From positions 1 to 64,000 of the forward strand of contig JAJRZQ010000012.1 in NCBI GenBank assembly GCA_024275165.1: a stretch of 64,000 nt of DNA, given 5' to 3'. Position 1 is the first letter of the stretch; each line of letters starts with the position of its first letter. This stretch comes from a bacterium. Its GTDB lineage: Bacteria; SAR324; XYD2-FULL-50-16. The notes beneath the pieces were generated by a model. It ran no database searches. It was not told where the DNA came from and saw only the letters and a list, made by a program, of their open reading frames with translations. The translations under genes and the position numbers were made by a program. This document shows positions 1 to 64,000 of the stretch, piece by piece.

Positions 1-291
1 CTTAACAGAGCCAACGAGGCGGGGTCGCCGCCGGCGGCTCCCGATGTGTGCCCGTCTCGCAATTTAAAGCCAATGCCTCCGGCGGCTAAGGGCCGAAGGC
101 CCTTAGAACCCGTCACACCCGCACGGCCCCCGCCTGCCCGCTTTAGCGGGCCGCGATACATAATAATGGCGGGCTCTTAACAGAGCCAACGAGGCGGGGT
201 CGCCGCCGGCGGCTCCCGATGAGTGGCCGCCTCGCAATTTAAAGCCAATGCCTCCGGCGGCTAAGGGCCGAAGGTCCTTAGAACCCGTCAT
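1..291. repeat. Two direct copies of a ~115-bp repeat, period 175 bp
   Basis: Copy 1 starts at base 1 and copy 2 at 176. Both begin CTTAACAGAGCCAACGAGGC and both end near GAACCCGTCA, with only a few mismatches. Each copy contains the GC-rich palindrome GCCGCCGGCGGC and a hairpin CTAAGGGCC-GAA-GGCCCTTAG; copy 2 has one arm changed (GGTCC). The spacer holds another hairpin, CCCGC-TTTA-GCGGG. No convincing coding frame runs through the region. Copy 1 begins exactly at the window edge, so more copies may lie upstream. Confidence 0.85.
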
Positions 292-317
292 ACCCCCAAA
301 GCATTCTCTTTCAAAAG

Positions 318-359
318 CGGGGCGGCTGTTTAGCGCGAACGCTAGCGTGAGCCGCCCCG
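318..359. terminator. Strong GC-rich inverted repeat, possible terminator or structured RNA
   Basis: The arms CGGGGCGGCT (318-327) and AGCCGCCCCG (350-359) are perfect 10-bp inverted repeats around a 22-base loop that can itself pair (AGCG/CGCT). Only a short T-run follows, so it is not a textbook intrinsic terminator. It lies between the repeat block and the amine operon and may end transcription arriving from the left. Confidence 0.45.
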
Positions 360-419
360 TTTGGGTTGCAATCGACGCGTCAATTTAAAAAGATTTATTT
401 TTTTCAGAGCAATTAAAAT

Positions 420-433
420 GCAGAGCGCTCTGC
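420..433. promoter_or_regulatory. 14-bp perfect palindrome upstream of the amine operon
   Basis: GCAGAGCGCTCTGC is a perfect palindrome about 145 bases before the start of the glutamine-synthetase-like gene. Its length and symmetry suit a dimeric repressor site. No regulator gene is adjacent, so the assignment is inference. Confidence 0.3.
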
Positions 434-578
434 TCTGGAAGAGGGTGGCAAGCCTAAGTTAGACCTTTTTGCCAAAGGCGCGCCACCGGGGTTCACATAG
501 GTCTTTTAGAAAGAACAAAAAACTGTTATTTTAGGATCCAGAGCATTGTTTTTTGTACTCACTGAATCTGGGGTTGCA

Positions 579-1952
579 ATGGGAGCAGCGAAAGGAAAAA
601 TCAAACTGGATGAGTTGCAGGCCCTGGCCGAGCAAGGTAAGGTGGATACGCTCTTGATGGTGTTCACCGATTTATATGGTCGCTTTTTGGGCAAGCGTTA
701 TGATATAGATTTCTTTTTGGAAGAGGCCATTAAAACGGGTTCTCATTGTTGTAATTACCTCTTGACGGTGGATATGGAAATGGAACCTGTCCAGGGGTAT
801 GCCTTTTCAAATTGGGAGCAAGGCTATGGCGATTTTCATTTGGTCCCCGATTTTTCCACCCTGCGCCTTGCTAGTTGGCTGGAGGCCACGGCCTTAGTGA
901 TCTGCGATGTCCACCAGGGCGACGAACTCCTTCCCCTCGCGCCTCGCAGTATGCTTAAAATCCAGTTGCAACGCTTAAGCGAGCTGGGGCTAACCGCAAA
1001 AGGCGCTTCTGAGTTAGAGTATTATCTTTATCAAAACAGTTATCAAGAGGCGGCCGCCCAGCAACACCAGGGGCTTGAGCCTAGTGGTTGGTATCTGGAA
1101 GATTATCATATTTTGCAAGGGAGTCGGCAAGAGAAGTATCACGGCGCCGTCCGCAGGCATCTTCGCGATTCGGGGATTCCCGTAGAAAACAGCAAGGGCG
1201 AATGGGGCAAGGGTCAGCACGAGCTCAACATCCGCTATGCGGAACTCTTAGAAATGGCGGATCGTCATGTGATCATGAAACAATGCATGAAGGAATTAGC
1301 CGAGCAGCAGGGGCACAGCGTTACCTTTATGGCCAAGCCCCATGCCGACCAAGCGGGCTCTAGCTGCCATATCCATTTGAGCCTGTGGCAAGAGGGAAAA
1401 AACGCCTTTGCGGGGGATCAGGCTCTAGGCTTACTTCGGGTTTCAAAGCGCTTTAGCTCTTTTTTGGCAGGTTGGATGCGCCATACTCCTGAGATGATGG
1501 TTTGTTATGGGCCGACCATCAATTCGTACAAGCGGTTTCAAGCCGGTTCCTGGGCACCGACAAAAATCGCCTGGAGCTACGACAACCGCACTGCCGGGTT
1601 TCGGGTCGTGGGCCAAGACCAAAGTTTACGCATCGAATGCCGTATTCCCGGGGCGGACTGCAATCCCTACCTGGCTTTTTCCGCTGCCTTAGCCAGCGGG
1701 ATAGCCGGTTTGGAACAGGGTCTGCAACCGCCTCCCATGTTCCAAGGAGACCTCTACCAAGCCCAGGGGCAACCCACCTTCCCCTTGACCTTAGCAGCGG
1801 CGCAAAACCTCTTTAGCCAAAGCGCCCTGGTTGATTCCGCCTTTGGAGCAGCGGCTAAAAGCCACTTATCCCACTTTTTCGCAACCGAGGTGCGGGCCTT
1901 TCAAAACGCCGTTACCGACTGGGAGCGGAATCGATATTATGAGCGAATCTGA
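579..1952 (+). CDS. Glutamine-synthetase-like gamma-glutamyl-amine ligase (PuuA/GlnA4-like)
   Basis: Member of the GS catalytic family, about 457 aa, the size of the gamma-glutamylpolyamine or gamma-glutamylethanolamide ligases. It would join glutamate to an amine using ATP. Visible GS signatures are ASELEYYL (metal-binding Glu region), GQHELNIRY, AKPHADQAGSSCHIHLS (the PuuA-type version of the ATP-binding loop) and the late RIECRIPGADCNPYLAFSA block. I chose ATG 579, preceded by GGGG, over the TTG at 546. It overlaps the following PuuD-like gene (TGATG), so the two are translationally coupled. The neighbours (hydrolase, dehydrogenases) argue for amine catabolism and not ammonia assimilation. 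The exact amine cannot be read from sequence. Confidence 0.85.
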   Translation: MGAAKGKIKLDELQALAEQGKVDTLLMVFTDLYGRFLGKRYDIDFFLEEAIKTGSHCCNYLLTVDMEMEPVQGYAFSNWEQGYGDFHLVPDFSTLRLASWLEATALVICDVHQGDELLPLAPRSMLKIQLQRLSELGLTAKGASELEYYLYQNSYQEAAAQQHQGLEPSGWYLEDYHILQGSRQEKYHGAVRRHLRDSGIPVENSKGEWGKGQHELNIRYAELLEMADRHVIMKQCMKELAEQQGHSVTFMAKPHADQAGSSCHIHLSLWQEGKNAFAGDQALGLLRVSKRFSSFLAGWMRHTPEMMVCYGPTINSYKRFQAGSWAPTKIAWSYDNRTAGFRVVGQDQSLRIECRIPGADCNPYLAFSAALASGIAGLEQGLQPPPMFQGDLYQAQGQPTFPLTLAAAQNLFSQSALVDSAFGAAAKSHLSHFFATEVRAFQNAVTDWERNRYYERI

Positions 1953-2668
1953 TGACTCCTCCCCTGATCGGCATTACGACCTATGGCCGCAACGCGGGAG
2001 GGGAGTTTCCGTTGCCTGCGGCTTATGTGGACGCCATTCGCGCCGCGGGCGGGGTTCCCCTCCTTTTGCCTGCGGGCGAGACTTGGGTCGGCCCCTTGGC
2101 AGAACAGCTCCAGGGCTTGGTCTTAGCGGGCGGGGGCGACCTCGATGTAGAGCTGTATGGTGGCAAGCTTCATCCAACCCTTTACCTGGTTGACCCAGAG
2201 CGCGACTTGAGCGAATTGGCTTTGCTGGGTGCCTTTATCCCCACCCAAAAGCCCTTGTTGTGTATTTGTCGGGGGTTCCAGCTCTTAAACCTGTTTTTTA
2301 AGGGCACCTTGGTTGAGCATTTGCCTGACGAGGTGGGCGAAAAGGTATTGCACCGACTTCCACCGAGAAGGCCTGTTCCTCACGCAATCCAGGTTAAGGA
2401 AACTTCTCGCCTGGCGGCTATGTTAGGGGCGACCCAAATCAATCCCGCCTCCTGGCATCATCAGGGGATTCGTCAATTGGGCGAGGGCCTAGAAGCCGTT
2501 GCCTGGGCACCGGATCAAGTGATTGAGGCCCTGGAGGTGAAAAATCATCCCTGGTCAATCGGGGTGCAATGGCATCCGGAACTCACCTTTACCCAAGACC
2601 CGGATCAACTCAAACTATTCCAGGCTTTTGTCCAGGCTTGCGTCCCCACCCCATTGGAGGAAGAATGA
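1952..2668 (+). CDS. Gamma-glutamyl-gamma-aminobutyrate hydrolase-like class I amidotransferase (PuuD family)
   Basis: 238 aa, the usual size for peptidase C26/PuuD proteins, which cleave the gamma-glutamyl amide bond and release glutamate at the end of the pathway. The nucleophile Cys sits in LLCICRGFQLLN, the oxyanion-side glycines in LVLAGGGDLD, and the catalytic His/Glu pair in GVQWHPEL near the C-terminus. The start ATG shares its A with the stop of the ligase gene, and the gene ends in a 4-base overlap with the SDR gene. Family assignment is firm; the substrate is inferred from the operon. Confidence 0.88.
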   Translation: MTPPLIGITTYGRNAGGEFPLPAAYVDAIRAAGGVPLLLPAGETWVGPLAEQLQGLVLAGGGDLDVELYGGKLHPTLYLVDPERDLSELALLGAFIPTQKPLLCICRGFQLLNLFFKGTLVEHLPDEVGEKVLHRLPPRRPVPHAIQVKETSRLAAMLGATQINPASWHHQGIRQLGEGLEAVAWAPDQVIEALEVKNHPWSIGVQWHPELTFTQDPDQLKLFQAFVQACVPTPLEEE

Positions 2669-3438
2669 GATTACAAGACAAGGTTGCCGTGATTACCGGC
2701 GCTGCCAGCGGGATCGGTAAAGAAACCGGCCTGCTCTTTGCCAAAGAAGGGGCCAGGGTTCTTTTAGCGGATTTGAACGAAGCGGACGGTTTAGCGGTGA
2801 GGCGAACTATCCAACAAGCGGGAGGACAGGCGGAATTCATGCGGGTCGATGTTGCTAGCGCCAAAGATTGTAAGGCCATGATTCAGCGGGCAGAACAGCG
2901 TTTTGGCGGGTTGCAGGTGCTGTTCAACAACGCGGGGATCATGGATGCGGAAGATGGCGATGCGGAGTCCACCTCGGAAGAGGTCTTTGACCGCACCTTA
3001 AAAATCAATCTCAAGGGTGTTTTTTTGGGTTGTAAATATGGCATTCCCGCGCTTCGCCGTAGCGGCGGCGGTTCCATCATCAACACGGCGTCTTTTGTGG
3101 CCCATCTAGGGGCCGCCACCCCGCAGATTGCCTACACGGCCAGCAAGGGGGCGGTTCTTTCTTTGACCAGGGAATTGGCGACCTTGCACGCGAGAGAGGG
3201 GATTCGGGTCAATGCGCTTTGCCCCGGCCCCTTGCAGACCGAACTTTTGATGAAATTTTTAGATACCGATGAAAAAAAACAACGCCGCTTGGTGCATGTT
3301 CCCCTGGGGCGTTTTGGTCAGGCAAGCGAGATGGCTCAGGCGGCCTTGTACTTGGCGAGCGAGGAATCCTCCTATGTAACCGGGGCCGCTTTCAATGTTG
3401 ACGGCGGGATCACCGCCGCTTATGTCACCCCGGAGTAA
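2665..3438 (+). CDS. Short-chain dehydrogenase/reductase
   Basis: Classical SDR of 257 aa. It has the Rossmann motif TGAASGIG near the N-terminus, LFNNAGIM (NNAG), an active-site Ser in the SIINTASF strand, the YTASK catalytic pair (YxxxK) and NVDGG near the end. The Asp after the second strand (LLADLNEA) suggests NAD preference. The start at 2665 is preferred because it has GGAGGAAG upstream and an ATGA overlap with the hydrolase; an open frame extends upstream to 2569 but lies inside that gene. In the E. coli Puu pathway this position is taken by the oxidase PuuB. An SDR here suggests oxidation of an alcohol carried on the gamma-glutamyl amide. Confidence 0.9.
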   Translation: MRLQDKVAVITGAASGIGKETGLLFAKEGARVLLADLNEADGLAVRRTIQQAGGQAEFMRVDVASAKDCKAMIQRAEQRFGGLQVLFNNAGIMDAEDGDAESTSEEVFDRTLKINLKGVFLGCKYGIPALRRSGGGSIINTASFVAHLGAATPQIAYTASKGAVLSLTRELATLHAREGIRVNALCPGPLQTELLMKFLDTDEKKQRRLVHVPLGRFGQASEMAQAALYLASEESSYVTGAAFNVDGGITAAYVTPE

Positions 3439-3448
3439 ACCGCCGAGT

Positions 3449-4819
3449 CTAGCCCGGGCTAAAAAGAATGGCCTTGCGGCGGGTGAGGCCTAAAAAACCG
3501 TAAAGGGATAAACTGCTTCCCTTCCCGCTTTGTTTATAGCCGGACCAGGGTAAGGCGGGGTCTAAATAGTCACAGCGATTCTGGTAGATGGTTCCCGCTT
3601 GCAGGCCTTGCGCCATGCATTCGGCACGGTCTTGATCCTGAGTCCAAATGGAGGCGGTGAGCCCAAATTGGGAATCGTTCATTAGAGCCAGCGCCTCTTC
3701 ATCATTCGCTACGGCAAGCGTGGGCAGCAAGGGGCCGAAGCTCTCCAGCTGCATTGCTTCGCAGTGGTTTGGCACCTCCGCTAAAAGAGTTGGGGGGAAA
3801 AAGTTTTTTCCCAAGTCATGAGGCCGCTTTAAAGGATGGATCAACTTAGCCCCAGCGGCTTTGGCCTGGGCCACCTGAGCGCTGAGGAATTGAGGCGCCT
3901 GGGGCGAGGCCATGGGCCCCTGATCGGTTGTCGCTTGCCGAGGATCGCCGAGGCGAATGTGTTGCATCCGCTCTCTGGCTCGGTCTAAAAACTCCGCGTA
4001 CAAGGAGTGATGAACATAAACCCTCTCTACGGCGCAACAAGATTGCCCCGCGTTGTAGCAAGCGCCCTCGACCAAACGGGGCAGGGTAAAATCCAAGTTT
4101 GCGTCCGCGGCCACATAGGCCGGGTCCTTGCCGCCCAATTCCAGTCCCACATCAATAAATCGAGTCGAGGCAGCCTGTAGGATTTCCCGCCCTCCGGCGA
4201 CCGATCCGGTAAAGACGACCTGTCCAATACGCTCATCTTGAATCAATTTTTGGGTTTGGTGGTGATCTAAGATCAGATTCGAGACCAATCCGGGCAGGGC
4301 CGCCCCTAGGGTTTGTGCCAACCGCAGCCCACAAAGGGGAGTTTTAGAGCTGTGCTTGATCATCACGCTATTGCCTGCCAAAAGAGCGGGCACGACGAGG
4401 TTCACCGCTGTGAGTAGGGGGTAATTCCAGGCCGGGATGTCCAGTACCACTCCTTGCGGCTCCTGTTCGATACGGCGGTAAATCCCTGGTTTTTTGTCTA
4501 AAACCTCTGGAGCTAAAGCCCTTGGCGCTTGCTCGATTAGGCTCTGGGCTCGTTCAAAGAACACTTTGATTTCATTGCGGGATTCTGTCAGAGGCTTGCC
4601 CATTTGCGCGGTGATTTCTTCCGCGATTTGTTCTTGCTGGGCTTGAAAAGCGGCCAAGCTTTGGGTGATTTCGGCAATACGCTGTTTTAGGTCGAAGCGC
4701 CTCCATTCCTTTTGGGCCGTGAGGTTGGCCTGGAGCTTTGCCTCTACGCTAACGCTATCGTCAAAGGGCAAAGCAACAACGATTTGCCCGTTAAAGGGAT
4801 TGACAACCTGTAATTCCAT
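3449..4819 (-). CDS. NAD(P)-dependent aldehyde dehydrogenase
   Basis: 456 aa ALDH-superfamily protein, similar in length to succinate-semialdehyde and gamma-glutamyl-aminobutyraldehyde dehydrogenases. It shows the cofactor segment PAWNYPL, the FTGSVAGG loop, the general-base Glu in LELGGKDP and the nucleophile Cys in NAGQSCCAVERVYV. It is convergent with the ligase-hydrolase-SDR operon, the stop codons being about 10 bases apart. A 12-bp palindrome TAGCCCGGGCTA lies at its last codons. It probably oxidises the aldehyde made by the SDR before the hydrolase releases glutamate. Functional linkage is inferred from position only. Confidence 0.88.
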   Translation of the reverse strand: MELQVVNPFNGQIVVALPFDDSVSVEAKLQANLTAQKEWRRFDLKQRIAEITQSLAAFQAQQEQIAEEITAQMGKPLTESRNEIKVFFERAQSLIEQAPRALAPEVLDKKPGIYRRIEQEPQGVVLDIPAWNYPLLTAVNLVVPALLAGNSVMIKHSSKTPLCGLRLAQTLGAALPGLVSNLILDHHQTQKLIQDERIGQVVFTGSVAGGREILQAASTRFIDVGLELGGKDPAYVAADANLDFTLPRLVEGACYNAGQSCCAVERVYVHHSLYAEFLDRARERMQHIRLGDPRQATTDQGPMASPQAPQFLSAQVAQAKAAGAKLIHPLKRPHDLGKNFFPPTLLAEVPNHCEAMQLESFGPLLPTLAVANDEEALALMNDSQFGLTASIWTQDQDRAECMAQGLQAGTIYQNRCDYLDPALPWSGYKQSGKGSSLSLYGFLGLTRRKAILFSPG

Positions 4820-5013
4820 AAAACTTCCCTTGGGGGGTGCTGTGATAATTCTATAAGACTAAAGCGGGGCTGACAAGAAAACAATCCCTTGGGCCTTTTT
4901 CCTTAGGGGCAAATCCATCCCCGAATTTTGGGTTTTAAGTCGGCAAGCGTGAGGTGAAAAGGGTAGGCTCTTGCTCCTAAGTCAGACCCGCAAAGGACGG
5001 ATGAAATAAACAA

Positions 5014-5784
5014 TTGCAAAGAAAGCGCAACCTGTGGCAAACTATCTGTACTTCGGTCTCTGCGCTTGCAGAAAAGCCCAACGCTTTACCCCATGAGGCC
5101 CCCATTAAACCGCTCTTGCCCCTATATTTGATCTTGATTTTTTGCGCGGGGCTGGGAACGAGTTCGGCCTGGGCCGGCCAGCCGCTCTTGTTTAGTCATG
5201 CCAAACATACCCAAGAGTTGGGCCTCGGTTGCGCTGTTTGTCATCTATATTTTACCAGCCAAACCAATGCGGGAGTTCCCTCCAATCCAACCTGCCAAGC
5301 CTGCCATTTGATCCCGCTCGGCTCCAGTGAGGAAGAAAAAAAGCTGGTGCGGATGCTGCAAACCGGCCTCCCCATCCAGTGGGAACGGGTCACCCGTTTA
5401 CCCCGTCATGTGCGTTATTCCCACTCCCGTCATGTTGGTTATGCCCGTATCCCTTGTGTTACTTGTCATGGAGAGATTGAAAAAAGCTCACAACCCATTA
5501 CCCGTCCCTTGGTTTTTTTGGACATGAATTTTTGTATCCGCTGCCACCGCCAGCCGCAACTGGCCTTGACGCAAACCGCTTTTGCGGGGTTGGAGCAAGC
5601 CAATTTTAAACAGGACAAACTGGAGCGTTTACAAAGCTATATCGCCATTCCTTTTCGTCAAAACCAAGAATTGGCCCAACTGTTGAAAGATGAAAATTTC
5701 AGTTTGGCAGAACAAAAGCAGGTCACCACCCAGATGACACCGGTTCCGTCCATTTCCACTGATTGCATGAACTGCCACCGTTAA
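5014..5784 (+). CDS. Periplasmic pentahaem cytochrome c (ActA/QrcA-like)
   Basis: 256 aa with an N-terminal hydrophobic segment (LPLYLILIFCAG...) ending in AWA, so exported or membrane-anchored. Five CxxCH haem sites are visible: CAVCH, CQACH, CVTCH, CIRCH and a C-terminal CMNCH. Phrases such as RLPRHVRYSHSRHV before the third site are typical of the multihaem cytochromes paired with NrfD complexes (QrcA of sulfate reducers, ActA of alternative complex III). QrcA has six haems and ActA five. The start is TTG at 5014; the preceding ATG at 5001 hits a stop at once. First gene of a tightly packed six-gene operon, probably the exit point for electrons. Confidence 0.85.
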   Translation: MQRKRNLWQTICTSVSALAEKPNALPHEAPIKPLLPLYLILIFCAGLGTSSAWAGQPLLFSHAKHTQELGLGCAVCHLYFTSQTNAGVPSNPTCQACHLIPLGSSEEEKKLVRMLQTGLPIQWERVTRLPRHVRYSHSRHVGYARIPCVTCHGEIEKSSQPITRPLVFLDMNFCIRCHRQPQLALTQTAFAGLEQANFKQDKLERLQSYIAIPFRQNQELAQLLKDENFSLAEQKQVTTQMTPVPSISTDCMNCHR

Positions 5785-5786
5785 CC

Positions 5787-7991
5787 ATGAAACTAAGCCG
5801 CCGCAATTTTATGCTCACTACCGCCACCGGCCTGGGGGCTTGGGGGCTCCAGGCCTGCCGGGGCCGCGGTGGGGCGGAGGCGATCAAGGCGGTAGAACAG
5901 TGGAAAAACCAACTCAAACAAACCCGCTTTGCCCTTTGCGATGGCTGCGCTGCCCGCTGTGGCTTAAACTGCGAATTCGTGGACGATCGTTTAGTGGGGA
6001 TTCGTGGCGCGGCCTTGCACCCGGTGAATCAAGGGGCGATCTGCCCCAAAGGGTTGGACCTAAAACACCAGCGACTGGACGAAGATCGCCTTAGGGTGCC
6101 CCTGCGGCGGAAGGGGCCCAGGGGTAGCGGGGAATTTGAGGAGGTCTCTTGGGAGTCCGCCCTGACCCAAGTCACTTTGGCGATTCAGTCTTCGCCTCAG
6201 GCGACCTCCTTGTTGGGGGGCCAATACCGGGGCAGTACCGATGACTTGTTCCAGACTTTTTTACAAGCCCTGGGCAGCCCCCATTACCTCCGCCTGCGGT
6301 GTCTTCAGCCGGAACTTCCAGGGGAGCATCTGCGCCGCATGCAGGGGCTGGATTCCCCGGTGGCCTATGATTTAGCGGGGGCCAAGGTGGTGCTTAGCTT
6401 TGGTTGCAATCTTTTTGAAGGGTGGCAATCCCCTCTTTATCAAGCGCGGGTACTCGCAGGGGATACTGATTTAATCCAGATCGACCCCCGCTACAGTCTG
6501 ACCGCTTCCAAGGCGCGCGTTTGGGCTGCCCCGCATCCGGGTACGGATGGCATTCTAGCCTTGGGCCTAGCCAACATCCTGCTTCGCGAAGGGTTATACG
6601 ACGCGGGTTTTGCCCACCGCTGGATCAAGGGATTCGAGGCGGATCAGACTGACCGAGGTCCAGTTCAAAAGGGGTTTAAAAACTTAGTGTTGCAGGGTTA
6701 CGGGCCGGAGCGGGTGGAAGCCCTGACCGGGATACCGGCCCGCCGCCTCTACCAGATCGCTCATCTCTTTGGCGGGGGCGGCCCCTCCGTGGCTCTGGCG
6801 GAGCGGGGGCCGGGCTATGGGCAGCGTGACGCTTATTCTAAGATGGCTATCCATAGTCTCAACGCCTTGGTGGGCTCTCCAGGTCGAGTTGGCGGCATGA
6901 CCCTGCAAGCCAGGCCCCCCCTGACCCCGCTAGGCCCGGCTTTGCGCGCCGACAACGACCCCTTGTCGGCTTTGGAAGCAGGAGAAATCAAAACGCTGCT
7001 GCTGTATCGCAGCAACCCCCTTTATAGCTCCGCGGCAAGGACTCGTTGGGCTGCCGCTTTGGATAAACTTGATTTGCTGGTGAGTTTTGCCACCCAAATG
7101 GATGAAACGAGCCGTCAGGCGGATTTAATCTTGCCCGACTTACATAGTCTAGAACGCTGGCAGGATGATGTGACCCTGCATCAAGCGGGGGTGAGCCTCT
7201 ATTCCCTCTCTTCCCCGGTCGTGGAGCCTTGGGGCCGGGGAAGAGCGAGCGAGGAGGTGGTACTGGAATTGGCACGCCGCCTCAACCTGCATAGCTTGGC
7301 TTTTCCCGATTATCCCAGCCTGTTGCGTCTTCGCGCCGAGGGATTGTTTCAAGCCCGCCGGGGCCGGATCCCTCAGGCAAGGGAAGATTCGGAGATACAA
7401 CAACTCTTGATGAAGCAAGGCTATTGGCAGGCTCAATATGATGATTTTGCCTCTTTTTGGACAGCCTTGCAGGCCCAAGGGGTTTGGCTGGACGAGCAAG
7501 CGAGCTACCGAGGCCGGGCGCACCTGATGCCTCAAGGGAATTTTGATTTGCGGCCCCTTTTGCAAGAGGCGAAGCAACCCTGGGTGGCGCCTCTGCATCG
7601 GGGTGGGCTCTTGCTGGTTAGCTTTAAACCCTTTGCCCTCAGCGGGGGGCGCAACGCCAATCAATCCAGGTTGTTGGAATCCCTTGCCGGCCCCTTTGGC
7701 ACGGCTTGGGAGGGGCCGATCCTATTGAATCCAACTACGGCCAAGGCCCGTGATTTGAGGACCGGGGACTTAGCGAGGTTGGTCTCTTCCCGGGGCGAGT
7801 TGGTGGGTCCCGTTAAACTGACCGAGGCGGTGGGGCCCGCTCTGATTTTTCTCCCCTTTGGCTTAGGACATGAGTTTTTCGGCAAGCGGGGCAGCGGGCG
7901 GGGGGTGAACCCCAATCACTTGCTCGCCGACTTTGGCCCCAATCTAGTGGGGCATTCTTATGTAGAACTCTCCAAGGTGGAGGCAGGATGA
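5787..7991 (+). CDS. Tat-exported molybdopterin-oxidoreductase family subunit (QrcB/ActB/PsrA-like)
   Basis: 734 aa from ATG 5787, two bases after the cytochrome stop. The N-terminus has a twin-arginine signal (SRRNFM) followed by a hydrophobic stretch ending LQAC, which could also be a lipobox. The [4Fe-4S] ligands are in CDGCAARCGLNC with a fourth Cys in ICPKG. The CISM fold is clear from the segments NPLYSSAARTRWA, DETSRQADLILP and the C-terminal molybdopterin dinucleotide-binding domain (LLNPTTAKARDLRTGD). Whether it binds molybdenum is open: QrcB and ActB are described as structural relatives without catalytic Mo, while PsrA is active. The neighbours favour the quinone-linked Qrc/ACIII type. 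Confidence 0.85.
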   Translation: MKLSRRNFMLTTATGLGAWGLQACRGRGGAEAIKAVEQWKNQLKQTRFALCDGCAARCGLNCEFVDDRLVGIRGAALHPVNQGAICPKGLDLKHQRLDEDRLRVPLRRKGPRGSGEFEEVSWESALTQVTLAIQSSPQATSLLGGQYRGSTDDLFQTFLQALGSPHYLRLRCLQPELPGEHLRRMQGLDSPVAYDLAGAKVVLSFGCNLFEGWQSPLYQARVLAGDTDLIQIDPRYSLTASKARVWAAPHPGTDGILALGLANILLREGLYDAGFAHRWIKGFEADQTDRGPVQKGFKNLVLQGYGPERVEALTGIPARRLYQIAHLFGGGGPSVALAERGPGYGQRDAYSKMAIHSLNALVGSPGRVGGMTLQARPPLTPLGPALRADNDPLSALEAGEIKTLLLYRSNPLYSSAARTRWAAALDKLDLLVSFATQMDETSRQADLILPDLHSLERWQDDVTLHQAGVSLYSLSSPVVEPWGRGRASEEVVLELARRLNLHSLAFPDYPSLLRLRAEGLFQARRGRIPQAREDSEIQQLLMKQGYWQAQYDDFASFWTALQAQGVWLDEQASYRGRAHLMPQGNFDLRPLLQEAKQPWVAPLHRGGLLLVSFKPFALSGGRNANQSRLLESLAGPFGTAWEGPILLNPTTAKARDLRTGDLARLVSSRGELVGPVKLTEAVGPALIFLPFGLGHEFFGKRGSGRGVNPNHLLADFGPNLVGHSYVELSKVEAG

Positions 7992-8686
7992 GCCGCTGGG
8001 GGATGGTCATTGACTTAGAAAAGTGCAACGGCTGTGAGGCCTGTGCCGCCGCCTGCCAGGCAGAATGCAACCAGCCCCCCGTGGGGGAGTCGGAAGCCCG
8101 CATGGGCCGAAAAATCAGTTGGTTAAAAATAAGTGAGGAGCTAACCGGAAAATTCCCCGACCTGCATCGAAGGATGATTCCCCAACCCTGCATGCAATGT
8201 GACGACCCGCCTTGCGTACGGGTTTGCCCCGTCCATGCCACCTACTTGGGGGAGGGGGGAATCGTCGCGCAGATTTATCAGCGTTGCATTGGCTGCCGTT
8301 TTTGCATGGCCGCTTGCCCTTATACGGTGAAATATTTTAATTGGTATAACTACGCCGGAGGTTTACCCGCGGCAGAACAAGAGGCCATGAACCCCGAGGT
8401 CTCTCCTCGTCCACGGGGAGTGGTGGAAAAATGCACTTTTTGCCATCATCGACTGCTATTGGCAAAGGACCAGGCTAGATTGCAGGGGAATGATCCGGCC
8501 AGAGCGGTGTATCATCCCGCCTGCGAAGAGGCTTGCCCGGCGAAGGCGATCTATTTTGGAGACTTGGACGACTCCACCACGGAGGTTGCCCGATTGGCGC
8601 AAAGTCACCGGGCCTCCCGTTTAATGGAGGATCTGGGAACCAATCCGAAGGTTTATTATCTAGCCAGAAAGGAGAACCATGGATAG
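7988..8686 (+). CDS. Four-cluster ferredoxin-like subunit (PsrB/QrcC/NrfC-like)
   Basis: 232 aa with four ferredoxin-type cysteine groups arranged as in the DMSO-reductase B-subunit family: CNGCEACAAAC, CMQCDDPPCVRVC, CIGCRFCMAAC and CTFCHH with a later CEEAC. It has no export signal of its own and would travel with the Tat-exported partner. The ATG overlaps the preceding gene by four bases and its end overlaps the NrfD gene. It should wire electrons between the molybdopterin-family subunit and the NrfD quinone site. All sixteen Cys appear present, unlike the counterpart at 30554-31483. Confidence 0.9.
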   Translation: MSRWGMVIDLEKCNGCEACAAACQAECNQPPVGESEARMGRKISWLKISEELTGKFPDLHRRMIPQPCMQCDDPPCVRVCPVHATYLGEGGIVAQIYQRCIGCRFCMAACPYTVKYFNWYNYAGGLPAAEQEAMNPEVSPRPRGVVEKCTFCHHRLLLAKDQARLQGNDPARAVYHPACEEACPAKAIYFGDLDDSTTEVARLAQSHRASRLMEDLGTNPKVYYLARKENHG

Positions 8687-10028
8687 GGATTTTCGTCACG
8701 AAGCGGACGCGGTGCTCATGCGCCCTATTTTTGAACGGCCCAAATACTTCTACCCTCTTTTGGGGTTTCTCCTAAGCGTAATCGCTTGGGCAGCTTATTG
8801 TTATTATCTCCAATTCAATCTCGGCTTGGGGGTAACGGGCATGAACCAGCCGGTTAGTTGGGGGTTTTATGTGACCAATTTTGTTTTTTTTATCGGTATC
8901 AGTCATGCGGGAACCCTGATCTCCGCGATTCTTCGCATGACCCAAGCGGAATGGCGACGCCCCATTACCCGCATTGCCGAGATGATCACCGTTGCGGTGC
9001 TGGGCATTGGGGGGATGAATGTTCTTTTGGATCTGGGGCGGATCGACCGGGTTGCCAATGTTTTTATGTATGGCCGCTATCAGTCGCCCCTGCTCTGGGA
9101 TGCCACCAGCATCACCGCTTATATGACCGCCAGCGCGTTGTACCTCTTCATCCCCTTGATTCCCGATATCGCCATCTTGCGCCAACATGCCACGGGGTGG
9201 CGCGGGGGCTTGTACGGGGTGCTTTCTTTGGGGTGGCGGGGAACAGAGCGGCAACAAAAAATCTTAAATCGTTGTATCGGCTTCATGGCCGTGCTGGTGA
9301 TTCCCATTGCCATTTCCGTGCATACCGTGGTGGCCTTTGTTTTTTCCATGACCCTTCAGCCCATGTGGCACTCCACTATTTTTGGGCCCTATTTTGTGGC
9401 AGGGGCGATTTTCAGCGGCTTGGCGGGGTTGATCATCGTCATGGCGGTGCTGCGGTGGGTTTTTCACCTCCAGGATTATCTGCAACCGATTCATTTCAAT
9501 TATTTGGGGCTCTTGCTGCTGGTGATGAGCCTGTTTTGGTTTTATTTTACCTGCGCGGAATACTTAACCGCCTATTTCGGCAACGAGCCCGGCGAAATGC
9601 GGGTATTCTGGTCTAAAATGACGGGAGAGTACGCCGGCTATTTCTGGTTGATGGTGATGTGCAATTTTGTGCTTCCTTTGCCTCTGTTGGTTTGGAGACG
9701 ATTTCGCCAGGTGACCGGCACGGTAATCGCCAGCCTGTTGATCAGCGTCGGCATGTGGCTGGAGCGCTATATCATCATCGTACCCAGCATGGCCAACCCT
9801 CGCGGAGACCTTTTGGAAAAGGGGCATTACACCGCTTCTTATGTGGAATGGAGTCTCATGGCCGGTTGCTTTGCCCTTTTTGTTCTCATTTACCTCTTGT
9901 TCAGCCGCCTCTTCCCTTTAGTTTCGATTTGGGAGGCCCGTGAAGGGCGGGAGAAAACCTTAGAGATCGTTGCCGCAAGGGTAGAGCGCTATAAATTGGG
10001 TGAGGGGCGTTTAAAGGAGGAGCAATGA
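8679..10028 (+). CDS. NrfD/PsrC-family integral membrane quinone subunit
   Basis: 449 aa, very hydrophobic, with about ten membrane spans. It matches the NrfD family in the opening segment GMNQPVSWGFYVTNFVFFIG and in the SVHTVVAFVF block. The length is close to ActC/ActF and longer than the eight-span PsrC proteins. It overlaps the ferredoxin gene start-to-stop, so a 1:1 complex is likely. The family binds and oxidises or reduces quinone at the membrane surface; in some members it is proposed to move protons. The C-terminal tail after the last helix is polar (YKLGEGRLKEEQ). Confidence 0.9.
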   Translation: MDRDFRHEADAVLMRPIFERPKYFYPLLGFLLSVIAWAAYCYYLQFNLGLGVTGMNQPVSWGFYVTNFVFFIGISHAGTLISAILRMTQAEWRRPITRIAEMITVAVLGIGGMNVLLDLGRIDRVANVFMYGRYQSPLLWDATSITAYMTASALYLFIPLIPDIAILRQHATGWRGGLYGVLSLGWRGTERQQKILNRCIGFMAVLVIPIAISVHTVVAFVFSMTLQPMWHSTIFGPYFVAGAIFSGLAGLIIVMAVLRWVFHLQDYLQPIHFNYLGLLLLVMSLFWFYFTCAEYLTAYFGNEPGEMRVFWSKMTGEYAGYFWLMVMCNFVLPLPLLVWRRFRQVTGTVIASLLISVGMWLERYIIIVPSMANPRGDLLEKGHYTASYVEWSLMAGCFALFVLIYLLFSRLFPLVSIWEAREGREKTLEIVAARVERYKLGEGRLKEEQ

Positions 10029-10258
10029 ACGAGCGGCAAATTCAGTTTTTTCAATATTTATTTGTCCTAAGCTTTACCCTTTTCGACCTCGCGGTATTGA
10101 GTTGGATCGGGCGTTTGATCTACATTGCACTGCAACTGAAAGATACGGTCAACGGGAGTTTAGGAATCGCCATTGTGGCGGGTAGCCTGTTTTTGGTTTT
10201 GCTGGGGGTGTTCCACTATCTTTTTTGGGGTTTGAAACGAGCAAAGGAGCAAGTTTGA
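10025..10258 (+). CDS. Small two-span membrane protein of the NrfD complex
   Basis: 77 aa, not recognised as any named family. It has two hydrophobic segments (roughly residues 10-35 and 43-68) and a short basic tail (LKRAKEQV). Its ATG overlaps the NrfD stop as ATGA, and the next gene starts inside its own stop codon, so it is embedded in the operon on both sides. ACIII operons carry small membrane subunits, but I cannot match this one to ActD or another by motif. Probably an accessory subunit stabilising the membrane domain or the cytochrome. Confidence 0.75.
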   Translation: MNERQIQFFQYLFVLSFTLFDLAVLSWIGRLIYIALQLKDTVNGSLGIAIVAGSLFLVLLGVFHYLFWGLKRAKEQV

Positions 10259-11376
10259 AGGCCCTCTGCTTTTTTTTCATTCTCATTTGGCCTTGGGCCT
10301 TGTTGGCCCAAGGCTGGCCGGAACTCCCCCAAAACCCCTTGGAAGGCCAAGCCTTGTTGCGAGAAAAACATTGCCACCAATGTCATGCTATTTTAGGCCA
10401 GGGGGGCAGTGGCGGCCCTGATTTGGGGAGGTTGCAGTACAATCGGAGCTTTTTTTCCATGATGGCGAGGCTCTGGAATCATTTCCCAAGGATGCAGGCG
10501 AGTTATCGAGCCAAGGGCGTCAACTGGCCGCGCTTGAGTCCTAGGGAGATGAACAAGTTGATTGTCTATCTTTACGCGCTCAATTATTTTGATCAAGAGT
10601 CCAACCCTGGCCGAGGGGAGTTGTTGTTTTCGGAAAAAGCCTGCAACCGTTGTCACCGTCTGGGTGGAAAAGGGGGAAGGTTGGGCCCTGCGCTGGATCG
10701 CTATCAAAATGATCTGACCCCCGCTTATCTTGTTGCCGATTTGTGGAACCGTTCCCCTGCCAAGTCCCGCGCCTTTGTAAAGATGCGGATCCAACCGCCT
10801 CAGTTGGGGGGCAATGATGTAACTGATCTTTTAGCCTATATTCAGGCCAAGGGCTTGAGCGAGCCGGCTCCCTTGCGGAAGGCCGGCCTTCCGAATCCAA
10901 AAATGGGGAAGGTGATTTTTCAAAAAAAATGCGCAAATTGCCACCAAAGGGGCCAGAGGGGGATGAATTTGGCCTTCAGCGAGCTGAAGGGGACTCGGTC
11001 TTCGATTCTAGGCCGCCTGTGGAACCTTCCTCAGCATCGACCAGGAAAAAGAGCCGCTTACCCCAAACTGCAAGCAGAAGAAATAGACCCTTTGGCGATG
11101 TATCTTTATTTTCTTTCCTTTGCCGATCAACCGGGCAGGGCCGAGTTGGGCCAACGCCTTGTCATTGAAAAGGGATGCGTTCAGTGCCACCGCTTTCAAG
11201 CCCGACCTCCAGGGAAATTGCCGCAAAACCCCTTGGAATTGCTTTCTCGCATCTGGAATCACGCGCCCCGCATGGCCCGTGCCATGAAGCGGCTCAACCG
11301 CCCATGGCCCCGCTTTGAGCCGGAACAAATGCGTGATCTGCTCGCCTATTTGGGCGAGGTCCAAGCCAGCCGCTAG
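10255..11376 (+). CDS. Four-domain c-type cytochrome with four CxxCH sites
   Basis: 373 aa from TTG 10255. This start is chosen because AAAGGAG sits about 5 bases upstream and the codon overlaps the previous stop (TTTGA); an upstream TTG at 10225 would lie within the previous gene. The N-terminus is a signal peptide (ALCFFFILIWPWALLAQ). The mature protein is four consecutive class I cytochrome-like units, each with one site: CHQCH, CNRCH, CANCH, CVQCH. A recurring pattern of LWN then a proline-rich turn and DLLAYL separates the haem sites, showing internal duplication. It is probably the electron acceptor or donor for the complex. Confidence 0.85.
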   Translation: MKALCFFFILIWPWALLAQGWPELPQNPLEGQALLREKHCHQCHAILGQGGSGGPDLGRLQYNRSFFSMMARLWNHFPRMQASYRAKGVNWPRLSPREMNKLIVYLYALNYFDQESNPGRGELLFSEKACNRCHRLGGKGGRLGPALDRYQNDLTPAYLVADLWNRSPAKSRAFVKMRIQPPQLGGNDVTDLLAYIQAKGLSEPAPLRKAGLPNPKMGKVIFQKKCANCHQRGQRGMNLAFSELKGTRSSILGRLWNLPQHRPGKRAAYPKLQAEEIDPLAMYLYFLSFADQPGRAELGQRLVIEKGCVQCHRFQARPPGKLPQNPLELLSRIWNHAPRMARAMKRLNRPWPRFEPEQMRDLLAYLGEVQASR

Positions 11377-11591
11377 GTTGAAAAGGTCTGCCGGGGCGTT
11401 GAATCAAACCTTTCACAACGGTTTTTTGCGGTCTTTTTTTTGAGCTAGGCCCTTTTGTTTTGCCTGTGCGGGATATAGTTTTTATTTCCTTTGGATAGCT
11501 TTAGAAGGGAACGCTTTTGGCAGCGGAAAAAAAAGAGCAAAGGCTTTTAAAAACAGTTTTTTTCCCCTAGGATGAAGGTGGACTTTCCCCT

Positions 11592-13892
11592 ATGGTGGAT
11601 TTGAAGAGGGATATGCTGACACCGCTTTTATTTATCTATGGCCTCGCTTTTTTGCAGCCGCTGTTCCACCCCTTTGATCGCAAGCGGATCGGTTGGCTCT
11701 TAGCCTTGTTGCCCTTTTTTCTCACTTTGCATTTTATTGATTATATCGAACCCTTAGCCCAGGGGGAGCGGCCCCTTGAATTTTATTCCTGGGTGCCCAG
11801 CATGGGGTTGAACCTTTCTTTTTTTTTAGACCCCTTAAGCCTTCTCTTTGCCTTGTTGATTACGGGGATCGGAACCCTGGTGCTGATCTTTTCTGGAGAA
11901 TATTTAGGAAACGAACCGGAGCAGACCCGATTTTTCGCGGTGCTGTTGTTGTTCATGGGCTCCATGCTCGGTATGATTTTATCGAATAACCTGATCTTGC
12001 TGTTTGTTTTTTGGGAACTCACCAGTTTCGCCTCCTATCTTTTGATCGGCTATTACCACGAGAAACAGGCAGCCCGGGAGGCGGCCTTGCAGGCTTTTGT
12101 GATCACTACCTTGGGAGGGCTGGCCTTATTGGTGGCGGTGATTTTGCTCGGTCAAGTGGTGGGCAGCTATGAGCTGAGCGAGGTCTTAAAGCAAAAAGAG
12201 CTTTTGCAGGCGAGCCCGAAATACCCGGTTATCTTGACTCTCATGGTTTTGGGGAGCTTTACCAAATCAGCGCAGATTCCCTTTCATTTTTGGTTGCCCA
12301 GTGCCATGCAAGCTCCGACCCCGGTGAGCGCCTACCTGCATTCGGCGACCTTGGTCAACGCGGGAGTTTATCTTTTATCCCGCTTTGCTCCCGCTTTGGG
12401 CGGCACCGAGCTTTGGTTTTGGTTTTTGGTGACTGCCGGGGGGGGCACTTTGATTTATGGGGCCTGGATGGCGCTTTTCCAACATGATTTAAAACTGATC
12501 TTGGCCTATTCCACTTTGAGCGTCTTAGGGGCCCTGTTTTTTTTACTGGGCTTGGGGGGGGACGCCGCTATTGGGGCCATGCTGCTTTTGCTCTTTGCCC
12601 ATGCTCTTTACAAGGCGGCCTTGTTTCTCGTTGCCGGGGTGATTGATCATCAAATGAAGACCCGCGACTTGACTCGGCTTGCCGGGTTGGCTAAAAAAAT
12701 GCCCTGGGTCGCTTTTGCCGCTGCCTTGAGCAGTTTGTCTTTTATCGGTTTGCCTCCCTTTTTGGGTTTTTGGGCCAAGGAGGGGGTGTATAGCGCTTTG
12801 CTAGGGCGGGAGGGCGGGGTTCCCCTGTTTATCTTCATCATGAGCGCCAATGTATTGCTGGTCGCCTCCGGGTTGCTGGTCGGTTTTTATCCCTTTTGGC
12901 ATCAATTTAAACAGCACGCGGGACCACGCCACTTAAGGGGCTTGGGCTTTTTGCTCGGCCCTTTGCTGTTGGCTCTTTTTGGGCTGTTTTACGGGGTAGT
13001 GGAAAGCGATTTGCCCCAGAAATTGTTCAATCCCGCGGGTTTGGCCATGGGGCAAGCAGGAACCGCGGTTCAAATCGGGCATTGGCAGGGGGGGACGGAA
13101 TTGTTTTTCAGTGCCCTCACGCTGCTTTTAGGGGGATGCGTTTTTGTTTGGCGGGTCAACTACCTCTCTTTTAGGCCCCACCTGGGCCCCTTGGCGGCCT
13201 TGACCCCTCAGAGGTTGTATTTTACGGGCTTTCAATATTTAAAACGCTTTGCCCTGTGGCTTACAGAGCATATTCAAAACGGTTACTTGCGTTTTTATCT
13301 CTTTGTGTTTTTTCTCGCGCTGCTGCTTTTAGAGGGCTGGGCTTGGCTGCGCCTTTCTGGGGATATCCAACTTGATTTATCGGGTATCAGGGGCTGGGAT
13401 TGGGCCATTGCCTTTCTCATTGCCAGCGCCAGCCTAGCCACCTTGTTTGTGCGCCGTTTTTTGTTTGCCATCTTGTCGCTTTCTGTCGTGGGGGTGGGGG
13501 TGATTTTTCTTTTTGCCTTAAACGGGGCTCCGGATTTAGCTTGTACGCAAATCTTGGTCGAGGCGCAGCTTTTGGTGCTGCTGGTTTTGCTGCTTTCTAA
13601 GTTGCCGCGATATTCTAAGGTTTCCAGCTTTTGGGTGCATTTGAGAGACGGGATTCTTTCTGCCGCCTTTGGTGGTTTGATCACCTTGATCTTGCTCCAA
13701 GCGAAGAGGGAACAACATTTTAGCAGTATCTCCGGATATTTTAAGGCCCATGCCTTAGACCTCGGTAAGGGGGCGAATATGGTCAATGTCATTTTGGTGG
13801 ATTTTCGGGGACTGGATACCTTGGGCGAGATCACGGTACTCACGGTGGCGGGGATTGGGGTTTTTAGCCTGCTTAAATTAAAAATCAAATGA
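11592..13892 (+). CDS. mrpA: Mrp Na+/H+ antiporter subunit A
   Basis: 766 aa. The N-terminal two thirds is NuoL-like (FWELTSFASYLLIGY, FTKSAQIPFHFWLPSAMQAPTPVSAYLHSATLVNAG), and the C-terminal part carries the extra MrpA-specific helices (LNGAPDLACTQILVEAQLLVLL). This is the largest antiporter subunit and contributes to the ion path. The start codon follows a 215-base gap from the cytochrome gene, so the operon may have its own promoter, though none stands out. Its end overlaps mrpB by four bases. It is a typical full-length MrpA with no defects seen. Confidence 0.93.
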   Translation: MVDLKRDMLTPLLFIYGLAFLQPLFHPFDRKRIGWLLALLPFFLTLHFIDYIEPLAQGERPLEFYSWVPSMGLNLSFFLDPLSLLFALLITGIGTLVLIFSGEYLGNEPEQTRFFAVLLLFMGSMLGMILSNNLILLFVFWELTSFASYLLIGYYHEKQAAREAALQAFVITTLGGLALLVAVILLGQVVGSYELSEVLKQKELLQASPKYPVILTLMVLGSFTKSAQIPFHFWLPSAMQAPTPVSAYLHSATLVNAGVYLLSRFAPALGGTELWFWFLVTAGGGTLIYGAWMALFQHDLKLILAYSTLSVLGALFFLLGLGGDAAIGAMLLLLFAHALYKAALFLVAGVIDHQMKTRDLTRLAGLAKKMPWVAFAAALSSLSFIGLPPFLGFWAKEGVYSALLGREGGVPLFIFIMSANVLLVASGLLVGFYPFWHQFKQHAGPRHLRGLGFLLGPLLLALFGLFYGVVESDLPQKLFNPAGLAMGQAGTAVQIGHWQGGTELFFSALTLLLGGCVFVWRVNYLSFRPHLGPLAALTPQRLYFTGFQYLKRFALWLTEHIQNGYLRFYLFVFFLALLLLEGWAWLRLSGDIQLDLSGIRGWDWAIAFLIASASLATLFVRRFLFAILSLSVVGVGVIFLFALNGAPDLACTQILVEAQLLVLLVLLLSKLPRYSKVSSFWVHLRDGILSAAFGGLITLILLQAKREQHFSSISGYFKAHALDLGKGANMVNVILVDFRGLDTLGEITVLTVAGIGVFSLLKLKIK

Positions 13893-14305
13893 ACAACGGC
13901 AAACTCTTAGCCTTAACGGCAAAATACTTTCTTCCTCTGTTGCTCTTTTTTTCCCTCGTTGTATTTTTTCGAGGGCATGATCAACCGGGGGGCGGCTTTA
14001 TCGGGGGCTTGATTGGGGCGGTGGCCTGTACCCTGTTTTTGTTTGGTTACGGTAGCGACAAGGCGAAGTCGCTACTCCCTTTTGATCCCCGTAGCTTAAT
14101 TGGGCTGGGGCTGTTGCTCTCCTTAGGCTCGGCCCTGTGGGGGAGCTATCATAACCAGGGTTTTTTTAAGTCCTTTTGGTACGAGGTGGCCCTACCCGGG
14201 TTGGAACCCTTTAGCGTGGGAACCCCGCAATTTTTTGATCTCGGGGTGTACCTGGTCGTCTTGGGCAGCTTGATGATTATTCTTTTATCCATGTGGGAGG
14301 AGTAA
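13889..14305 (+). CDS. mrpB: Mrp antiporter subunit B
   Basis: 138 aa, usual MrpB length, with four hydrophobic segments. The hallmark FFRGHDQPGGGFIGGLIGA follows the first helix. It overlaps mrpA (ATGA) and its TAA shares a base with the mrpC ATG. Membrane subunit required for assembly of the antiporter. Confidence 0.93.
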   Translation: MNNGKLLALTAKYFLPLLLFFSLVVFFRGHDQPGGGFIGGLIGAVACTLFLFGYGSDKAKSLLPFDPRSLIGLGLLLSLGSALWGSYHNQGFFKSFWYEVALPGLEPFSVGTPQFFDLGVYLVVLGSLMIILLSMWEE

Positions 14306-14631
14306 TGGAAGACCTATTGGCGATTTTAATCGGTCTGCTCTATGCTGCCGGGGTTTACCAGATGTTGCGTCGAAGCATCGTGAAGCTCATTTTAGGTTTA
14401 TTGTTTCTTTCCCACGCCACCAATCTTTTGCTTTTTTATTCCGGCGGCCTGCGGGGGCTCGCCCCGCTCGTAACCGAGGCCGGCAGCGTGATGGACCCTC
14501 TGCCCCAGGCCTTTATCTTAACCGCTATTGTGATCAATTTTGGAATCATCGCTTTTTTTGTTATTCTTCTTTTTCGCGCCTACCAGATCAACCGGGCAGA
14601 AGACTTAGACGAACTCCACAGGACAGAGTGA
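14305..14631 (+). CDS. mrpC: Mrp antiporter subunit C (NuoK-like)
   Basis: 108 aa with three membrane helices, homologous to NuoK. Recognisable segments are LGLLFLSHATNLLLFYSGG and DPLPQAFILTAIVINFGI. I start it at ATG 14305, which overlaps the mrpB stop and has GGGAGGAG just upstream; an in-frame ATG at 14293 lies before that ribosome-binding site. It ends in a TGATG overlap with mrpD. Confidence 0.92.
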   Translation: MEDLLAILIGLLYAAGVYQMLRRSIVKLILGLLFLSHATNLLLFYSGGLRGLAPLVTEAGSVMDPLPQAFILTAIVINFGIIAFFVILLFRAYQINRAEDLDELHRTE

Positions 14632-15815
14632 TGAAAGAAGGAATTTTATTTCCCTTGATCTTACCTCTTTTGATGGCGACTCTTTCTCTCTTGCCTCGCC
14701 GTTGGCGATTTGATCGGGAGTTGATGGCTCTTTTGGGAAATTTGGCCCACCTGGTTTTTTCCCTGCTGTTGTTTTTTCAAATTCGCGCTCATGGGGTGCA
14801 AACGCTGCAAATAGGGGCTTGGCCCGCCCCTTTTGGGATTACTTTGGTTGCCGACCTTTTGAGCGCCAGCATGCTGATTATCACCGGGTTGGTGGGGTTT
14901 TTAATTACCCTGTACAGTTTGGGAAGCCTGGACTCTCTACGCCAGTCCTTTGGTTATTTTCCCCTCTTGCATGTGGTGGTTTTTGGTTGTTCCGGTGTTT
15001 TTGTAGCCGGGGATTTGTTCAATCTTTTTGTCTGGTTCGAGGTCATTTTAATTGCTTCTTTCGTTTTGTTGACTTTGGGCGGGGAACGGGAGCAGATTAT
15101 CGCCGGAGTCAAATATGTGACCCTCAACGGGGTGGCCTCCACCTTTTTTTTGACCGGGATTGGGCTGCTTTACCTACAGATGGGGACTTTAAACCTGGCG
15201 GACCTTTTTGGTAAATTGGCTCAAGTTCCCGCTGGGGGGGTGTTATCACTTACATTGTTGTTTTTATTAATTACTTTTTTAATTAAGGCCGGTTCCTTTC
15301 CCTTTTTCTTCTGGTTGCCGGCCTCCTACCCTACCCCACCAATTGCCGTTTCCGCCTTGTTTGCCGCGCTCTTGACCAAGGTGGGGGTCTATGTCTTGCT
15401 GCGCTTCTTTAGCTTGGTTTTGCTCCCCTCGGGGGTGGTCTTTTCGGGGTTGCTCTCTTGGGCGGCGGGGTTGACCATGGTCTTAGGGGTTTTGGGGGCC
15501 TGGTCGCAGATGGATATTCGGCGTATCCTTTCTTTTCATATTATCAGCCAAATCGGTTATATGTTGATGGGGATTAGTTTTTTGAGTCCCTTGGCCCTCA
15601 GCGGAGCGATTTATTTTATGTTTCATAATATTACGGCAAAGACCAATCTTTTTTTGCTGGGCGGGGTCATTGCCCTCTTGGGGGGGAGCTATCGGCTGGA
15701 ACAATTGGGTGGGCTCTTTCGCTCCTTTGGGCTTTTGGGAACCCTGTTTCTTTTCGCGGCCTTGTCCTTAGCGGGAATACCGCCCTTGGCGGGTTTTTTG
15801 GTAAGTTCACCTTGA
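14631..15815 (+). CDS. mrpD: Mrp antiporter subunit D, 5' part of a frameshifted gene
   Basis: 394 aa as read, against about 490 for normal MrpD. It is NuoN/NuoM-like with the conserved proton-channel segments (LFNLFVWFEVILIASFVLL, KAGSFPFFFWLPASYPTPP). The frame ends abruptly in LAGFLVSSP. Intact MrpD proteins continue AGF-F-GKF-x-LIRAGL, and that sequence exists in the +1 register immediately after a T6 run at 15794-15799: adding one T restores FGKFTLIRAGL. So the gene has lost one T, or the run is a slippage site, or it is a sequencing error. The remaining 113 codons are listed next. Confidence 0.9.
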   Translation: MKEGILFPLILPLLMATLSLLPRRWRFDRELMALLGNLAHLVFSLLLFFQIRAHGVQTLQIGAWPAPFGITLVADLLSASMLIITGLVGFLITLYSLGSLDSLRQSFGYFPLLHVVVFGCSGVFVAGDLFNLFVWFEVILIASFVLLTLGGEREQIIAGVKYVTLNGVASTFFLTGIGLLYLQMGTLNLADLFGKLAQVPAGGVLSLTLLFLLITFLIKAGSFPFFFWLPASYPTPPIAVSALFAALLTKVGVYVLLRFFSLVLLPSGVVFSGLLSWAAGLTMVLGVLGAWSQMDIRRILSFHIISQIGYMLMGISFLSPLALSGAIYFMFHNITAKTNLFLLGGVIALLGGSYRLEQLGGLFRSFGLLGTLFLFAALSLAGIPPLAGFLVSSP

Positions 15816-16138
15816 TTCGCGCCGGTTTGGGGCAGGGGGAGTGGCTTTTGGTGGGGGTCTCGATTGCGGTGAGTCTCTTTACCCTTCTTTCCATGCTGAA
15901 GATTTGGCATTACGCTTTTCTGCAAGCGCATCCCAATCCAAAGCGAGATTTACAGCAGGTCTGGATGGATTTAGGTCAAAAACGCATTTATCTTTTGTTG
16001 CCCATTCTCTGCTTGGCAGGGTTGAACCTCTCCATGGGGCTGTTTGCCGAATTTTTCTTAAATTTGACCGGGCAATTTGCCGAGGAATTGATCCATCCCA
16101 CCGCCTATATTGAAGCGGTACAACGAGGAGGTCTATGA
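15800..16138 (+). pseudogene. mrpD: mrpD, 3' part in the shifted frame
   Basis: It encodes GKFTLIRAGLGQGEWLLV and the last two membrane helices of MrpD, ending just before mrpE (4-base overlap). There is no plausible independent start with a ribosome-binding site; the TTG at 15812 lacks one. The sequence is well conserved up to its end, which argues for a very recent frameshift, for recoding at the T-run, or for an artefact, and against old decay. Full restored length would be about 502 aa. Confidence 0.85.
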
Positions 16139-16491
16139 TCCACTTTGTGCTGACCCTACCCCGCCGCTGTATTCTGCTCTTGCGCTTTATGGTAATCTAT
16201 ACCCTGATGAAATCCAAGGCGAACCTACAGGTTTCAGGCGATATTTTGCGTTTACGGCCCCAGATACGGCCTGGGGTGATTGCCTACCCCCTCGCCTTGC
16301 GGGGGGACTTTGCGATTTTTTTGCTCTCCGCCTTGCTGACCATGATTCCCGCGACCTTGAGCGTGGACCTCTCCGAGGATCGCAAAATTTTATATATCCA
16401 CGGGTTGTATACAGAGGACCGAGATGCGTTTATTCAAGAGGTGCGTCGAGATTTAGAAACCCCCATTGCCGAGTTTTGCCGATTAACCTGA
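16135..16491 (+). CDS. mrpE: Mrp antiporter subunit E
   Basis: 118 aa, short for MrpE (usually about 160) but within the smaller proteobacterial forms. Recognisable features are the N-terminal helix, the RLRPQIRPGVIAYPL region, a helix with MIPATLSVDLSEDRKILYIH and an acidic amphipathic tail. The start is ATG 16135 with GGAGG directly upstream, overlapping the end of mrpD. A different frame stays open across it (16110 onward) but this is only the upstream extension of mrpF. Confidence 0.9.
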   Translation: MIHFVLTLPRRCILLLRFMVIYTLMKSKANLQVSGDILRLRPQIRPGVIAYPLALRGDFAIFLLSALLTMIPATLSVDLSEDRKILYIHGLYTEDRDAFIQEVRRDLETPIAEFCRLT

Positions 16492-16754
16492 GCGAAATCT
16501 TGTTAATCGCGAGCTTTTGGCTGATCTTTATGTCCATCTTGGCCAGCCTAGTCCATCTTTATCAAGGGCCTTTGATCCTGGATCGAGTCAATGCCTTAAA
16601 CCTCTTGGGAAACCTCTCGGTGGCTTTGTTGATCGTACTGGCCTATTATTTTAAGGATGAACTGCTTTTAGAGGCGGCCTTGCTGTTTAATTTGGTGAGT
16701 TTCATCGCGATTGTGGCCATGACCGATTATCTGTTAAAGAGGATGAAGCCATGA
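16476..16754 (+). CDS. mrpF: Mrp antiporter subunit F
   Basis: About 92 aa with three helices. MrpF hallmarks are the segment GPLILDRVNALNLLGNL and VAMTDYLLKR at the C-terminus. The frame is open from 16110, but everything before about 16476 lies over mrpE and does not look like protein. The likely start is TTG 16476 (or CTG 16488), overlapping the mrpE stop. Exact start uncertain. Confidence 0.88.
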   Translation: MPINLSEILLIASFWLIFMSILASLVHLYQGPLILDRVNALNLLGNLSVALLIVLAYYFKDELLLEAALLFNLVSFIAIVAMTDYLLKRMKP

Positions 16755-17083
16755 ATGAGCTGATTTTTGCCGGATTTTGTTTTTTGGGTAGTCTATTTTG
16801 TCTGATCTCCACCTTGGGGCTTTTTCGCTTTCCTGATCTTTACAGTCGCCTGCACGCGGCAGGGATTACTCCTTCTTTGGGTTTGCTCTTTTTGTTGCTT
16901 GCCGGGTTCGGCTTTTTTCCCCTACTTTGGATGGCCGGTTATTTGGTTTTGATGATTACCGTTAATTTTCTCACCAGTCCCTTAACCGCGCATCTAATCG
17001 CCCGAACCGCTTATTTGGCGGGGATCCCTTTAGGGAAAAAGGCCGTGCGGGATGAAGGGCGGTCAAAGCGGAGTTCGCTCTAG
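16751..17083 (+). CDS. mrpG: Mrp antiporter subunit G
   Basis: 110 aa with three helices, matching MrpG/MnhG (STLGLFRFPDLYSRLHAAG, then VNFLTSPLTAHLIARTAY). ATGA overlap with mrpF. Last gene of the mrpABCDEFG operon. About 75 bases follow before the next gene, containing a copy of the short GGAACCTCTG repeat at 17117-17126. Confidence 0.93.
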   Translation: MNELIFAGFCFLGSLFCLISTLGLFRFPDLYSRLHAAGITPSLGLLFLLLAGFGFFPLLWMAGYLVLMITVNFLTSPLTAHLIARTAYLAGIPLGKKAVRDEGRSKRSSL

Positions 17084-17158
17084 CCTTGCTGGATTTTTGG
17101 GTTTGGGTTAGCTTAGGGAACCTCTGGAAAAAGTCTTTTCGCAACCCTTGGAGAAAAA

Positions 17159-17590
17159 ATGAAATATTCGCTTCCCAAAGTAACCCTTGCCTTGAGCGGG
17201 TTTTTACTCTTGCTCAGTCCCTCTTTATTTGCCGCTAGCCCAGCGCCAAAGGGGGTTGAGCTTTATCTGATTTCCCCCCAGGAAGGCGCTCAGCTTAAAA
17301 GTCCGGTGCGGGTTCGTTTTGGTTTAAAAGGCATGGGAGTTGCCCCGGCGGGGGTAAGGAAAAAAAATACGGGGCACCATCACCTTTTGGTTGATGTCCA
17401 AGGCCTACCTGCCTTAAACCAAGCCATTGCGAAGGACGCGCGTCACCTGCACTTTGGGGGGGGCCAGACCGAGGTCAGCCTGAAGTTAAAACCGGGCCAG
17501 CATAGTCTGCGATTGATTCTGGGCGATCATGCTCACATTCCCCATAACCCGCCTGTTATCTCTCAAGAAGTCAATTTTACGGTGCGCTAG
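17159..17590 (+). CDS. Exported DUF4399 protein
   Basis: 143 aa with a signal peptide ending LFAAS. It matches the DUF4399 family, which has the His-rich core seen here as TGHHHLLVD, HFGGGQTE and LGDHAHIPHNPP. These histidines suggest metal binding in the periplasm, but no function is established. It has its own ribosome-binding site (TTGGAG, 5 bases before ATG). It sits after the Mrp operon and converges on pstB, and may be co-transcribed with mrp. Confidence 0.82.
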   Translation: MKYSLPKVTLALSGFLLLLSPSLFAASPAPKGVELYLISPQEGAQLKSPVRVRFGLKGMGVAPAGVRKKNTGHHHLLVDVQGLPALNQAIAKDARHLHFGGGQTEVSLKLKPGQHSLRLILGDHAHIPHNPPVISQEVNFTVR

Positions 17591-17633
17591 TGGTCTGTTG
17601 CTGGATTCATTGGCGCGGGGGTGATTTTTTGAT

Positions 17634-18437
17634 TTACCCTCGCTCACCGCGAATATAGGCTTCTGTGATTTGATTTTTTGGCTGGTTGAAGATTTCTGCG
17701 CTGGGGCCGTATTCGATCAGCTTTCCGGTTTGCTCGGCAAACCAAAACAGGGCGGTATAATCGGCGATTCGTCTTGCCTGGGCTAAGTTGTGGGTGACGA
17801 TCAAGAGGCTGCATTTTTCTTTGAGTTGTTGGATTAATTCCTCCACGGTCGCGCTGGAAAGGGGGTCGAGCGCGCTACAGGGCTCATCCATCAATAAAAG
17901 CTCGGGTTCTAAAACCAGGGCGCGGGCAATGCACAATCTTTGTTGCTGGCCACCAGAAAGCAAGAGGGCCGAGTGGCGCAAGCGGTCTTTTACCTCCTTC
18001 CAAAGCCCTACCGCCTCTAAGGTCGTTTGGATGATTTCTTCGATTTCCGCTTTGTTTTTTGTCCGGTGTTCTTTAAGCGGCAATTCTAGGTTTTTTTTGA
18101 TGGAAAGGGGGAAGGGGTTGGGCCGTTGGAAGATCATGCCGATCTTGCGCCGCAAGGCAACGACATTGACCTTTTTTTGGGCAATGTCTTCTGCGTTGAA
18201 GCGAATTTGCCCCGACATTTTAGCCAAAGGAACCAAGTCCACCAAACGGTTTAGGCACATCAAAAAGCTTGTTTTCCCACAGCCTGAAGGGCCGATCAGG
18301 CTCGTGATTTGATCTCGATAAATGGGGAGGGAGACCTCGGCAAAAGCAGGTTTGCGGTTATAGTGCAACGATAGATTTTCCACCTGAATAATTGTGGAAC
18401 TTAAGTCCAAAGCCTCAATTGTGGTTGGAATATTCAT
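17634..18437 (-). CDS. pstB: Phosphate ABC transporter ATP-binding protein PstB
   Basis: 267 aa, usual PstB size. Walker A GPSGCGKTS, Q-loop region MIFQRPNPFPLSI (the FQxPNPFP form is typical of PstB), signature LSGGQQQRL and Walker B LLLMDEPCSALDP are all intact. It energises the PstCA channel. Last gene of the arsR-pstSCAB operon, one base after pstA. No phoU follows: the next gene is convergent. Confidence 0.93.
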   Translation of the reverse strand: MNIPTTIEALDLSSTIIQVENLSLHYNRKPAFAEVSLPIYRDQITSLIGPSGCGKTSFLMCLNRLVDLVPLAKMSGQIRFNAEDIAQKKVNVVALRRKIGMIFQRPNPFPLSIKKNLELPLKEHRTKNKAEIEEIIQTTLEAVGLWKEVKDRLRHSALLLSGGQQQRLCIARALVLEPELLLMDEPCSALDPLSSATVEELIQQLKEKCSLLIVTHNLAQARRIADYTALFWFAEQTGKLIEYGPSAEIFNQPKNQITEAYIRGERG

Positions 18438-18438
18438 T

Positions 18439-19323
18439 TTAGGTCACTCCTCGCCTGAGATAGCGTAAACCGATGTGAGAGGCGGTTTGATTGATCAATA
18501 ATACCAAAATAAGCAATACCAACGCGGAGGTATAGGCATGAGCCTCTCCCCCCGCGATATTCATGGAAAGATCATAAATATGGATGGAGAGCACACGACC
18601 CGAATCCAACCAAGACTCAGGGTATCGATCCACATAACCGCTGGTAAAAATCAAGGCCGCTGTTTCGGCAACGGCTCGGCCAACCCCCAGCACGAAGCCC
18701 GCGATCAAGCCCGGCACGGCAATGGGTAAAAGAATATAAAAGAGGGTGGATAGCCGAGATAACCCCAAGGCGCTGGCTCCGAGTTTTTGGGCGATGGGGA
18801 CGGCTCTAAACCCCTCTTCGGTGCTGCGGATCAAAATGGGTAAGACCATGCAGGCCAAGGTGAGCCCGCCCGAAAGAATCGAGAAGCCGAGCCCTAAGAT
18901 ATTACAAAAAAAGGCATTGCCGAAAAGACCAAACACAATGGAGGGAACCCCGGCCAAAACATCCAAACTGCGGCGAATCATGCCCCCCCACCAGGAATCG
19001 GTTGCGGTGATTTCAGAGAGTAAAATAGCGGTGCCCAACCCAATGGGAAAGGAGACCGCCATGCAAATCGCAAGTACCAATCCGGTGGAAACGAGAATGG
19101 GGGCAATGCCGCCTTCTCTCCCGGCATTTGTCGGGGTGTGGGTTAAAAAATCGTAACTTAACCCGGCCCATCCGTTGAAAACAATATCGGATATCAACCA
19201 CATCGACCAAGCAGTCACAAAAATTGCCCCCAACCAAATCACCCCCGTGCTCCCTTGGCGTAAAACAAAGTCGAAGACTCCCCCAAAGCCTTTGGGGGGC
19301 GAGCTTAAATCCTGTTTAAGCAT
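18439..19323 (-). CDS. pstA: Phosphate ABC transporter permease PstA
   Basis: 294 aa with about six membrane helices and the permease EAA-type loop (GASALGLSRLSTLFYILLPIAVPGL). The segment GVPSIVFGLFGNAFFC is typical of PstA. It overlaps pstC by eight bases and is followed directly by pstB. Forms the membrane channel with PstC. Confidence 0.92.
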   Translation of the reverse strand: MLKQDLSSPPKGFGGVFDFVLRQGSTGVIWLGAIFVTAWSMWLISDIVFNGWAGLSYDFLTHTPTNAGREGGIAPILVSTGLVLAICMAVSFPIGLGTAILLSEITATDSWWGGMIRRSLDVLAGVPSIVFGLFGNAFFCNILGLGFSILSGGLTLACMVLPILIRSTEEGFRAVPIAQKLGASALGLSRLSTLFYILLPIAVPGLIAGFVLGVGRAVAETAALIFTSGYVDRYPESWLDSGRVLSIHIYDLSMNIAGGEAHAYTSALVLLILVLLINQTASHIGLRYLRRGVT

Positions 19324-20194
19324 AGACGCTCCCTTTGCCCGCGCGGTGGGCTAAGGAGACTAAAGCAAAGATAATCACCATTAAGAGCAATCCGCTGACA
19401 AAAAGAGCGGAACGATGATTCCCCATGGCGTAGGCCATTTCCAAGGCGATGTTCGCAGTCAGCGTGCGCACGGGAGAAAACAAACTATCGGGGATTTGCG
19501 CAATATTCCCGCAGATCATCAAAATAGCCATGGTTTCACCAATGGCCCGCCCCGCGGCCAAAATGACGCTGGTCAAGAGTCCCGACTTGGAAGCGGGTAG
19601 GATGATTTGTGTCAGCAAGGTAAAACGAGAAAGACTCAATCCCGCCGCGCCTTGGAAATACTCTTTGGGGAGGTTGGCAAAGGTGGCGTCCGCGATGAGG
19701 GAAACCGTGGGGAGGATCATCAAGGCCAGCACGATGATTCCCGCCAGCAAGCTCGTCCCAGGGGGGTTAACTTTTTGGATTAAGGGGACTAAAGTCACCA
19801 ACCCCCAAAACCCGTAGACTACCGAGGGAATTCCACTCAATAGCTCGATTAGACTTTGATAAAAAACCGCGATTACCTTAGGGGCGTAAAATCTGCAAAA
19901 AATTGCCGATACAATGCCTAAGGGCGCGGCGAGCAAAATAGCCCCCAGCATGATCAATAGGCTCCCCACCAGCATGGGGGTTAAATTGAACAGCGCTTCT
20001 GAAGGGTGCCAAGAGGAATCAAGGAAAAATTTGGATATCCCGATGTCCCATAAAACCGGTAAGGAGTTATAAACCAAAAAAAATAAAATCAACCCCAGGA
20101 TTAAACTGGCGAGGAGGGAAAAACACCACAGGATTCCCGTTAGAAAACGATCATGGGTTGATGGGGACAAAATATTGCCGTTGGATAAGATCAT
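19316..20194 (-). CDS. pstC: Phosphate ABC transporter permease PstC
   Basis: 292 aa from ATG 20194, with six membrane helices. PstC hallmarks are SGIPSVVYGFWGLVTL and the loop GAAGLSLSRFTLLTQIILPA. The frame is open further upstream to 20221 but inside pstS. ATG 20194 overlaps pstS by 44 bases; a TTG at 20170 gives a shorter overlap and is also possible. Neither start has a clear ribosome-binding site, so coupling to pstS translation is likely. Confidence 0.9.
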   Translation of the reverse strand: MILSNGNILSPSTHDRFLTGILWCFSLLASLILGLILFFLVYNSLPVLWDIGISKFFLDSSWHPSEALFNLTPMLVGSLLIMLGAILLAAPLGIVSAIFCRFYAPKVIAVFYQSLIELLSGIPSVVYGFWGLVTLVPLIQKVNPPGTSLLAGIIVLALMILPTVSLIADATFANLPKEYFQGAAGLSLSRFTLLTQIILPASKSGLLTSVILAAGRAIGETMAILMICGNIAQIPDSLFSPVRTLTANIALEMAYAMGNHRSALFVSGLLLMVIIFALVSLAHRAGKGSVYA

Positions 20195-20981
20195 GCACTT
20201 TGTTGGAAAGGGAATAGTCAATAAACTCTTTTGCCAAGCCCCGCGGCACTACTTTTGTTACGAGGTTTAAGGGCCGTGACAAAGGGAAGGTTCCATTTGC
20301 CACATTTTTAATGGAGGCGGGGACCCCTTTCATGGGAAGCAGCTTGATGGGGATGTTGTGGGTCGCGCTATATTCAGCGCTGCCAATGGAAACATAACCA
20401 ATGGCATTGGGGTTGCCGGCCACGGTTTTAATCCCCTGCTCATTATCCCCAATAATTACATGTGGCTTGATTTGACTATTTTTTAAGCCAAAATATTTCA
20501 AGAAAAGCTCTAAAGTAGAATGTCCTTCGGCTTTATTGATCACCGTGATGGGTCGATTGTTTCCCCCCACGGTTTTCCAGTTTTTGATTTTTCCTTGGTA
20601 GATGGCGATGATCTGCTGGTTGGAAAGTTTTTTTATGGGGTTGGATTGGTGCACAATGATGGCCACCCCGTCTTTAGCCAGGGTAAAGGAAAGCAAGTCT
20701 TGCTCATTCGGTTTCAAGGCTCGAGAAACCGTGCCGATATCCGCCAAGCCTCGCCTCGCGTCGGCAACACCCCGCGACGACCCCCCGGTTTGCACATCGA
20801 CCCGTACCCTAGGGTGCAAGGACTCAAAGCGTTTGCCGATTTCAGCGGCCAAGGGGGCAATGGTACTTGAACCGGTTAAGACAAGTTTGCCTTTCAACTC
20901 AGCCGCAAAAGAGGTTGCGGGGAGGAAGAATACAAAGAGGAGAGCGATTGTTAAGTTCAAGTAGCGTTTTGAGTTTTTCAT
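20151..20981 (-). CDS. pstS: Phosphate-binding protein PstS
   Basis: 276 aa with a signal peptide ending ATSFAAE. The PBP fold of the PstS-like (SphX-type) family is visible: LTGSSTIAPLAAEIGKRF, GGSSRGVADARRG, IGTVSRALKPNE and GYVSIGSAEY. These loops carry the phosphate-binding Ser and Arg residues. It starts seven bases after the ArsR-family gene and leads the transporter genes. Substrate phosphate is inferred from the family; whether arsenate is excluded or taken up cannot be read. Confidence 0.9.
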   Translation of the reverse strand: MKNSKRYLNLTIALLFVFFLPATSFAAELKGKLVLTGSSTIAPLAAEIGKRFESLHPRVRVDVQTGGSSRGVADARRGLADIGTVSRALKPNEQDLLSFTLAKDGVAIIVHQSNPIKKLSNQQIIAIYQGKIKNWKTVGGNNRPITVINKAEGHSTLELFLKYFGLKNSQIKPHVIIGDNEQGIKTVAGNPNAIGYVSIGSAEYSATHNIPIKLLPMKGVPASIKNVANGTFPLSRPLNLVTKVVPRGLAKEFIDYSLSNKVHDLIQRQYFVPINP

Positions 20982-20988
20982 GAGGACT

Positions 20989-21279
20989 TTAGTTGAATGA
21001 AAGAATACAACAGCCTAAGTTAACCCCTTTTTTTGAGGTAGAGGTTTTCGCCTCTGGCGCGATGCTGTACAAAACGGATTTCCCGTCTCGTTTTGAGGTG
21101 ACCAATCCGGCCTCTCTCAATATCTTCAAATGGTGAGAAAGTAGACTTTGTTCGATTTGTAACTCGGCGCCAAAATCGGATACATGTTTGGATTGTTCCA
21201 TCAACTGCTCTAAAATAGCGAGTCGTGTTTTATCAGCGAGAATTTTAAGCAAGCTGGAGCAGGATTTTTTTTGTCGCAT
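20989..21279 (-). CDS. ArsR-family winged-helix regulator heading the pst operon
   Basis: 96 aa. ArsR/SmtB fold with ADKTRLAILEQL, recognition helix region IEQSLLSHHLKILREAGLV and wing KRDGKSVLYSI. It has no CxC motif in the recognition-helix region as in classical plasmid ArsR. Its only cysteines are C7 near the N-terminus and the pair C90-C91 in LGCCILSF at the C-terminus. Such peripheral thiols resemble the alternative As(III) sites known in some ArsR proteins such as that of Acidithiobacillus ferrooxidans. First gene of arsR-pstSCAB; the palindrome in its promoter suggests autoregulation. A metal or metalloid inducer is inferred. Confidence 0.9.
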   Translation of the reverse strand: MRQKKSCSSLLKILADKTRLAILEQLMEQSKHVSDFGAELQIEQSLLSHHLKILREAGLVTSKRDGKSVLYSIAPEAKTSTSKKGVNLGCCILSFN

Positions 21280-21307
21280 TTTTACTTTGCACCCTTGGGG
21301 TTACTTT

Positions 21308-21344
21308 ATGAATTATTGTTCATATCAAAATACATTCATGTCAA
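21308..21344 (-). promoter_or_regulatory. Promoter and operator candidate of the arsR-pst operon
   Basis: On the minus strand a perfect -35 box TTGACA (21344-21339) is followed 18 bases later by AACAAT (21320-21315), a fair -10. The inverted repeat ATGAA-N6-TTCAT (21308-21323) overlaps the -10, the usual position for an ArsR-family operator. The surroundings are AT-rich. Promoter strength and regulator identity are inference. Confidence 0.55.
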
Positions 21345-21597
21345 TATAAATTTTTTCCTTGGCAAAAAAAGCCATCTCTCTGCGGGACTTTTTATGTTGC
21401 GTGAACTTTTTTGAGGAGGAGGAAAGGTAAAGAGATCAAACTAAGCCGTAAAGGCCGGTCAAGCTGTCCGGTTCAAGCCGGTGAAGTTTTCTGGGCTTTG
21501 AAATAGGCTCAAAGGGGGTAAAGCTTCGCAGGAGTCAAAATTATTTGGGGGCTGGGGCAGGCTATTGCGGACGCAATTGCGCTTTGGATCATCTTAA

Positions 21598-21808
21598 GGA
21601 ACCTCTGAAAAACTCCTTGCCTACCGCTTGAACAAGCGGTAGGTTTGTGCCCTTCGGGCTGATTATAGCCCTTGGGGCGCGTCGAGTTTTTCAGTCTTTT
21701 CGGTTGTGAATGAAATCCACAATCCCAACGCGAATCAATAAGTCGCGCTTTTTGATTTGGCAAGGCATCCCTGCCTTGCTGGGAAACTCCGCGTTTTTCA
21801 GAGGTTTT
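21598..21808. mobile_element. MITE-like element, 211 bp, with 14-bp inverted ends and TTAA flanks
   Basis: AACCTCTGAAAAAC (21600-21613) and GTTTTTCAGAGGTT (21793-21806) are perfect inverted repeats at the ends. TTAA lies directly outside both ends (21594-21597 and 21809-21812), as a target duplication would. A second internal inverted copy GAGTTTTTCAG is at 21684-21694. A strong hairpin lies inside: CCTACCGCTTG-aa-CAAGCGGTAGG (21620-21643). There is no transposase gene, so it would need one in trans. The rest of the gap (21345-21593) holds only a short CCGGT-CAAG direct repeat around 21455-21485. Confidence 0.65.
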
Positions 21809-21826
21809 TTAAGCAACTTGCTTTGG

Positions 21827-22129
21827 TTATTTCATTTCCAGCATTTCAGCGACTTGAAGGGTGCCGACTTCCACATAGGGGCAGCTTTTTGCGATTTCCA
21901 AAGCAGCCTCAATGTCACCAGCCCGCACTACGGAAAATCCATTCAACTGCCCCCCTTCAGTTACGGCGTCCGCGCTTACGGTTTTGGATTTCATCAAGGG
22001 AGTTCCGGGGTTAATGGCCGCTTCCCCAAGGTTTTCAACCCAAGTTTGCCATTTTTCCCTATGTTTTTTTTCGTCCTCCGAGGACTCAAATTTTTGTCCC
22101 TCGTAGTAGGCTATGATATAGTTTGGCAT
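21827..22129 (-). CDS. YCII-related protein
   Basis: 100 aa. It fits the YCII/DUF1330-like ferredoxin-fold family: N-terminal MPNYIIAYYEG strand, central helix, GFSVVRAGDIEAALEIAKSCPYVE and a closing strand LQVAEML. Members are small, often dimeric, and mostly of unknown function; some are fused to or neighbour sigma factors. It stands alone between repeat elements. The start ATG has AAAGGAGCAA upstream, a good ribosome-binding site. Confidence 0.78.
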   Translation of the reverse strand: MPNYIIAYYEGQKFESSEDEKKHREKWQTWVENLGEAAINPGTPLMKSKTVSADAVTEGGQLNGFSVVRAGDIEAALEIAKSCPYVEVGTLQVAEMLEMK

Positions 22130-22300
22130 TGATTTGCTCCTTTTTGGGTTTAAGCTTGCTGATTTTCATAACTTTACGGTTGTCAGTATTTCATACTCCG
22201 CAACGAATGGGTAGCCTAAGGTTGGTGAAGGGAAGGAGAAAGCGGATGAGTTTTGGTGTCTGCTTGGAAGAGTATGGAAAAGTCGCAGGCATGAAATTGA

Positions 22301-22346
22301 AGGAACCTCTGAAAAATTCCATGGAGGGGTTTTTTCAAAGGTTCCT
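22301..22346. repeat. Short palindromic element related to the MITE ends
   Basis: AGGAACCTCTGAAAAA (22301-22316) pairs with TTTTTCAAAGGTTCCT (22331-22346) with one mismatch, giving a 16-bp stem. Its arm is the same sequence as the terminal repeat of the element at 21598-21808. It lies directly after the guaA stop codon and may act as its transcript end. It looks like a collapsed or tip-to-tip copy of the same repeat. Confidence 0.7.
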
Positions 22347-22352
22347 AACCAA

Positions 22353-23885
22353 TTATTCCCACTCGATGGTCCCCGGGGGTTTGGAGGTGATGTCGTACAC
22401 CACGCGGTTGACCTTTTTTACCTCGTTGATCACTCGGTTGGAGATGATCGCCAATAGGTCGTAGGGGAGGCGGGTCCAATCGGCGGTCATGGCGTCGGTG
22501 GAATCGACCGAGCGGATGGCTAAGGTCCACTCGTAGGTGCGGGCGTCCCCCATGACCCCGACGGTTTTGACCGGCAAAAGCACCGCGAAGCTCTGCCAGA
22601 TTTCCCGGTAGAGCCCCGCTTTTTTGATCTCTTCTAAAACAATGGCATCGGCTTGCTGCAAGGTGTCGATGCGTTCGCCGGTAATTTCGCCAAGGATGCG
22701 CACGGCAAGGCCCGGGCCGGGGAAGGGTTGGCGGAAGACAAAATCATCGGCAAGACCTAAGGTCTGCCCCAGGCGGCGAACCTCGTCTTTAAAGAGTTCG
22801 CGTAAGGGCTCAATGAGCTTGAACCGCATTCCCTCAGGCAGCCCCCCGACATTGTGATGGCTTTTGATCACCGCCGCGGGGCCCTTAAAGGAAACCGACT
22901 CAATGACATCGGGGTATAGCGTGCCCTGCGCCAAGAAGTCCACCCCCTGTAACTTGGCGGCTTCTTGGGAAAAGATTTCAATGAATTCGTGGCCGATGAT
23001 CTTTCTTTTTTGTTCCGGGTCACTTACCTTTTTAAGCTTGTTTAAAAAATGCTCTCTCGCGTCTACATGGACGAGGTTGATATGGTAATGTTTTTTAAAG
23101 AGGGTCACCACCTTTTCAGCCTCGTTTTTACGCAAAAGCCCGTTATCCACAAAAACGCAGACGAGTTGATCCCCGATGATCTCATGCAGCATCACCGCCA
23201 CTACCGAACTATCCACCCCGCCAGACAAAGCGCATAAGACCTTAGAACCTCCCACTTGGGCCTGGATCTCTTTTGTTTTTACATCAATGAAATGCTCCAT
23301 GCTCCAGTCGGCAGAGGCATGGCAGATCTCAAAAAGAAAGTTTTTGAGCATCTTTGCGCCGTGCAGGCTGTGGGTTACCTCAGGGTGAAATTGAATGCCG
23401 TAGAATTGTTTTTTTTCATGGGCAATAGCGGCAAAAGGGGCGTTGGGGCTGTTGGCTAAGATTTGAAAGCCTTCGGGGATTTCGATAACCCGGTCGCCAT
23501 GGCTCATCCAAACGGTTTGCTTCTCAGATTGGGGGAGGCCCGTAAAGAGCGGGCTTGTCTGTTGAATATAAAGGTCAGTGGGCCCGTACTCGGAATGTTT
23601 GGAAGCCTCGACCCGGCCCCCTAAAGCCTGGCACATGAGCTGCTGCCCGTAGCAAATCCCTAATATAGGGATTCCCCAGTTGAAAATCGCCGGGTCGAGC
23701 TTAGGGCTCTGTTCCCCCAAAACGCTGGAAGGGCCGCCGGATAAGATGATCCCTTGCGGGTTCAAGGTCTTCACTTTATTTAAGTCGAGGTTGCAAGGGT
23801 GAATCTCGCAGTAAACCTTTTGTTCGCGGATGCGACGGGCAATGAGTTGGGTGTATTGGCTACCGAAATCTAAAATGACGATCAT
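22353..23885 (-). CDS. guaA: GMP synthase (glutamine-hydrolysing)
   Basis: 510 aa, full length. Glutamine amidotransferase domain with nucleophile Cys in [11 protein letters not shown] and catalytic His in [14 protein letters not shown]-pyrophosphatase domain with the P-loop [11 protein letters not shown]-terminal dimerisation domain ending [13 protein letters not shown], the conserved GuaA terminus. Converts XMP to GMP in the cytosol. First gene upstream is a small membrane protein, three bases away, on the same strand. Confidence 0.96.
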
Positions 23886-23888
23886 GGA

Positions 23889-24251
23889 TTAATCCTTCGA
23901 GGGCTTAAAAAAGAGGGCCAGCCCCACCACCAACAAGGCGAGGCTGAGTAGTTTGGGGAGCAAAAGCCAAGCGGCAAAAAACTTGATCGCTCCATAGAGG
24001 CTGAGCGCGAAAAGCAAAAGGCCGATTCCCCTTGCCCATTGCCCTTTGAGCAGGCGATACACCCCGTAACCGCCAATCACCAAGGGGGCAAAGAGGGTGA
24101 AGGCCCAGAGCGCCAAAAAACCGCCCCCTCCGGCAATACTCAAGTCGAGTCCCTTGAGGCGGCGGGGGGTCAGCAGGTTGGAGAGCAGCCCGCTTTGGGG
24201 TTGTTGGATTTCGGGGGGGGGTTGTGGTTGTAATTTGTTTTGTTTGCTCAT
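23889..24251 (-). CDS. Small membrane protein between trpS and guaA
   Basis: 120 aa, not recognised. The first 30 residues are polar and rich in Pro and Gln, followed by three hydrophobic helices (about residues 42-65, 74-92 and 95-115). The start overlaps the trpS stop (ATGA), so it is in a trpS-orf-guaA operon. No enzymatic motif is visible; its location with housekeeping genes says little about its job. Confidence 0.7.
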   Translation of the reverse strand: MSKQNKLQPQPPPEIQQPQSGLLSNLLTPRRLKGLDLSIAGGGGFLALWAFTLFAPLVIGGYGVYRLLKGQWARGIGLLLFALSLYGAIKFFAAWLLLPKLLSLALLVVGLALFFKPSKD

Positions 24252-25246
24252 GAATCCATTCCGATAGCTTGTCGCACTTGCTTGAGTTTAGCTTGGGCAA
24301 TGGCCCGAGCTTTTTTCGCCCCCTGGGCTAAAATTCGGTCCAGCTCTTGGGGGTGGGTAAGGTAATGAGTATAGGTTTTACGGCCCGGGGCTACAAAGGT
24401 GTCGAGCAATTCAAAAAGTTCCGCCTTGAGGTGTCCGTATCCCAACCCTCCCTCGGTATAGGCCAATTCCACCTCGGCAATGCGTTGGGGGGTGGCAAAG
24501 AGCTTAAAGATTTGAAAGAGGTTGCAGCTTTCAGCGTCTTTGGGTTCATCCACGCCTTTAGAATCGGTGACGATTTGGTTGATGCGCTTTTTTAAGTCTT
24601 TAGGGGGCAGGTAGAGGGGAATGACATTATCATAGCTTTTGCTCATCTTACGCCCGTCAATGCCGGGGATGGTTTGGACCGCTTCCTGAATGATGGGCTC
24701 GGGCAGCACCAGCAGCTCTCCATAGCTTTGGTTGAAGGCCTGGGCAATATCGCGGGCGATTTCTAAATGTTGTTTTTGGTCTTGCCCAACCGGCACCTTG
24801 TGCGCCGAATAGAGCAAAATATCCGCGGCCATCAAGACCGGATAGTTGTACAGTCCCATGTTAACGCCCTTATCGGAATCAAGGCGCTTTGCCTCATTTT
24901 TGGCGACCGCGTCTTTGTAAGAATGGGCGCGGTTCATCAGCCCCTTGGGGGCGAGGCAACTTAAGACCCAAGTGAACTCAAATACTTCAGGGATAGCGGA
25001 CTGGCGATAGAAAATGACTTCATCGGGGTTTAACCCCGCTGCCAGCCAGGTGGCCGCCACCTGGCGAATCTGCTCTTGCATCGCTTTTTGGTTCCGTACG
25101 GTGGTTAAGGCATGGTAATCGGCAATAAAATACAAGGCCGAGTAGCTTTTGGCCATCGCGATAGCCGGTTGAATGGCACCGAATAGATTGCCGATGTGGG
25201 GGGTGCCCGTCGGCTTGATGCCGGTTAGAGCGATCTCTTGGGTCAT
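24248..25246 (-). CDS. trpS: Tryptophanyl-tRNA synthetase
   Basis: 332 aa, usual bacterial TrpRS length. Class I signatures: the HIGH-type motif TPHIGNLFGA and GRKMSKSYDN (KMSKS). The segment MAADILLYSAHKVPVGQDQKQH is a TrpRS hallmark. Charges tRNA-Trp. Heads the operon with the small membrane protein and guaA. The 200-base gap upstream holds no gene and no clear promoter. Confidence 0.96.
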   Translation of the reverse strand: MTQEIALTGIKPTGTPHIGNLFGAIQPAIAMAKSYSALYFIADYHALTTVRNQKAMQEQIRQVAATWLAAGLNPDEVIFYRQSAIPEVFEFTWVLSCLAPKGLMNRAHSYKDAVAKNEAKRLDSDKGVNMGLYNYPVLMAADILLYSAHKVPVGQDQKQHLEIARDIAQAFNQSYGELLVLPEPIIQEAVQTIPGIDGRKMSKSYDNVIPLYLPPKDLKKRINQIVTDSKGVDEPKDAESCNLFQIFKLFATPQRIAEVELAYTEGGLGYGHLKAELFELLDTFVAPGRKTYTHYLTHPQELDRILAQGAKKARAIAQAKLKQVRQAIGMDS

Positions 25247-25446
25247 AACTAGGGTATGGATGGTTTTAAAAAGATTACTGTAGCGATTCGATTGAATTTG
25301 GGGAATCCCCCAATCTTAAGGTGAATGGAGGACTCTTTGAGTCTTCAGCGTTGGTTTAAAAACTAGTGGATGCCAGGATCCAGCCATTGTAAGCATGGGT
25401 AAAACCTGTTAGTTTATTTTTTAGTGAATAAATTCGGTTTTATGTT

Positions 25447-27579
25447 TTGTTAGAAAATCAATCTTTGATCTTACAGAAACGGCAACAAGAGATTCTGTAT
25501 AAACAGGTTCGTCTGGTTTATCAGCAATCGGTACCCGCCTTGATTGGGGTTTTGATCAACAGCTTGATTGTGGGTTGGGTTTTGCGGGATCAAGTCCCCG
25601 GGGGGATATTGCTCACTTGGGTTTTGGCCAATATGGGTTGGGCCCTTTTTCGAGGAGGCCTGTTTTTTTGGGCTAAGCGGGTTAAGCAACGAGATTCCAA
25701 ACTGTGGAAGCGGGTTTTTATTTTCGTGACCTTCATTGCCGGCAGTCTCTTTGGTACGGTCGTTCTGCTGCCGTTGCAAACGGGAGCGGAGATTTACCTG
25801 TTTTGTATCGCCATCTTAATCGGGGGGATGAGCGCTGCTTCCATTGGGACCTATGGAGCGATGATCGAGGCCGTTTTGGCCTACTCCCTCCCTATTGTAT
25901 TGCCCGCGATTTGGGTGTTCGCCTCTGCAAAGGGTGAGGTTCAGCATGCGATTGCCCTGTTGCTGGTTATTTTCATGTTGGTCATTTTTTCTTCGGGGCT
26001 CCGTTCTTATCGGACCATTCGTGCCAACTTGCAACTGGATTTAGAAAAGGGCGATTTGGCTCGTGATTTGGAAGAGCAGGTCACCTTGCTCAAAGAAACC
26101 CAAAAGACCCTAGAAAAAAATCAGCACTTTTTGACCCGGGCTCAGCAGATCGCAAAAATCGGTCATTGGACTTTGTACCCGAAGACAAACCAAGTCGAAT
26201 GGAGCGAGCAAATCTATTCGATTTTGCGTTTAGACCCTGAAATCAAACCGGATTTATCTCTTTTTTCTTCCTTTTTGAACCTGGAGGACACGCAGACTAT
26301 GTGGTGTTTGATCAGTGAATTGATCACCGAAGTCGGGGGGCAGCGACGCTGGGAGATGAAATTGAACTTTCCAGGTGAAACCCGCAATGGTTTGATCATC
26401 GGGAGTTCGTTGATTGAAGAGGGGGAGGTGGTTTTAAACGGGGTGTTGCAAGATGTCACCGAATCGGTTCGCGCGGCCGAGGCTCTATTGGCCAAAGAAC
26501 AGCAATATCGCGCCTTAATCCAGTTTCTGCCCCAGGCCATTGTGGTGCATGAAAATGGGGTTTTGTTTTTTTACAACGAAGCGATTCAAAAGCTGTTCCG
26601 GCTTCCTGAAGGGAAAAGCGTGATCGGAAAGAATCTGCTCCAGTATATTGCCCCTGAATCCATTCCCCTGGTGACCGAAAGAATTCAAAAAACCATGGCC
26701 GGTGAAACTCTACCCTCGGCCCAAGTGAAGTTGCGGCGTGAGGATGGAACGGTTTTTGACGCGGAAGCCACGACCTTTTTAGTGGAATTTCAAGGCCGCT
26801 TTATGACTTTGAGCGTGATTCGGGATATTTCCCAACAAAAAGAATCCGAAGCCTATTTGCAACGGGCGAAAGAGGCGGCAGAAAGAGCCAATCGCGCCAA
26901 GTCTGAATTTTTAGCCAACATGAGCCACGAAATTCGCACCCCCTTAAATGCCATCATCGGTTTTAGTTCTCTGTTGGAAGAGATGGTAAAAGGGGAGGAA
27001 CAACAAAAGTATCTCAACGCGATCCAACGGGCCGGCAAGGGGCTGCTTCTCATGTTGAACGACCTCTTGGATCTATCCAAGATCGAAGCGGAAATGTTGC
27101 AACTCAAACCCCAAGCAATCGCGTTGCGGTCTTTTGTTCAAGAGTTGCTGGAAATGTTTCGCCCAGACACGGCCCAAAAGGGGATTCAGTTGATTCACAA
27201 AAGCTCTGGGCCGTTGCCCGAGCAGATTTTTATTGATGCTTTGCGCTTGCGGCAAATTTTAATCAACCTACTGGCCAATGCCGTTAAATTCACCGATCAA
27301 GGAGAGGTCTCCTTACGGGTCGAGGTGGAGACTCGGGCAGACAATTCCTGGCTGATGATGGAAGTGGAGGATACGGGGATTGGGGTCATTGATTCTTATA
27401 AAGAGCATCTTTTTCAACCCTTTTCTCAGCAGGATGGGCAAGCGAGCCGCGCCTACGGGGGGACCGGGTTGGGGCTTTCCATTTGCAAAAGGTTGGTGGA
27501 CTTGATGGGGGGACGGATCCAATTGGTGGATAAAGCCCCCCCTGGGGCCCTGTTTCGGGTCGAACTTCCCTTGGCCTAA
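25447..27579 (+). CDS. Membrane-bound PAS histidine kinase
   Basis: 710 aa. Five or six membrane helices in the first 185 residues, a coiled region, two PAS-like domains (about 230-330 and 345-460), then HisKA with the phosphoacceptor His in NMSHEIRTPLNA (about residue 495) and a C-terminal HATPase with N-box LLANAVKFTD, G1 EDTGIGV and G2 GGTGLGLSI. No receiver domain and no adjacent response regulator. Start is TTG 25447; no strong ribosome-binding site is visible. The signal sensed is unknown; the next gene runs in the same direction after 140 bases. Confidence 0.88.
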   Translation: MLENQSLILQKRQQEILYKQVRLVYQQSVPALIGVLINSLIVGWVLRDQVPGGILLTWVLANMGWALFRGGLFFWAKRVKQRDSKLWKRVFIFVTFIAGSLFGTVVLLPLQTGAEIYLFCIAILIGGMSAASIGTYGAMIEAVLAYSLPIVLPAIWVFASAKGEVQHAIALLLVIFMLVIFSSGLRSYRTIRANLQLDLEKGDLARDLEEQVTLLKETQKTLEKNQHFLTRAQQIAKIGHWTLYPKTNQVEWSEQIYSILRLDPEIKPDLSLFSSFLNLEDTQTMWCLISELITEVGGQRRWEMKLNFPGETRNGLIIGSSLIEEGEVVLNGVLQDVTESVRAAEALLAKEQQYRALIQFLPQAIVVHENGVLFFYNEAIQKLFRLPEGKSVIGKNLLQYIAPESIPLVTERIQKTMAGETLPSAQVKLRREDGTVFDAEATTFLVEFQGRFMTLSVIRDISQQKESEAYLQRAKEAAERANRAKSEFLANMSHEIRTPLNAIIGFSSLLEEMVKGEEQQKYLNAIQRAGKGLLLMLNDLLDLSKIEAEMLQLKPQAIALRSFVQELLEMFRPDTAQKGIQLIHKSSGPLPEQIFIDALRLRQILINLLANAVKFTDQGEVSLRVEVETRADNSWLMMEVEDTGIGVIDSYKEHLFQPFSQQDGQASRAYGGTGLGLSICKRLVDLMGGRIQLVDKAPPGALFRVELPLA

Positions 27580-27719
27580 GCGAGGGAGGGGGCGCATGAT
27601 TGTGGCCCTTTCTTTTTTTTCTGCCCGGTTTTTTTCTATCTCTTTGAAAAATATAATTTCTAGGCTTCTCAAGTTCTAAAATTCATTCTACTTTAAAGAG
27701 AATCCTTTTAGGAGTGAAG

Positions 27720-29306
27720 ATGCTGCAACAAGTTGTTTTGTATTTTGTCGGTACCTTAGTAACCATTATGTTTATAGGGCCCATAAGCTTTGTGGCTTGG
27801 CTCTATTGGAAAAATCGAAAACAAACCCAGCATAGTTTGTTGAGGGGGAACCATTGGTTTTTAGGGATTTTGCGTTATCTGATCGAAGCGGTTGGGCCGG
27901 AGTTTCGTTTCTATATCACCGATGACGACAACGGCGGCAAGCCCTTGAGCCGAGTGAAGTATATTGCGATTGTCAAGGCCGCCAAATACCTTAAAACCTT
28001 GATTAGTTTTGGGAGTAAGCGGGATTTTTCCCAAGCGGGATTTTTTTTAAAAAGCAGTCAACTCCCTTTGTTGAATGAGGAATTGCAACTCGACAACAGT
28101 TTCACCATTCCCACAAGGCGCTATGAGATCACCCATGAGACTATTTTTTTTCGCCATGAGCGAGCGGACTCCATTGAGGTTCGCCCCTGGCTTTTAAAAA
28201 AAGAACATCAGCTTGTTTTAGGCGCGGAGCGGCCCCACCCCTGGTATTTAAGGGGCAGGGTGGGGATGAGTGGAATGAGTTACGGCGCCTTGGGGAAAAA
28301 CGCCATTACCGCCCTTTCAAAGGGAATCGCCATGGCAGGGGGCTCTTGGATGAACACAGGGGAGGGGGGCTTGAGCGCGCATCACCTTGCCGGTGGTTGT
28401 GACTTGATTTTTCAAATCGGCCCGGGCTTGTTTGGGATTCGTGATGAACAGGGGAATTTAGATCCAGGAAAATTAAGGGAAAAGGCGGCGATTCCCCAGA
28501 TCAAAGCCTTTGAGATCAAGCTTGGCCAGGGGGCTAAGATTCGTGGGGGGCATGTGGAAGGGGCGAAGGTCAATGAAGAAATTGCCCAGATTCGGGGGGT
28601 GACCCCTTATAAAACGATTGATAGCCCCAATCGCCTGCCTTTTGTCCACTCTATTGCAGACCTTTTTGACTTTATTGAATTGGTGCAAGAAGAGACCGGT
28701 AAGCCGGTCGGGGTGAAGGTCGTGATGGTAGGGGAAGACTCTCTCAATGAGTTTTGCGAAGAATTCATCCAGCGGGGGCGGGGGCCGGATTTTTTTACCA
28801 TTGACGGTGGGGAAGGGGGAACCGGCGCCACCTATATGGAAATGGCAGACAGCTTGGGGCTGCCTGTTTTTGCCGGCTTGCCGCTTGCCGATAATGCCCT
28901 GCGCCGCTACGGCTTGCGGGATCGGGTGCGCCTCCTTGCCTCGGGTAAGTTGCACCTCCCCGATGAAATCGTTACCGCCTTTTGTTTAGGGGCGGATATG
29001 GTGAATATCGCTCGAGGTTTTATGATTACCGTGGGTTGCATCATGGCGCAAAAATGTCACACCAATGAATGCCCTGTGGGGGTAGCGACAACAGACCCTC
29101 ATCGAGAGCGATCTTTGTTTGTAGACGAAAAGAAATATCGGGTCTTAAATTATCTCATCACCTTGCGTGCCGGGTTATATAGCCTTTGCGCCGCCTGCGG
29201 AATTCATCACCCCGGGGAGTTTACCAGGAAACATCTTGTTTTCAAAGATGAATACTACAAAACCCGAAATGCCGAGACGCTGTACCCCTACCCGGAGCAA
29301 AAATAG
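27720..29306 (+). CDS. FMN-binding glutamate-synthase-family protein
   Basis: 528 aa from ATG 27720, chosen over GTG 27714 because TTTTAGGAG lies six bases upstream. An N-terminal membrane helix (VVLYFVGTLVTIMFIGPISF) is followed by the GltS central/FMN domain: MSGMSYGALGKNAI, the substrate loop NTGEGGLS, FTIDGGEGGTGA and the 3Fe-4S Cys set in CIMAQKCHTNECPVG. There is no N-terminal glutamine amidotransferase domain and no C-terminal beta-helix, so it is not a complete glutamate synthase. These stand-alone membrane forms have no settled function. It converges on the NrfD gene. Confidence 0.88.
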   Translation: MLQQVVLYFVGTLVTIMFIGPISFVAWLYWKNRKQTQHSLLRGNHWFLGILRYLIEAVGPEFRFYITDDDNGGKPLSRVKYIAIVKAAKYLKTLISFGSKRDFSQAGFFLKSSQLPLLNEELQLDNSFTIPTRRYEITHETIFFRHERADSIEVRPWLLKKEHQLVLGAERPHPWYLRGRVGMSGMSYGALGKNAITALSKGIAMAGGSWMNTGEGGLSAHHLAGGCDLIFQIGPGLFGIRDEQGNLDPGKLREKAAIPQIKAFEIKLGQGAKIRGGHVEGAKVNEEIAQIRGVTPYKTIDSPNRLPFVHSIADLFDFIELVQEETGKPVGVKVVMVGEDSLNEFCEEFIQRGRGPDFFTIDGGEGGTGATYMEMADSLGLPVFAGLPLADNALRRYGLRDRVRLLASGKLHLPDEIVTAFCLGADMVNIARGFMITVGCIMAQKCHTNECPVGVATTDPHRERSLFVDEKKYRVLNYLITLRAGLYSLCAACGIHHPGEFTRKHLVFKDEYYKTRNAETLYPYPEQK

Positions 29307-29320
29307 CTCCGCTGGAAGGC

Positions 29321-30550
29321 TCAGCCATGGCTAGAGGTATTCGTTCCCAATTCATGAGCCTTTAAGGGGATCAAGGTCTTGAGCATCAAGGTGAAAATAA
29401 GCCCCCCAATCGCGAGAATCCCGAGGGAAACCTGTACCTCCACTTGGGTGGGCGCGTATTCAAAGATTTCCCCAATGGGAGTGGGGATGTATCCGGGGAT
29501 GACAAAACCGGGCCCCTTTTCGATCCAAACCCCAACAACGGCCATGGCACAGGCGAGGAACAGGATTTTATGGTTTTCCCGTGTTTTTTTCACCATCAAC
29601 AAGATGGCGGCGCCGAGATTGAGCAGAATCCCCGTCCAGATAATCGGCACGAGGTTGTGGTACCCCTTGAGCCCTAAAAAGAGATATTGCGCCGAGGCGG
29701 AATGGGCTCCGGCATTGTATAGCTCCGTAAAGAGTTCCGCGACCAGCATCACTAAATTGATTTGCATGGCAATGGAGACGATGATTGCCAGCAGGTTGAT
29801 GATGTTCCAACCGATATGGAAAATCTTCACCTTGTGCAGCAAGGCAAAGGTCATGATGATGAAGGCGGGGCCGGAGGTAAAGGCGGAGGCCAAAAAACGC
29901 GGCGCGCTCAAGGCGCTGTGCCAAAAGGGTCTGGCCGTATTGGAAACGAACAAAAAAGCGGTGATGGTATGAATGGAGATGGCCCAAAACATACTCAACA
30001 GCGCGACCCCGTTGATGATCCGCTGATCCGCCTTACTGTCGTAATAGTCATGGTAGAGGATGTATCCTGGTAAGCAGAGGTTGATGAGCAGGTAGCCTGT
30101 TAAGACGATGACATCCCAGGTCAAGAGGCTTGAAGGCCAGTTGAACTTCCCTAAAAAGGGGGTAAAGTGCCAAATTCGGTCGGGGCGGCCCATGTCCACG
30201 CTAACAAATAAAATCGCCATCACGCAGGCGGCAACCGCTAAGGCCTCCCCTAAAATAACCACTCGCTTGGCTTCTTTGTGATGAAAGATGTAAGCGGGGA
30301 CGACCAGCATCACCGCGGCGGCGGCCACCCCAACCAGGTAGGTGAAATTGGCGACATAAAGCCCCCAAGAAACCTGATCGGAAAGGCCGGTGGTCACCAT
30401 GCCCTTTCTCCATTGCTCGATGTAGGTGAATAGCCCCATGGAGGCTAAGAACACCAAAAAGAATATCCATCCCCAAAAGATTTTTCCTCCCTTAAAAGCG
30501 TGTTCAGCGCAAAAGAGGGTGAACTGACCGATATTTTTTATTGTTTTCAT
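29321..30550 (-). CDS. NrfD/HybB-family membrane quinone subunit (second complex)
   Basis: 409 aa with about ten membrane helices. NrfD/HybB pattern: SDQVSWGLYVANFTYLVG near the N-terminus and MFWAISIHTITAFLF mid-protein. It follows the ferredoxin-like gene by three bases. HybB-like members pass electrons between a periplasmic partner and the quinone pool. Sequence and length differ from the 8679 paralogue, so this is a distinct complex and not a recent duplicate. Confidence 0.9.
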   Translation of the reverse strand: MKTIKNIGQFTLFCAEHAFKGGKIFWGWIFFLVFLASMGLFTYIEQWRKGMVTTGLSDQVSWGLYVANFTYLVGVAAAAVMLVVPAYIFHHKEAKRVVILGEALAVAACVMAILFVSVDMGRPDRIWHFTPFLGKFNWPSSLLTWDVIVLTGYLLINLCLPGYILYHDYYDSKADQRIINGVALLSMFWAISIHTITAFLFVSNTARPFWHSALSAPRFLASAFTSGPAFIIMTFALLHKVKIFHIGWNIINLLAIIVSIAMQINLVMLVAELFTELYNAGAHSASAQYLFLGLKGYHNLVPIIWTGILLNLGAAILLMVKKTRENHKILFLACAMAVVGVWIEKGPGFVIPGYIPTPIGEIFEYAPTQVEVQVSLGILAIGGLIFTLMLKTLIPLKAHELGTNTSSHG

Positions 30551-30553
30551 CCT

Positions 30554-31483
30554 TTAGTCCGAAAAGTACCAAAATTTAGGTTGGGTGTTGAGGTCTTCTT
30601 TGAGACGAAAAACGGTTTTGTTTTCCAAAACCCAGCGAATCTCTGATTTAGGGTCTAAGAGATTACCGAAGACGCGTGCCCCTGTTGGGCAGGCCGCTTG
30701 GCAGGCGGGCATTTCGCCCTTGCGGGTTCGCTGCAAGCAAAAGGTGCATTTTTCCATGACCCCTTTTTCCCTAGGGCGGTTGCTGAGGTAGTGGGTATCT
30801 GGGTTGATTTTGTCTTTGGGCAGGTTGGGGTTGCGCCAGTTGAAGCGTCTTGCCCAGTAGGGGCAGGCGTTCATGCACATGCGGCAACCGATACACCAGT
30901 TGTAATCGACGACTACAATTCCATCGGGCTCTTTCCAGGTGGCTTCGACCGGGCAGGTGGCCACACAGGGCGGGTTCTCGCATTGGTGACATTGGATGGG
31001 CAGGTAAAACTTCCCTGGCGCGGGGACTTCTTTTTCCGCGGAATAATAATGGGAGGCTTCTTCTAGGTTGAAGGTTCCCCGATCCAGTTCCAAGACGCGG
31101 ATGTATTCCATGTTGGGGTTTTTGTCTTGGTTGTTGACCTCGGTGCAGGCCTTGACACATTCGCGGTATCCCTTGCAACGGGTGATGTTGAGGGCGTAAC
31201 CAAAGAGGACATGTTCTTTAGGCGGGGTGGTGGCGACCTTGATTTCTTTGTCGTATTGGCTTTTGTAGCGGCGTTCCAGGCGCGCTACCGCTTCTTTCAC
31301 CTCTTCGGGGCTCATTTTGGTGTAATGGCTTTGGAAGTGCTCACCCCATTCTTTTTCAGGGTTGGTAGCCGGGTATCCCGTTGAGTCGCTGGCCAGGGCT
31401 CCCGCCCCGACCGCGGCCCCGAGCCCTAAAATCTTCAGGCTTAGACGCTTTGCCTTATCTTGTATTTGTTTGTTTTTTGTCAT
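30554..31483 (-). CDS. Ferredoxin-like subunit of the second NrfD complex
   Basis: 309 aa. N-terminal hydrophobic, signal-like segment (LSLKILGLGAAVGAGALA) without a clear twin-Arg pair. Cluster-binding sets are CKGYRECVKAC, CHQCENPPCVATC, CIGCRMCMNAC and CTFCLQ with CQAAC. In the first set the second Cys is replaced by Tyr, leaving three Cys. Such GY variants occur in some HybA/NrfC-like families, so one cluster may be [3Fe-4S] or have another ligand. Three bases separate it from each neighbour, indicating one transcript. Confidence 0.9.
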   Translation of the reverse strand: MTKNKQIQDKAKRLSLKILGLGAAVGAGALASDSTGYPATNPEKEWGEHFQSHYTKMSPEEVKEAVARLERRYKSQYDKEIKVATTPPKEHVLFGYALNITRCKGYRECVKACTEVNNQDKNPNMEYIRVLELDRGTFNLEEASHYYSAEKEVPAPGKFYLPIQCHQCENPPCVATCPVEATWKEPDGIVVVDYNWCIGCRMCMNACPYWARRFNWRNPNLPKDKINPDTHYLSNRPREKGVMEKCTFCLQRTRKGEMPACQAACPTGARVFGNLLDPKSEIRWVLENKTVFRLKEDLNTQPKFWYFSD

Positions 31484-31486
31484 GGG

Positions 31487-32134
31487 TTAATGCCTTTGGT
31501 AGTCGTCTAGGTTAGAGGGCCAAAAGGGAGGGTGCTCTTGTATCGGCGGCTTCATGGGGCGCAGTCCCGCGCGCACCGCCGGGGCGCTGCGGGGCTTGCG
31601 GGGCTTGATTTGAGGTACATGGGGGTTATGGCATTCGGTGCAGTTGAGCAGGGTTCGGTTTTCTTCCCAAGAACCGATGCGTTTGCCGTGGGCCCCATAG
31701 ATAAACTCCCTTAAACGGTGTTGGTGACACTGCCCGCAGAGCAAATAAGCTTGATTAAAACCAATGGGTTGGCCCTTTAGGCTGGTCAAGTTGTCCCGCT
31801 CGTAGGTGCTGTGGCAGGTGGTACACCAAAAGCGCCCCTTGCCGTGTACGAGATTGATCTCTTGGTGCATCATCTGTAGGGGGCGAATTTTTGGGTTGGC
31901 CTTGATGATGCCCTGGGTATGGCAGCCCGTACAGGGGTAAGTGAGTAGTTTTTCCGTACGGTCGGGGACGACAAAGGGGGGGGCTTGCTTGATGAGGGAC
32001 AGGGGATCAATATTTTGCGGGGCAGGACTAAAGTCTTCCGGGTTGGAGCGGGTAGAGGGAATATGACTGAGGTCTAGCGCCCCTAGGTTAGGGGGAAGCA
32101 GGAGGAGCAATCCGAGTAAAATCCATTTATGCAT
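31487..32134 (-). CDS. Periplasmic tetrahaem cytochrome c of the second NrfD complex
   Basis: 215 aa with a signal peptide (WILLGLLLLLPPNLGA). Four haem sites: CTGCH, CTTCH, CGQCH and CTECH. The C-terminal 40 residues are proline-rich and lack haems. First gene of the cytochrome-ferredoxin-NrfD trio. The order and haem count match the CbcSTU type of inner-membrane quinone complex described in Geobacter; I infer a similar role, moving electrons between the quinone pool and periplasmic cytochromes. Confidence 0.87.
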   Translation of the reverse strand: MHKWILLGLLLLLPPNLGALDLSHIPSTRSNPEDFSPAPQNIDPLSLIKQAPPFVVPDRTEKLLTYPCTGCHTQGIIKANPKIRPLQMMHQEINLVHGKGRFWCTTCHSTYERDNLTSLKGQPIGFNQAYLLCGQCHQHRLREFIYGAHGKRIGSWEENRTLLNCTECHNPHVPQIKPRKPRSAPAVRAGLRPMKPPIQEHPPFWPSNLDDYQRH

Positions 32135-32207
32135 GAACCATCCTTAAGTAAAGGTTGTAAGCTGACATCGTTGAATAACTTTAGGTGCTGATTGAGGAAT
32201 ATAGACT

Positions 32208-33140
32208 TTAAATCGCACGGAGAAGATTCAATAAAATCGCTTTTTGGGCATAGAGTCGATTTTCAGCTTGAGTATAGAGGATTGATCTTGGGTCTTCAAC
32301 CATTTCATGAGAGATTTCAAAGCCGGGATGGATGGGCATGTCGTGCATGACCTTTGCCCGAGAATGGGCCAAAAGCTCCGCGTTGATTTGGTAGGGCCTC
32401 ATCAAAGCGATTCGTTCTTCTTTCATGGTTTGTTTGTCCGGGTCGTTGAAGAACTCCATATCAATCCAAGTATCTGTATAGACATAATCAGCGTCGGCTA
32501 CCGCCGCTTTCGCGTCCAGGGTTTGGGTCAGCAGGTTTTTTGTTTTCAAGCGCGTCATCGCTTTTTCATCCACGGCCCCGGGGCGAGCCAAGGGGCAGAC
32601 CAAGGTGAGTTGAACTTTAAGGGAGGCGCAAAGGGAAACGAGACTGTTGACCACATTGTTGTGTACCCCCAAGTAGGTCAACTTAGCCCCTTCGAGTTTG
32701 CCTCGATCTTGATAGATGGTCAGCATATCGGCCAAGGCTTGGCAGGGGTGGTAGCGGTCGCAACATCCGTTGATGACGGGCACTCGCGAGCCCTGCCGTA
32801 ATTTGAGTAGGTCTTCATGCTTCATCATCCGCGCCATTAGGATCTGGCTGTTGCGGCTTAAATAGGCCGATTCAAAGGAGATTTCGGTTAAGGCGAAGTT
32901 GCTGCTGTTCCAGTCTAAAAAGATGGCATGGCCCCCCATCTCGGTCATGGCGACTTCAAAAGAGACCCGGGTGCGGGTGCTGGTCTTTTGAAAAATCATG
33001 ACCAGGGTTTTTTGGGCAAGCTTGTCGCTGAAGTCGTTTGGGTTTTCTTTGATTTCTTGGGCTAAGAGCACCAGGCGTTGGATCTCGTTATCGCTCCAAT
33101 CCTGCCAGTTGATGAGGTGTCTTGGTTGTAGGGGGGTCAT
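32208..33140 (-). CDS. Aspartate/ornithine carbamoyltransferase family protein, divergent active site
   Basis: 310 aa from ATG 33140 (upstream extension to 33227 looks non-coding and lacks conservation). The carbamoyl-phosphate domain is intact: FQKTSTRTRVSFE and HPCQALAD. The ornithine domain is not: where OTCs have DxWxSMG there is DTWIDME, and where they have HCLP there is HDMP, so the catalytic Cys is replaced by Asp. The GVHNNVVNSL loop resembles OTC. It may use a substrate other than ornithine, or be a specialised OTC of this lineage. No other arg gene is nearby. Calling it argF would overstate the evidence. Confidence 0.82.
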   Translation of the reverse strand: MTPLQPRHLINWQDWSDNEIQRLVLLAQEIKENPNDFSDKLAQKTLVMIFQKTSTRTRVSFEVAMTEMGGHAIFLDWNSSNFALTEISFESAYLSRNSQILMARMMKHEDLLKLRQGSRVPVINGCCDRYHPCQALADMLTIYQDRGKLEGAKLTYLGVHNNVVNSLVSLCASLKVQLTLVCPLARPGAVDEKAMTRLKTKNLLTQTLDAKAAVADADYVYTDTWIDMEFFNDPDKQTMKEERIALMRPYQINAELLAHSRAKVMHDMPIHPGFEISHEMVEDPRSILYTQAENRLYAQKAILLNLLRAI

Positions 33141-33198
33141 AAATTTTAGCTTTGAGTGTAAAATATTGAAGGAGCCGCTGAATGGCGCAAGGGTTTTT

Positions 33199-34065
33199 TT
33201 AAGGTGAATGGGGTCGAGCAAAGACAATGCCTAGGCCAATTTTGCTTAAGGATCGATTGTAGTCGATGAGGCTTTCGCCGTAGCCTTGAAAAGAAAAAAG
33301 CATCCAATCCAAGCTGGATTTCGGGATTGGGCCCGTCAGCATCACCTTGGTCGCGCCTCTCGTGGTGGTGAAGTTGTAGCGTTCCATCAGATAGGCATGG
33401 TAGGGACCGAGCCAAAGCTGCAATCGTGCTTCTTGCATCCCGTAGAAGTCAAGGATGTCAGGGTTTTCATCCCCTTTGGGGTCGCCTGCGTAGGCCTTGG
33501 GTTGCTCTTGCAACCGGTGCCAGAAGCGTTGCCGTAAGCGAAACCCGTCTCCTTGAATCTCGTAGCCTAAAAAGGAGCGATCCCAAGAGCGGCTGTAGGG
33601 CTCTCTTCCCCCGTTGGATTGGTGAAGGTATCCTGTTTCCAAGGCCCACTTTACGCCCTGGCCCCAAAAGGGGGTTTGGATAAAGAGCTGGGGCGCGTAG
33701 TTCGTTTCGCGAAAGGGGCGGGAGTCGGCTTGATTGAAAAGCTGCCAAAAGGAGTTTTGGGTATAGGCTCCCACCAGCCGCCAACCGTAGAGTTCCGTGA
33801 TTTCTTTGCTGAGGGAAAGCTGAAACTGCGCTTCCTGCGCCTGCCTTGTCCCCTCGGCGATACTGGAGCGGCCGTAGAGCAAAAAATAATTGGGCAAAAA
33901 AGGCTGGAGGGCGCTTTTTGGGGGAGCCTGTAGATTGTTCCAGGCTTTTTGGGTTTTTTGCTGAACTTGCTCAAGGGCTTTTTCCCCTTCCTTAAAAAAG
34001 CCGGCCTCTTCGGCCTGGAGGCTCCAAGGGAGGAAAAGCAGCAAAAAGAGGAGAGTCGGTTTCAT
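33199..34065 (-). CDS. pldA: Outer-membrane phospholipase A
   Basis: 288 aa with a signal peptide ending SLQAEE and a beta-barrel pattern of alternating strands. The catalytic region GYLHQSNGG contains the His-x-Ser pair of OMPLA. The third catalytic position, Asn156 in E. coli within SRSWN, is Asp here (SRSWDRSF). OMPLA hydrolyses phospholipids in the outer leaflet when the outer membrane is disturbed, and is dimerisation- and calcium-dependent. It lies four bases after the interrupted aldo/keto reductase gene and before the carbamoyltransferase. Confidence 0.88.
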   Translation of the reverse strand: MKPTLLFLLLFLPWSLQAEEAGFFKEGEKALEQVQQKTQKAWNNLQAPPKSALQPFLPNYFLLYGRSSIAEGTRQAQEAQFQLSLSKEITELYGWRLVGAYTQNSFWQLFNQADSRPFRETNYAPQLFIQTPFWGQGVKWALETGYLHQSNGGREPYSRSWDRSFLGYEIQGDGFRLRQRFWHRLQEQPKAYAGDPKGDENPDILDFYGMQEARLQLWLGPYHAYLMERYNFTTTRGATKVMLTGPIPKSSLDWMLFSFQGYGESLIDYNRSLSKIGLGIVFARPHSP

Positions 34066-34069
34066 GAGT

Positions 34070-34741
34070 TTAATGGTGGCTGCCCCTGGGGCCCGCTTGA
34101 GCGCTGGTTTTGGAGTCGTTCAAAGAGCGATGAACCTCATTGAGCAATTCGGGGATTTGATCTTTATAGGGGCTTTGGTTACAGGCTTCTTTGATTTGGG
34201 TTGGATTAAAATCAACGGCCTTGTTTCCGGGGAACCAATTCCCGCCCTTGCCCAGCAGATTATATCGTGCTTTGGCAAAGCTTTCCAGTCCTAAACCGAT
34301 TCCATAGGTATAGATTCGTAATATTTCAAAGATGTTGATCTCACCAGGACTGTCGTAGTAGTAGGGGATGCCGGTTTGCCAATTTTTGAGCCAATCTTGG
34401 CCTAAGCGGGTGGCGATTTTTTCTTCTAGGGCTTTTTTCCGTGGGGCGACCCATTCGTGCCGTTGGGGGTATAAAGCGGCGGTTTCGGCGTGCAAGTCTA
34501 AGTCGCTGGGCTGGGCAGCCCCCATGGTGAGGGTATGCACTCCCTCTTGCGCCCAGCAAAACAGGGCATTGAACTGCATGGGGTGGAGGGGGGCGCAAAG
34601 CTCGGCCATTTCTTGGGGGTTTTTCCAGAGGTGCCCTCCCTTGTCGTTGGGGCTGATGACCAAGACCCCCATCTCTCTTTTTCTGGCCGCTTCCACACAG
34701 GGCAGGGTAGAGGGGTTGATGAAGTAGTAGTGGAGGTTCAC
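34070..34741 (-). pseudogene. Aldo/keto reductase, 3' half after an in-frame stop
   Basis: This is the C-terminal half of the gene whose first half is at 34760-35266. Both are in the same reading frame, separated only by TAA at 34762-34760. The join reads LKLI-stop-SGAFAYVNLHYYF, where homologues typically have a residue such as Glu before SG. The family markers NLHYYFI and ISPNDKGGHLW are intact through to the end. The GTG at 34741 could start it but lacks a ribosome-binding site. Conservation suggests a fresh nonsense change (GAA to TAA would suffice), readthrough, or an error. Confidence 0.82.
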
Positions 34742-34759
34742 ATAGGCGAAGGCGCCGCT

Positions 34760-35266
34760 TTAGATGAGCTTTAAAATCAAAGGCGGCGGCGCGTGGGAGG
34801 TAAACCCGATATGGCCGATGCGCCCTTGTTTTTGTAGGGTCAAGGCTTGGTCTAAGGCCCCGCCTTTTTGCAGGGCCTGGGCGGCTAGGGTTTCGTTGTT
34901 GAGCCCGTGGAGGGAAAAGAGGTCGATGTAGTCGACCCCGAGATAGGCAAAGCTGGTTTGCGCTCGCTGGGCGAACTCTTGATTGTCTTTTGTGGGGGCA
35001 ACCTTGGATTGCAGGATATAGCGACCGCGGTCAAAACGGGGTAGAACCTTGCCCATTTGCATCTCGCTGGTGCCGTAGCCCCTTGCGGTTTCAAAGTGAT
35101 TGATGCCTAAATCGAGGGCATGCTCTAGGGTGGCGGCGACCTTGTTTTGACTCTCAGAGTTGATCTCGCTGAAGTCTTGGTCTTGCCAAGCCTGCATAAA
35201 ACGCATGCTCCCTAGGGTGACGAGGGGCATGTTGAGGCCGGTTAGGCCAAAGGGTTGGTGGCGCAT
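34760..35266 (-). pseudogene. Aldo/keto reductase, 5' half ending at premature TAA
   Basis: 168 aa. AKR fold with the strand MPLVTLGSMRFM, the catalytic-Asp region replaced by HFETARGYGTSE (Tyr kept) and catalytic Lys in YILQSKVAP, then VDYIDLFSLHG. The full protein with the second half would be about 397 aa, typical of the longer bacterial AKRs. The N-terminal part alone lacks the NADPH-binding half and should not work. It follows pabC by nine bases. Confidence 0.82.
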
Positions 35267-35275
35267 AAACTAAAT

Positions 35276-36034
35276 CTAACGAGCGGAAAGATAAAAGTCT
35301 ATGAGTTCGCTGGTTTTTGGCCCTGAGTTGAAGGCTTGATCTCCAATGGCCGTAACAGGCAACACCCCCCGCAGACTGCTGGTGATCAAGACCTCTTCGG
35401 CTTGCCTTAAGGCTTCCGATTTAATTTCAGCCTGTTGGATGTTCCATTGCCTTTGCTCACACAAAAAGGTTTGCAGAATCCCCGGTAGGCTCTGTTCCCG
35501 GTTGGTATAGACGACCCCTTCCTTGACCCAAAATAGATTCGCTCGGCTTGCCTCTCGGGCAAAACCTTGGTGGTCGATGAGCAGGGCATCGAAAAAACCT
35601 TTTTCTTGGGCCGCTTGCCAAGCAAAGAGGCAGTCGAGATAGTTGAGGGTTTTGTGCTGGGGCAGGGTGCGGGTAAGCTTGAGGGGCCAGAGTTTGACCC
35701 CTTGCTGGGGCGTTGTGTTTTCAATATAGGGCTCCGTAAAGATCAACAGCTCTCCTTCGATCCCGATGATTTTGATTCGCTTGGGAGCCTGTGCTTTGCC
35801 TGCCGCTTTGACCAGCAGGGCCATGGCCTGTTCGGGGCTGCAAAAAAACTTAATTCCCAGGGCTTGGGCACTGGCAAAGAGCCGCGCTAAATGCCGTTGG
35901 GGGAGGAACAATTTGCCTAGGGGGCCGCAGCGCAGGGTCTCAAAGAGGCCCAATCCGTATTGAAAAGCGGGGGAGGTCGCGGGGATAAGGGCTTGTTCCG
36001 GGCTGAGGCGCCCTCGTTTGCTGGAATAAATCAT
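35276..36034 (-). CDS. pabC: Aminodeoxychorismate lyase, PLP fold type IV
   Basis: 252 aa. Fold-type-IV aminotransferase-like protein with the PLP Lys in HKTLNYLDCL and the cofactor Glu segment GFAREASRANLFWV; LPGILQTFL is also typical. It releases pyruvate from aminodeoxychorismate to give p-aminobenzoate. ATGA overlap with the pabB gene makes the role firm, since the related branched-chain aminotransferases would not be expected here. Confidence 0.9.
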   Translation of the reverse strand: MIYSSKRGRLSPEQALIPATSPAFQYGLGLFETLRCGPLGKLFLPQRHLARLFASAQALGIKFFCSPEQAMALLVKAAGKAQAPKRIKIIGIEGELLIFTEPYIENTTPQQGVKLWPLKLTRTLPQHKTLNYLDCLFAWQAAQEKGFFDALLIDHQGFAREASRANLFWVKEGVVYTNREQSLPGILQTFLCEQRQWNIQQAEIKSEALRQAEEVLITSSLRGVLPVTAIGDQAFNSGPKTSELIDFYLSAR

Positions 36035-37260
36035 TCGTTTAGTCCCTTAAAGATACTGTTTTTTTTATGTTCCATCTCGGTAAATTCCGCTTCCAACTCA
36101 CTCAACAGGGTAATGCCCCCGCCCACATGGAAATCAAAGCTATCCCCTTGCTTAAAGAGGCTGCGAATGAGGATGGCGGCATGCAGCCCTCCCTTGGGAT
36201 CGAGGTAGCCGAAGCTTCCCGTGTAATATCCCCTGGCGGAGGTTTCCAGTTCGTCGATAATCTCTAAAGCCCGTTTTTTGGGGCAGCCGGTGACCGAGCC
36301 GCCGGGGAAGGCCCGCAAAAGCGCCTGCATGGGGCGGACCCCTTTTTGTAAATGGCCCTTGACCTCCGCGTAGCTGTGCAGCACACCTTTTAAGCGCAGG
36401 ACTTCTTTTTGTTTGGTGACCTGCACCGTCCCGGGGCGGCAGCTTTTTGCCAGGTCATTGCGCAAGAGGTCGGTGATCATAAAGAGTTCCGCTTCCTCTT
36501 TTTTGCTGGTTAAAAGTCGATGCAGTTCTTTTTGTTCTTCTGCTTCGTTTGCCCCTTGGGGGCGGGTGCCCTTGATGGGCTGGCTGTATAGCACCGGCCC
36601 TTGGCTCTCTAAAAAAGATTCCGGGGAGGCGCTGAGTAAATCAAGGCCCGGAGTGGAAAAGAAACCGGCAAAGCGGGAGGGATGGGTCGCTAAAAGGCGT
36701 AAAAAAAGCCGACTGCTGGGGCCGGGGTAATGTCCCCTGATTTTTTGGGTTAAATTGAGTTGGTAGAGGTCTCCTTGGCGGATGTATTCTTGGGCGCTTT
36801 CAAAGAGAGGGCGGTACGCGCTCAAGGGAAGACCCGCCTCTAGGCTGCAGCGGACCTTTTTCCCTCGCGGCACTCGGCGCGCCGTAATCGCTTCAATGCG
36901 CTCTTCGAGTTTTGTGTCGGCAAAGGCTAAAACAGGCTCCTCTTCTTTGGGGAAGCGAATCCAGTTGGCATAAGCGGCCAAGTAGCCCGTACGGGGCAGG
37001 CTCGGGTGTTTGGATGGGAGGCCGTATAAGCTTAAACCCAGATCATAGCTCAGTAAAAAGGCGATGAGCTTACCTTGGTGGCGTTGGATAAAGGCCTCGA
37101 TTTCGCTTTCTTTTTTTGCTGAAAGCGAGAGCTGTTCTACCGGGTCAAAGGCGACAAGGCGGCCAAACCCACCGCTGTGCCCCCAGGCAACAAAAAGATC
37201 GGGTTCCCGTTCATCGGTGCGACTCAATAGGTCGGTTAAGTTAAAGGGGGTTAAGGGCAT
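36031..37260 (-). CDS. pabB: Aminodeoxychorismate synthase component I
   Basis: 409 aa chorismate-binding enzyme. The key QPIKGTRPQG motif carries the Lys that separates PabB from anthranilate synthase (which has PIAGTR). GGSVTGCPKKRALEIIDELE and YYTGSFGYLD are intact. It makes 4-amino-4-deoxychorismate for folate synthesis with PabA supplying ammonia. It overlaps pabA by 20 bases and pabC by four. Confidence 0.92.
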   Translation of the reverse strand: MPLTPFNLTDLLSRTDEREPDLFVAWGHSGGFGRLVAFDPVEQLSLSAKKESEIEAFIQRHQGKLIAFLLSYDLGLSLYGLPSKHPSLPRTGYLAAYANWIRFPKEEEPVLAFADTKLEERIEAITARRVPRGKKVRCSLEAGLPLSAYRPLFESAQEYIRQGDLYQLNLTQKIRGHYPGPSSRLFLRLLATHPSRFAGFFSTPGLDLLSASPESFLESQGPVLYSQPIKGTRPQGANEAEEQKELHRLLTSKKEEAELFMITDLLRNDLAKSCRPGTVQVTKQKEVLRLKGVLHSYAEVKGHLQKGVRPMQALLRAFPGGSVTGCPKKRALEIIDELETSARGYYTGSFGYLDPKGGLHAAILIRSLFKQGDSFDFHVGGGITLLSELEAEFTEMEHKKNSIFKGLNE

Positions 37261-37810
37261 GGAGAAAGTTTCTTAAAATTTGCGGCCCCTGCTTGGTCAT
37301 GAAGGATTCAGGGTGGAATTGCACCCCAAAGGCGAAGCGTTGATCATGCTCCATGGCCATGATTTCGCCTTCGGCGCTCCAAGCCGTAACATGGTAGCCC
37401 GCGGGGCAATCGGTGAGAACCAAGCTGTTGTACCTAGCGGCAAAAAAGGGGTTGTTGAGGCCTTGAAAGAGTGTCGAAGTTTCGATTTTTAAGGGAACAG
37501 GCAAGCCATGCACGGGGTTTTTAGAGCGGGCCAACTCCGCTCCTGCGGCGAGCCCTAAGGCTTGATGCCCTAAACAAACCCCGAGCAGGGGGATTTTTCC
37601 CAAAAAACGCGCAATCGCCTGGAGCAGAATTCCGGCCTGGAGCGGTGTGCCGGGGCCGGCAGAAAGAACGATCGCCTTGGGGTTAAGCTGTTCAATGCCA
37701 GCGAGATCAATTTGGTTGTTTTGCCGGAGTTGAACCTTTTGCCCTAAGACCTCAAAGGCGTGCAGCAGGTTATGGCTAAAACTATCGTAATTATCCAAAA
37801 TCAAGATCAT
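37241..37810 (-). CDS. pabA: Aminodeoxychorismate synthase glutamine amidotransferase
   Basis: 189 aa, usual PabA/TrpG size. It shows LDNYDSFSHNLLHAF, nucleophile Cys in GVCLGHQALG and catalytic His in GVQFHPESFM. Its partner pabB follows with overlap, so PabA is preferred over TrpG, although it may serve both. First gene of the pabABC operon. Confidence 0.9.
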   Translation of the reverse strand: MILILDNYDSFSHNLLHAFEVLGQKVQLRQNNQIDLAGIEQLNPKAIVLSAGPGTPLQAGILLQAIARFLGKIPLLGVCLGHQALGLAAGAELARSKNPVHGLPVPLKIETSTLFQGLNNPFFAARYNSLVLTDCPAGYHVTAWSAEGEIMAMEHDQRFAFGVQFHPESFMTKQGPQILRNFLHALNPL

Positions 37811-37865
37811 AGCTCTCCAAGAGCTTTTTTATATAATGAACCGGGGTAATCGGTAAAGCCAAAGG

Positions 37866-38363
37866 CTAGGAACGAAAATCTTTCGCCTTGGCCAGAGCGA
37901 CCCCCAACCCTCCCAAAGCCGCTAGGGTATTGAAGGCCACATCGCGGATGTCTCCATAGCGATCCGGCAGGATTCCCTGCAAGACCTCATCCCCAATCGC
38001 CAATAACAAGGCTAAACTTAAGGCCCTACCCCTTGAAAAGGCCTTGCCGCAGCAATAACCGTAGAGGCCGAAGAGAAAAAAGTGCAAGCGTTCGATGGGG
38101 TTTTCTAAGCTTAAGGGCACGATGAAAAAGATGAGCAAGAGGGGGAGCAGCAAAGCGGGGGATTGTTGTTGCTTTTTCCCCTCTTGGATAAAAAAGAATA
38201 AAAGCCCGATCAGCAAGACCAGAAAAAATCGCTCTAAAGGCGCCAGCCAGCCGACTTGGGCAAGTTGGTCGGACCAATCCCTTCCCCTTATGGAGAGGGT
38301 TAGAATCACGGCGGCAAGCCCAAGGCAGGCGTAGCGAAAGTAGGAACCCAAAGGCGATTGCAT
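37866..38363 (-). CDS. VanZ-like membrane protein
   Basis: 165 aa from ATG 38363, with AGG upstream; a longer TTG start at 38435 is possible. Four or five membrane helices. The C-terminal GDEVLQGILPDRYGDIRDVAFNTLAA is the VanZ-family motif (acidic-Q, then DxxDxxxN). VanZ confers low-level teicoplanin resistance in enterococci, but most members have unknown roles. Divergent from the cNMP-binding gene. Confidence 0.8.
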   Translation of the reverse strand: MQSPLGSYFRYACLGLAAVILTLSIRGRDWSDQLAQVGWLAPLERFFLVLLIGLLFFFIQEGKKQQQSPALLLPLLLIFFIVPLSLENPIERLHFFLFGLYGYCCGKAFSRGRALSLALLLAIGDEVLQGILPDRYGDIRDVAFNTLAALGGLGVALAKAKDFRS

Positions 38364-38446
38364 TCTTACCTGGTTTAAGGAAAACCTTGAAATAAACGGG
38401 GTTATTTGCGAGAATACAATAAATTTAACCCTCAACAGTAGCCTAT

Positions 38447-38959
38447 ATGATCAATCCCTTTTGGGGCAACATCTTCGAACATGAGAAGGACCCTAGTCAG
38501 ATCAAAACGGAAAAGTTCCTCCTGCAAATTCCCCTTTTTTCCCAATTGACCAAAAAAGAAGCCCGTAAGGTATCGCAGATTGTTCATGAGCGGCATTATC
38601 AAGCCGGTGAGGTCATGTTTCAAATGGGGCACCCTGGCGCGGCCATGTTTATCATCAAGAAGGGGGCCATCCAAATCGTAATCCCCAACGCTCAAGGAGA
38701 CGGTTCCGACTTGGAACTGGCGACTTTAAAAAGCGGAAGCTTTTTAGGGGAATTGGCTTTGCTGGACGACAGCCCTCGCTCGGCTTCGGCGATTGTGGCG
38801 GAAAGCACGATTGCCTATGCTTTTTTCCGTAGTGACTTAAATCGACTCATCGAATCGGATCCCGCCATTGGGAGTAAAATCTTAAAAGAGCTGGCCATGA
38901 TCATCGGGCAACGCTTAAAGCATACCAACGAACAACTCTTATCCAAGCAAAAATCGTGA
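38447..38959 (+). CDS. Cyclic-nucleotide-binding domain protein
   Basis: 170 aa, a single CAP-type effector domain with no DNA-binding part. Residues about 28-145 form the beta-roll: IPLFSQLTKKEARKV, GEVMFQMGHPGAAMFIIKKG and the phosphate-cassette region GSFLGELALLDDSPRSASA, which keeps the Gly-Glu and Arg-Ser residues expected to bind the cyclic phosphate. It overlaps the transporter gene (GTGA), suggesting it regulates it or belongs to the same complex. Confidence 0.85.
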   Translation: MINPFWGNIFEHEKDPSQIKTEKFLLQIPLFSQLTKKEARKVSQIVHERHYQAGEVMFQMGHPGAAMFIIKKGAIQIVIPNAQGDGSDLELATLKSGSFLGELALLDDSPRSASAIVAESTIAYAFFRSDLNRLIESDPAIGSKILKELAMIIGQRLKHTNEQLLSKQKS

Positions 38960-40239
38960 TTCTTCAAGCGCAAACCAAAGCGCGGCTCTTGCGCCGTTGG
39001 GTGATTTACGGCACGACGGCGGCTTTTTTATTCGTGTTGACGATTTTTTTGCTCTACGCTTTGCGCAGTTTGATTCTGCCAAGCATTGTAGGGGCTTTGT
39101 TTGCCTACATTTGCCGCCCTCTTTTGGGGGTCTTGAAACGAGAAGGCCTCAGCCATGGGGTGGCGATTATGGCGTTGTTCGTTATCTTTGGCGGCGTGGT
39201 CATGGGGCTGGTCTGGCAGATTGAGGGAATCATTCCCGATGAAAAGGGAAAGCTGGTTTTGAGAACCAGGATTCAGTATAAACTCGACGAAAGATACAAC
39301 GCTGTATTGGGAAAGGATCAAGACAAAAAAGGCAATTTGATCAACCAATTGTTTGGCAGCGAGTTGCAACCCATGATGGACCGCATCAACAACGCGATTA
39401 TGTTTGATCCGAGCGAGCGAATTGATTTTGAAATTTACGCTTCGGAAGAAATGGCGAAAGACCCCATGCTGGAAAGCTATTATGGGTATTATTTAAAAAA
39501 CATTCAGTCCGATCAAAAGAGGTTGGGGAAGGCTTTTTTAAAACATCGAGCAGAAGAAAAAAACAATACAACGGGGGTAGAGCCTGGAGGGGGCAAGATT
39601 CTTTCTGCCATTGGCGATATCATCTCGCTGTGGATCGCCGCCCCGTTTGTGTTTCTCTTTTTACTGTTTGATGAGGGGCAGATTAAAAAAAATCTGGTTT
39701 ATTTGGTGCCGAATCAGTATTTTGAAATGCTGTTAACCATGATCGACAATGTGGATGAAGCCATTGGGAATTATCTCCGGGGCACCTTAGTCGAATGTAG
39801 TCTGGTTGGGGTTACCTTTGTGGTTTGTCTGTACCTGATTGGGGTGCAGTGGAACTTTGCCTTGATTATCGGCATTATTGCGGGGCTGGCGAACGCGATT
39901 CCCTTTTTAGGCCCTGCCATTGGCCTGGTTGTGGGCTTGGGCTACGCTTTGATCGCGGAAGAGGCGACACCGTTGATCCCTTGGGTGAACTTAGACAATA
40001 TGGTTTTATGGGTTTTGATTACCGTAGCCATTGCCCAAGGATTGGATAACGCCGTGTTTCAGCCGATTGTTTTGGGCAGTGCCGTTTCCTTGCATCCCTT
40101 GGTGGTGATTATCGGGGTTATGGGGGGGAGTATTTTATTGGGTTTTTCGGGGATGTTGTTTGCGATTCCCGCCATCGTGGTCTGCAAGGTGATTTTTGTG
40201 ACCTTTTTTCAGCAGATGAAGGCCTATAACATCATTTGA
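38956..40239 (+). CDS. AI-2E family transporter
   Basis: 427 aa. It has the characteristic PerM/TqsA layout: two or three N-terminal helices, a large extramembrane domain (about residues 75-210, rich in charged residues) and a C-terminal block of helices with IGIIAGLANAIPFLGPAIG and GSILLGFSGMLFAIPAIVV. Members export autoinducer-2, ions or unknown solutes. Starts with GTG overlapping the cNMP-binding gene. The unusually long soluble insert could contact that partner. Confidence 0.85.
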   Translation: MILQAQTKARLLRRWVIYGTTAAFLFVLTIFLLYALRSLILPSIVGALFAYICRPLLGVLKREGLSHGVAIMALFVIFGGVVMGLVWQIEGIIPDEKGKLVLRTRIQYKLDERYNAVLGKDQDKKGNLINQLFGSELQPMMDRINNAIMFDPSERIDFEIYASEEMAKDPMLESYYGYYLKNIQSDQKRLGKAFLKHRAEEKNNTTGVEPGGGKILSAIGDIISLWIAAPFVFLFLLFDEGQIKKNLVYLVPNQYFEMLLTMIDNVDEAIGNYLRGTLVECSLVGVTFVVCLYLIGVQWNFALIIGIIAGLANAIPFLGPAIGLVVGLGYALIAEEATPLIPWVNLDNMVLWVLITVAIAQGLDNAVFQPIVLGSAVSLHPLVVIIGVMGGSILLGFSGMLFAIPAIVVCKVIFVTFFQQMKAYNII

Positions 40240-40249
40240 AGTTTGCGCC

Positions 40250-42247
40250 TTAGGTGGCGGCTAAGTAAGAAGCAACCACCTCTTTCAAGGCTAAAAATTC
40301 GATGGGCTTGGCCATGTATCCGTTCATTCCCGCTTCAATGCATAAATTGCTGTCTTCTTCCTTGATTAAGGAGGTCAACGCGATGACCGGCACTCTGGCT
40401 TGCCCGGCATCGTCTTCTTGCTTTCTTAAGAGGCGCACGGTCTCTAATCCATTCATGCGGGGCATGACACAATCCATAATGATCAAGTCAAAGGCTAAGG
40501 CCTTGCAACGGCGTAAGGCCTCTTCCCCATTGGAGGCGAGTTGTACCTTGTGACCGATTTTTTTGAGCATGCGGGCTAAGAGGTTGCGGCTGGTTTCTTC
40601 ATCATCGACCAGCAGGATCAGCCGAGGGCTGGGGAAGGCTTCTTGAATGGAGGTTGATGTTTGCAAGGATTGATAATCCGCTTGTTCGGGTAATAGGGAA
40701 AATTCAAACCAAACCAGGCGGCCCCCCCTTTTTTGGGGCTGCATCCCGTAGTTTCCGCTGAGGCGGGCCACCCACTTTTTGATGAGGGGCAAGGCCATTT
40801 CTTCTTGATCCAAGTTCGTCTCATAAGGGGTGGAGGCTTTGTTGAGGGGGTCTTGTATTACTTGAGAGCCTTGATTGGTAATCTCAATGCGGATGAATTG
40901 GCTTGAATTGGGTTCGGTTTTTTCTTCAACCAGGGCGCGAAGGCAGACTTCGCCTCCATGGTTGAGTTGAATGGCGTTGCTGATTAGGTGATTGACCAGC
41001 TTGGATAAGGGTTTAAAGGGGCCGAAAAAAACAAGCGGCTCCAGCGCGTCCAGCTGAAATTTTAACTGGATTCCTTTGGCTTGGGCGGCTGAAGCGTAGT
41101 TTTTTTTGCAGCGTTGCAACAGATCGACGAGTTTAAAGTTGATGGAGACTTCATCTTGTTCCGGATCATTGAGTTGTGAGAGTTCATTGACCAGTTCTAA
41201 AGAATGCACCATTTTATGGGTTGCCGCGCGAATCGCTTTAGCCCCCTCTTGGGTTTCTGGGTCCTTTGTTTTTTCCGCTAAGATCTCAGACCAGATCAAT
41301 ACCCCAGAAAGGGCGGAGCGAAAGGAGTGGTTGAGGCTGTGCAGGTATTTTTTAGGCATCCAGTCCCCCTGTTGTGCCGGACCAGAGCCTTTGGAGTTGG
41401 CCTCGGTACTCAGGGGAGGGGGCAAGGGTTCCAAGGAAAAGTCTGGATTTTTATCAGAGTCTAAAAACAAAGGGATGGCGCGCTCGCGCGGCAAAATGAC
41501 CAGTGCCCCGTAAAAAAGGTAGGAGGCCGAAAGCTTAAAGAGGTGACCTAAGCTGTTTATTCCTGTGTTTTGCTCCCAGTGGATGGTTTGGAGAAAACTC
41601 GCGACCAGGGTCAAGACCAAGGCACTGGTAATAAAGCGGAGCAGTTGGGGGGAAAGGCTCGGGTGTTCGGTCACCAACAACCAGAGGTAGATCAATAAAA
41701 GGGCGAATAGGCTCCAAGAAGCAGCGAAGGCGATCACTGTCAGGCCTTTTTGGGAAGTATAGACTTGAGGCAGGAAGTCGAAAATAAAGATGGAGGTAAA
41801 TAAGATCAGGCTCAGGCAAGCAAAGCTTACAAAAACGGGAAAGGGTCGAATGGGCCGAGGATGAGCGAAAAGGGCGATAAACAAAGTCGTGATTAAGATA
41901 AAGCGCGCGGTGAGCCAGGTTTGTACCGATTTGTTGGCTAGGTCGGGTAGCTTGATGAGGTCGAAGTCGGTGGAGGTGAATAGATGAGCTAAATCAAAGA
42001 GGGAGGAAAAAAATAGACCTGTAGTCAACAACAGAATAAAACCCTGGGGGGGAGATTCTTGGTTGAAGAAAAACAAAAAAGCCGAAGTGATCAACATGGT
42101 TGAACAAAGCTCAACGATTGTATGAAAAAGAAAGGGGCTGTGAAGTAGAAAAAAAAGGCAAAAGCTTATCATTAAAGCTAGACCGCCTGCGAGACGGGCG
42201 AAGTAAGCCCGGCCCAAGGGCCTCCCTTGGGGAGCATCGGATTTCAT
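40250..42247 (-). CDS. MASE3-like membrane hybrid sensor kinase with receiver domain
   Basis: 665 aa from ATG 42247, supported by GGAGG eight bases upstream. About eight helices occupy the first 265 residues and include FHTIVELCSTMLI, like the MASE3 sensor domain. The kinase part is atypical: the H-box reads LNHSFRSALSG (acidic residue after His lost), and the ATP-binding G1 box reads ITNQGSQV in place of DTGIG. The N-box is NHLISNAIQL. The C-terminal receiver is normal, with DDEE, phospho-Asp in IIMDCVMPRMNG, ALTS and AKPIE. Phosphotransfer may be weak or lost, the receiver being driven by another kinase. Confidence 0.85.
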   Translation of the reverse strand: MKSDAPQGRPLGRAYFARLAGGLALMISFCLFFLLHSPFLFHTIVELCSTMLITSAFLFFFNQESPPQGFILLLTTGLFFSSLFDLAHLFTSTDFDLIKLPDLANKSVQTWLTARFILITTLFIALFAHPRPIRPFPVFVSFACLSLILFTSIFIFDFLPQVYTSQKGLTVIAFAASWSLFALLLIYLWLLVTEHPSLSPQLLRFITSALVLTLVASFLQTIHWEQNTGINSLGHLFKLSASYLFYGALVILPRERAIPLFLDSDKNPDFSLEPLPPPLSTEANSKGSGPAQQGDWMPKKYLHSLNHSFRSALSGVLIWSEILAEKTKDPETQEGAKAIRAATHKMVHSLELVNELSQLNDPEQDEVSINFKLVDLLQRCKKNYASAAQAKGIQLKFQLDALEPLVFFGPFKPLSKLVNHLISNAIQLNHGGEVCLRALVEEKTEPNSSQFIRIEITNQGSQVIQDPLNKASTPYETNLDQEEMALPLIKKWVARLSGNYGMQPQKRGGRLVWFEFSLLPEQADYQSLQTSTSIQEAFPSPRLILLVDDEETSRNLLARMLKKIGHKVQLASNGEEALRRCKALAFDLIIMDCVMPRMNGLETVRLLRKQEDDAGQARVPVIALTSLIKEEDSNLCIEAGMNGYMAKPIEFLALKEVVASYLAAT

Positions 42248-42465
42248 GAAACCTCCATTGTACGGCCTTTTAAGTTTAACAGAGGGGTTGGGAACAGGCA
42301 AGATCAGGATACGAGGCAAAGGACTTTTTATGGCTCTAGGCTGAAAAACCTGCTGGAGCGGGTGAAAATGGGGTTGATTTGCATAAAGGCCTTTACTTTA
42401 GAAACAATTGTGGTAAACAGTATCCAAGCCTGGGCATTCATCGCCCAACGAAAGGTGTCATTACT

Positions 42466-42483
42466 CCGAACACAAGTGTTCGG
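42466..42483. promoter_or_regulatory. Perfect 8-bp hairpin before a small membrane ORF
   Basis: CCGAACAC-AA-GTGTTCGG lies 20 bases before the start of the 33-residue ORF and just before its ribosome-binding site. It could be an operator or an RNA hairpin controlling translation. The remainder of the gap 42248-42465 shows only a weak GGGC-ATTCATC-GCCC hairpin near 42432. Confidence 0.4.
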
Positions 42484-42503
42484 CTCAATCTTGGAGAAAA
42501 ATA

Positions 42504-42605
42504 ATGGAAAATGCCAATCCTAATGTAGTTGCGCGCAATGTTTTTATCAGTTTTTGCATCGCTGTTTTTGGTTTCGGTCTGGCTTCTTACCTCATGGCAT
42601 TTTAG
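42504..42605 (+). CDS. 33-residue single-span membrane protein
   Basis: Short ORF starting ATG-GAA-AAT and ending TAG. The peptide has a polar N-terminus (MENANPNVVARN) followed by one hydrophobic helix ending SYLMAF. TTGGAG lies seven bases before the start, and a strong intrinsic terminator follows at 42693-42726. Its size and shape resemble small subunits of respiratory complexes (CydX, CcoQ), but I cannot match it to either. The start, ribosome-binding site and terminator together make it a believable gene. Confidence 0.6.
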   Translation: MENANPNVVARNVFISFCIAVFGFGLASYLMAF

Positions 42606-42692
42606 TTTGTCGATTTGAAAAAATAGCTGAGGCAGGTTTTCAATTTGCCTTTAAAAACCTTGCTTTTTCTTTGATTGGGGGGGCAAGGTCAG

Positions 42693-42726
42693 AAAAACCG
42701 ACAGGGTTTCCTGGCGGTTTTTTTTT
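42693..42726 (+). terminator. Rho-independent terminator after the 33-residue ORF
   Basis: Stem AAAAACCG-A-CAGG pairs with CCTG-G-CGGTTTTT around a GTTT loop, ending in a run of eight or nine T. It is correctly oriented for the plus-strand small gene. Confidence 0.75.
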
Positions 42727-42819
42727 GCCCGGAGTTGGAGCCAGCCCTAGGCGGGCTGTTTAGACCTTTGTGGTTGAAGGGGAATCACCGGATGAATGGC
42801 AAGGAAGCCATAAAGCGGT

Positions 42820-43761
42820 TTAGGGCTTCATCTTTCGTTCTTCTTTGGCAAGCGATTGATAGGCGTCAAAGGCTTCGCTGGCTTCGCGAATGTTGCCTAG
42901 TTTTTCTTCAATCGCGCGCTTGGTATTATAAATTTCCTTTATGGTGTTGTTTAATTTATAGGCTTCATTGCAAAAGCTCAGCGCGCTTTTATAATCCCCA
43001 TAGGCCATGAAGATTTTTGCCTTCACCAAGAGCCCATCTGCCTGAAGGTTGTTGTTGAGATAGCTTTCCAACTCATTCGCCGCCTTGATGAGTAGTTTTT
43101 TGTGCATCTCTTCATCTTTTTCACCCAGTCCTTTTTGCAGCCAGGTCTTGGCTAGGTTCAACTGGGCGACCGAGTGGACTCCCTCACTTTTGGCGGCTTT
43201 TTGAAAGCTCTGGATCGCTGCGTCATACTGCTTTTGGTGAAGTTGAATGATCCCTAAGTTGTTGTTGGCCACAGGGTTGTTGGGGTTGTTTTTTAAGGTG
43301 CGGACGGTTTGCAGCTTTTTTTTCTCCGCATGGGCGTTTTTGTTGTCCCCCAATTTGAGGTACAGCATCACCACCGCTTCGTAAATTTCAATGCGCAAGA
43401 AATCAAACTCTAAGGCTTTATAATAGGCTTGAACCGCTTTTTTCGTGTTCTGAATGCCGCCGAGTTCGCTGTAGCATTTGGCTAAACCGATATAAGCGGC
43501 AACGCAGGCGGGGTCGTTCTCTATGGCGACCTGGAACGCCTTGAGGGCATGTTGCGGGTTGCCGTTTTTTAAAAGAATTTCCCCATCATTGACAAAAGGG
43601 TTGGAACCGCTGAACCCCCTGGAAAATATTTTTGTCAGCAAACCCAGTTTGGGCTTGGCGTAGTTTAAATCTTTCGGGCTAGGGGCGGGGGGAGTTTTGG
43701 TTTCAGAGGCTTCTGGATTCTCAGAGGCTGGGGGTTTTGTTGCTGGGGTTTTTGCGCTCAT
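42820..43761 (-). CDS. Tetratricopeptide-repeat protein
   Basis: 313 aa. The first 45 residues are a Lys/Pro/Ala-rich linker with no signal peptide. From about residue 60 several TPRs follow: NGNPQHALKAFQVAIENDPACVAAYIGLAKCYSELG is clearest, then NNPVANNNLGIIQLHQKQYDAAIQSFQKAA and YGDYKSALSFCNEAYKL. TPR proteins scaffold complexes; no partner is suggested by the neighbours. Stands as a single gene on the minus strand. Confidence 0.85.
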   Translation of the reverse strand: MSAKTPATKPPASENPEASETKTPPAPSPKDLNYAKPKLGLLTKIFSRGFSGSNPFVNDGEILLKNGNPQHALKAFQVAIENDPACVAAYIGLAKCYSELGGIQNTKKAVQAYYKALEFDFLRIEIYEAVVMLYLKLGDNKNAHAEKKKLQTVRTLKNNPNNPVANNNLGIIQLHQKQYDAAIQSFQKAAKSEGVHSVAQLNLAKTWLQKGLGEKDEEMHKKLLIKAANELESYLNNNLQADGLLVKAKIFMAYGDYKSALSFCNEAYKLNNTIKEIYNTKRAIEEKLGNIREASEAFDAYQSLAKEERKMKP

Positions 43762-43885
43762 AAAAATTCGTTTGTTTTGCTACTGCTACTTTAGCGCATG
43801 CTGATTGGCAGAGCAAGTAAACATTTCTCCCGCTGTGGTAGTGGTGGGTGGAGTGTTTTTTGCATTATAAGTTGTCTATAAGTTT

Positions 43886-43925
43886 GCATCCTAGATTTGC
43901 ATTAGTTGATGCAAGAAATGGATGC
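43886..43925. promoter_or_regulatory. 40-bp nested palindrome upstream of a small membrane protein gene
   Basis: Two nested dyads share one centre. The outer arms GCATCC (43886-43891) and GGATGC (43920-43925) and the inner arms TTGCAT and ATGCAA are separated by 5-base spacers on both sides. Upstream, TATAAGTT occurs twice at 11-base spacing (about 43866-43885). Symmetry and spacing suggest a site for a dimer-of-dimers regulator. Target and regulator are unknown. Confidence 0.55.
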
Positions 43926-43968
43926 GTAAAACGAATTCAATCGGTGGATTCTTCAGGAGATGACCCCC

Positions 43969-44166
43969 ATGATGGAAACCCTTACTGAAACCTATTTGTT
44001 TTGGGTTCAAGAGCAGCCTGTATTGGTGCTGATTCTCTTGTTGTGTTGTTGCGCTCTCTTCAGCGTGCTGAATTTAAGAAAGCTGTTGTTTATTATCCGT
44101 TTCGCGGTAAAAAAGAAGCGAGCGCAAGAAGAACTGATTCATCGCTATGTCCATTACCAACATTAA
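43969..44166 (+). CDS. Small single-span membrane protein
   Basis: 65 aa from ATG 43969 (43972 also possible). AGGAG lies at 43955-43959, too close to the first ATG at 43960 but about nine bases from this one. One hydrophobic helix holds LVLILLLCCCALFSVL with three consecutive Cys, followed by a strongly basic tail (KKKRAQEELIHRYVHYQH). Not recognised. Its end overlaps the WbuC-family gene by 20 bases, so the two are probably co-expressed. Confidence 0.6.
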   Translation: MMETLTETYLFWVQEQPVLVLILLLCCCALFSVLNLRKLLFIIRFAVKKKRAQEELIHRYVHYQH

Positions 44167-44632
44167 TCCCCTTTTGCTGGCGGAGGTGCAGGAGCAAGCG
44201 AAGCTCAGCCCTCGAAAGCGGAAAAATTACAATTTTCATCACTTTGCAGACCCGATTCAGCGTATGTTGCAGGCGGTCGAGCCGGGCTCTTATGTGCGCC
44301 CTCACCGGCATGTGACCCCGCTCAAGTTGGAGGTTTTTTTGATTTTGCAAGGTTGGGGGGCCGCGATGTTGTTCAATGATCAAGGCGAAATGGTCGAGGT
44401 CGTTGAATTGAACCCCCAAAAAGGGCTTTTTGGGGTGGAATTTTTACCGGGGGTGATTCATAGTCTAGTGTCTTTTCAGTCTGGTACGGTATTTTATGAA
44501 GTGAAAGAGGGGCCTTATGTCCCGGTCGCGGATAAGGATTTTGCCTCTTGGGCCCCTTTAGAGGGGGCTCCTGCGGCGAAAGCCTATCAACAAGAGATGA
44601 GCCGCCTGGCTTTGGAGAGGGTGCGTGCTTGA
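44147..44632 (+). CDS. WbuC-family cupin metalloprotein
   Basis: 161 aa. It matches the WbuC cupin family: KNYNFHHFADPIQRMLQA, the metal-binding PHRHVTPLKLEVFLIL and the closing FYEVKEGPYVPVADKDFASWAP. The His and Glu residues for a mononuclear metal are present. WbuC was named in an E. coli O-antigen cluster, but no sugar genes are nearby, so its role here is open. Overlaps the preceding small membrane protein gene. Confidence 0.82.
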   Translation: MSITNINPLLLAEVQEQAKLSPRKRKNYNFHHFADPIQRMLQAVEPGSYVRPHRHVTPLKLEVFLILQGWGAAMLFNDQGEMVEVVELNPQKGLFGVEFLPGVIHSLVSFQSGTVFYEVKEGPYVPVADKDFASWAPLEGAPAAKAYQQEMSRLALERVRA

Positions 44633-44723
44633 GTTTATGGAAGTGGGGCTTTTTCCTCAGGAGGAATTTGGTTTAAGAGGGGTAAGCTTTCTTTTAGAAG
44701 ACCATTAAAGGATATGGTTCCGC

Positions 44724-45239
44724 TTGGGCCACCGCGATGAATTAACCTCTCTTCTAGGTCTGCTGGAGGGGCGATATGCCCCGCATTTAGGGCGAATTCG
44801 CAAATCGGATTCCTTGAGTTTTCTGCAAAGTGATGAGCAACTTTTTGGAGGGAAGGTCATCGACCAACCGGTCGAACAATATTGGGCATTAGGTACCCCT
44901 AAATTTCATCTTGAGGGGCGGAGGCGAGAGAAGCTTTTTTTTATCGACAGTCTGCGAGCCTATCACCTCCGTCATTTAACCGCCTACCGGCTTCGGGGGG
45001 AAGAACGACGCAAATTTGCGCTTTTATCTCTGCTCTTTCAGGAAAAAGGGATGATTTTGGTTCACCGCTTGCTTTTAGAAGAATTCAGCGAGCCGGAATG
45101 GAAGCTGTTCCAAACCCTACACGCTCATTCTACGGCTTTGATTTGCTATTTTACCGTTGGCGATGAAGGCGCGCCAACCTTAGACCAGTTAGCCTTAGAG
45201 AGGCCCATGCGAGAGATTCGTTTTCCGCGAAAGACATGA
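44724..45239 (+). CDS. Hypothetical protein, 171 aa
   Basis: Not recognised. The likely start is TTG 44724, with AAAGGA about 11 bases upstream; an ATG at 44714 is in another frame and stops early. The sequence is soluble, basic in its middle part (RGEERRKFALLSLLF), has two conserved-looking segments (LQSDEQLFGGKVIDQPVEQYWALG and KGMILVHRLLLEEFSEPEWKLF) and no signal peptide or helices. It follows the WbuC gene by about 90 bases on the same strand. Confidence 0.6.
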   Translation: MGHRDELTSLLGLLEGRYAPHLGRIRKSDSLSFLQSDEQLFGGKVIDQPVEQYWALGTPKFHLEGRRREKLFFIDSLRAYHLRHLTAYRLRGEERRKFALLSLLFQEKGMILVHRLLLEEFSEPEWKLFQTLHAHSTALICYFTVGDEGAPTLDQLALERPMREIRFPRKT

Positions 45240-45242
45240 AAC

Positions 45243-45271
45243 TTGCAGCCCTTTGAGGGATCGGCTATAAT
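45243..45271 (+). promoter_or_regulatory. Sigma-70-like promoter for the 74-residue ORF
   Basis: TTGCAG and TATAAT are separated by exactly 17 bases. The -10 matches the consensus fully and the -35 in four positions. The ORF starts at 45303, 32 bases after the -10, and GAGG lies before its ATG. It is the best promoter match seen in the window. Confidence 0.6.
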
Positions 45272-45302
45272 TTGACCCAGACTCTTTTTTGAGGTTCCCG
45301 CT

Positions 45303-45527
45303 ATGTTACCCAATGAACATTGTTCCCCTTTAGATGAGATTGAACTGTTAGCCAAATCCTTTGCCAAGTGTTTGGTGGAAAAAGGGTTTCAGCCCATGGA
45401 TTTGGTGCGAGCGGCCAATGGCTTATTGGATCAAGCCTTAGAGATGCAAAAGGCGAAGCAGGCGCAGCCCGCGCCCTTGAAGGTGATTGCCTCTAAAGAT
45501 CGGCTTGGGGGGAAAAGGCCTGGTTAA
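45303..45527 (+). CDS. Small hypothetical protein, 74 aa
   Basis: Not recognised. A soluble helical protein: residues about 10-50 form amphipathic helices (EIELLAKSFAKCLVEKGFQPMDLVRAANGLLDQALEM) and the tail is basic. It has its own near-consensus promoter and a GAGG ribosome-binding site, which supports it as a real gene. Convergent with epmA, overlapping its stop by four bases. Confidence 0.6.
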   Translation: MLPNEHCSPLDEIELLAKSFAKCLVEKGFQPMDLVRAANGLLDQALEMQKAKQAQPAPLKVIASKDRLGGKRPG

Positions 45528-46495
45528 GCTCTGAGCCAATGAAAGCTGATCCAGTCTTTGAGTTGACCGCCCCAGAGAGCGCAAAAGAGCCGCTCTAACC
45601 CGACGGCCACCCCGGCAGAGGGGGGCAACCCCGCTGCCAAGGCGGCTAAAAAGGCGGGGTCCATCTCTTCATTTCGTCCTTTTTCTTCTTTAATTCGCTG
45701 AAATCGCTCTTTTTGTTCTTTTAAGTCGGTGAGTTCCCAAAAACCGTTGCAGAGTTCCAGGCCGTTGATGTACAATTCAAACCTACGGGCAAGTTGGGGG
45801 CTTTCGGGGTCGAGGCGGGCTAGGCTCGCTGTTTCTTGAGGGTAATGGGTGACCCAAAGGGGCCGGTCGTTGCCCAATTGAGGCTCAATGATAAAAGAGA
45901 AAAGAAAATCCCTCCATTCTTGAATCCTCGCAGATTCTTGCAATAAACTCATTGGGGGGGAGAGGGCATATTGCCCGCAGAGGGCGACAAAATGGTCGCG
46001 CTCTAAGCTCCAAGCATCGACTTGCAACCTCTCTTGAAAGAGTTCTCCATAACGAATGCTCCTCGGGTTGCAGGGGGAGCCGGTCAGGTGGGTGAGCAGT
46101 TCTTCGATCTCTGTCATTAAATTCAGGTCGGTAAACCCAGGTCGGTAGTATTCCAAAAGGGTAAATTCGGGGTTGTGTTTTTCACCCTGCTCCCCTTTGC
46201 GAAAGGCTTTGCAAACTTGGTAAATGGGGCCGGAGCCGGCGGCTAAAAGCCGCTTCATGTGAAATTCCGGTGAGGGAATCAGCCAGTAAGAGCGTGTTGG
46301 GGAAAGCGGTACGGTAAATTGTTCGATCTCCGCTTCTAAAGCGGAACAAGAAACCAAAGAGGGGGTTTCGACTTCTAAAATCGCGCGTTCCGCAAAGAAG
46401 GCACGGATTTGAGCCAAGGCCTGGGCCCGTTGGCGCAGGCGAGCCCAGTCGCCGCTCGGGCGCCAGTTGAGGTTAGTTCCGCACCCGTTCGACAT
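45524..46495 (-). CDS. epmA: EF-P--(R)-beta-lysine ligase
   Basis: 323 aa from ATG 46495; an open frame to 46543 lies within efp. Class II LysRS-like catalytic core without the anticodon-binding domain: VETPSLVSCSALEAEIEQF, IPSPEFHMKRLLAAGSGPIYQVCKAFRKGE (motif 2), then GLELCNGFWELTD and AVGLERLFCALWG (motif 3). EpmA attaches (R)-beta-lysine to a Lys of EF-P. It overlaps efp by 23 bases. The partner aminomutase EpmB is not in the window. Confidence 0.92.
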   Translation of the reverse strand: MSNGCGTNLNWRPSGDWARLRQRAQALAQIRAFFAERAILEVETPSLVSCSALEAEIEQFTVPLSPTRSYWLIPSPEFHMKRLLAAGSGPIYQVCKAFRKGEQGEKHNPEFTLLEYYRPGFTDLNLMTEIEELLTHLTGSPCNPRSIRYGELFQERLQVDAWSLERDHFVALCGQYALSPPMSLLQESARIQEWRDFLFSFIIEPQLGNDRPLWVTHYPQETASLARLDPESPQLARRFELYINGLELCNGFWELTDLKEQKERFQRIKEEKGRNEEMDPAFLAALAAGLPPSAGVAVGLERLFCALWGGQLKDWISFHWLRA

Positions 46496-47036
46496 AGTCC
46501 CCGGTGCGGGTGTCAATCTTGATCTTTTCGCCCTGGTTGACAAAAAGAGGGACGCCTACCTCAGCCCCGGAAGAAAGGGTAGCGGGCTTGGTCACATTGG
46601 TTGCCGTGTCGCCGCGAATCCCCGGCTCGCAGTAGGTGATTTCCAAAATCGTGAAGTTGGGTAGGGTAATGTCAATGGGCGCTTCATTATACAAACAAAC
46701 CCCGACTTCCATGCTTTCGACCAGCCATTTCCAACCGTCACCGACTTGTTTTTTGGTCAACTCGATTTGTTCGTAGTTCGTGTTGTCCATAAAGTGATAG
46801 ATGCCTTCGGTTTCATACAAAAACTGCATGGTTTTATCTTCCACCGCGGCTTTTTCAAACTTCTCGCCGCTTTTAAAGGTCCGGTCGATCACATTGCCGT
46901 TGAGCAGGTTTCTGAGTTTGCAACGGGTAAACGCGTTGCCTTTGCCGGGCTTTACAAATTGAAAGTCGATAATCTTAAAGGGAGTGCCTTCGACTTCAAT
47001 GCGCAGGCCTTTGCGAAATTCACTGGTCTCAATCAT
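46473..47036 (-). CDS. efp: Translation elongation factor P
   Basis: 187 aa with the usual three beta-barrels. The loop FVKPGKGNAFTR carries the Lys that EpmA modifies; IEITYCEPGIRGDTATNVTKPATLSSGAEVGVPLFV-type segments mark the C-terminal domains. EF-P relieves ribosome stalling at polyproline. The window has proline-rich proteins that may depend on it, such as the one at 53108. It is located upstream of and overlapping epmA. Confidence 0.95.
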   Translation of the reverse strand: MIETSEFRKGLRIEVEGTPFKIIDFQFVKPGKGNAFTRCKLRNLLNGNVIDRTFKSGEKFEKAAVEDKTMQFLYETEGIYHFMDNTNYEQIELTKKQVGDGWKWLVESMEVGVCLYNEAPIDITLPNFTILEITYCEPGIRGDTATNVTKPATLSSGAEVGVPLFVNQGEKIKIDTRTGDYVERVRN

Positions 47037-47106
47037 GGATCAACGATGGATAGCCGTTTTGAAAAGCACGACTATGTCAGATTTAATAAAAAAGAGCAAT
47101 GAGGAG

Positions 47107-47133
47107 AATTAGAGGGGGCCGCTCTAATTTTTT
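47107..47133 (+). terminator. Hairpin with T-tract between crp-like gene and efp
   Basis: AATTAGAG (47107-47114) pairs perfectly with CTCTAATT (47122-47129) and is followed on the plus strand by TTTT-G-TTTTTTT. Both flanking genes lie on the minus strand, where the T-tract is on the wrong side. It may terminate an antisense transcript or serve partly in both directions. Confidence 0.6.
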
Positions 47134-47139
47134 GTTTTT

Positions 47140-47820
47140 TTAAGAAAGGGCCATTTCTTCCAAGCGGTCCATATCCTTGATCAGGGTGCGGCGTTTTACC
47201 GTGTCGATGAGGCCCATTTGGCGAAACTCCATGAAGGCGTAAGAAACGGTTTCGCGGGTGGTGGCAATGGTGTTGCCGATCTCTTGATGGGTGATCAGGT
47301 AGTCGATCATGGTTCCGTTTTGTTTTTTTTGCCCGTGGTGCTTGGCCAGTTCCAGCAATACCTTGGCCACTTTGGAATGGGCGCTTTTAAAGAGCAGGGT
47401 CTCTAAAAGGTTTTCCGTTTCCAATTGCTTGGCCCCAATCCGTTGCAGGAGCCACAAGGAGATTCGAGGGTCTTTGGCCATCTGCCGCAATAGGATTTCT
47501 CGGGGAACCCAGTGGAGAATCGTGTCTTTTTTGGCTAAGGCGGTATTTTTCCAGTTTTGGTTGGTAATGGCTTCGGCTTCGCCGAAAAGGTCACCGGGGC
47601 CGAGCAGGTCTAAAATGATTTCTTTCCCGTCGGGAGTGCTGCGGCCAATCTTGACTTCGCCGTGGTTGATCAAGTAGATGCGGTTTCCCTTCGAGCCGCA
47701 GGAAAAAATAGGCTGACCCTTGTGAAAGGTCATGATTTTCCCCTGTTCCATGAAGAATTGGGTAATCTCTTGAGGGGTTAGCAAGGTTGATTTTTCTTCA
47801 TGTAAACCAGATACGCCCAT
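47140..47820 (-). CDS. Crp/Fnr-family transcriptional regulator
   Basis: 226 aa. Cyclic-nucleotide-type sensor domain (GKIMTFHKGQPIFSCGSKG, LGPGDLFGEAEAITN) and a C-terminal helix-turn-helix (LITHQEIGNTIATTRETVSYAFMEFRQMG). It lacks the FNR N-terminal Cys cluster; a single Cys at SCG may be a redox or haem contact but cannot be judged. Divergent from the fumarase gene, which it may control: the shared 270-base gap (47821-48092) is AT-rich, but I see no clear Fnr or Crp palindrome in it. Confidence 0.88.
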   Translation of the reverse strand: MGVSGLHEEKSTLLTPQEITQFFMEQGKIMTFHKGQPIFSCGSKGNRIYLINHGEVKIGRSTPDGKEIILDLLGPGDLFGEAEAITNQNWKNTALAKKDTILHWVPREILLRQMAKDPRISLWLLQRIGAKQLETENLLETLLFKSAHSKVAKVLLELAKHHGQKKQNGTMIDYLITHQEIGNTIATTRETVSYAFMEFRQMGLIDTVKRRTLIKDMDRLEEMALS

Positions 47821-48092
47821 TTGGAGCTCCTCAATTTGAGTTGTTTGATTTTTTCTTGTCAGTAAAATTTTAACCTTTTAGGGGGGGGTAAATCAATAAA
47901 ATAGTATAAAAAACATATTAAATTTGTTCAACTGCCCCTCAACCCGCCATAGAGCCAAAATCATAATCAAAAATTTTTTGCAGGCAGGGAAACTCGACTC
48001 CTAATTTAAGACTAGGGTGACAGCTTTTACAAACTATGGCATTTAGGGAATACCTGATAATCGCCTTCGAAAACCCTTAGCGTAAAGAAAAA

Positions 48093-49703
48093 ATGGCTAG
48101 CTTTCAATATCAACCCTTGTTTGAACTCGGCGCGGACTCAACCCTTTATCGCAAACTCACGGGGGATCATGTTCAAAAGGCGCAATTGGGTGAGCGGGAG
48201 ATTCTTCAAGTTGCTCCTGCGGGTCTGACCCTTTTGGCTCAGGTCGCCATGCGCGAGATTGCTCATTTGCTGCGGCCCAGCCATTTGGCATCCTTAAAGG
48301 CGATTTTGGAAGACCCCCAAGCAAGCCCCAACGATATTTTTGTGGCAACCAGTTTATTGGAAAACGCCATTATTGCCGCTGAAGGGCAATTCCCCTCCTG
48401 TCAAGATACGGGTACCGCCATTGTCATGGGGAAGCGAGGCGCTCAGGTTTGGGTGGATGGCAATGATGAAGAGGCTCTGAGCCAAGGGATTTGGAAAACC
48501 TACCAAGAAGATAACCTCCGCTATTCTCAAGTAGCCCCCTTGAGCCTCTATGAAGAAAAAAATACGGGTGACAACCTGCCTGCTCAGATCGACCTTTACG
48601 CCACCCAGGGCATGGAATACAAATTTTTGTTCATGGCCAAGGGGGGAGGCTCGGCCAACAAGACTTATCTCTATCAAGAAACCAAAGCCTTACTGAACCC
48701 AGAACGGCTGCTTGCCTTTTTTAAAGAGAAGATCGCCGGTTTAGGCACGGCGGCTTGTCCGCCTTACCACTTGGCGATTGTCATTGGGGGAACCAGCGCG
48801 GAGATGAACCTAAAAACGGTGAAGCTCGCCAGCGCGAAGGAATTGGATATGCTCCCCACCCAAGGTAATGCCCAGGGCCGTGCTTTTCGCGATCTTGATT
48901 TTGAGCAAGAGATTTTAAAGCTAACCCAGGGGTTGGGCCTCGGGGCTCAGTTTGGGGGGAAGTATTTCTGCCACGACATACGCGTAATCCGCTTGCCCCG
49001 TCATGGGGCTTCTTGCCCGGTTGGTTTGGGGGTGAGTTGCTCGGCGGATCGAAATATCAAGGCAAAAATCACGCAGGAGGGGATTTTTTTAGAGGTACTG
49101 GAAAAAAATCCGGCCCGCTACCTGCCCGTAAAGACGGCTGCCCCCAAAGAAGAAGTAGTGGAATTGGATCTCTCCATGGGGATGGAGCAATTGCGCAAAA
49201 CCCTTTCCGGCTACCCGATTAAAACTCGGGTCATGCTCAAGGGGGAGATCATTGTCGCTCGGGACATTGCCCATGCTAAATTAAAAGAAAGGCTAGACCG
49301 TGGGGAAGGTTTACCCGAATACTTTAAAAACCATGCCATTTACTACGCTGGCCCGGCTAAAACCCCAGAGGGCTTTGCCTCAGGGGCCTTTGGCCCTACC
49401 ACGGCAGGTCGAATGGATTCTTATGTCGAGCAGTTTCAAGCTGCCGGAGGCAGCTTGGTTATGTTGGCTAAGGGCAACCGCAGCGCCGAGGTTACCGCCG
49501 CTTGTAAAAAATACGGGGGCTTTTATTTAGGGAGTATCGGCGGGGCGGCGGCGATTTTAGGCAAGGAATGCATCACCGAGGTGAGCGTGGTCGAGTTTCC
49601 TGAATTGGGAATGGAAGCGATTTGGAAGATTCGGGTGAAGGACTTCCCCGCCTTTATTGTTGTAGACGATAAGGGAAATGACTTTTTCCGCTCCTTAGGT
49701 TAA
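48093..49703 (+). CDS. fum: Fumarate hydratase, class I (iron-sulfur)
   Basis: 536 aa, the size of the single-chain FumA/FumB type. The Cys ligands of the [4Fe-4S] cluster are in [21 protein letters not shown] and a later Cys in [22 protein letters not shown] and [13 protein letters not shown] are class I hallmarks. Interconverts fumarate and malate in the TCA cycle. Transcribed alone, divergent from the Crp/Fnr-like regulator. The protein is complete. Confidence 0.93.
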
Positions 49704-49805
49704 ACTATACACCGGCTTTTCGGGCTTTCTTCCTCTTACGGGTAGTTTGGTCAATAAATTGCTTTGCATTTAAAGAGGTCGAACCTAGATTTTTATGAGT
49801 GAAGA

Positions 49806-50105
49806 ATGAAAAACCTTTTTTGGACTTGTATTCCCCTTTTTTTGTTGCTTTTTGGGTTCAATTTGCAGGCTCGAGTCAGCGGCGGGGGAGCCGGCCCCTA
49901 TAAAAAACCGGAAAAATGTTATCAGGCGAATTATGCCTGTGTTTTAAAATATGAAGCGGGTAAGGCTTTTTTTTGCTTAAAGGCGACAGAGCAGCGCCTT
50001 CGAGACGCCAAGCGTCAACCTCGTAGAGTGTTGGAAATGCGCTGTATTCAGCGTTATCCCGCGATTCTGAAAGAACCTAAACCGGGGGCAAAATCGAATG
50101 GCTGA
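49806..50105 (+). CDS. Small secreted protein with four cysteines
   Basis: 99 aa, not recognised. A signal peptide (LFWTCIPLFLLLFGFNLQA) precedes a basic mature part with four Cys (KCYQANYAC, FFCLK, MRCIQ), spaced as for two disulfides. It overlaps fliN by eight bases, so co-expression with FliN is likely. It could be an envelope protein. Confidence 0.65.
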   Translation: MKNLFWTCIPLFLLLFGFNLQARVSGGGAGPYKKPEKCYQANYACVLKYEAGKAFFCLKATEQRLRDAKRQPRRVLEMRCIQRYPAILKEPKPGAKSNG

Positions 50106-50601
50106 AGAAAAAGACCCTTTTGAGGCCGCGATGGCGGAGCTTCAAGGGGATGAACCTGAAGGAGAAAAAGAAAAAGAAAAGGAGCCGTCCGCTGACGGTG
50201 CCGTTGACCCTTTTGAAGCGGCGATGCAAAGTATCGACGACGGTGGGAGCGAAGATCCGGTAGAAAAGGCCTTGGCCGTTGCCGACGCCACCTTGCAACC
50301 GGAAGCTTCTGTCTCTCGGGTTGCGGAGGCTAAGGTTGATATTGGTTTATTGATGGATATCAAGCTCAATGTGACCTTTGAGGTCGGGCGGGCGAAGATG
50401 TTTATCTCCGATTTGCTCAGCTTGGGGCAAGGCTCGGTCATTGAATTGCACCGCCTGGTCGGCGAGGATTTGGAAATCTTTGTCAATGGGCACCTTCTGG
50501 CGACCGGAGAGGTCGTGGTGGTCAATGAAAAGTTCGGGGCGAAATTGACCAAGGTGCTCACCCCTGAAGAGCGGGTGTTGCGCTTAGGCAGCGCGGAATA
50601 A
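50098..50601 (+). CDS. fliN: FliN-like flagellar motor switch protein
   Basis: 167 aa with a C-terminal SpoA domain: LLMDIKLNVTFEVGRAKMFISDLLSLGQGSVIEL, then GEDLEIFVNGHLLATGEVVVVNEKFGAKL, which is the FliN fold. The N-terminal 70 residues are acidic and repeat DPFEAAM twice (about residues 6 and 37). FliN builds the C-ring of the flagellar motor. No other flagellar gene is in the window, so this is an isolated copy; a type III secretion SctQ protein is the alternative but would be longer. Confidence 0.85.
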   Translation: MAEEKDPFEAAMAELQGDEPEGEKEKEKEPSADGAVDPFEAAMQSIDDGGSEDPVEKALAVADATLQPEASVSRVAEAKVDIGLLMDIKLNVTFEVGRAKMFISDLLSLGQGSVIELHRLVGEDLEIFVNGHLLATGEVVVVNEKFGAKLTKVLTPEERVLRLGSAE

Positions 50602-50610
50602 AGCTTACCG

Positions 50611-51591
50611 GTGGAGCAGGTTCGGCAACAAGCTGTGATGCGCCAGGCCCTTGCCTTGGCTGAGTCCGCGGGCTATTTGGCCGAGCCCAACCCTAGGGTG
50701 GGCGCGATTTTGGTTGACGCTCAAGGCGAGGTTTTGGCCCAGGGTTTTCACGCCCTTGCCGGCGGGCCCCATGCGGAAGTGGAAGCCTTAAAGGATTTTG
50801 CTTCCCTCCCCCCAGAGGCGACCCTTTTTGTTACCTTAGAACCCTGCAATCATCAGGGGAAAACCCCCCCCTGCACGGAATTCCTGATCCAAAAAAAGCT
50901 GCGGCATTTGGTGATTGGCTGCTTAGACCCCAATCCGAGGGTTTCGGGTAAGGGGGTTGCTCGCCTGCGAGAGGCGGGGATGGAGGTGACCCAGGGGGTA
51001 CTGGAAGACGAATGCCGCCGGCTCAATGAAAGGTATAACCGCTATATCCGAAAGGGAATGCCCTTTATCGCCCTCAAGGCGGGGGTCAGCCTGGATGGAA
51101 AAATAGCCATGGCCAGCGGCGAATCTCAATGGGTGACCTCAACCGAGGCCCGAGCCAAAGCCCATCAACTTCGTAGCCAGTTTCAGGCGATTATGATCGG
51201 TAAAAAAACCTTGCTGGCAGATAACCCCAGGTTGGATAACCGTATTGATCCTGCCCCGCGCCAGCCCATTCCCATTGTGATCGGTCAGCCCTTGATCCAG
51301 GCGGGGCTTAACTTTTTTCAAGACCAACGGAAAAAATATTGGCTCGCCTCCAGTGCCTATGGCGACTTTAAAGAGGAACTGCTAAAGTTTAATATCGAGG
51401 CGATTGATTGCCAAGCCGGGGCCGAGGCCGGGCTGAAAGCCCTGTACCAACAAGGGATCGCTAGTTTACTGGTGGAGGGGGGCGCGCGTTTGGCCTCGAG
51501 TCTGTTGCGCTTGGGCTTGGTGGATGAATTGATTTTGTTCATGGCCCCTCGCTTGATTGGTCAAGCGGATGCCCCTGGCTTTTGCGGGTAA
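50611..51591 (+). CDS. ribD: Riboflavin biosynthesis deaminase/reductase, truncated by an in-frame stop
   Basis: 326 aa as read. The deaminase domain has the zinc ligands in GGPHAEVEAL and EPCNHQGKTPPC; the reductase part includes LKAGVSLDGKIA and LLVEGGARLASSLL. The frame stops with TAA at 51589-51591 after PGFCG. The same frame continues for 31 further codons (LNSLVLSDTPWFEFS..., ending LLLRLRRT) and then TAA at 51685, two bases before ribE. RibD proteins normally extend this far, so the internal stop probably replaced GAA. Start is GTG 50611 or ATG 50638. Confidence 0.88.
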   Translation: MEQVRQQAVMRQALALAESAGYLAEPNPRVGAILVDAQGEVLAQGFHALAGGPHAEVEALKDFASLPPEATLFVTLEPCNHQGKTPPCTEFLIQKKLRHLVIGCLDPNPRVSGKGVARLREAGMEVTQGVLEDECRRLNERYNRYIRKGMPFIALKAGVSLDGKIAMASGESQWVTSTEARAKAHQLRSQFQAIMIGKKTLLADNPRLDNRIDPAPRQPIPIVIGQPLIQAGLNFFQDQRKKYWLASSAYGDFKEELLKFNIEAIDCQAGAEAGLKALYQQGIASLLVEGGARLASSLLRLGLVDELILFMAPRLIGQADAPGFCG

Positions 51592-51687
51592 TTGAACTCG
51601 CTGGTTTTGAGCGATACCCCCTGGTTTGAATTTTCCACAACGGAACGAGTGGGCAAGGATTTGCTCCTCCGCTTGAGACGAACCTAA
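51592..51687 (+). pseudogene. ribD: ribD, C-terminal remnant after the internal stop
   Basis: 31 codons in the same frame as the truncated ribD, encoding the last strands of the reductase domain (SDTPWFEFS, VGKDLLLRL). There is no separate start. The true operon spacing to ribE (one base) is only restored if this segment belongs to ribD. Confidence 0.75.
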
Positions 51688-51688
51688 G

Positions 51689-52339
51689 ATGTTTACCGGC
51701 TTAATCGAAGAACTGGGCGAAATTCGCCAAATGAGCCCTCTCGGACCGAACCAGCAACGGCTTACGGTGAGTTGCGTTCATGTGCAAGAGGGGATGCGGA
51801 TCGGGGATAGCCTTGCCATAGATGGGGTTTGCCTGACCGTGGTCGCCTTTGATCCTCAATCTGTGGTTGTGGAAGTTTCTCCCGAGACCTTAGCCCAGAC
51901 CCTGTTTCAGGTCGGGGCCCGGGGGCGGAAAGTGAATTTGGAACGGGCTTTGAGAGTCGGTGATCGCTTGGGCGGGCACCTGGTTCAAGGCCATGTGGAT
52001 GCCATCGCGACTCTGTTGCGGGTTCGGCGAGAGGGGGATTTTTATCGCTTGTCTTTTTCTTTTCCTCCTGAGGTGGCCGCTTATATGGCGCCGAAGGGAA
52101 GCCTGACCCTCAACGGGATTAGCTTGACCTTAGCGAGTTTGCAAGAGCAAACCCTAGAGGTGGCGGTGATTCCGCATACCTATCAACATACCAATTTGCA
52201 GAGCCTGCAAGCGGGCGACCGGGTTCACCTTGAATCCGATATCCTCGCTCGCTATGTCGAGGCCTTGTTGAAAAATCAAAAACAACAAAGCGGGGGCTTG
52301 ACCCTCTCCTTTTTGCGGGAGCACGGTTTTGGCTCTTAG
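51689..52339 (+). CDS. ribE: Riboflavin synthase alpha chain
   Basis: 216 aa with two lumazine-binding domains (MFTGLIEELGEI at the N-terminus, then GDRLGGHLVQGHVDAIATLL and SLTLNGISLTLASL in the second). Converts 6,7-dimethyl-8-ribityllumazine to riboflavin. Directly downstream of ribD; its stop overlaps the start of coaX by about 11 bases. Confidence 0.94.
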   Translation: MFTGLIEELGEIRQMSPLGPNQQRLTVSCVHVQEGMRIGDSLAIDGVCLTVVAFDPQSVVVEVSPETLAQTLFQVGARGRKVNLERALRVGDRLGGHLVQGHVDAIATLLRVRREGDFYRLSFSFPPEVAAYMAPKGSLTLNGISLTLASLQEQTLEVAVIPHTYQHTNLQSLQAGDRVHLESDILARYVEALLKNQKQQSGGLTLSFLREHGFGS

Positions 52340-53093
52340 TCTCTTGTTGCTGGATGTCGGCAATAGCCGGGTGAAGGCGGGGCTGTGGCAAGGGGGAAAC
52401 TGGTTGCGCAAGGCAAGCTGGCCGAGTCAAAAGAACTGGCAGGGAGCCGATTGGGCCAAGGCCTTTCAAGAAGCGGGGTTGGTTGTAAAGAGCCCCTTGA
52501 ATTGCCTGGGGGTAAGCGTGGTGCGGGGGGTGCAAGTTCCGCTTTCTAAAGGGGTGGAGCGGTTTTATGGTATGGCTCCCACTTGGGTGGATGAAACGGA
52601 CCTCACTGCTTTAGGCCTGGTTGTAGAAGCCGAGCAGGTGGGAGGGGATCGCTTGGTTACGGCATTTGGTTGCTGGTTAAGGGAGAAGGCGGATTGGGTG
52701 CTGTTGGACTTCGGTACCGCGACGACCTATGAGGTCATCACTCTGAAAGGACATTTTTTAGGGGGCTTGATTTTGCCGGGGTTGAAATTAGCGATGGAGT
52801 CTTTAGAACAAGCTACAGAGGGCTTGCGGCAGGTTCCTTTGGAGGTTCCTTCCCAGTGGATCGGAAAAAATACCGAGCAAGCGATTCAGTCTGGCATTAT
52901 TCTTGGAAATGCAATGATGGCAGACCGCTTTGCGGAAAAAATTGCCCAGCAAATGGGCCGACCTTTTCGCCTGATCGCCACTGGCGGATTGGGCAGGTTG
53001 GTCGCTCCACAATCCCCAGCGATTGAACGCTGGGAGGAGGATTTAACTCTCAAGGCTTTGGTCGAGATATGGCTGGCCCAACAGGCTAGATAA
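52329..53093 (+). CDS. coaX: Type III pantothenate kinase
   Basis: 254 aa. CoaX signatures: N-terminal phosphate-binding LLLDVGNSRVKAGLWQGG, GGDRLVTAFGCW, DFGTATTYEVI and GGLILPGLKLAMESL, and the later ATGGLG. First step of CoA synthesis. Start TTG 52329 overlaps the ribE stop; a TTG at 52344 is also possible. Linked with ribDE in one vitamin-cofactor operon. Confidence 0.92.
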   Translation: MALSLLLLDVGNSRVKAGLWQGGNWLRKASWPSQKNWQGADWAKAFQEAGLVVKSPLNCLGVSVVRGVQVPLSKGVERFYGMAPTWVDETDLTALGLVVEAEQVGGDRLVTAFGCWLREKADWVLLDFGTATTYEVITLKGHFLGGLILPGLKLAMESLEQATEGLRQVPLEVPSQWIGKNTEQAIQSGIILGNAMMADRFAEKIAQQMGRPFRLIATGGLGRLVAPQSPAIERWEEDLTLKALVEIWLAQQAR

Positions 53094-53107
53094 CCCTAGG
53101 AGGCAAC

Positions 53108-54145
53108 ATGGGTGATGATGATTTTGATTTAGATGATGACCTGGGTCTCGATAGCGGGGACGGGGGGGATGACGGCGATTTCGCCGGTTCGTTGGATAAT
53201 GTCATGGATGACGACGATGCCGGTTTGGGCGGAGGCTCAGGCGGGGAAACGGAATTGGATTCCTTTTTTGAAGATCTCAGCTCCATCGACGATATGGATG
53301 GAGGCGAATCTGAACCGGCAAAACCCGCCCCGGCAGCTGCTCCGGCAGCGGCTCCCGTTGCTCCGGCAGCGGCTCCCGCGGCTCCGGCTGCGTCGGGAGA
53401 AAAAAAAGGGCGCATGAAATGGATGATTTTAGCCCTTTTATTGGGGCTCGGGGGCGGGGGCTATTGGTTTCTCAGTCAACCCCCTCCAGAGCAGGTTCAG
53501 CCCGAGGAGTTGACTTTGGAAACCGTACCCACTCCCGCGGAGGAACCTGTTCCCATGCCCGTTATGGTGGAATCGGCCGCGCCGGTTCCGCCACCGCGTA
53601 GGCCTGTGCAACCGGCACCCCTACCCCCTCCGCCACCTCCCCCAGAGCCGGTGGTGGTTGCGCCGACCCCTCGGTTTTTAATCCAGGTGGGGAGTTGCAG
53701 TTTTGAGAAGTGCAAACGAGATTTCATGGCAAAGCTTAGGGCAAGGGGAATCCCGGTGTATTATCGAAGTACGGGAGAAAAGTACGATTTCATTGAACTG
53801 GTGACCAAACAAGTTTTTGCCCTGCGCGAGGCGCAAGCTTGGGTGAAAAAGGTCAACAACAATAATGAACGGGCCGGTGTTGCGGTCTTGGTACCTCAAT
53901 CCAACGGATACCGGGTCACCTTGGGTACCTTTACGGCCTTGGATACGGCAAAGGATTTAAAGGTGTACTTGGAAGAACTCTTTTTGCAAGAGGGCTTAAA
54001 GCTTAACTTGGAGCATGTCAGAAAGAATTTTGAGACCATCAAAATTTATGCAGGGCCTTATGCCTCTAGGTCAAAGGCCCTCCGCGCCCTGAAAAAGTTT
54101 CGCCGGTCCAGAGAGTTTACCGGGGCTTTTTTAGTGCGCTATTAA
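53108..54145 (+). CDS. Acidic, proline/alanine-rich SPOR-like membrane protein
   Basis: 345 aa with AGGAGG before its start. Layout: a very acidic Asp/Gly-rich N-terminus (residues 1-65), a PA-repeat linker (about 70-97), one membrane helix (MILALLLGLGGGGYWFL), a proline-rich periplasmic linker with eight consecutive prolines, and a C-terminal region with two SPOR-like repeats (RFLIQVGSCSF, then ETIKIYAGPYASRSKAL). SPOR domains bind denuded peptidoglycan at division sites. The acidic cytoplasmic part could reach a cytoplasmic partner. The proline runs are likely EF-P targets. Confidence 0.78.
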   Translation: MGDDDFDLDDDLGLDSGDGGDDGDFAGSLDNVMDDDDAGLGGGSGGETELDSFFEDLSSIDDMDGGESEPAKPAPAAAPAAAPVAPAAAPAAPAASGEKKGRMKWMILALLLGLGGGGYWFLSQPPPEQVQPEELTLETVPTPAEEPVPMPVMVESAAPVPPPRRPVQPAPLPPPPPPPEPVVVAPTPRFLIQVGSCSFEKCKRDFMAKLRARGIPVYYRSTGEKYDFIELVTKQVFALREAQAWVKKVNNNNERAGVAVLVPQSNGYRVTLGTFTALDTAKDLKVYLEELFLQEGLKLNLEHVRKNFETIKIYAGPYASRSKALRALKKFRRSREFTGAFLVRY

Positions 54146-54154
54146 GTCTGGCTT

Positions 54155-55120
54155 ATGCGCCTCTGGCTCGTTGTTTTGATTCTTTTGTCTATTCCGCTGG
54201 CGGCCGCCGCCGCCGGCACTCGCCCCCCCCTATTGCCCGGTTGGAAAAAGCTAACCCTGATTTTGCAAGCCCTTAGCGAAGAGGAGCAAGGCAACCTAGA
54301 GCATGCCGCTCAGTTGTGGCAACGGCTTGAGCCGAGCGCGACCGTGAGGGACCACCGCTTTGCCGTGGCCCTATGGCAGGGGCAAAGTCCCAAGGCGGAA
54401 AGCAAATTCCAACATCAACTGCAAGCGGAATACCTGTTTTGGCAAGGGGATTATGCCGCCTTGGAGCAATTTTTTAATGCGCCCTATCCCGAAGATATCA
54501 ATCTGCGCCTTTTAGAAGCGCGTTTTCACCTTTTGAAGGGGCGATATTTTGAGGCGCGTTGGGTGTTGGAGAGTATCCGCGCGACCACCTTGGAACAGTC
54601 CGAAGGGGCGTATCGACTGGCGATTTGGCTGAATCTTTTAGAAGGTAAAAACAAAGCGGCCCTGGATCGCTGGCAGCGCATGCAAGAGGACTTGCTTTAT
54701 CCGGATCCGGCTATTTTGGATTTATCCACACTATCCTTGCCTTTGCGGGAGTTGGAGAGAGCGGTTTTGCTCAATCCTCAAGATTTGTTTCTTTTAGATA
54801 GCCTGCTTCAGCAATATGTAGAGCAAGATAAGGGCGCGGAGTTGACCGCCTTGTTGCGGCAAAAGGATATAAAAGGGGCAAGCGGTATTAGGCAAGGCCC
54901 CTTGTTTTCGCAAAGGAACCCCTTGCCCTGGCTGGCGGCAGGCGCGGCAGGGCCTAAAGATTTTGAGGTTTGGGCGGAGTATTATCGAAAGCAAAAAAAT
55001 GGAGCGGCCTTAAAACAGGTGGGGCGGCTATACCAAAAGCGGTTTCCCCAGTTGCGCGACGGGGCTTGGTATATTGCCTTAGCCCAAGAGATGTCGCCCT
55101 GGGCAATAGGGACTCAATAG
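54155..55120 (+). CDS. Exported helical-repeat (TPR-like) protein
   Basis: 321 aa with a signal peptide ending LAAAAAG. The mature part is all-helical, with degenerate TPR-like units such as NLEHAAQLWQRLEPS and YFEARWVLESIRATTLEQSEGAYRLAIWL. It follows the SPOR gene by nine bases, so the two may work together in the envelope. No known name. Convergent with a kinase-like gene whose stop overlaps its own. Confidence 0.72.
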   Translation: MRLWLVVLILLSIPLAAAAAGTRPPLLPGWKKLTLILQALSEEEQGNLEHAAQLWQRLEPSATVRDHRFAVALWQGQSPKAESKFQHQLQAEYLFWQGDYAALEQFFNAPYPEDINLRLLEARFHLLKGRYFEARWVLESIRATTLEQSEGAYRLAIWLNLLEGKNKAALDRWQRMQEDLLYPDPAILDLSTLSLPLRELERAVLLNPQDLFLLDSLLQQYVEQDKGAELTALLRQKDIKGASGIRQGPLFSQRNPLPWLAAGAAGPKDFEVWAEYYRKQKNGAALKQVGRLYQKRFPQLRDGAWYIALAQEMSPWAIGTQ

Positions 55121-55560
55121 GTAAAGGGTAAGAGGCAGATAAACCCCTGGATTTGGCCCTGAGTGGCGGAAACCTCCAGACTTCCGCCTAAACTGCGGAG
55201 GTAATTCCGGTTTTGTAAGAGTTCCAGTCCGCCGCATTTTAATTGCTTGGCATTGCTTTGGATGTTTTGCACCCAATTGCCTGTCCAAGGGATAGGGGTA
55301 ACCTGATCGCAGGTAACCGTAATTTCTAAGTCTTTGAGTTCTAATCCGTATTTCCCCTGCCCCTCTTTTAAGGCAACGCGAATTGTCAGCTTTCCCTTGG
55401 GCACCTGTTGGGCCAATTCCTTTAAAAGGCTGGCCAAGAGGCTTTTGAGACTTAAAGGGTAGAGAGGGCCTTCCAGGGGTAGGCTGGCATCCATTTCGAG
55501 TTGGATCGGGTTGGGTAAGGGGTCGGTGGTGCCGTTTCGCAGTTGGAGGAGGAAGTTTTG
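55114..55560 (-). pseudogene. Histidine-kinase-like gene, 3' part in the shifted frame
   Basis: Continues the gene at 55452-56021 in the other frame. It reads FLLQLRNGTTDPLP, then MDASLPLEGPLYPL, and ends with a HATPase-like C-terminus (GLELLQNRNYLRSLGGSLEVSATQ, FICLLPFTY). The shift is at a run of six A on the plus strand (55561-55566), i.e. TTTTTT on the coding strand. One more T would join the frames as LRDFFQNFLLQLRNG. The ATG at 55494 could start it but without a visible ribosome-binding site. Confidence 0.8.
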
Positions 55561-56021
55561 AAAAAATCTCGCAGGGGGAGGGTTTCAGAGGTGGTTTCCA
55601 CCTCTTTGGCCTCTTCGAGGCAGAATTCTTCGACTTCGGTGAAGGACCGCAATACATGGCCTGCCGTGTTCATGCATTCCCTGAGGCTTTCTTGGGTCTC
55701 GACATCTCCGATCTCATCAATCAGGTTCGCTAGATTATCCATCACGCTGTTGACCGGAGATTTTAGGTTTTGCATTACATTGGCGATGACCTGATAATTT
55801 TCCTGGTGATGGGTTTTTTCGGCGATCAAGCGTTCTTGGGAGTTCTGGGCAAATTCCTTAAAAAAACCGAACTCTTTGAGTAAATCCCGGCTTTGGTTTT
55901 GCTCTTCTTCAAGCTGACCCATGCGTTGCTTTAGGCCGGCCAGCTCATCGGCAAGTTCGCTTAGGATTTGGTCGGACTCGGTTAAAATCTGAGGGCGATC
56001 ATTTTTTGTCAAGCTAGGCAA
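55452..56021 (-). CDS. Kinase-like coiled-coil protein, 5' part of a frameshifted gene
   Basis: 189 aa as read, the last 30 off-frame. A coiled coil (about residues 15-70, ELADELAGLKQRMGQLEEEQ) leads into a HisKA-like helical pair: VMQNLKSPVNSVMDNLANLIDEIG. The position where a phospho-His would sit has Gln-Asn-Leu-Lys, so it may never have been an active kinase. With the second part the protein would be about 303 aa. It overlaps no neighbour and is followed upstream by a membrane protein gene three bases away. Confidence 0.75.
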   Translation of the reverse strand: MPSLTKNDRPQILTESDQILSELADELAGLKQRMGQLEEEQNQSRDLLKEFGFFKEFAQNSQERLIAEKTHHQENYQVIANVMQNLKSPVNSVMDNLANLIDEIGDVETQESLRECMNTAGHVLRSFTEVEEFCLEEAKEVETTSETLPLRDFFKTSSSNCETAPPTPYPTRSNSKWMPAYPWKALSTL

Positions 56022-56024
56022 GGC

Positions 56025-56915
56025 TTAATTCTCGGTTGGAGGGTTGGACGGACCCTGTTGCTGTGTTTCATCTTGGGGGGGTGTTTTTTCTAAAATCCCT
56101 AAAAAGGAATAGGCCCAACTTGGATTGAGTTTGGATAACATCGCGAGAAACAAAAAGCTGAGAAAAATAGCCTTGAGCGGGCGCAGCAAGAGGTAAAGAC
56201 CAGCTCTTGTATAGAGGTAAGCGGGTTCCGCGCTGACTTTTTGGATGAGTGTGACCATTTCTTCATTTAAACCCAATACAGGGGTTTGCGCCGCCTCGAT
56301 CCGCTTTAAAAAAGCAAGAACCTCTTCATGACTTAAAACATAATAGATGGAAAAGGCAAAGATTGGGAAGAGCAAAAACAAAGAGATATTGAGATAATTC
56401 CAAAAAATAGGGAAGAAGTTCTGCTTGACCAAGGCGGCGCTCGCTTTAATGTTTTGGCGGAGGTCAATCAGTCGGTCTTCATTGTGTAAAATCAAATAAT
56501 GCCCGGAAAAGAGCAAAAAGAGAAAGGGGGCCACCCCAAGAAAAATCAAACCAGGGGAAAGGGCAAAGAAAAACATCAGCCCAACCAACAAGACCCCGAC
56601 TTGAAATAAAGCCAGCAAGACCCCCGAGGTAAAGAAGCGTTGAAACAGGTTGGCCGTGGCTAAGGGGTAGACCCTTCTTTCCATGAAAATGGTGGGAAAG
56701 GCTAAGAAAATGACCATATCCAACAAGGCGCCGTGGATGATGTCCAAGAGTTCGTGCAGCTCCATTCCCACAAAGAAGCTTAGGACCCAAAAGGGCAGGT
56801 AGGTAATGACCGCCAAAGCGAGAAAGGGAAAGAAAAAGCTCTTGTAGCAAGCAACACTGCTGGCAAGCAAGGAGGGGAACTCAAGGGGAAAGCGTTGGGT
56901 TGTCGTTGGCTGCAT
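56025..56915 (-). CDS. Integral membrane protein, unknown function
   Basis: 296 aa with five or six membrane helices and a Pro/Gln-rich C-terminal tail. The pattern (long helices with LLALFQVGVLLVGLMFFFALSPGLIFLGVAPFLF) resembles the DUF975/YciC-like or glycerophosphodiester-phosphodiesterase membrane domain group, but no motif decides. It is three bases upstream of the frameshifted kinase-like gene, probably one transcript. Not recognised beyond that. Confidence 0.7.
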   Translation of the reverse strand: MQPTTTQRFPLEFPSLLASSVACYKSFFFPFLALAVITYLPFWVLSFFVGMELHELLDIIHGALLDMVIFLAFPTIFMERRVYPLATANLFQRFFTSGVLLALFQVGVLLVGLMFFFALSPGLIFLGVAPFLFLLFSGHYLILHNEDRLIDLRQNIKASAALVKQNFFPIFWNYLNISLFLLFPIFAFSIYYVLSHEEVLAFLKRIEAAQTPVLGLNEEMVTLIQKVSAEPAYLYTRAGLYLLLRPLKAIFLSFLFLAMLSKLNPSWAYSFLGILEKTPPQDETQQQGPSNPPTEN

Positions 56916-56962
56916 TGATTTCTCCGCCCCGCCTTTAACCGCAGGGCCATGATTCTAGATGT

Positions 56963-56990
56963 AAAAAACCTCTGAAATTCAGTGGTTTTT
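56963..56990. repeat. Short hairpin of the AACCTCTGAA repeat family
   Basis: AAAAACC-T-CTGAA pairs with TTCAG-T-GGTTTTT with one bulge per arm. The core AACCTCTGAA is that of the MITE ends at 21600 and the hairpin at 22301. It is in the gap 56916-57161, otherwise AT-rich with no gene. Confidence 0.6.
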
Positions 56991-57161
56991 AGGCGCCCTA
57001 GGCAGGGGTGCCGGGGGCAAAAATTAAAAAAGATTGATTTTAAGGCAGAGTCGAAATATTCTTCCTCTTCTTTGTGGTTTTTAGTTTCAGTTCAATTTTA
57101 GAGTCGAGCTAAGGTTTAAGTACAGGTTTTCAGATTTATTCAACTCGATCAATGGCAGCTC

Positions 57162-57737
57162 GTGAAAATCCTCACCGCCGAATATGTAAAAAGCTTTGTG
57201 AGCTATGAGGGCTATGATTTGCCCCTGCTGCCGCAATTTGCTTTCATTGGCCGTTCCAATGTAGGCAAGTCCAGTTTGATCAACCATTTATTGCTGCGTA
57301 AAAAGCTGGTTAAAACCAGTTCGACCCCGGGCAAAACCCAAGCCTTGAATTTTTTTTTAATCAATCGGTCTTTTTACATCGTCGATTTGCCCGGTTATGG
57401 TTTTGCCAAGGCCCCCCAGGGGGAGAGGGAAAAATGGAAATACATGATCGACTTTTACTTGCGGACCTCCAAAGAATTAAAACTCATCTTTTTGCTGCTC
57501 GATCTGCGTCATGAGCCGAGTAAAGAGGATCAAGCGTTTCATGCCTATCTTTGTGAGCGGAACCTCCCCTTTGTTTTGGTCGCCAATAAGGCGGATAAGT
57601 TGAACAAAAGTCGCCGGCAAAAGCAGGTGGCTCGTTTAAAAAAAGTCCTGGGCGCCCAACAACCGATCTTACTCCATTCCACCTTGGCTAAGTTGGGCCG
57701 AGAGGAGCTTTGGGCTCAGTTCAAGTCCTCTCCTTAG
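57162..57737 (+). CDS. engB: Ribosome-biogenesis GTPase
   Basis: 191 aa, usual EngB/YsxC size. G1 GRSNVGKSSLINHLL, G2 TPGKTQALNFF, G3 DLPGYGFAK and G4 VANKADKLNKS are all in order. Needed for 50S assembly. Starts with GTG 57162; no strong ribosome-binding site. Overlaps the end of the PBP1A gene by four bases, convergently. Confidence 0.94.
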   Translation: MKILTAEYVKSFVSYEGYDLPLLPQFAFIGRSNVGKSSLINHLLLRKKLVKTSSTPGKTQALNFFLINRSFYIVDLPGYGFAKAPQGEREKWKYMIDFYLRTSKELKLIFLLLDLRHEPSKEDQAFHAYLCERNLPFVLVANKADKLNKSRRQKQVARLKKVLGAQQPILLHSTLAKLGREELWAQFKSSP

Positions 57738-59986
57738 GGTTGATATCGCTCTCCCTCAAAGTTGGGCACCAATTCGGGGAGGTCTGGGTTCTCTACGGTT
57801 GCCGGGGCCTGGCCCGGGGCGACTAAGGCGGAGTCTGGGTTGTTTGTTGTCGAGGGTTCTTCGCTGATCTCTGCTTGCGGCTCTAAGCTGTCGGGGCCGT
57901 GGAAGTCGCAATATTCAACGGGCTGAGTGCCATTGTAATAGCGTTGTTTGGCGATTCGCTCTGGTGGGCAGTAGTCCCCGGCAAGTTTTTTGGAATCCAT
58001 GCAGATGTAGACTTCTTCAACGCTTTGGTCATGTAGGTCGCAATATTCTTGGGGCGCCGAGGAAGGGCGCAAGGGGAACCAACCACTCTCGTCACACCAG
58101 GAGTTGGCCAGCTTGCCGGAAGCTTCGCAGATTTGAAACTCTTGAAACTCCGTATTGAGGGGGAAGGTTTTTTGTTGATTGCGCTCGATGGAAGTCATAT
58201 AGGCTTTCCAGAGCCGCGCGGGAGTCTTCCCCCCGAACTCGTGCTCCATGGGTTGATTGTCGTCATTGCCGATCCAAAAACCGGTGACTAAATCGGGAGT
58301 GAAACCGATGAACCAAGCGTCTCGATGCTCGTCCGTGGTGCCGGTTTTCCCCCCCATGGGCTGGCCTATTTTAGCGGCGCGGCCCGTGCCCTCTTCCACT
58401 ACTTTTTGCAGCAAGGCATTCATTTGAAAGGCCTGGGCGGCGCTAATCGCCGTTTTTGGCTTTTGAGGCTGATACTCTTCATAAACACGCCCCTTGGAAT
58501 CGGTTACCTTTAAGATAAAAACCGGTTCGTTGATTTGCCCGTTATTGGCAAAGGCCGTGTAGGCCTTGACGAGATTCAAAAGAGTTACCTCGCCGCAACC
58601 CAAGGCCAGGCAAAGACCTCGGTCTTGGGGGAGGCGCAAGCCAAAGCGTTCGGCGGTGCGCACAAACGCGGATACCCCAATCCGGTTGAGGATCTTAACA
58701 CTCACAACATTGTTGGAGATCTTTAAGGCATGGGCCACGGTCATGGGGCCCTGGAACTCGTGATTGTAGTTTTGCGGTTCGTAGTATTGGTGTTCTTCGG
58801 TTAAGGAAAGAGGGTACTGGGTCGGCTCGTCCACAAAGACATCGGTGATTTTGACCCCCCGGGCCAAAGCCGCCGAGTACAAAATGGGTTTGATCGCGCT
58901 GCCCGGTTGCCGTTTTGCTTGGGTTACCCGGTTGAACTCGCTCAGCTCAAAATCCGCTCCCCCGACCAAGGCGTAGACTAATCCGGTTGCCGGGTCGAGG
59001 CTGACGGCCCCGATTTGCGCAAAGCTTTTTGGTTTGGCTAAGCGGGTGGCAATGGCTTTTTCCATGGCCTGCTGGAAATTGCGATTTAAGGTGGTATAGA
59101 CCTTCAACCCGCCCCCGAAGATTTGGTCGGAGGAATAGCGGGATTTGAGGATGCTCAAGACATGGTTGGTGTAATAGGGGGCTTGGCGCAAGTCCGATTG
59201 CTTTTTTTTGCGGATTAAAATTCGCTCGTTGATCGCTTGAATGTATTGCTCTTGGGTGACCCAATCGAGCTGTCGCAGACGGCGCAAAACCAAGAGTTGC
59301 CGAGTCCTTGCCCCTTTTAGGTTTGAAAAGGGGGAATAGCCTTCGGGCTTTTTGATCAAACCCGCGATCAAGGCGGATTCGGCTAGAGTGAGTTGCTGGG
59401 CGGATTTATGAAAGTAATTGAGGGCCGCGTTTTCCACCCCGTAGTTTCGGTGGCCCAAGTAAACCTTGTTTAAGTAAAACTCTAAAATTTCTTCTTTGGA
59501 AAATTGTAATTCTAGGCTAACGGCATAAAAGAGTTCTTTGAGTTTGCGGCTGAAGGTTCGTTCCGGGCTTAAGAGGCTCAGTTTGACGAGTTGTTGGGTA
59601 ATGGTGCTGGCCCCATGCATGACGCTGTTGGGTTGAAACAGCCTCAGGCCGGCCCCGACTAAACGAATCGGGTCAAAGCCTAGATGCCGAAAAAAACGGG
59701 TGTCTTCAATCGCCACCACCGCCATTTGCAGGTTGCGGCTGATTTTTTTTAGGGGGGTATATTTTCGGTCTTCAATCCCTTTAATGATATGAAAGGGTTG
59801 GCGGTCGATATCGTAAAAAATGGTGTTGTTGGACTGCTGAGATTGGATCTTGCGGAAGGTCTCTGCCACCGAGTAGGAATACCACCAAAAGCCCAGTAAA
59901 AAGGCAAAGAAAGCGATGGCAAAACTTAAGCTCAGTAAAAATCGGGAGTCGGAAGACAATGGTAAAGGCTCCTTGCTGGGGGGCAT
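57734..59986 (-). CDS. Penicillin-binding protein 1A
   Basis: 750 aa bifunctional class A PBP. One N-terminal membrane helix (FLLSLSFAIAFFAFLLGFWW), transglycosylase domain with EDTRFFRHLGFD and HGASTITQQLVK, transpeptidase with nucleophile in GSAIKP (SxxK), SNN (KISNNVVS) and KTGTTDEHRD. The C-terminus has extra Cys-containing repeats (CDESGWFPL, YCDLHDQSVEEVYIC, YCPPERI). It builds and cross-links peptidoglycan. Confidence 0.93.
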   Translation of the reverse strand: MPPSKEPLPLSSDSRFLLSLSFAIAFFAFLLGFWWYSYSVAETFRKIQSQQSNNTIFYDIDRQPFHIIKGIEDRKYTPLKKISRNLQMAVVAIEDTRFFRHLGFDPIRLVGAGLRLFQPNSVMHGASTITQQLVKLSLLSPERTFSRKLKELFYAVSLELQFSKEEILEFYLNKVYLGHRNYGVENAALNYFHKSAQQLTLAESALIAGLIKKPEGYSPFSNLKGARTRQLLVLRRLRQLDWVTQEQYIQAINERILIRKKKQSDLRQAPYYTNHVLSILKSRYSSDQIFGGGLKVYTTLNRNFQQAMEKAIATRLAKPKSFAQIGAVSLDPATGLVYALVGGADFELSEFNRVTQAKRQPGSAIKPILYSAALARGVKITDVFVDEPTQYPLSLTEEHQYYEPQNYNHEFQGPMTVAHALKISNNVVSVKILNRIGVSAFVRTAERFGLRLPQDRGLCLALGCGEVTLLNLVKAYTAFANNGQINEPVFILKVTDSKGRVYEEYQPQKPKTAISAAQAFQMNALLQKVVEEGTGRAAKIGQPMGGKTGTTDEHRDAWFIGFTPDLVTGFWIGNDDNQPMEHEFGGKTPARLWKAYMTSIERNQQKTFPLNTEFQEFQICEASGKLANSWCDESGWFPLRPSSAPQEYCDLHDQSVEEVYICMDSKKLAGDYCPPERIAKQRYYNGTQPVEYCDFHGPDSLEPQAEISEEPSTTNNPDSALVAPGQAPATVENPDLPELVPNFEGERYQP

Positions 59987-59997
59987 GGGCTATCTAT

Positions 59998-60027
59998 AAA
60001 AAAAGGGGGCATGAAGGCCCCCCTTTT
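59998..60027 (-). terminator. Intrinsic terminator of the korAB operon
   Basis: AAAAGGGGG (60001-60009) pairs with CCCCCTTTT (60019-60027), loop of nine. On the minus strand the stem is followed by seven T. It lies ten bases after the korB stop and before PBP1A, so it ends the kor transcript. Confidence 0.8.
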
Positions 60028-60037
60028 ATCTTTGGAA

Positions 60038-61039
60038 TTAAACCTTCCAGGTTTCGCCTTGATGGAGCAGGTTGTTTAAGGTTCCCTTACCCAGGCGTTC
60101 GATTTCCGCGTCGTTGGAGGTGCGATATTCTTGGTCAATGGTAGGGGCTGTACGCTCGATAAAGACACCTAAGGGGATAGGGTAGTCAGATCCCTGCATC
60201 TGGGCCAAAAAGTGGCCTAAACCGCTATCTTTCTCGTCATGGACTAAAATCTCGGCTTCGTTGACATCGGCGACATTCACCACCTTGGGTTTGAACCCAT
60301 CGCGAACAATCGCCTTGTCTTTGTCCTTGCCAAAGATCATTTTTTGGCCATGCTCTAAAACGAGGGTGTGGTCATCGCGGGTGGCCTTCGCTGTTGCCAG
60401 ATCGTGGGCGCCGTCATTGAAAATGGGGCAATTTTGCAGAATCTGCACCATGGAAAAACCCTTATGCTCATAGGCGCGCATCAAGATTTCAGACATTTGC
60501 TTCATGCTGCGGTCTGTGGTTCGGGCTACAAAGGTCCCGTTTAACCCGAGGGTTAAGGCAACGGGATCAATGGGGTCTTCCATGGTGCCCGTGGGGGCGG
60601 TTTTGGTTTTTTGCCCCCGAATGCTGGTTGGGCTAAATTGCCCTTTGGTCAAGCCGTAGATTTGGTTGTCCATTAAGATAACAACCATATCCAGGTTGCG
60701 GCGCACGGCGTGCAGGAAGTGGTTTCCCCCAATGGCTAAGCCGTCACCGTCACCCATGGCAACCCAAACCGATAATTCAGGGTTGGCGATTTTCGTGCCC
60801 GTGGCAATGGCTAAGGCGCGCCCATGAATCGTATGGTAGCCGTAGCTGTTGACATAATAGGGGAAACGGCTAGAACAACCGATGCCGCTGATAAAGGCGA
60901 ACTCATCGGGGCTGCGGCCCGTGGCGGCCAAAACTTTTTGGGTCTGGGCCAAGATGGAAAAATCACCACAACCGGCGCACCATTTGACTGCGCCATCGGG
61001 TACGAAGTCCTGTTTTTTATATTTACTTTCTGCGTTCAT
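60038..61039 (-). CDS. korB: 2-oxoacid:ferredoxin oxidoreductase beta subunit
   Basis: 333 aa. TPP-binding beta subunit with WCAGCGDFSIL, GIGCSSRFPYYVNSYGYHTIHGRALAIATG and GDGDGLAIGGNHFLHAVRRN, and a GLTKGQFSPTS loop typical of the 2-oxoglutarate type. The extra C-terminal domain (residues about 220-333) matches KorB-like proteins. Together with KorA it converts 2-oxoglutarate and CoA to succinyl-CoA with ferredoxin reduction (or the reverse). Eighteen bases after korA. Confidence 0.92.
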   Translation of the reverse strand: MNAESKYKKQDFVPDGAVKWCAGCGDFSILAQTQKVLAATGRSPDEFAFISGIGCSSRFPYYVNSYGYHTIHGRALAIATGTKIANPELSVWVAMGDGDGLAIGGNHFLHAVRRNLDMVVILMDNQIYGLTKGQFSPTSIRGQKTKTAPTGTMEDPIDPVALTLGLNGTFVARTTDRSMKQMSEILMRAYEHKGFSMVQILQNCPIFNDGAHDLATAKATRDDHTLVLEHGQKMIFGKDKDKAIVRDGFKPKVVNVADVNEAEILVHDEKDSGLGHFLAQMQGSDYPIPLGVFIERTAPTIDQEYRTSNDAEIERLGKGTLNNLLHQGETWKV

Positions 61040-61057
61040 ATTTTTGCTCCTGATGGT

Positions 61058-62899
61058 CTACAAAAGGGTGTCGACAACGAGTTCAATCTCTTCTTCGGTA
61101 AAGGGGCGGCCTTGGATTTTAGTCAAGGGGATGACCTCAACGGGAAACTCGGCGGCCAAAAGCTTAGAAAGCTGGCCTAGGTTCATTTCTGCCACCACCA
61201 ATTTTTTATACTTCCTCAACACCTCCAAGGTGTTTTTGGGAAAGGGGCTGATATGGGTGAAATGAGCATGGGATACGGGCTTCCCTTGCTTTTGGTATTT
61301 TGCCACTCGGTTGCGGATACTGCCATAGGTCGAGCCCCAACCGATCACCAAGACCTCGTTCCCGTCCTTGCTTTGCAGGACCTCTAAGTCAGGGATGTCG
61401 TTGGCGATGTTGTCGATTTTTTTCTGGCGGGTGCGCACCATGGTGTCGTGGTTGTCGGGGTCATGGCTGACCGCGCCGGTTAAAGCGTCTTTTTCCAATC
61501 CGCCGATGCGGTTGCGCATGCCGGGGGTGCCGGGCTTGACCCACCCGCGGGCTAAGGTTTCGGGGTCCCTGTTGTAGGGGAAGTAGCCTTCCGGGTCGCT
61601 CACCATCGTGTGGGTCAACTTGGGCAGTTCGCTTTCGTCGGGGATGCGGAAGGATTCCGAGCCGTTGCCTAAGTAGCCGTCGGTCAAAAGCATGACCGGA
61701 GTCATGTATTTTAGGGCGAGTCGGCAGGCTTCAATGGCTTGCCAGAAGCAATCTGCCGGCGACTTTGCCGCGATGACGGGCATGGGGCTTTCTCCGTTTC
61801 GGCCATACATCGCCTGCAGTAAATCGGATTGTTCGGTTTTGGTCGGCAAACCCGTAGAGGGGCCGCCGCGCTGAACATTGACGATTACCAAGGGGATTTC
61901 GGTAATGACGGCTAAACCCATGGCCTCGCCTTTTAAGGCAACGCCGGGGCCGGAAGTCGTGGTGACCGCCAAATCGCCTGCCCAGGCAGCGCCGATGGAG
62001 GAGCAAATTCCCGCGATCTCGTCTTCCATCTGGATGGCCTTGACATCGTGATTTTTATGTTTGGCCACTTCTTCTAAGATGGTGGTCGCGGGGGTAATGG
62101 GGTAGCTGCCCAAAAAGAGCTTCAAGCCGGCCAAGTGAGCCGCCGCGACCAAGCCGATGCCCGCGGCCTCGTTTCCCGTTAGGCTGCGATAGGTACCGGG
62201 TACGGTGGGGGCGCTGTTGACCCGATATTGAGATTGAAAAAAACCCGAGTTTTGGGCATAGAGCATGCCTTCGGTCATGGTTTTAATGTTGGCCTCGGCA
62301 AGGATCGGCTTTTTGCCGAATTTAACCTTCAACCAATCTGTGGTGTACTGGGGAGAAAGGTCGTAGAGCCAAAACAAAATTCCGAGGGTAAAGAAGTTTT
62401 TGCAGCGTTCCTTCGATTTTTTATCCATCTCGAAGTCGCTTAGAGCGGCCATGGTTTGGCTGGTAATCGGCGCGGCGATGATTTTTTTGTGAAGGCTCGC
62501 TTCAGGGCTGAGGGGGTCAACCTCTTCTGCGTAGCCTGCCTTTTTGATATTTGCTGCGGTAAAGGTATCGCGGTCAATGATGGCGAACCCATCCCGTTTG
62601 AGGTCTTTGATATTGGCCAGTAACCCTGCGGGGTTCATGGCGACAAGAACATCGGGGAAATCACCAGGGGTGTTGACTTTTTTGCTGCCGAATTGCACCT
62701 GAAATCCGCTGATTCCAGAAATCGTTCCGGCAGGGGCGCGAATCTCTGCGGGGAAGTCGGGGAGGGTAACCACATCGTTCCCATGTACGGCAGAGGCTCC
62801 GGTAAATTGAAGGCCGGTCAACTGCATTCCATCGCCGGAGTCACCGGAAAAGCGGATGACTACCTGGTCAAGTTCTTGTATTTTGATGGTGTCGTTCAT
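61058..62899 (-). CDS. korA: 2-oxoacid:ferredoxin oxidoreductase alpha subunit, gamma-alpha fusion
   Basis: 613 aa from ATG 62899 (frame open to 63025). The first 190 residues are the gamma domain (IRFSGDSGDGMQLTG, VLVAMNPAGLLANIKDLKRDG), then the alpha domain with GNEAAGIGLVAAAHLAGLKLFLGSYPITPA and QMEDEIAGICSSIGAAWAGDLAVTTTSGPG. This fused form is the oxygen-tolerant-type KorA seen in many aerobes and microaerophiles. Heads korAB; divergent from the U32-like gene, sharing the 170-base gap. Confidence 0.92.
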   Translation of the reverse strand: MNDTIKIQELDQVVIRFSGDSGDGMQLTGLQFTGASAVHGNDVVTLPDFPAEIRAPAGTISGISGFQVQFGSKKVNTPGDFPDVLVAMNPAGLLANIKDLKRDGFAIIDRDTFTAANIKKAGYAEEVDPLSPEASLHKKIIAAPITSQTMAALSDFEMDKKSKERCKNFFTLGILFWLYDLSPQYTTDWLKVKFGKKPILAEANIKTMTEGMLYAQNSGFFQSQYRVNSAPTVPGTYRSLTGNEAAGIGLVAAAHLAGLKLFLGSYPITPATTILEEVAKHKNHDVKAIQMEDEIAGICSSIGAAWAGDLAVTTTSGPGVALKGEAMGLAVITEIPLVIVNVQRGGPSTGLPTKTEQSDLLQAMYGRNGESPMPVIAAKSPADCFWQAIEACRLALKYMTPVMLLTDGYLGNGSESFRIPDESELPKLTHTMVSDPEGYFPYNRDPETLARGWVKPGTPGMRNRIGGLEKDALTGAVSHDPDNHDTMVRTRQKKIDNIANDIPDLEVLQSKDGNEVLVIGWGSTYGSIRNRVAKYQKQGKPVSHAHFTHISPFPKNTLEVLRKYKKLVVAEMNLGQLSKLLAAEFPVEVIPLTKIQGRPFTEEEIELVVDTLL

Positions 62900-63072
62900 C
62901 GTCTCGTTAATTTCAAGGTTGATCTCAAAAGAGGGTTCGCTAGTTGCGAAGGCTGAATACAAGGCATTAAGCTGTACGAAAACCTTAATGCATGTTAAAG
63001 ACTTGCAAGTGAGTTGGCAAGGCACGATTTACTATTCTATGGACTTCAAAAAAATTGGCAAGTGTTATTTTT

Positions 63073-64000
63073 ATGACCTATTGGTTGAATTTTGAAGATT
63101 TGGTCTTCGAGCCCAAACTCTCTTTTTTCCCCGGCATGGGCCTGATTGTGCGGGCGGGCGGCTGGGGGAAGCGTAGCGGGGTGCCTCTAGGAGTGTTGAC
63201 CGCCTTTTTAAGGCGGCAACAAGTTGCGGGGCGGCCTTTGGTGCTGAACTTAGACCGTTTGGTGTCCGATCAGGAGATTGGGGGCCTCTTGGCTCAGATT
63301 GGGCCGTTTTTGCCTTATTTTCAAGCGGTACGGGTAATGGACCCCGGTTTGGGGGCCGCCTTGGTTCGGACTTTTTCCCAAGTCGCCATTGAGCTGAGTT
63401 TAGAACAGGGCATTCCCAACGGGTTGGCGGTATTGGCTTGGGCAAGGGCCATGGGAGTAAATTTGCGCAAATTGATTCTTTCAAATCAAATCCCGGTCGC
63501 GGAAATTGCCAACTTGACTCCAAAACTCAACCTAGCCTGTGAATTACTGGTTTTAGGGCCCGTTGAAACCTTTTACAGCCCCAGAAAGCTCTTGAGCCCT
63601 CTCTTGCAGGGGGAGGCCAGGCAGGGGCTGGGGACTGCCGAAGATCGACCAAAGCAACATTTCCCCCTCTACGAAAGCGAAGCGGGTACCTTGGTTTATC
63701 ATGACAAAGATTTATACCTGCTCGACCGGTTGGATCAAGCTGAAGAAGCGGGGATCACCGATTTTAGGGTGTCTTTGGTCGGGGCAGAGCAATTCGATCT
63801 CGCCGCGGCCCACTGGCAAGGAAAAGGGTTTGACCCCGCTTTAAAACAGGCTTGGCCCAACAAGACCACCAAAGGCTTTTTTTTGAAAAATCGCACCGAC
63901 AAACCCCTAGCCCGCTTGGTCAACAGCAGGTTACAAGGGCTTAGAGGTTTAGAAGTCGCGCAGGTGCTCGAAGGCAAGGCAAAGCAATACACCCTTTTAG
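63073..64000 (+). CDS. U32-peptidase-like protein, runs off the window
   Basis: At least 309 aa, open to the window edge with no stop; start ATG 63073. The N-terminal part looks like a TIM-barrel (VLNLDRLVSDQEIGGLLAQIGPFLPYFQAVRVMDPGLGAALV, then GIPNGLAVLAWARAMGVNLRKLIL). The segment CELLVLGPVETFYSPRKLLSPLL resembles the U32/TrhP/UbiU block E-x-x-V-x-G-x-x-x-x-YS-x-R-C, but the Cys after Arg is Lys here. TKGFFLKNRTDK is also U32-like. Cluster-binding Cys residues of TrhP/UbiU are not seen in this part, so function is uncertain. Confidence 0.6.
   Translation, partial: MTYWLNFEDLVFEPKLSFFPGMGLIVRAGGWGKRSGVPLGVLTAFLRRQQVAGRPLVLNLDRLVSDQEIGGLLAQIGPFLPYFQAVRVMDPGLGAALVRTFSQVAIELSLEQGIPNGLAVLAWARAMGVNLRKLILSNQIPVAEIANLTPKLNLACELLVLGPVETFYSPRKLLSPLLQGEARQGLGTAEDRPKQHFPLYESEAGTLVYHDKDLYLLDRLDQAEEAGITDFRVSLVGAEQFDLAAAHWQGKGFDPALKQAWPNKTTKGFFLKNRTDKPLARLVNSRLQGLRGLEVAQVLEGKAKQYTLL

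Follow-up and report, generated by a model that had tools for sequence, protein, structure and literature searches.

A six-gene cluster encoding a probable split alternative complex III with a four-haem cytochrome at the ActE position

Six genes at positions 5014 to 11376 of a 64,000-nucleotide stretch of bacterial DNA (the window) encode what is probably a membrane-bound quinone:cytochrome c oxidoreductase of the alternative complex III (ACIII) lineage, a reading to which we give a probability of about 0.7 and for which we use the terms group I or split ACIII. The gene set is no chance arrangement, and dozens of bacteria spread over many phyla have it too. Because the same genome also has a canonical ACIII on another contig (C11), with a fused ActB, an ActD, a one-haem ActE, and an ActF, the six-gene complex would be a second system in this organism.

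All six open reading frames are present in the ORF list of the window and lie on the plus strand. Subunit A (5014..5784, with a TTG start as listed) is a pentahaem c-type cytochrome resembling ActA and QrcA, with five CxxCH motifs and an N-terminal signal or anchor. Subunit B1 (5787..7991, within ORF 5763-7991) is a MopB-family protein with the FS0 motif Cx2Cx3Cx27C, and its likely start at the ATG at 5787 gives it the twin-arginine signal SRRNFM. Subunit B2 (7988..8686) is ferredoxin-like, with all 16 cluster cysteines present and a Cys103 that corresponds to Thr in ActB, and subunit C (8679..10028) is an ActC-type NrfD membrane protein (PF03916, E 1.9e-34) with an altered quinone site (Asp118 and Val221). 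Two smaller products follow: s77 (10025..10258), a protein of 77 amino acids with two hydrophobic segments predicted to be membrane helices, and cyt4 (10225..11376), in which a signal sequence precedes four tandem class-I cytochrome c domains (four CxxCH; PF00034, 7e-25). From the third gene on, each gene begins within the one before it, with overlaps of 4 to about 34 nt, and no ActF, the second NrfD of ACIII, is encoded in the cluster. The tight packing, the split ActB, the single NrfD, and the two added subunits described in a sequence-only reading of this DNA are all borne out.

An Mrp-type antiporter operon begins about 216 nt downstream of the cluster, so that the neighbors in the window are antiporter genes, not multihaem cytochromes; as mnhA was found in the window only among the loci examined, the antiporter was rejected as a conserved partner. 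An MnhD-like gene of this operon lies in two frames (14628-16138; 395 and 108 amino acids, overlapping by 4 nt), which is a frameshift or an assembly error, and a DUF4399 protein follows the operon at 17159-17590. Elsewhere in the window, the minus strand at 29321-32134 carries a second quinone module with no MopB protein; its parts are an NrfD, a ferredoxin-like protein, and a small multihaem cytochrome of the c7/c3 type. On contig C17 of the same genome (about position 175712; L005), a single TAA breaks an NrfD-family gene that lies next to a molybdopterin oxidoreductase.

A scan of named species genomes (84,980 species) with subunit C returned 344 relatives; the 80 best, at 55-71% identity, were used. 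Record titles of these best 80 of 344 name Rokubacteria, Nitrospirae, Ignavibacteria, KSB1, Acidobacteria, Marinimicrobia, Planctomycetes, Deltaproteobacteria, and others, and the nearest named relatives among them are labeled Deltaproteobacteria and Candidatus Lambdaproteobacteria. Counting was limited to the 38 group loci whose flanking DNA was long enough for the whole set. Subunits A, B1, B2, and C occur in all 38, and s77 and cyt4 both accompany them in 26, which places the six-gene set of the window in other genomes as well. Each of the remaining 12 loci has one of these two, six being without a detected s77 and six without cyt4, so not all six subunits can be obligatory.

These incomplete loci, together with the Ignavibacteria, where s77-cyt4 lies upstream of A, would suit a complex proper of A-B1-B2-C with s77 and cyt4 as independent neighbors. 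We regard this as improbable, since the two genes keep their adjacency across many phyla, share overlapping frames in the window, and stand where ActD-like and ActE-like proteins stand in ACIII operons, and since one locus (L057:1039-2730) is a natural fusion in which s77 is joined to the C terminus of subunit C. From this fusion, and from the fact that s77 remains beside cyt4 even in the reordered Ignavibacteria, we infer that s77 belongs to the split ACIII. A structure prediction of the fusion, made from 11 sequences, was poor (mean pLDDT 60), and so it is the fusion itself rather than a model that points to contact between C and s77.

The s77 family, of about 80 amino acids, has no entry in Pfam or NCBIfam, and none was found in viral contigs. 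The idea that s77 is a shortened ActD was dropped, as hhalign gave a probability under 2% for that pairing; the s77 helices have no conserved acidic residue, unlike ActD with its Glu122. In the cyt4 family, 64 of 66 members scoring above 190 bits have four CxxCH motifs, and cyt4 matched no solved structure. Three loci (L058, L059, and L069) have a second four-haem cytochrome nearby. Another (L082) has a further NrfD gene nearby, and the Desulfobacterales genome from which it comes has a true Qrc elsewhere.

Structures of ACIII (ActABCDEF) have been solved from Rhodothermus marinus (6F0K), Roseiflexus (6LOD), and F. johnsoniae (6BTM), and the assignment of subunit C is the firmest link to this lineage. 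By phmmer, subunit C scores 235 bits against 6lod_C and 227 bits against 6f0k_C, both solved ActC chains, with no Qrc or Psr chain among the matches listed. Profile comparison gives 3e-102 against canonical ActC versus 1.3e-14 against QrcD, and the score against the QrcD family is 30.9 bits where the cut-off is 570. In the NrfD tree, group I (with Ib and IIx) forms a clade with a support of 98 beside canonical ActC, and QrcD is far away. Judged by its sequence, the NrfD subunit is ActC, not QrcD.

The residues of the quinol site in R. marinus ActC include His139, Asp169, and Asp253 (PMC5928083). Asp169 is kept as Asp141 in subunit C of the window, as is Trp82 (Trp61), but His139 has become Asp118 and Asp253 has become Val221. 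Replacement of His139 by Asp and of Asp253 by Val or Ile is found in 86/86 group I proteins and also in type II, as against none of the 36 proteins of types III, IV, and V (canonical included). The proton path is far less changed. Each of the 14 cytoplasmic half-channel residues of R. marinus is kept by at least 84 of the 86 group I proteins, with Arg395, Glu394, Tyr270, and Glu326 kept in all of them; the window itself has Gln169 where R. marinus has Asp197. The periplasmic half-channel is likewise kept, except for Tyr323, which is Thr in all 86, and a variable Glu338. In a Nitrospirae MAG (L064:10016-11758), the ActC-type subunit has a C-terminal extension resembling a CBS-domain pair, which could act as a regulator of the complex.

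The soluble subunits tell a more mixed story. The best solved matches of subunit A are ACIII ActA chains (8k9e_A, 2.3e-22; 6f0k_A, 3e-21), and it could still be a QrcA. The sequence-only reading had taken the haem number as fitting ActA, but five CxxCH motifs are also present in QrcA in nine of ten fetched Qrc operons (the tenth locus is truncated), so haem count cannot separate ActA from QrcA and was discarded as a test. Among NCBIfam equivalogs, QrcA is the best for A and QrcC the best for B2, with QrcB second best for B1; all three score below the family cut-offs (75.1 of 180 bits for A, 280.9 of 400 for B2, and 217.8 of 440 for B1).

Among solved structures, B1 comes closest to ArrA (1.8e-48) and PsrA (1.6e-44), its FS0 motif is intact, and Cys180 of the window aligns with the region of ArrA and PsrA that holds the Mo-ligand cysteine, all of which would agree with a catalytic molybdoenzyme of the Psr/Phs/Arr type equipped with extra cytochromes. 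Several observations make such an enzyme very improbable. At the Mo-ligand position, around which gaps are frequent, Cys occurs in only about 15 of 68 B1 members, mainly in a Rokubacteria/NC10/SAR324 subset that includes the window, and neither Qrc nor canonical ActB conserves this position. The MopB-like domain holds no cofactor in ActB or QrcB, the nearest characterized homologues (PMC5928083, PMC13059093), and the membrane subunit is of the ActC and not the PsrC type. B1 of the split ACIII is probably free of molybdenum, though the subset to which the window belongs may have a protein ligand to Mo. The FS0 cysteines are kept in 66 of the 68 members; they were set aside as a hallmark of group I, being present in most ActB and QrcB as well.

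In B2, Cys103 is Cys in 83/83 group I proteins and 11/11 QrcC proteins, Thr in canonical and type III proteins, and Val in type II. The proximal cluster of ActB is a [3Fe-4S] cluster (PMC5928083). As Qrc, which has the cysteine, also shows a [3Fe-4S] EPR signal (PMC6303296), the cysteine count does not settle the cluster type.

In the best trees, B1 groups with QrcB (85/82) and B2 with QrcC (93/97), and in a joined alignment a branch with 100/100 support separates canonical ActB from group I, group II, and Qrc together. AU tests do not reject trees in which Qrc is held with canonical ActB (p of 0.166, 0.161, and 0.219), and a mosaic of ActC with Qrc-like soluble subunits is for this reason likely rather than proven. 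"Hybrid," the word of the sequence-only reading, is a fair description on the sequences: its membrane half holds, as subunit C is of the ActC type and sits beside ActC in the tree, and its Qrc half, visible in the best-tree grouping of B1 and B2, is not forced by the AU tests.

This grouping gives some weight to the main rival reading, an enzyme running in the Qrc direction as a cytochrome c:menaquinone reductase that takes electrons from periplasmic donors and protons from the cytoplasm. We consider it unlikely. It would accord with the best NCBIfam equivalogs and with the alignment of Asp118 and Ser136 of subunit C with QrcD Asp120 and Ser138 (PMC13059093), but a QrcD D120A variant still supported growth (PMC13059093), so the shared aspartate says little about direction. 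QrcD Asp70, which is essential and serves in proton input (PMC13059093), is Asn67 in the window as read from the profile alignment, the ActC half-channels are kept, and all subunits fall under the Qrc cut-offs, C by far. Sequence does not fix the direction of the split ACIII, given the QrcD-like aspartate in the pocket and the company of B1 and B2; quinol oxidation is the direction we prefer.

In the mechanism we propose, the six products would assemble into one complex, and (mena)quinol would bind at the periplasmic side of subunit C. Electrons would travel along the B2 clusters to pentahaem A and on to cyt4, with B1 as a scaffold. The four-haem string of cyt4 would replace the one-haem ActE and could reach periplasmic multihaem cytochromes. 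Packed against C, s77 would probably sit where the two helices of ActD sit, with no ActF present, and the kept half-channels would permit proton translocation of the ActC kind, helping to charge the membrane. The gene neighborhoods suggest a respiration that is regulated and ends on acceptors in the periplasm or outside the cell. Of 35 loci with 5 kb of DNA on either flank, 19 have a nearby ORF with six or more CxxCH motifs (a raw count, without a random-locus baseline); a genome of the same phylum has an MtrC/MtrF-like decahaem protein near the cluster, and NtrC-type regulators adjoin several clusters.

Elements of this complex have been noticed before. A split actB (actAB1B2CDEF, described with ActF) has been reported in iron oxidizers (PMC4643136), a Nitrospirales actABCDE with split actB and no ActF or ActG is on record (PMC12342949), and cluster 4 of MBNT15 SHF-111 combines ActABCD with an ActE-like protein with four haems (PMC9386147). 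Some species' act clusters have only one ActC-like subunit (PMC3543383), a six-gene cluster in KSB1 and Planctomycetes was judged to fit none of the described complexes (PMC10732223), and an NrfD survey, which lists as many ActF as ActC proteins, set no ActF-less group apart (PMC8076601). The suggestion that the complex might be undescribed does not survive these genome papers, in which the split actB, the loss of ActF, and the four-haem ActE-like protein already appear. In the literature found, the complex type has been seen but not defined or characterized: the passages on the MBNT15, Nitrospirales, and iron-oxidizer clusters give no subunit-level definition, and our search found no biochemistry of a split, ActF-less complex. 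Likeness to those three sets of clusters rests on their published descriptions in these passages, not on sequence comparison. The present analysis gives this ACIII variant, noticed before, a sequence definition.

By family scores, different subunits of the complex come out as Qrc, ACIII, or molybdopterin oxidoreductase, and the combination of split B, s77, four-haem cytochrome, and Asp118/Val221 offers a signature for it. With ActC half-channels kept in nature in the company of a changed quinol pocket and neither ActF nor the Glu122 of ActD, the cluster provides a comparison for which parts are needed, and it bears on two questions, proton pumping by ActC-type subunits and the reason for a second NrfD subunit in ACIII. 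Among uncultured bacteria whose respiration relies on multihaem cytochromes, the complex may commonly serve as a quinone exit. More tentatively, and short of an even chance in our estimate, group I may be a separate complex, distinct in function, that links Qrc and ACIII and has a proton-translocating ActC module with a pocket rebuilt around Asp118, s77 in place of ActD and ActF, and a four-haem output for respiration by way of cytochromes in the periplasm or outside the cell; Qrc would then have been derived from it by exchange of ActC for QrcD.

Set against known systems, the complex resembles Psr/Phs/Arr enzymes in the fold and FS0 motif of B1 and in having a ferredoxin subunit, but differs from them in its ActC-type membrane subunit, its added cytochromes, and the lack of a family-wide Mo ligand. 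Like Qrc, it has separate MopB-like and ferredoxin subunits, a pentahaem cytochrome, all 16 ferredoxin cysteines, the Asp and Ser of the pocket, and the best-tree placement of B1 and B2; unlike Qrc, it has ActC in place of QrcD, Asn in place of QrcD Asp70, two extra subunits, and scores below every Qrc cut-off. Among relatives of ACIII, type II (L158-L160) has A-B1-B2-C and a downstream one-haem cytochrome in place of s77 and cyt4, with no ActF; type III has a split B, type IV (L165) has a split B with ActD, ActE, and ActF, and type V has a fused B. As split B is found in types III and IV too, the split is not special to the six-gene complex. From ACIII, the window complex differs in dividing between two genes the MopB-like and ferredoxin parts fused in ActB, in lacking ActF, in an s77 with no detectable homology to ActD (two helices plus terminal domains), in four haems at the ActE position versus one, in the Cys of B2 where ActB has Thr, and in the exchange of ActC His139 and Asp253 for Asp and Val or Ile, with Asp169 kept. 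With ACIII it shares the ActC-type subunit and its half-channel residues, the pentahaem A, the four-cluster ferredoxin domain, a MopB-like domain without a conserved Mo ligand, and a gene order that runs from A through B and C to a small membrane protein and a cytochrome.
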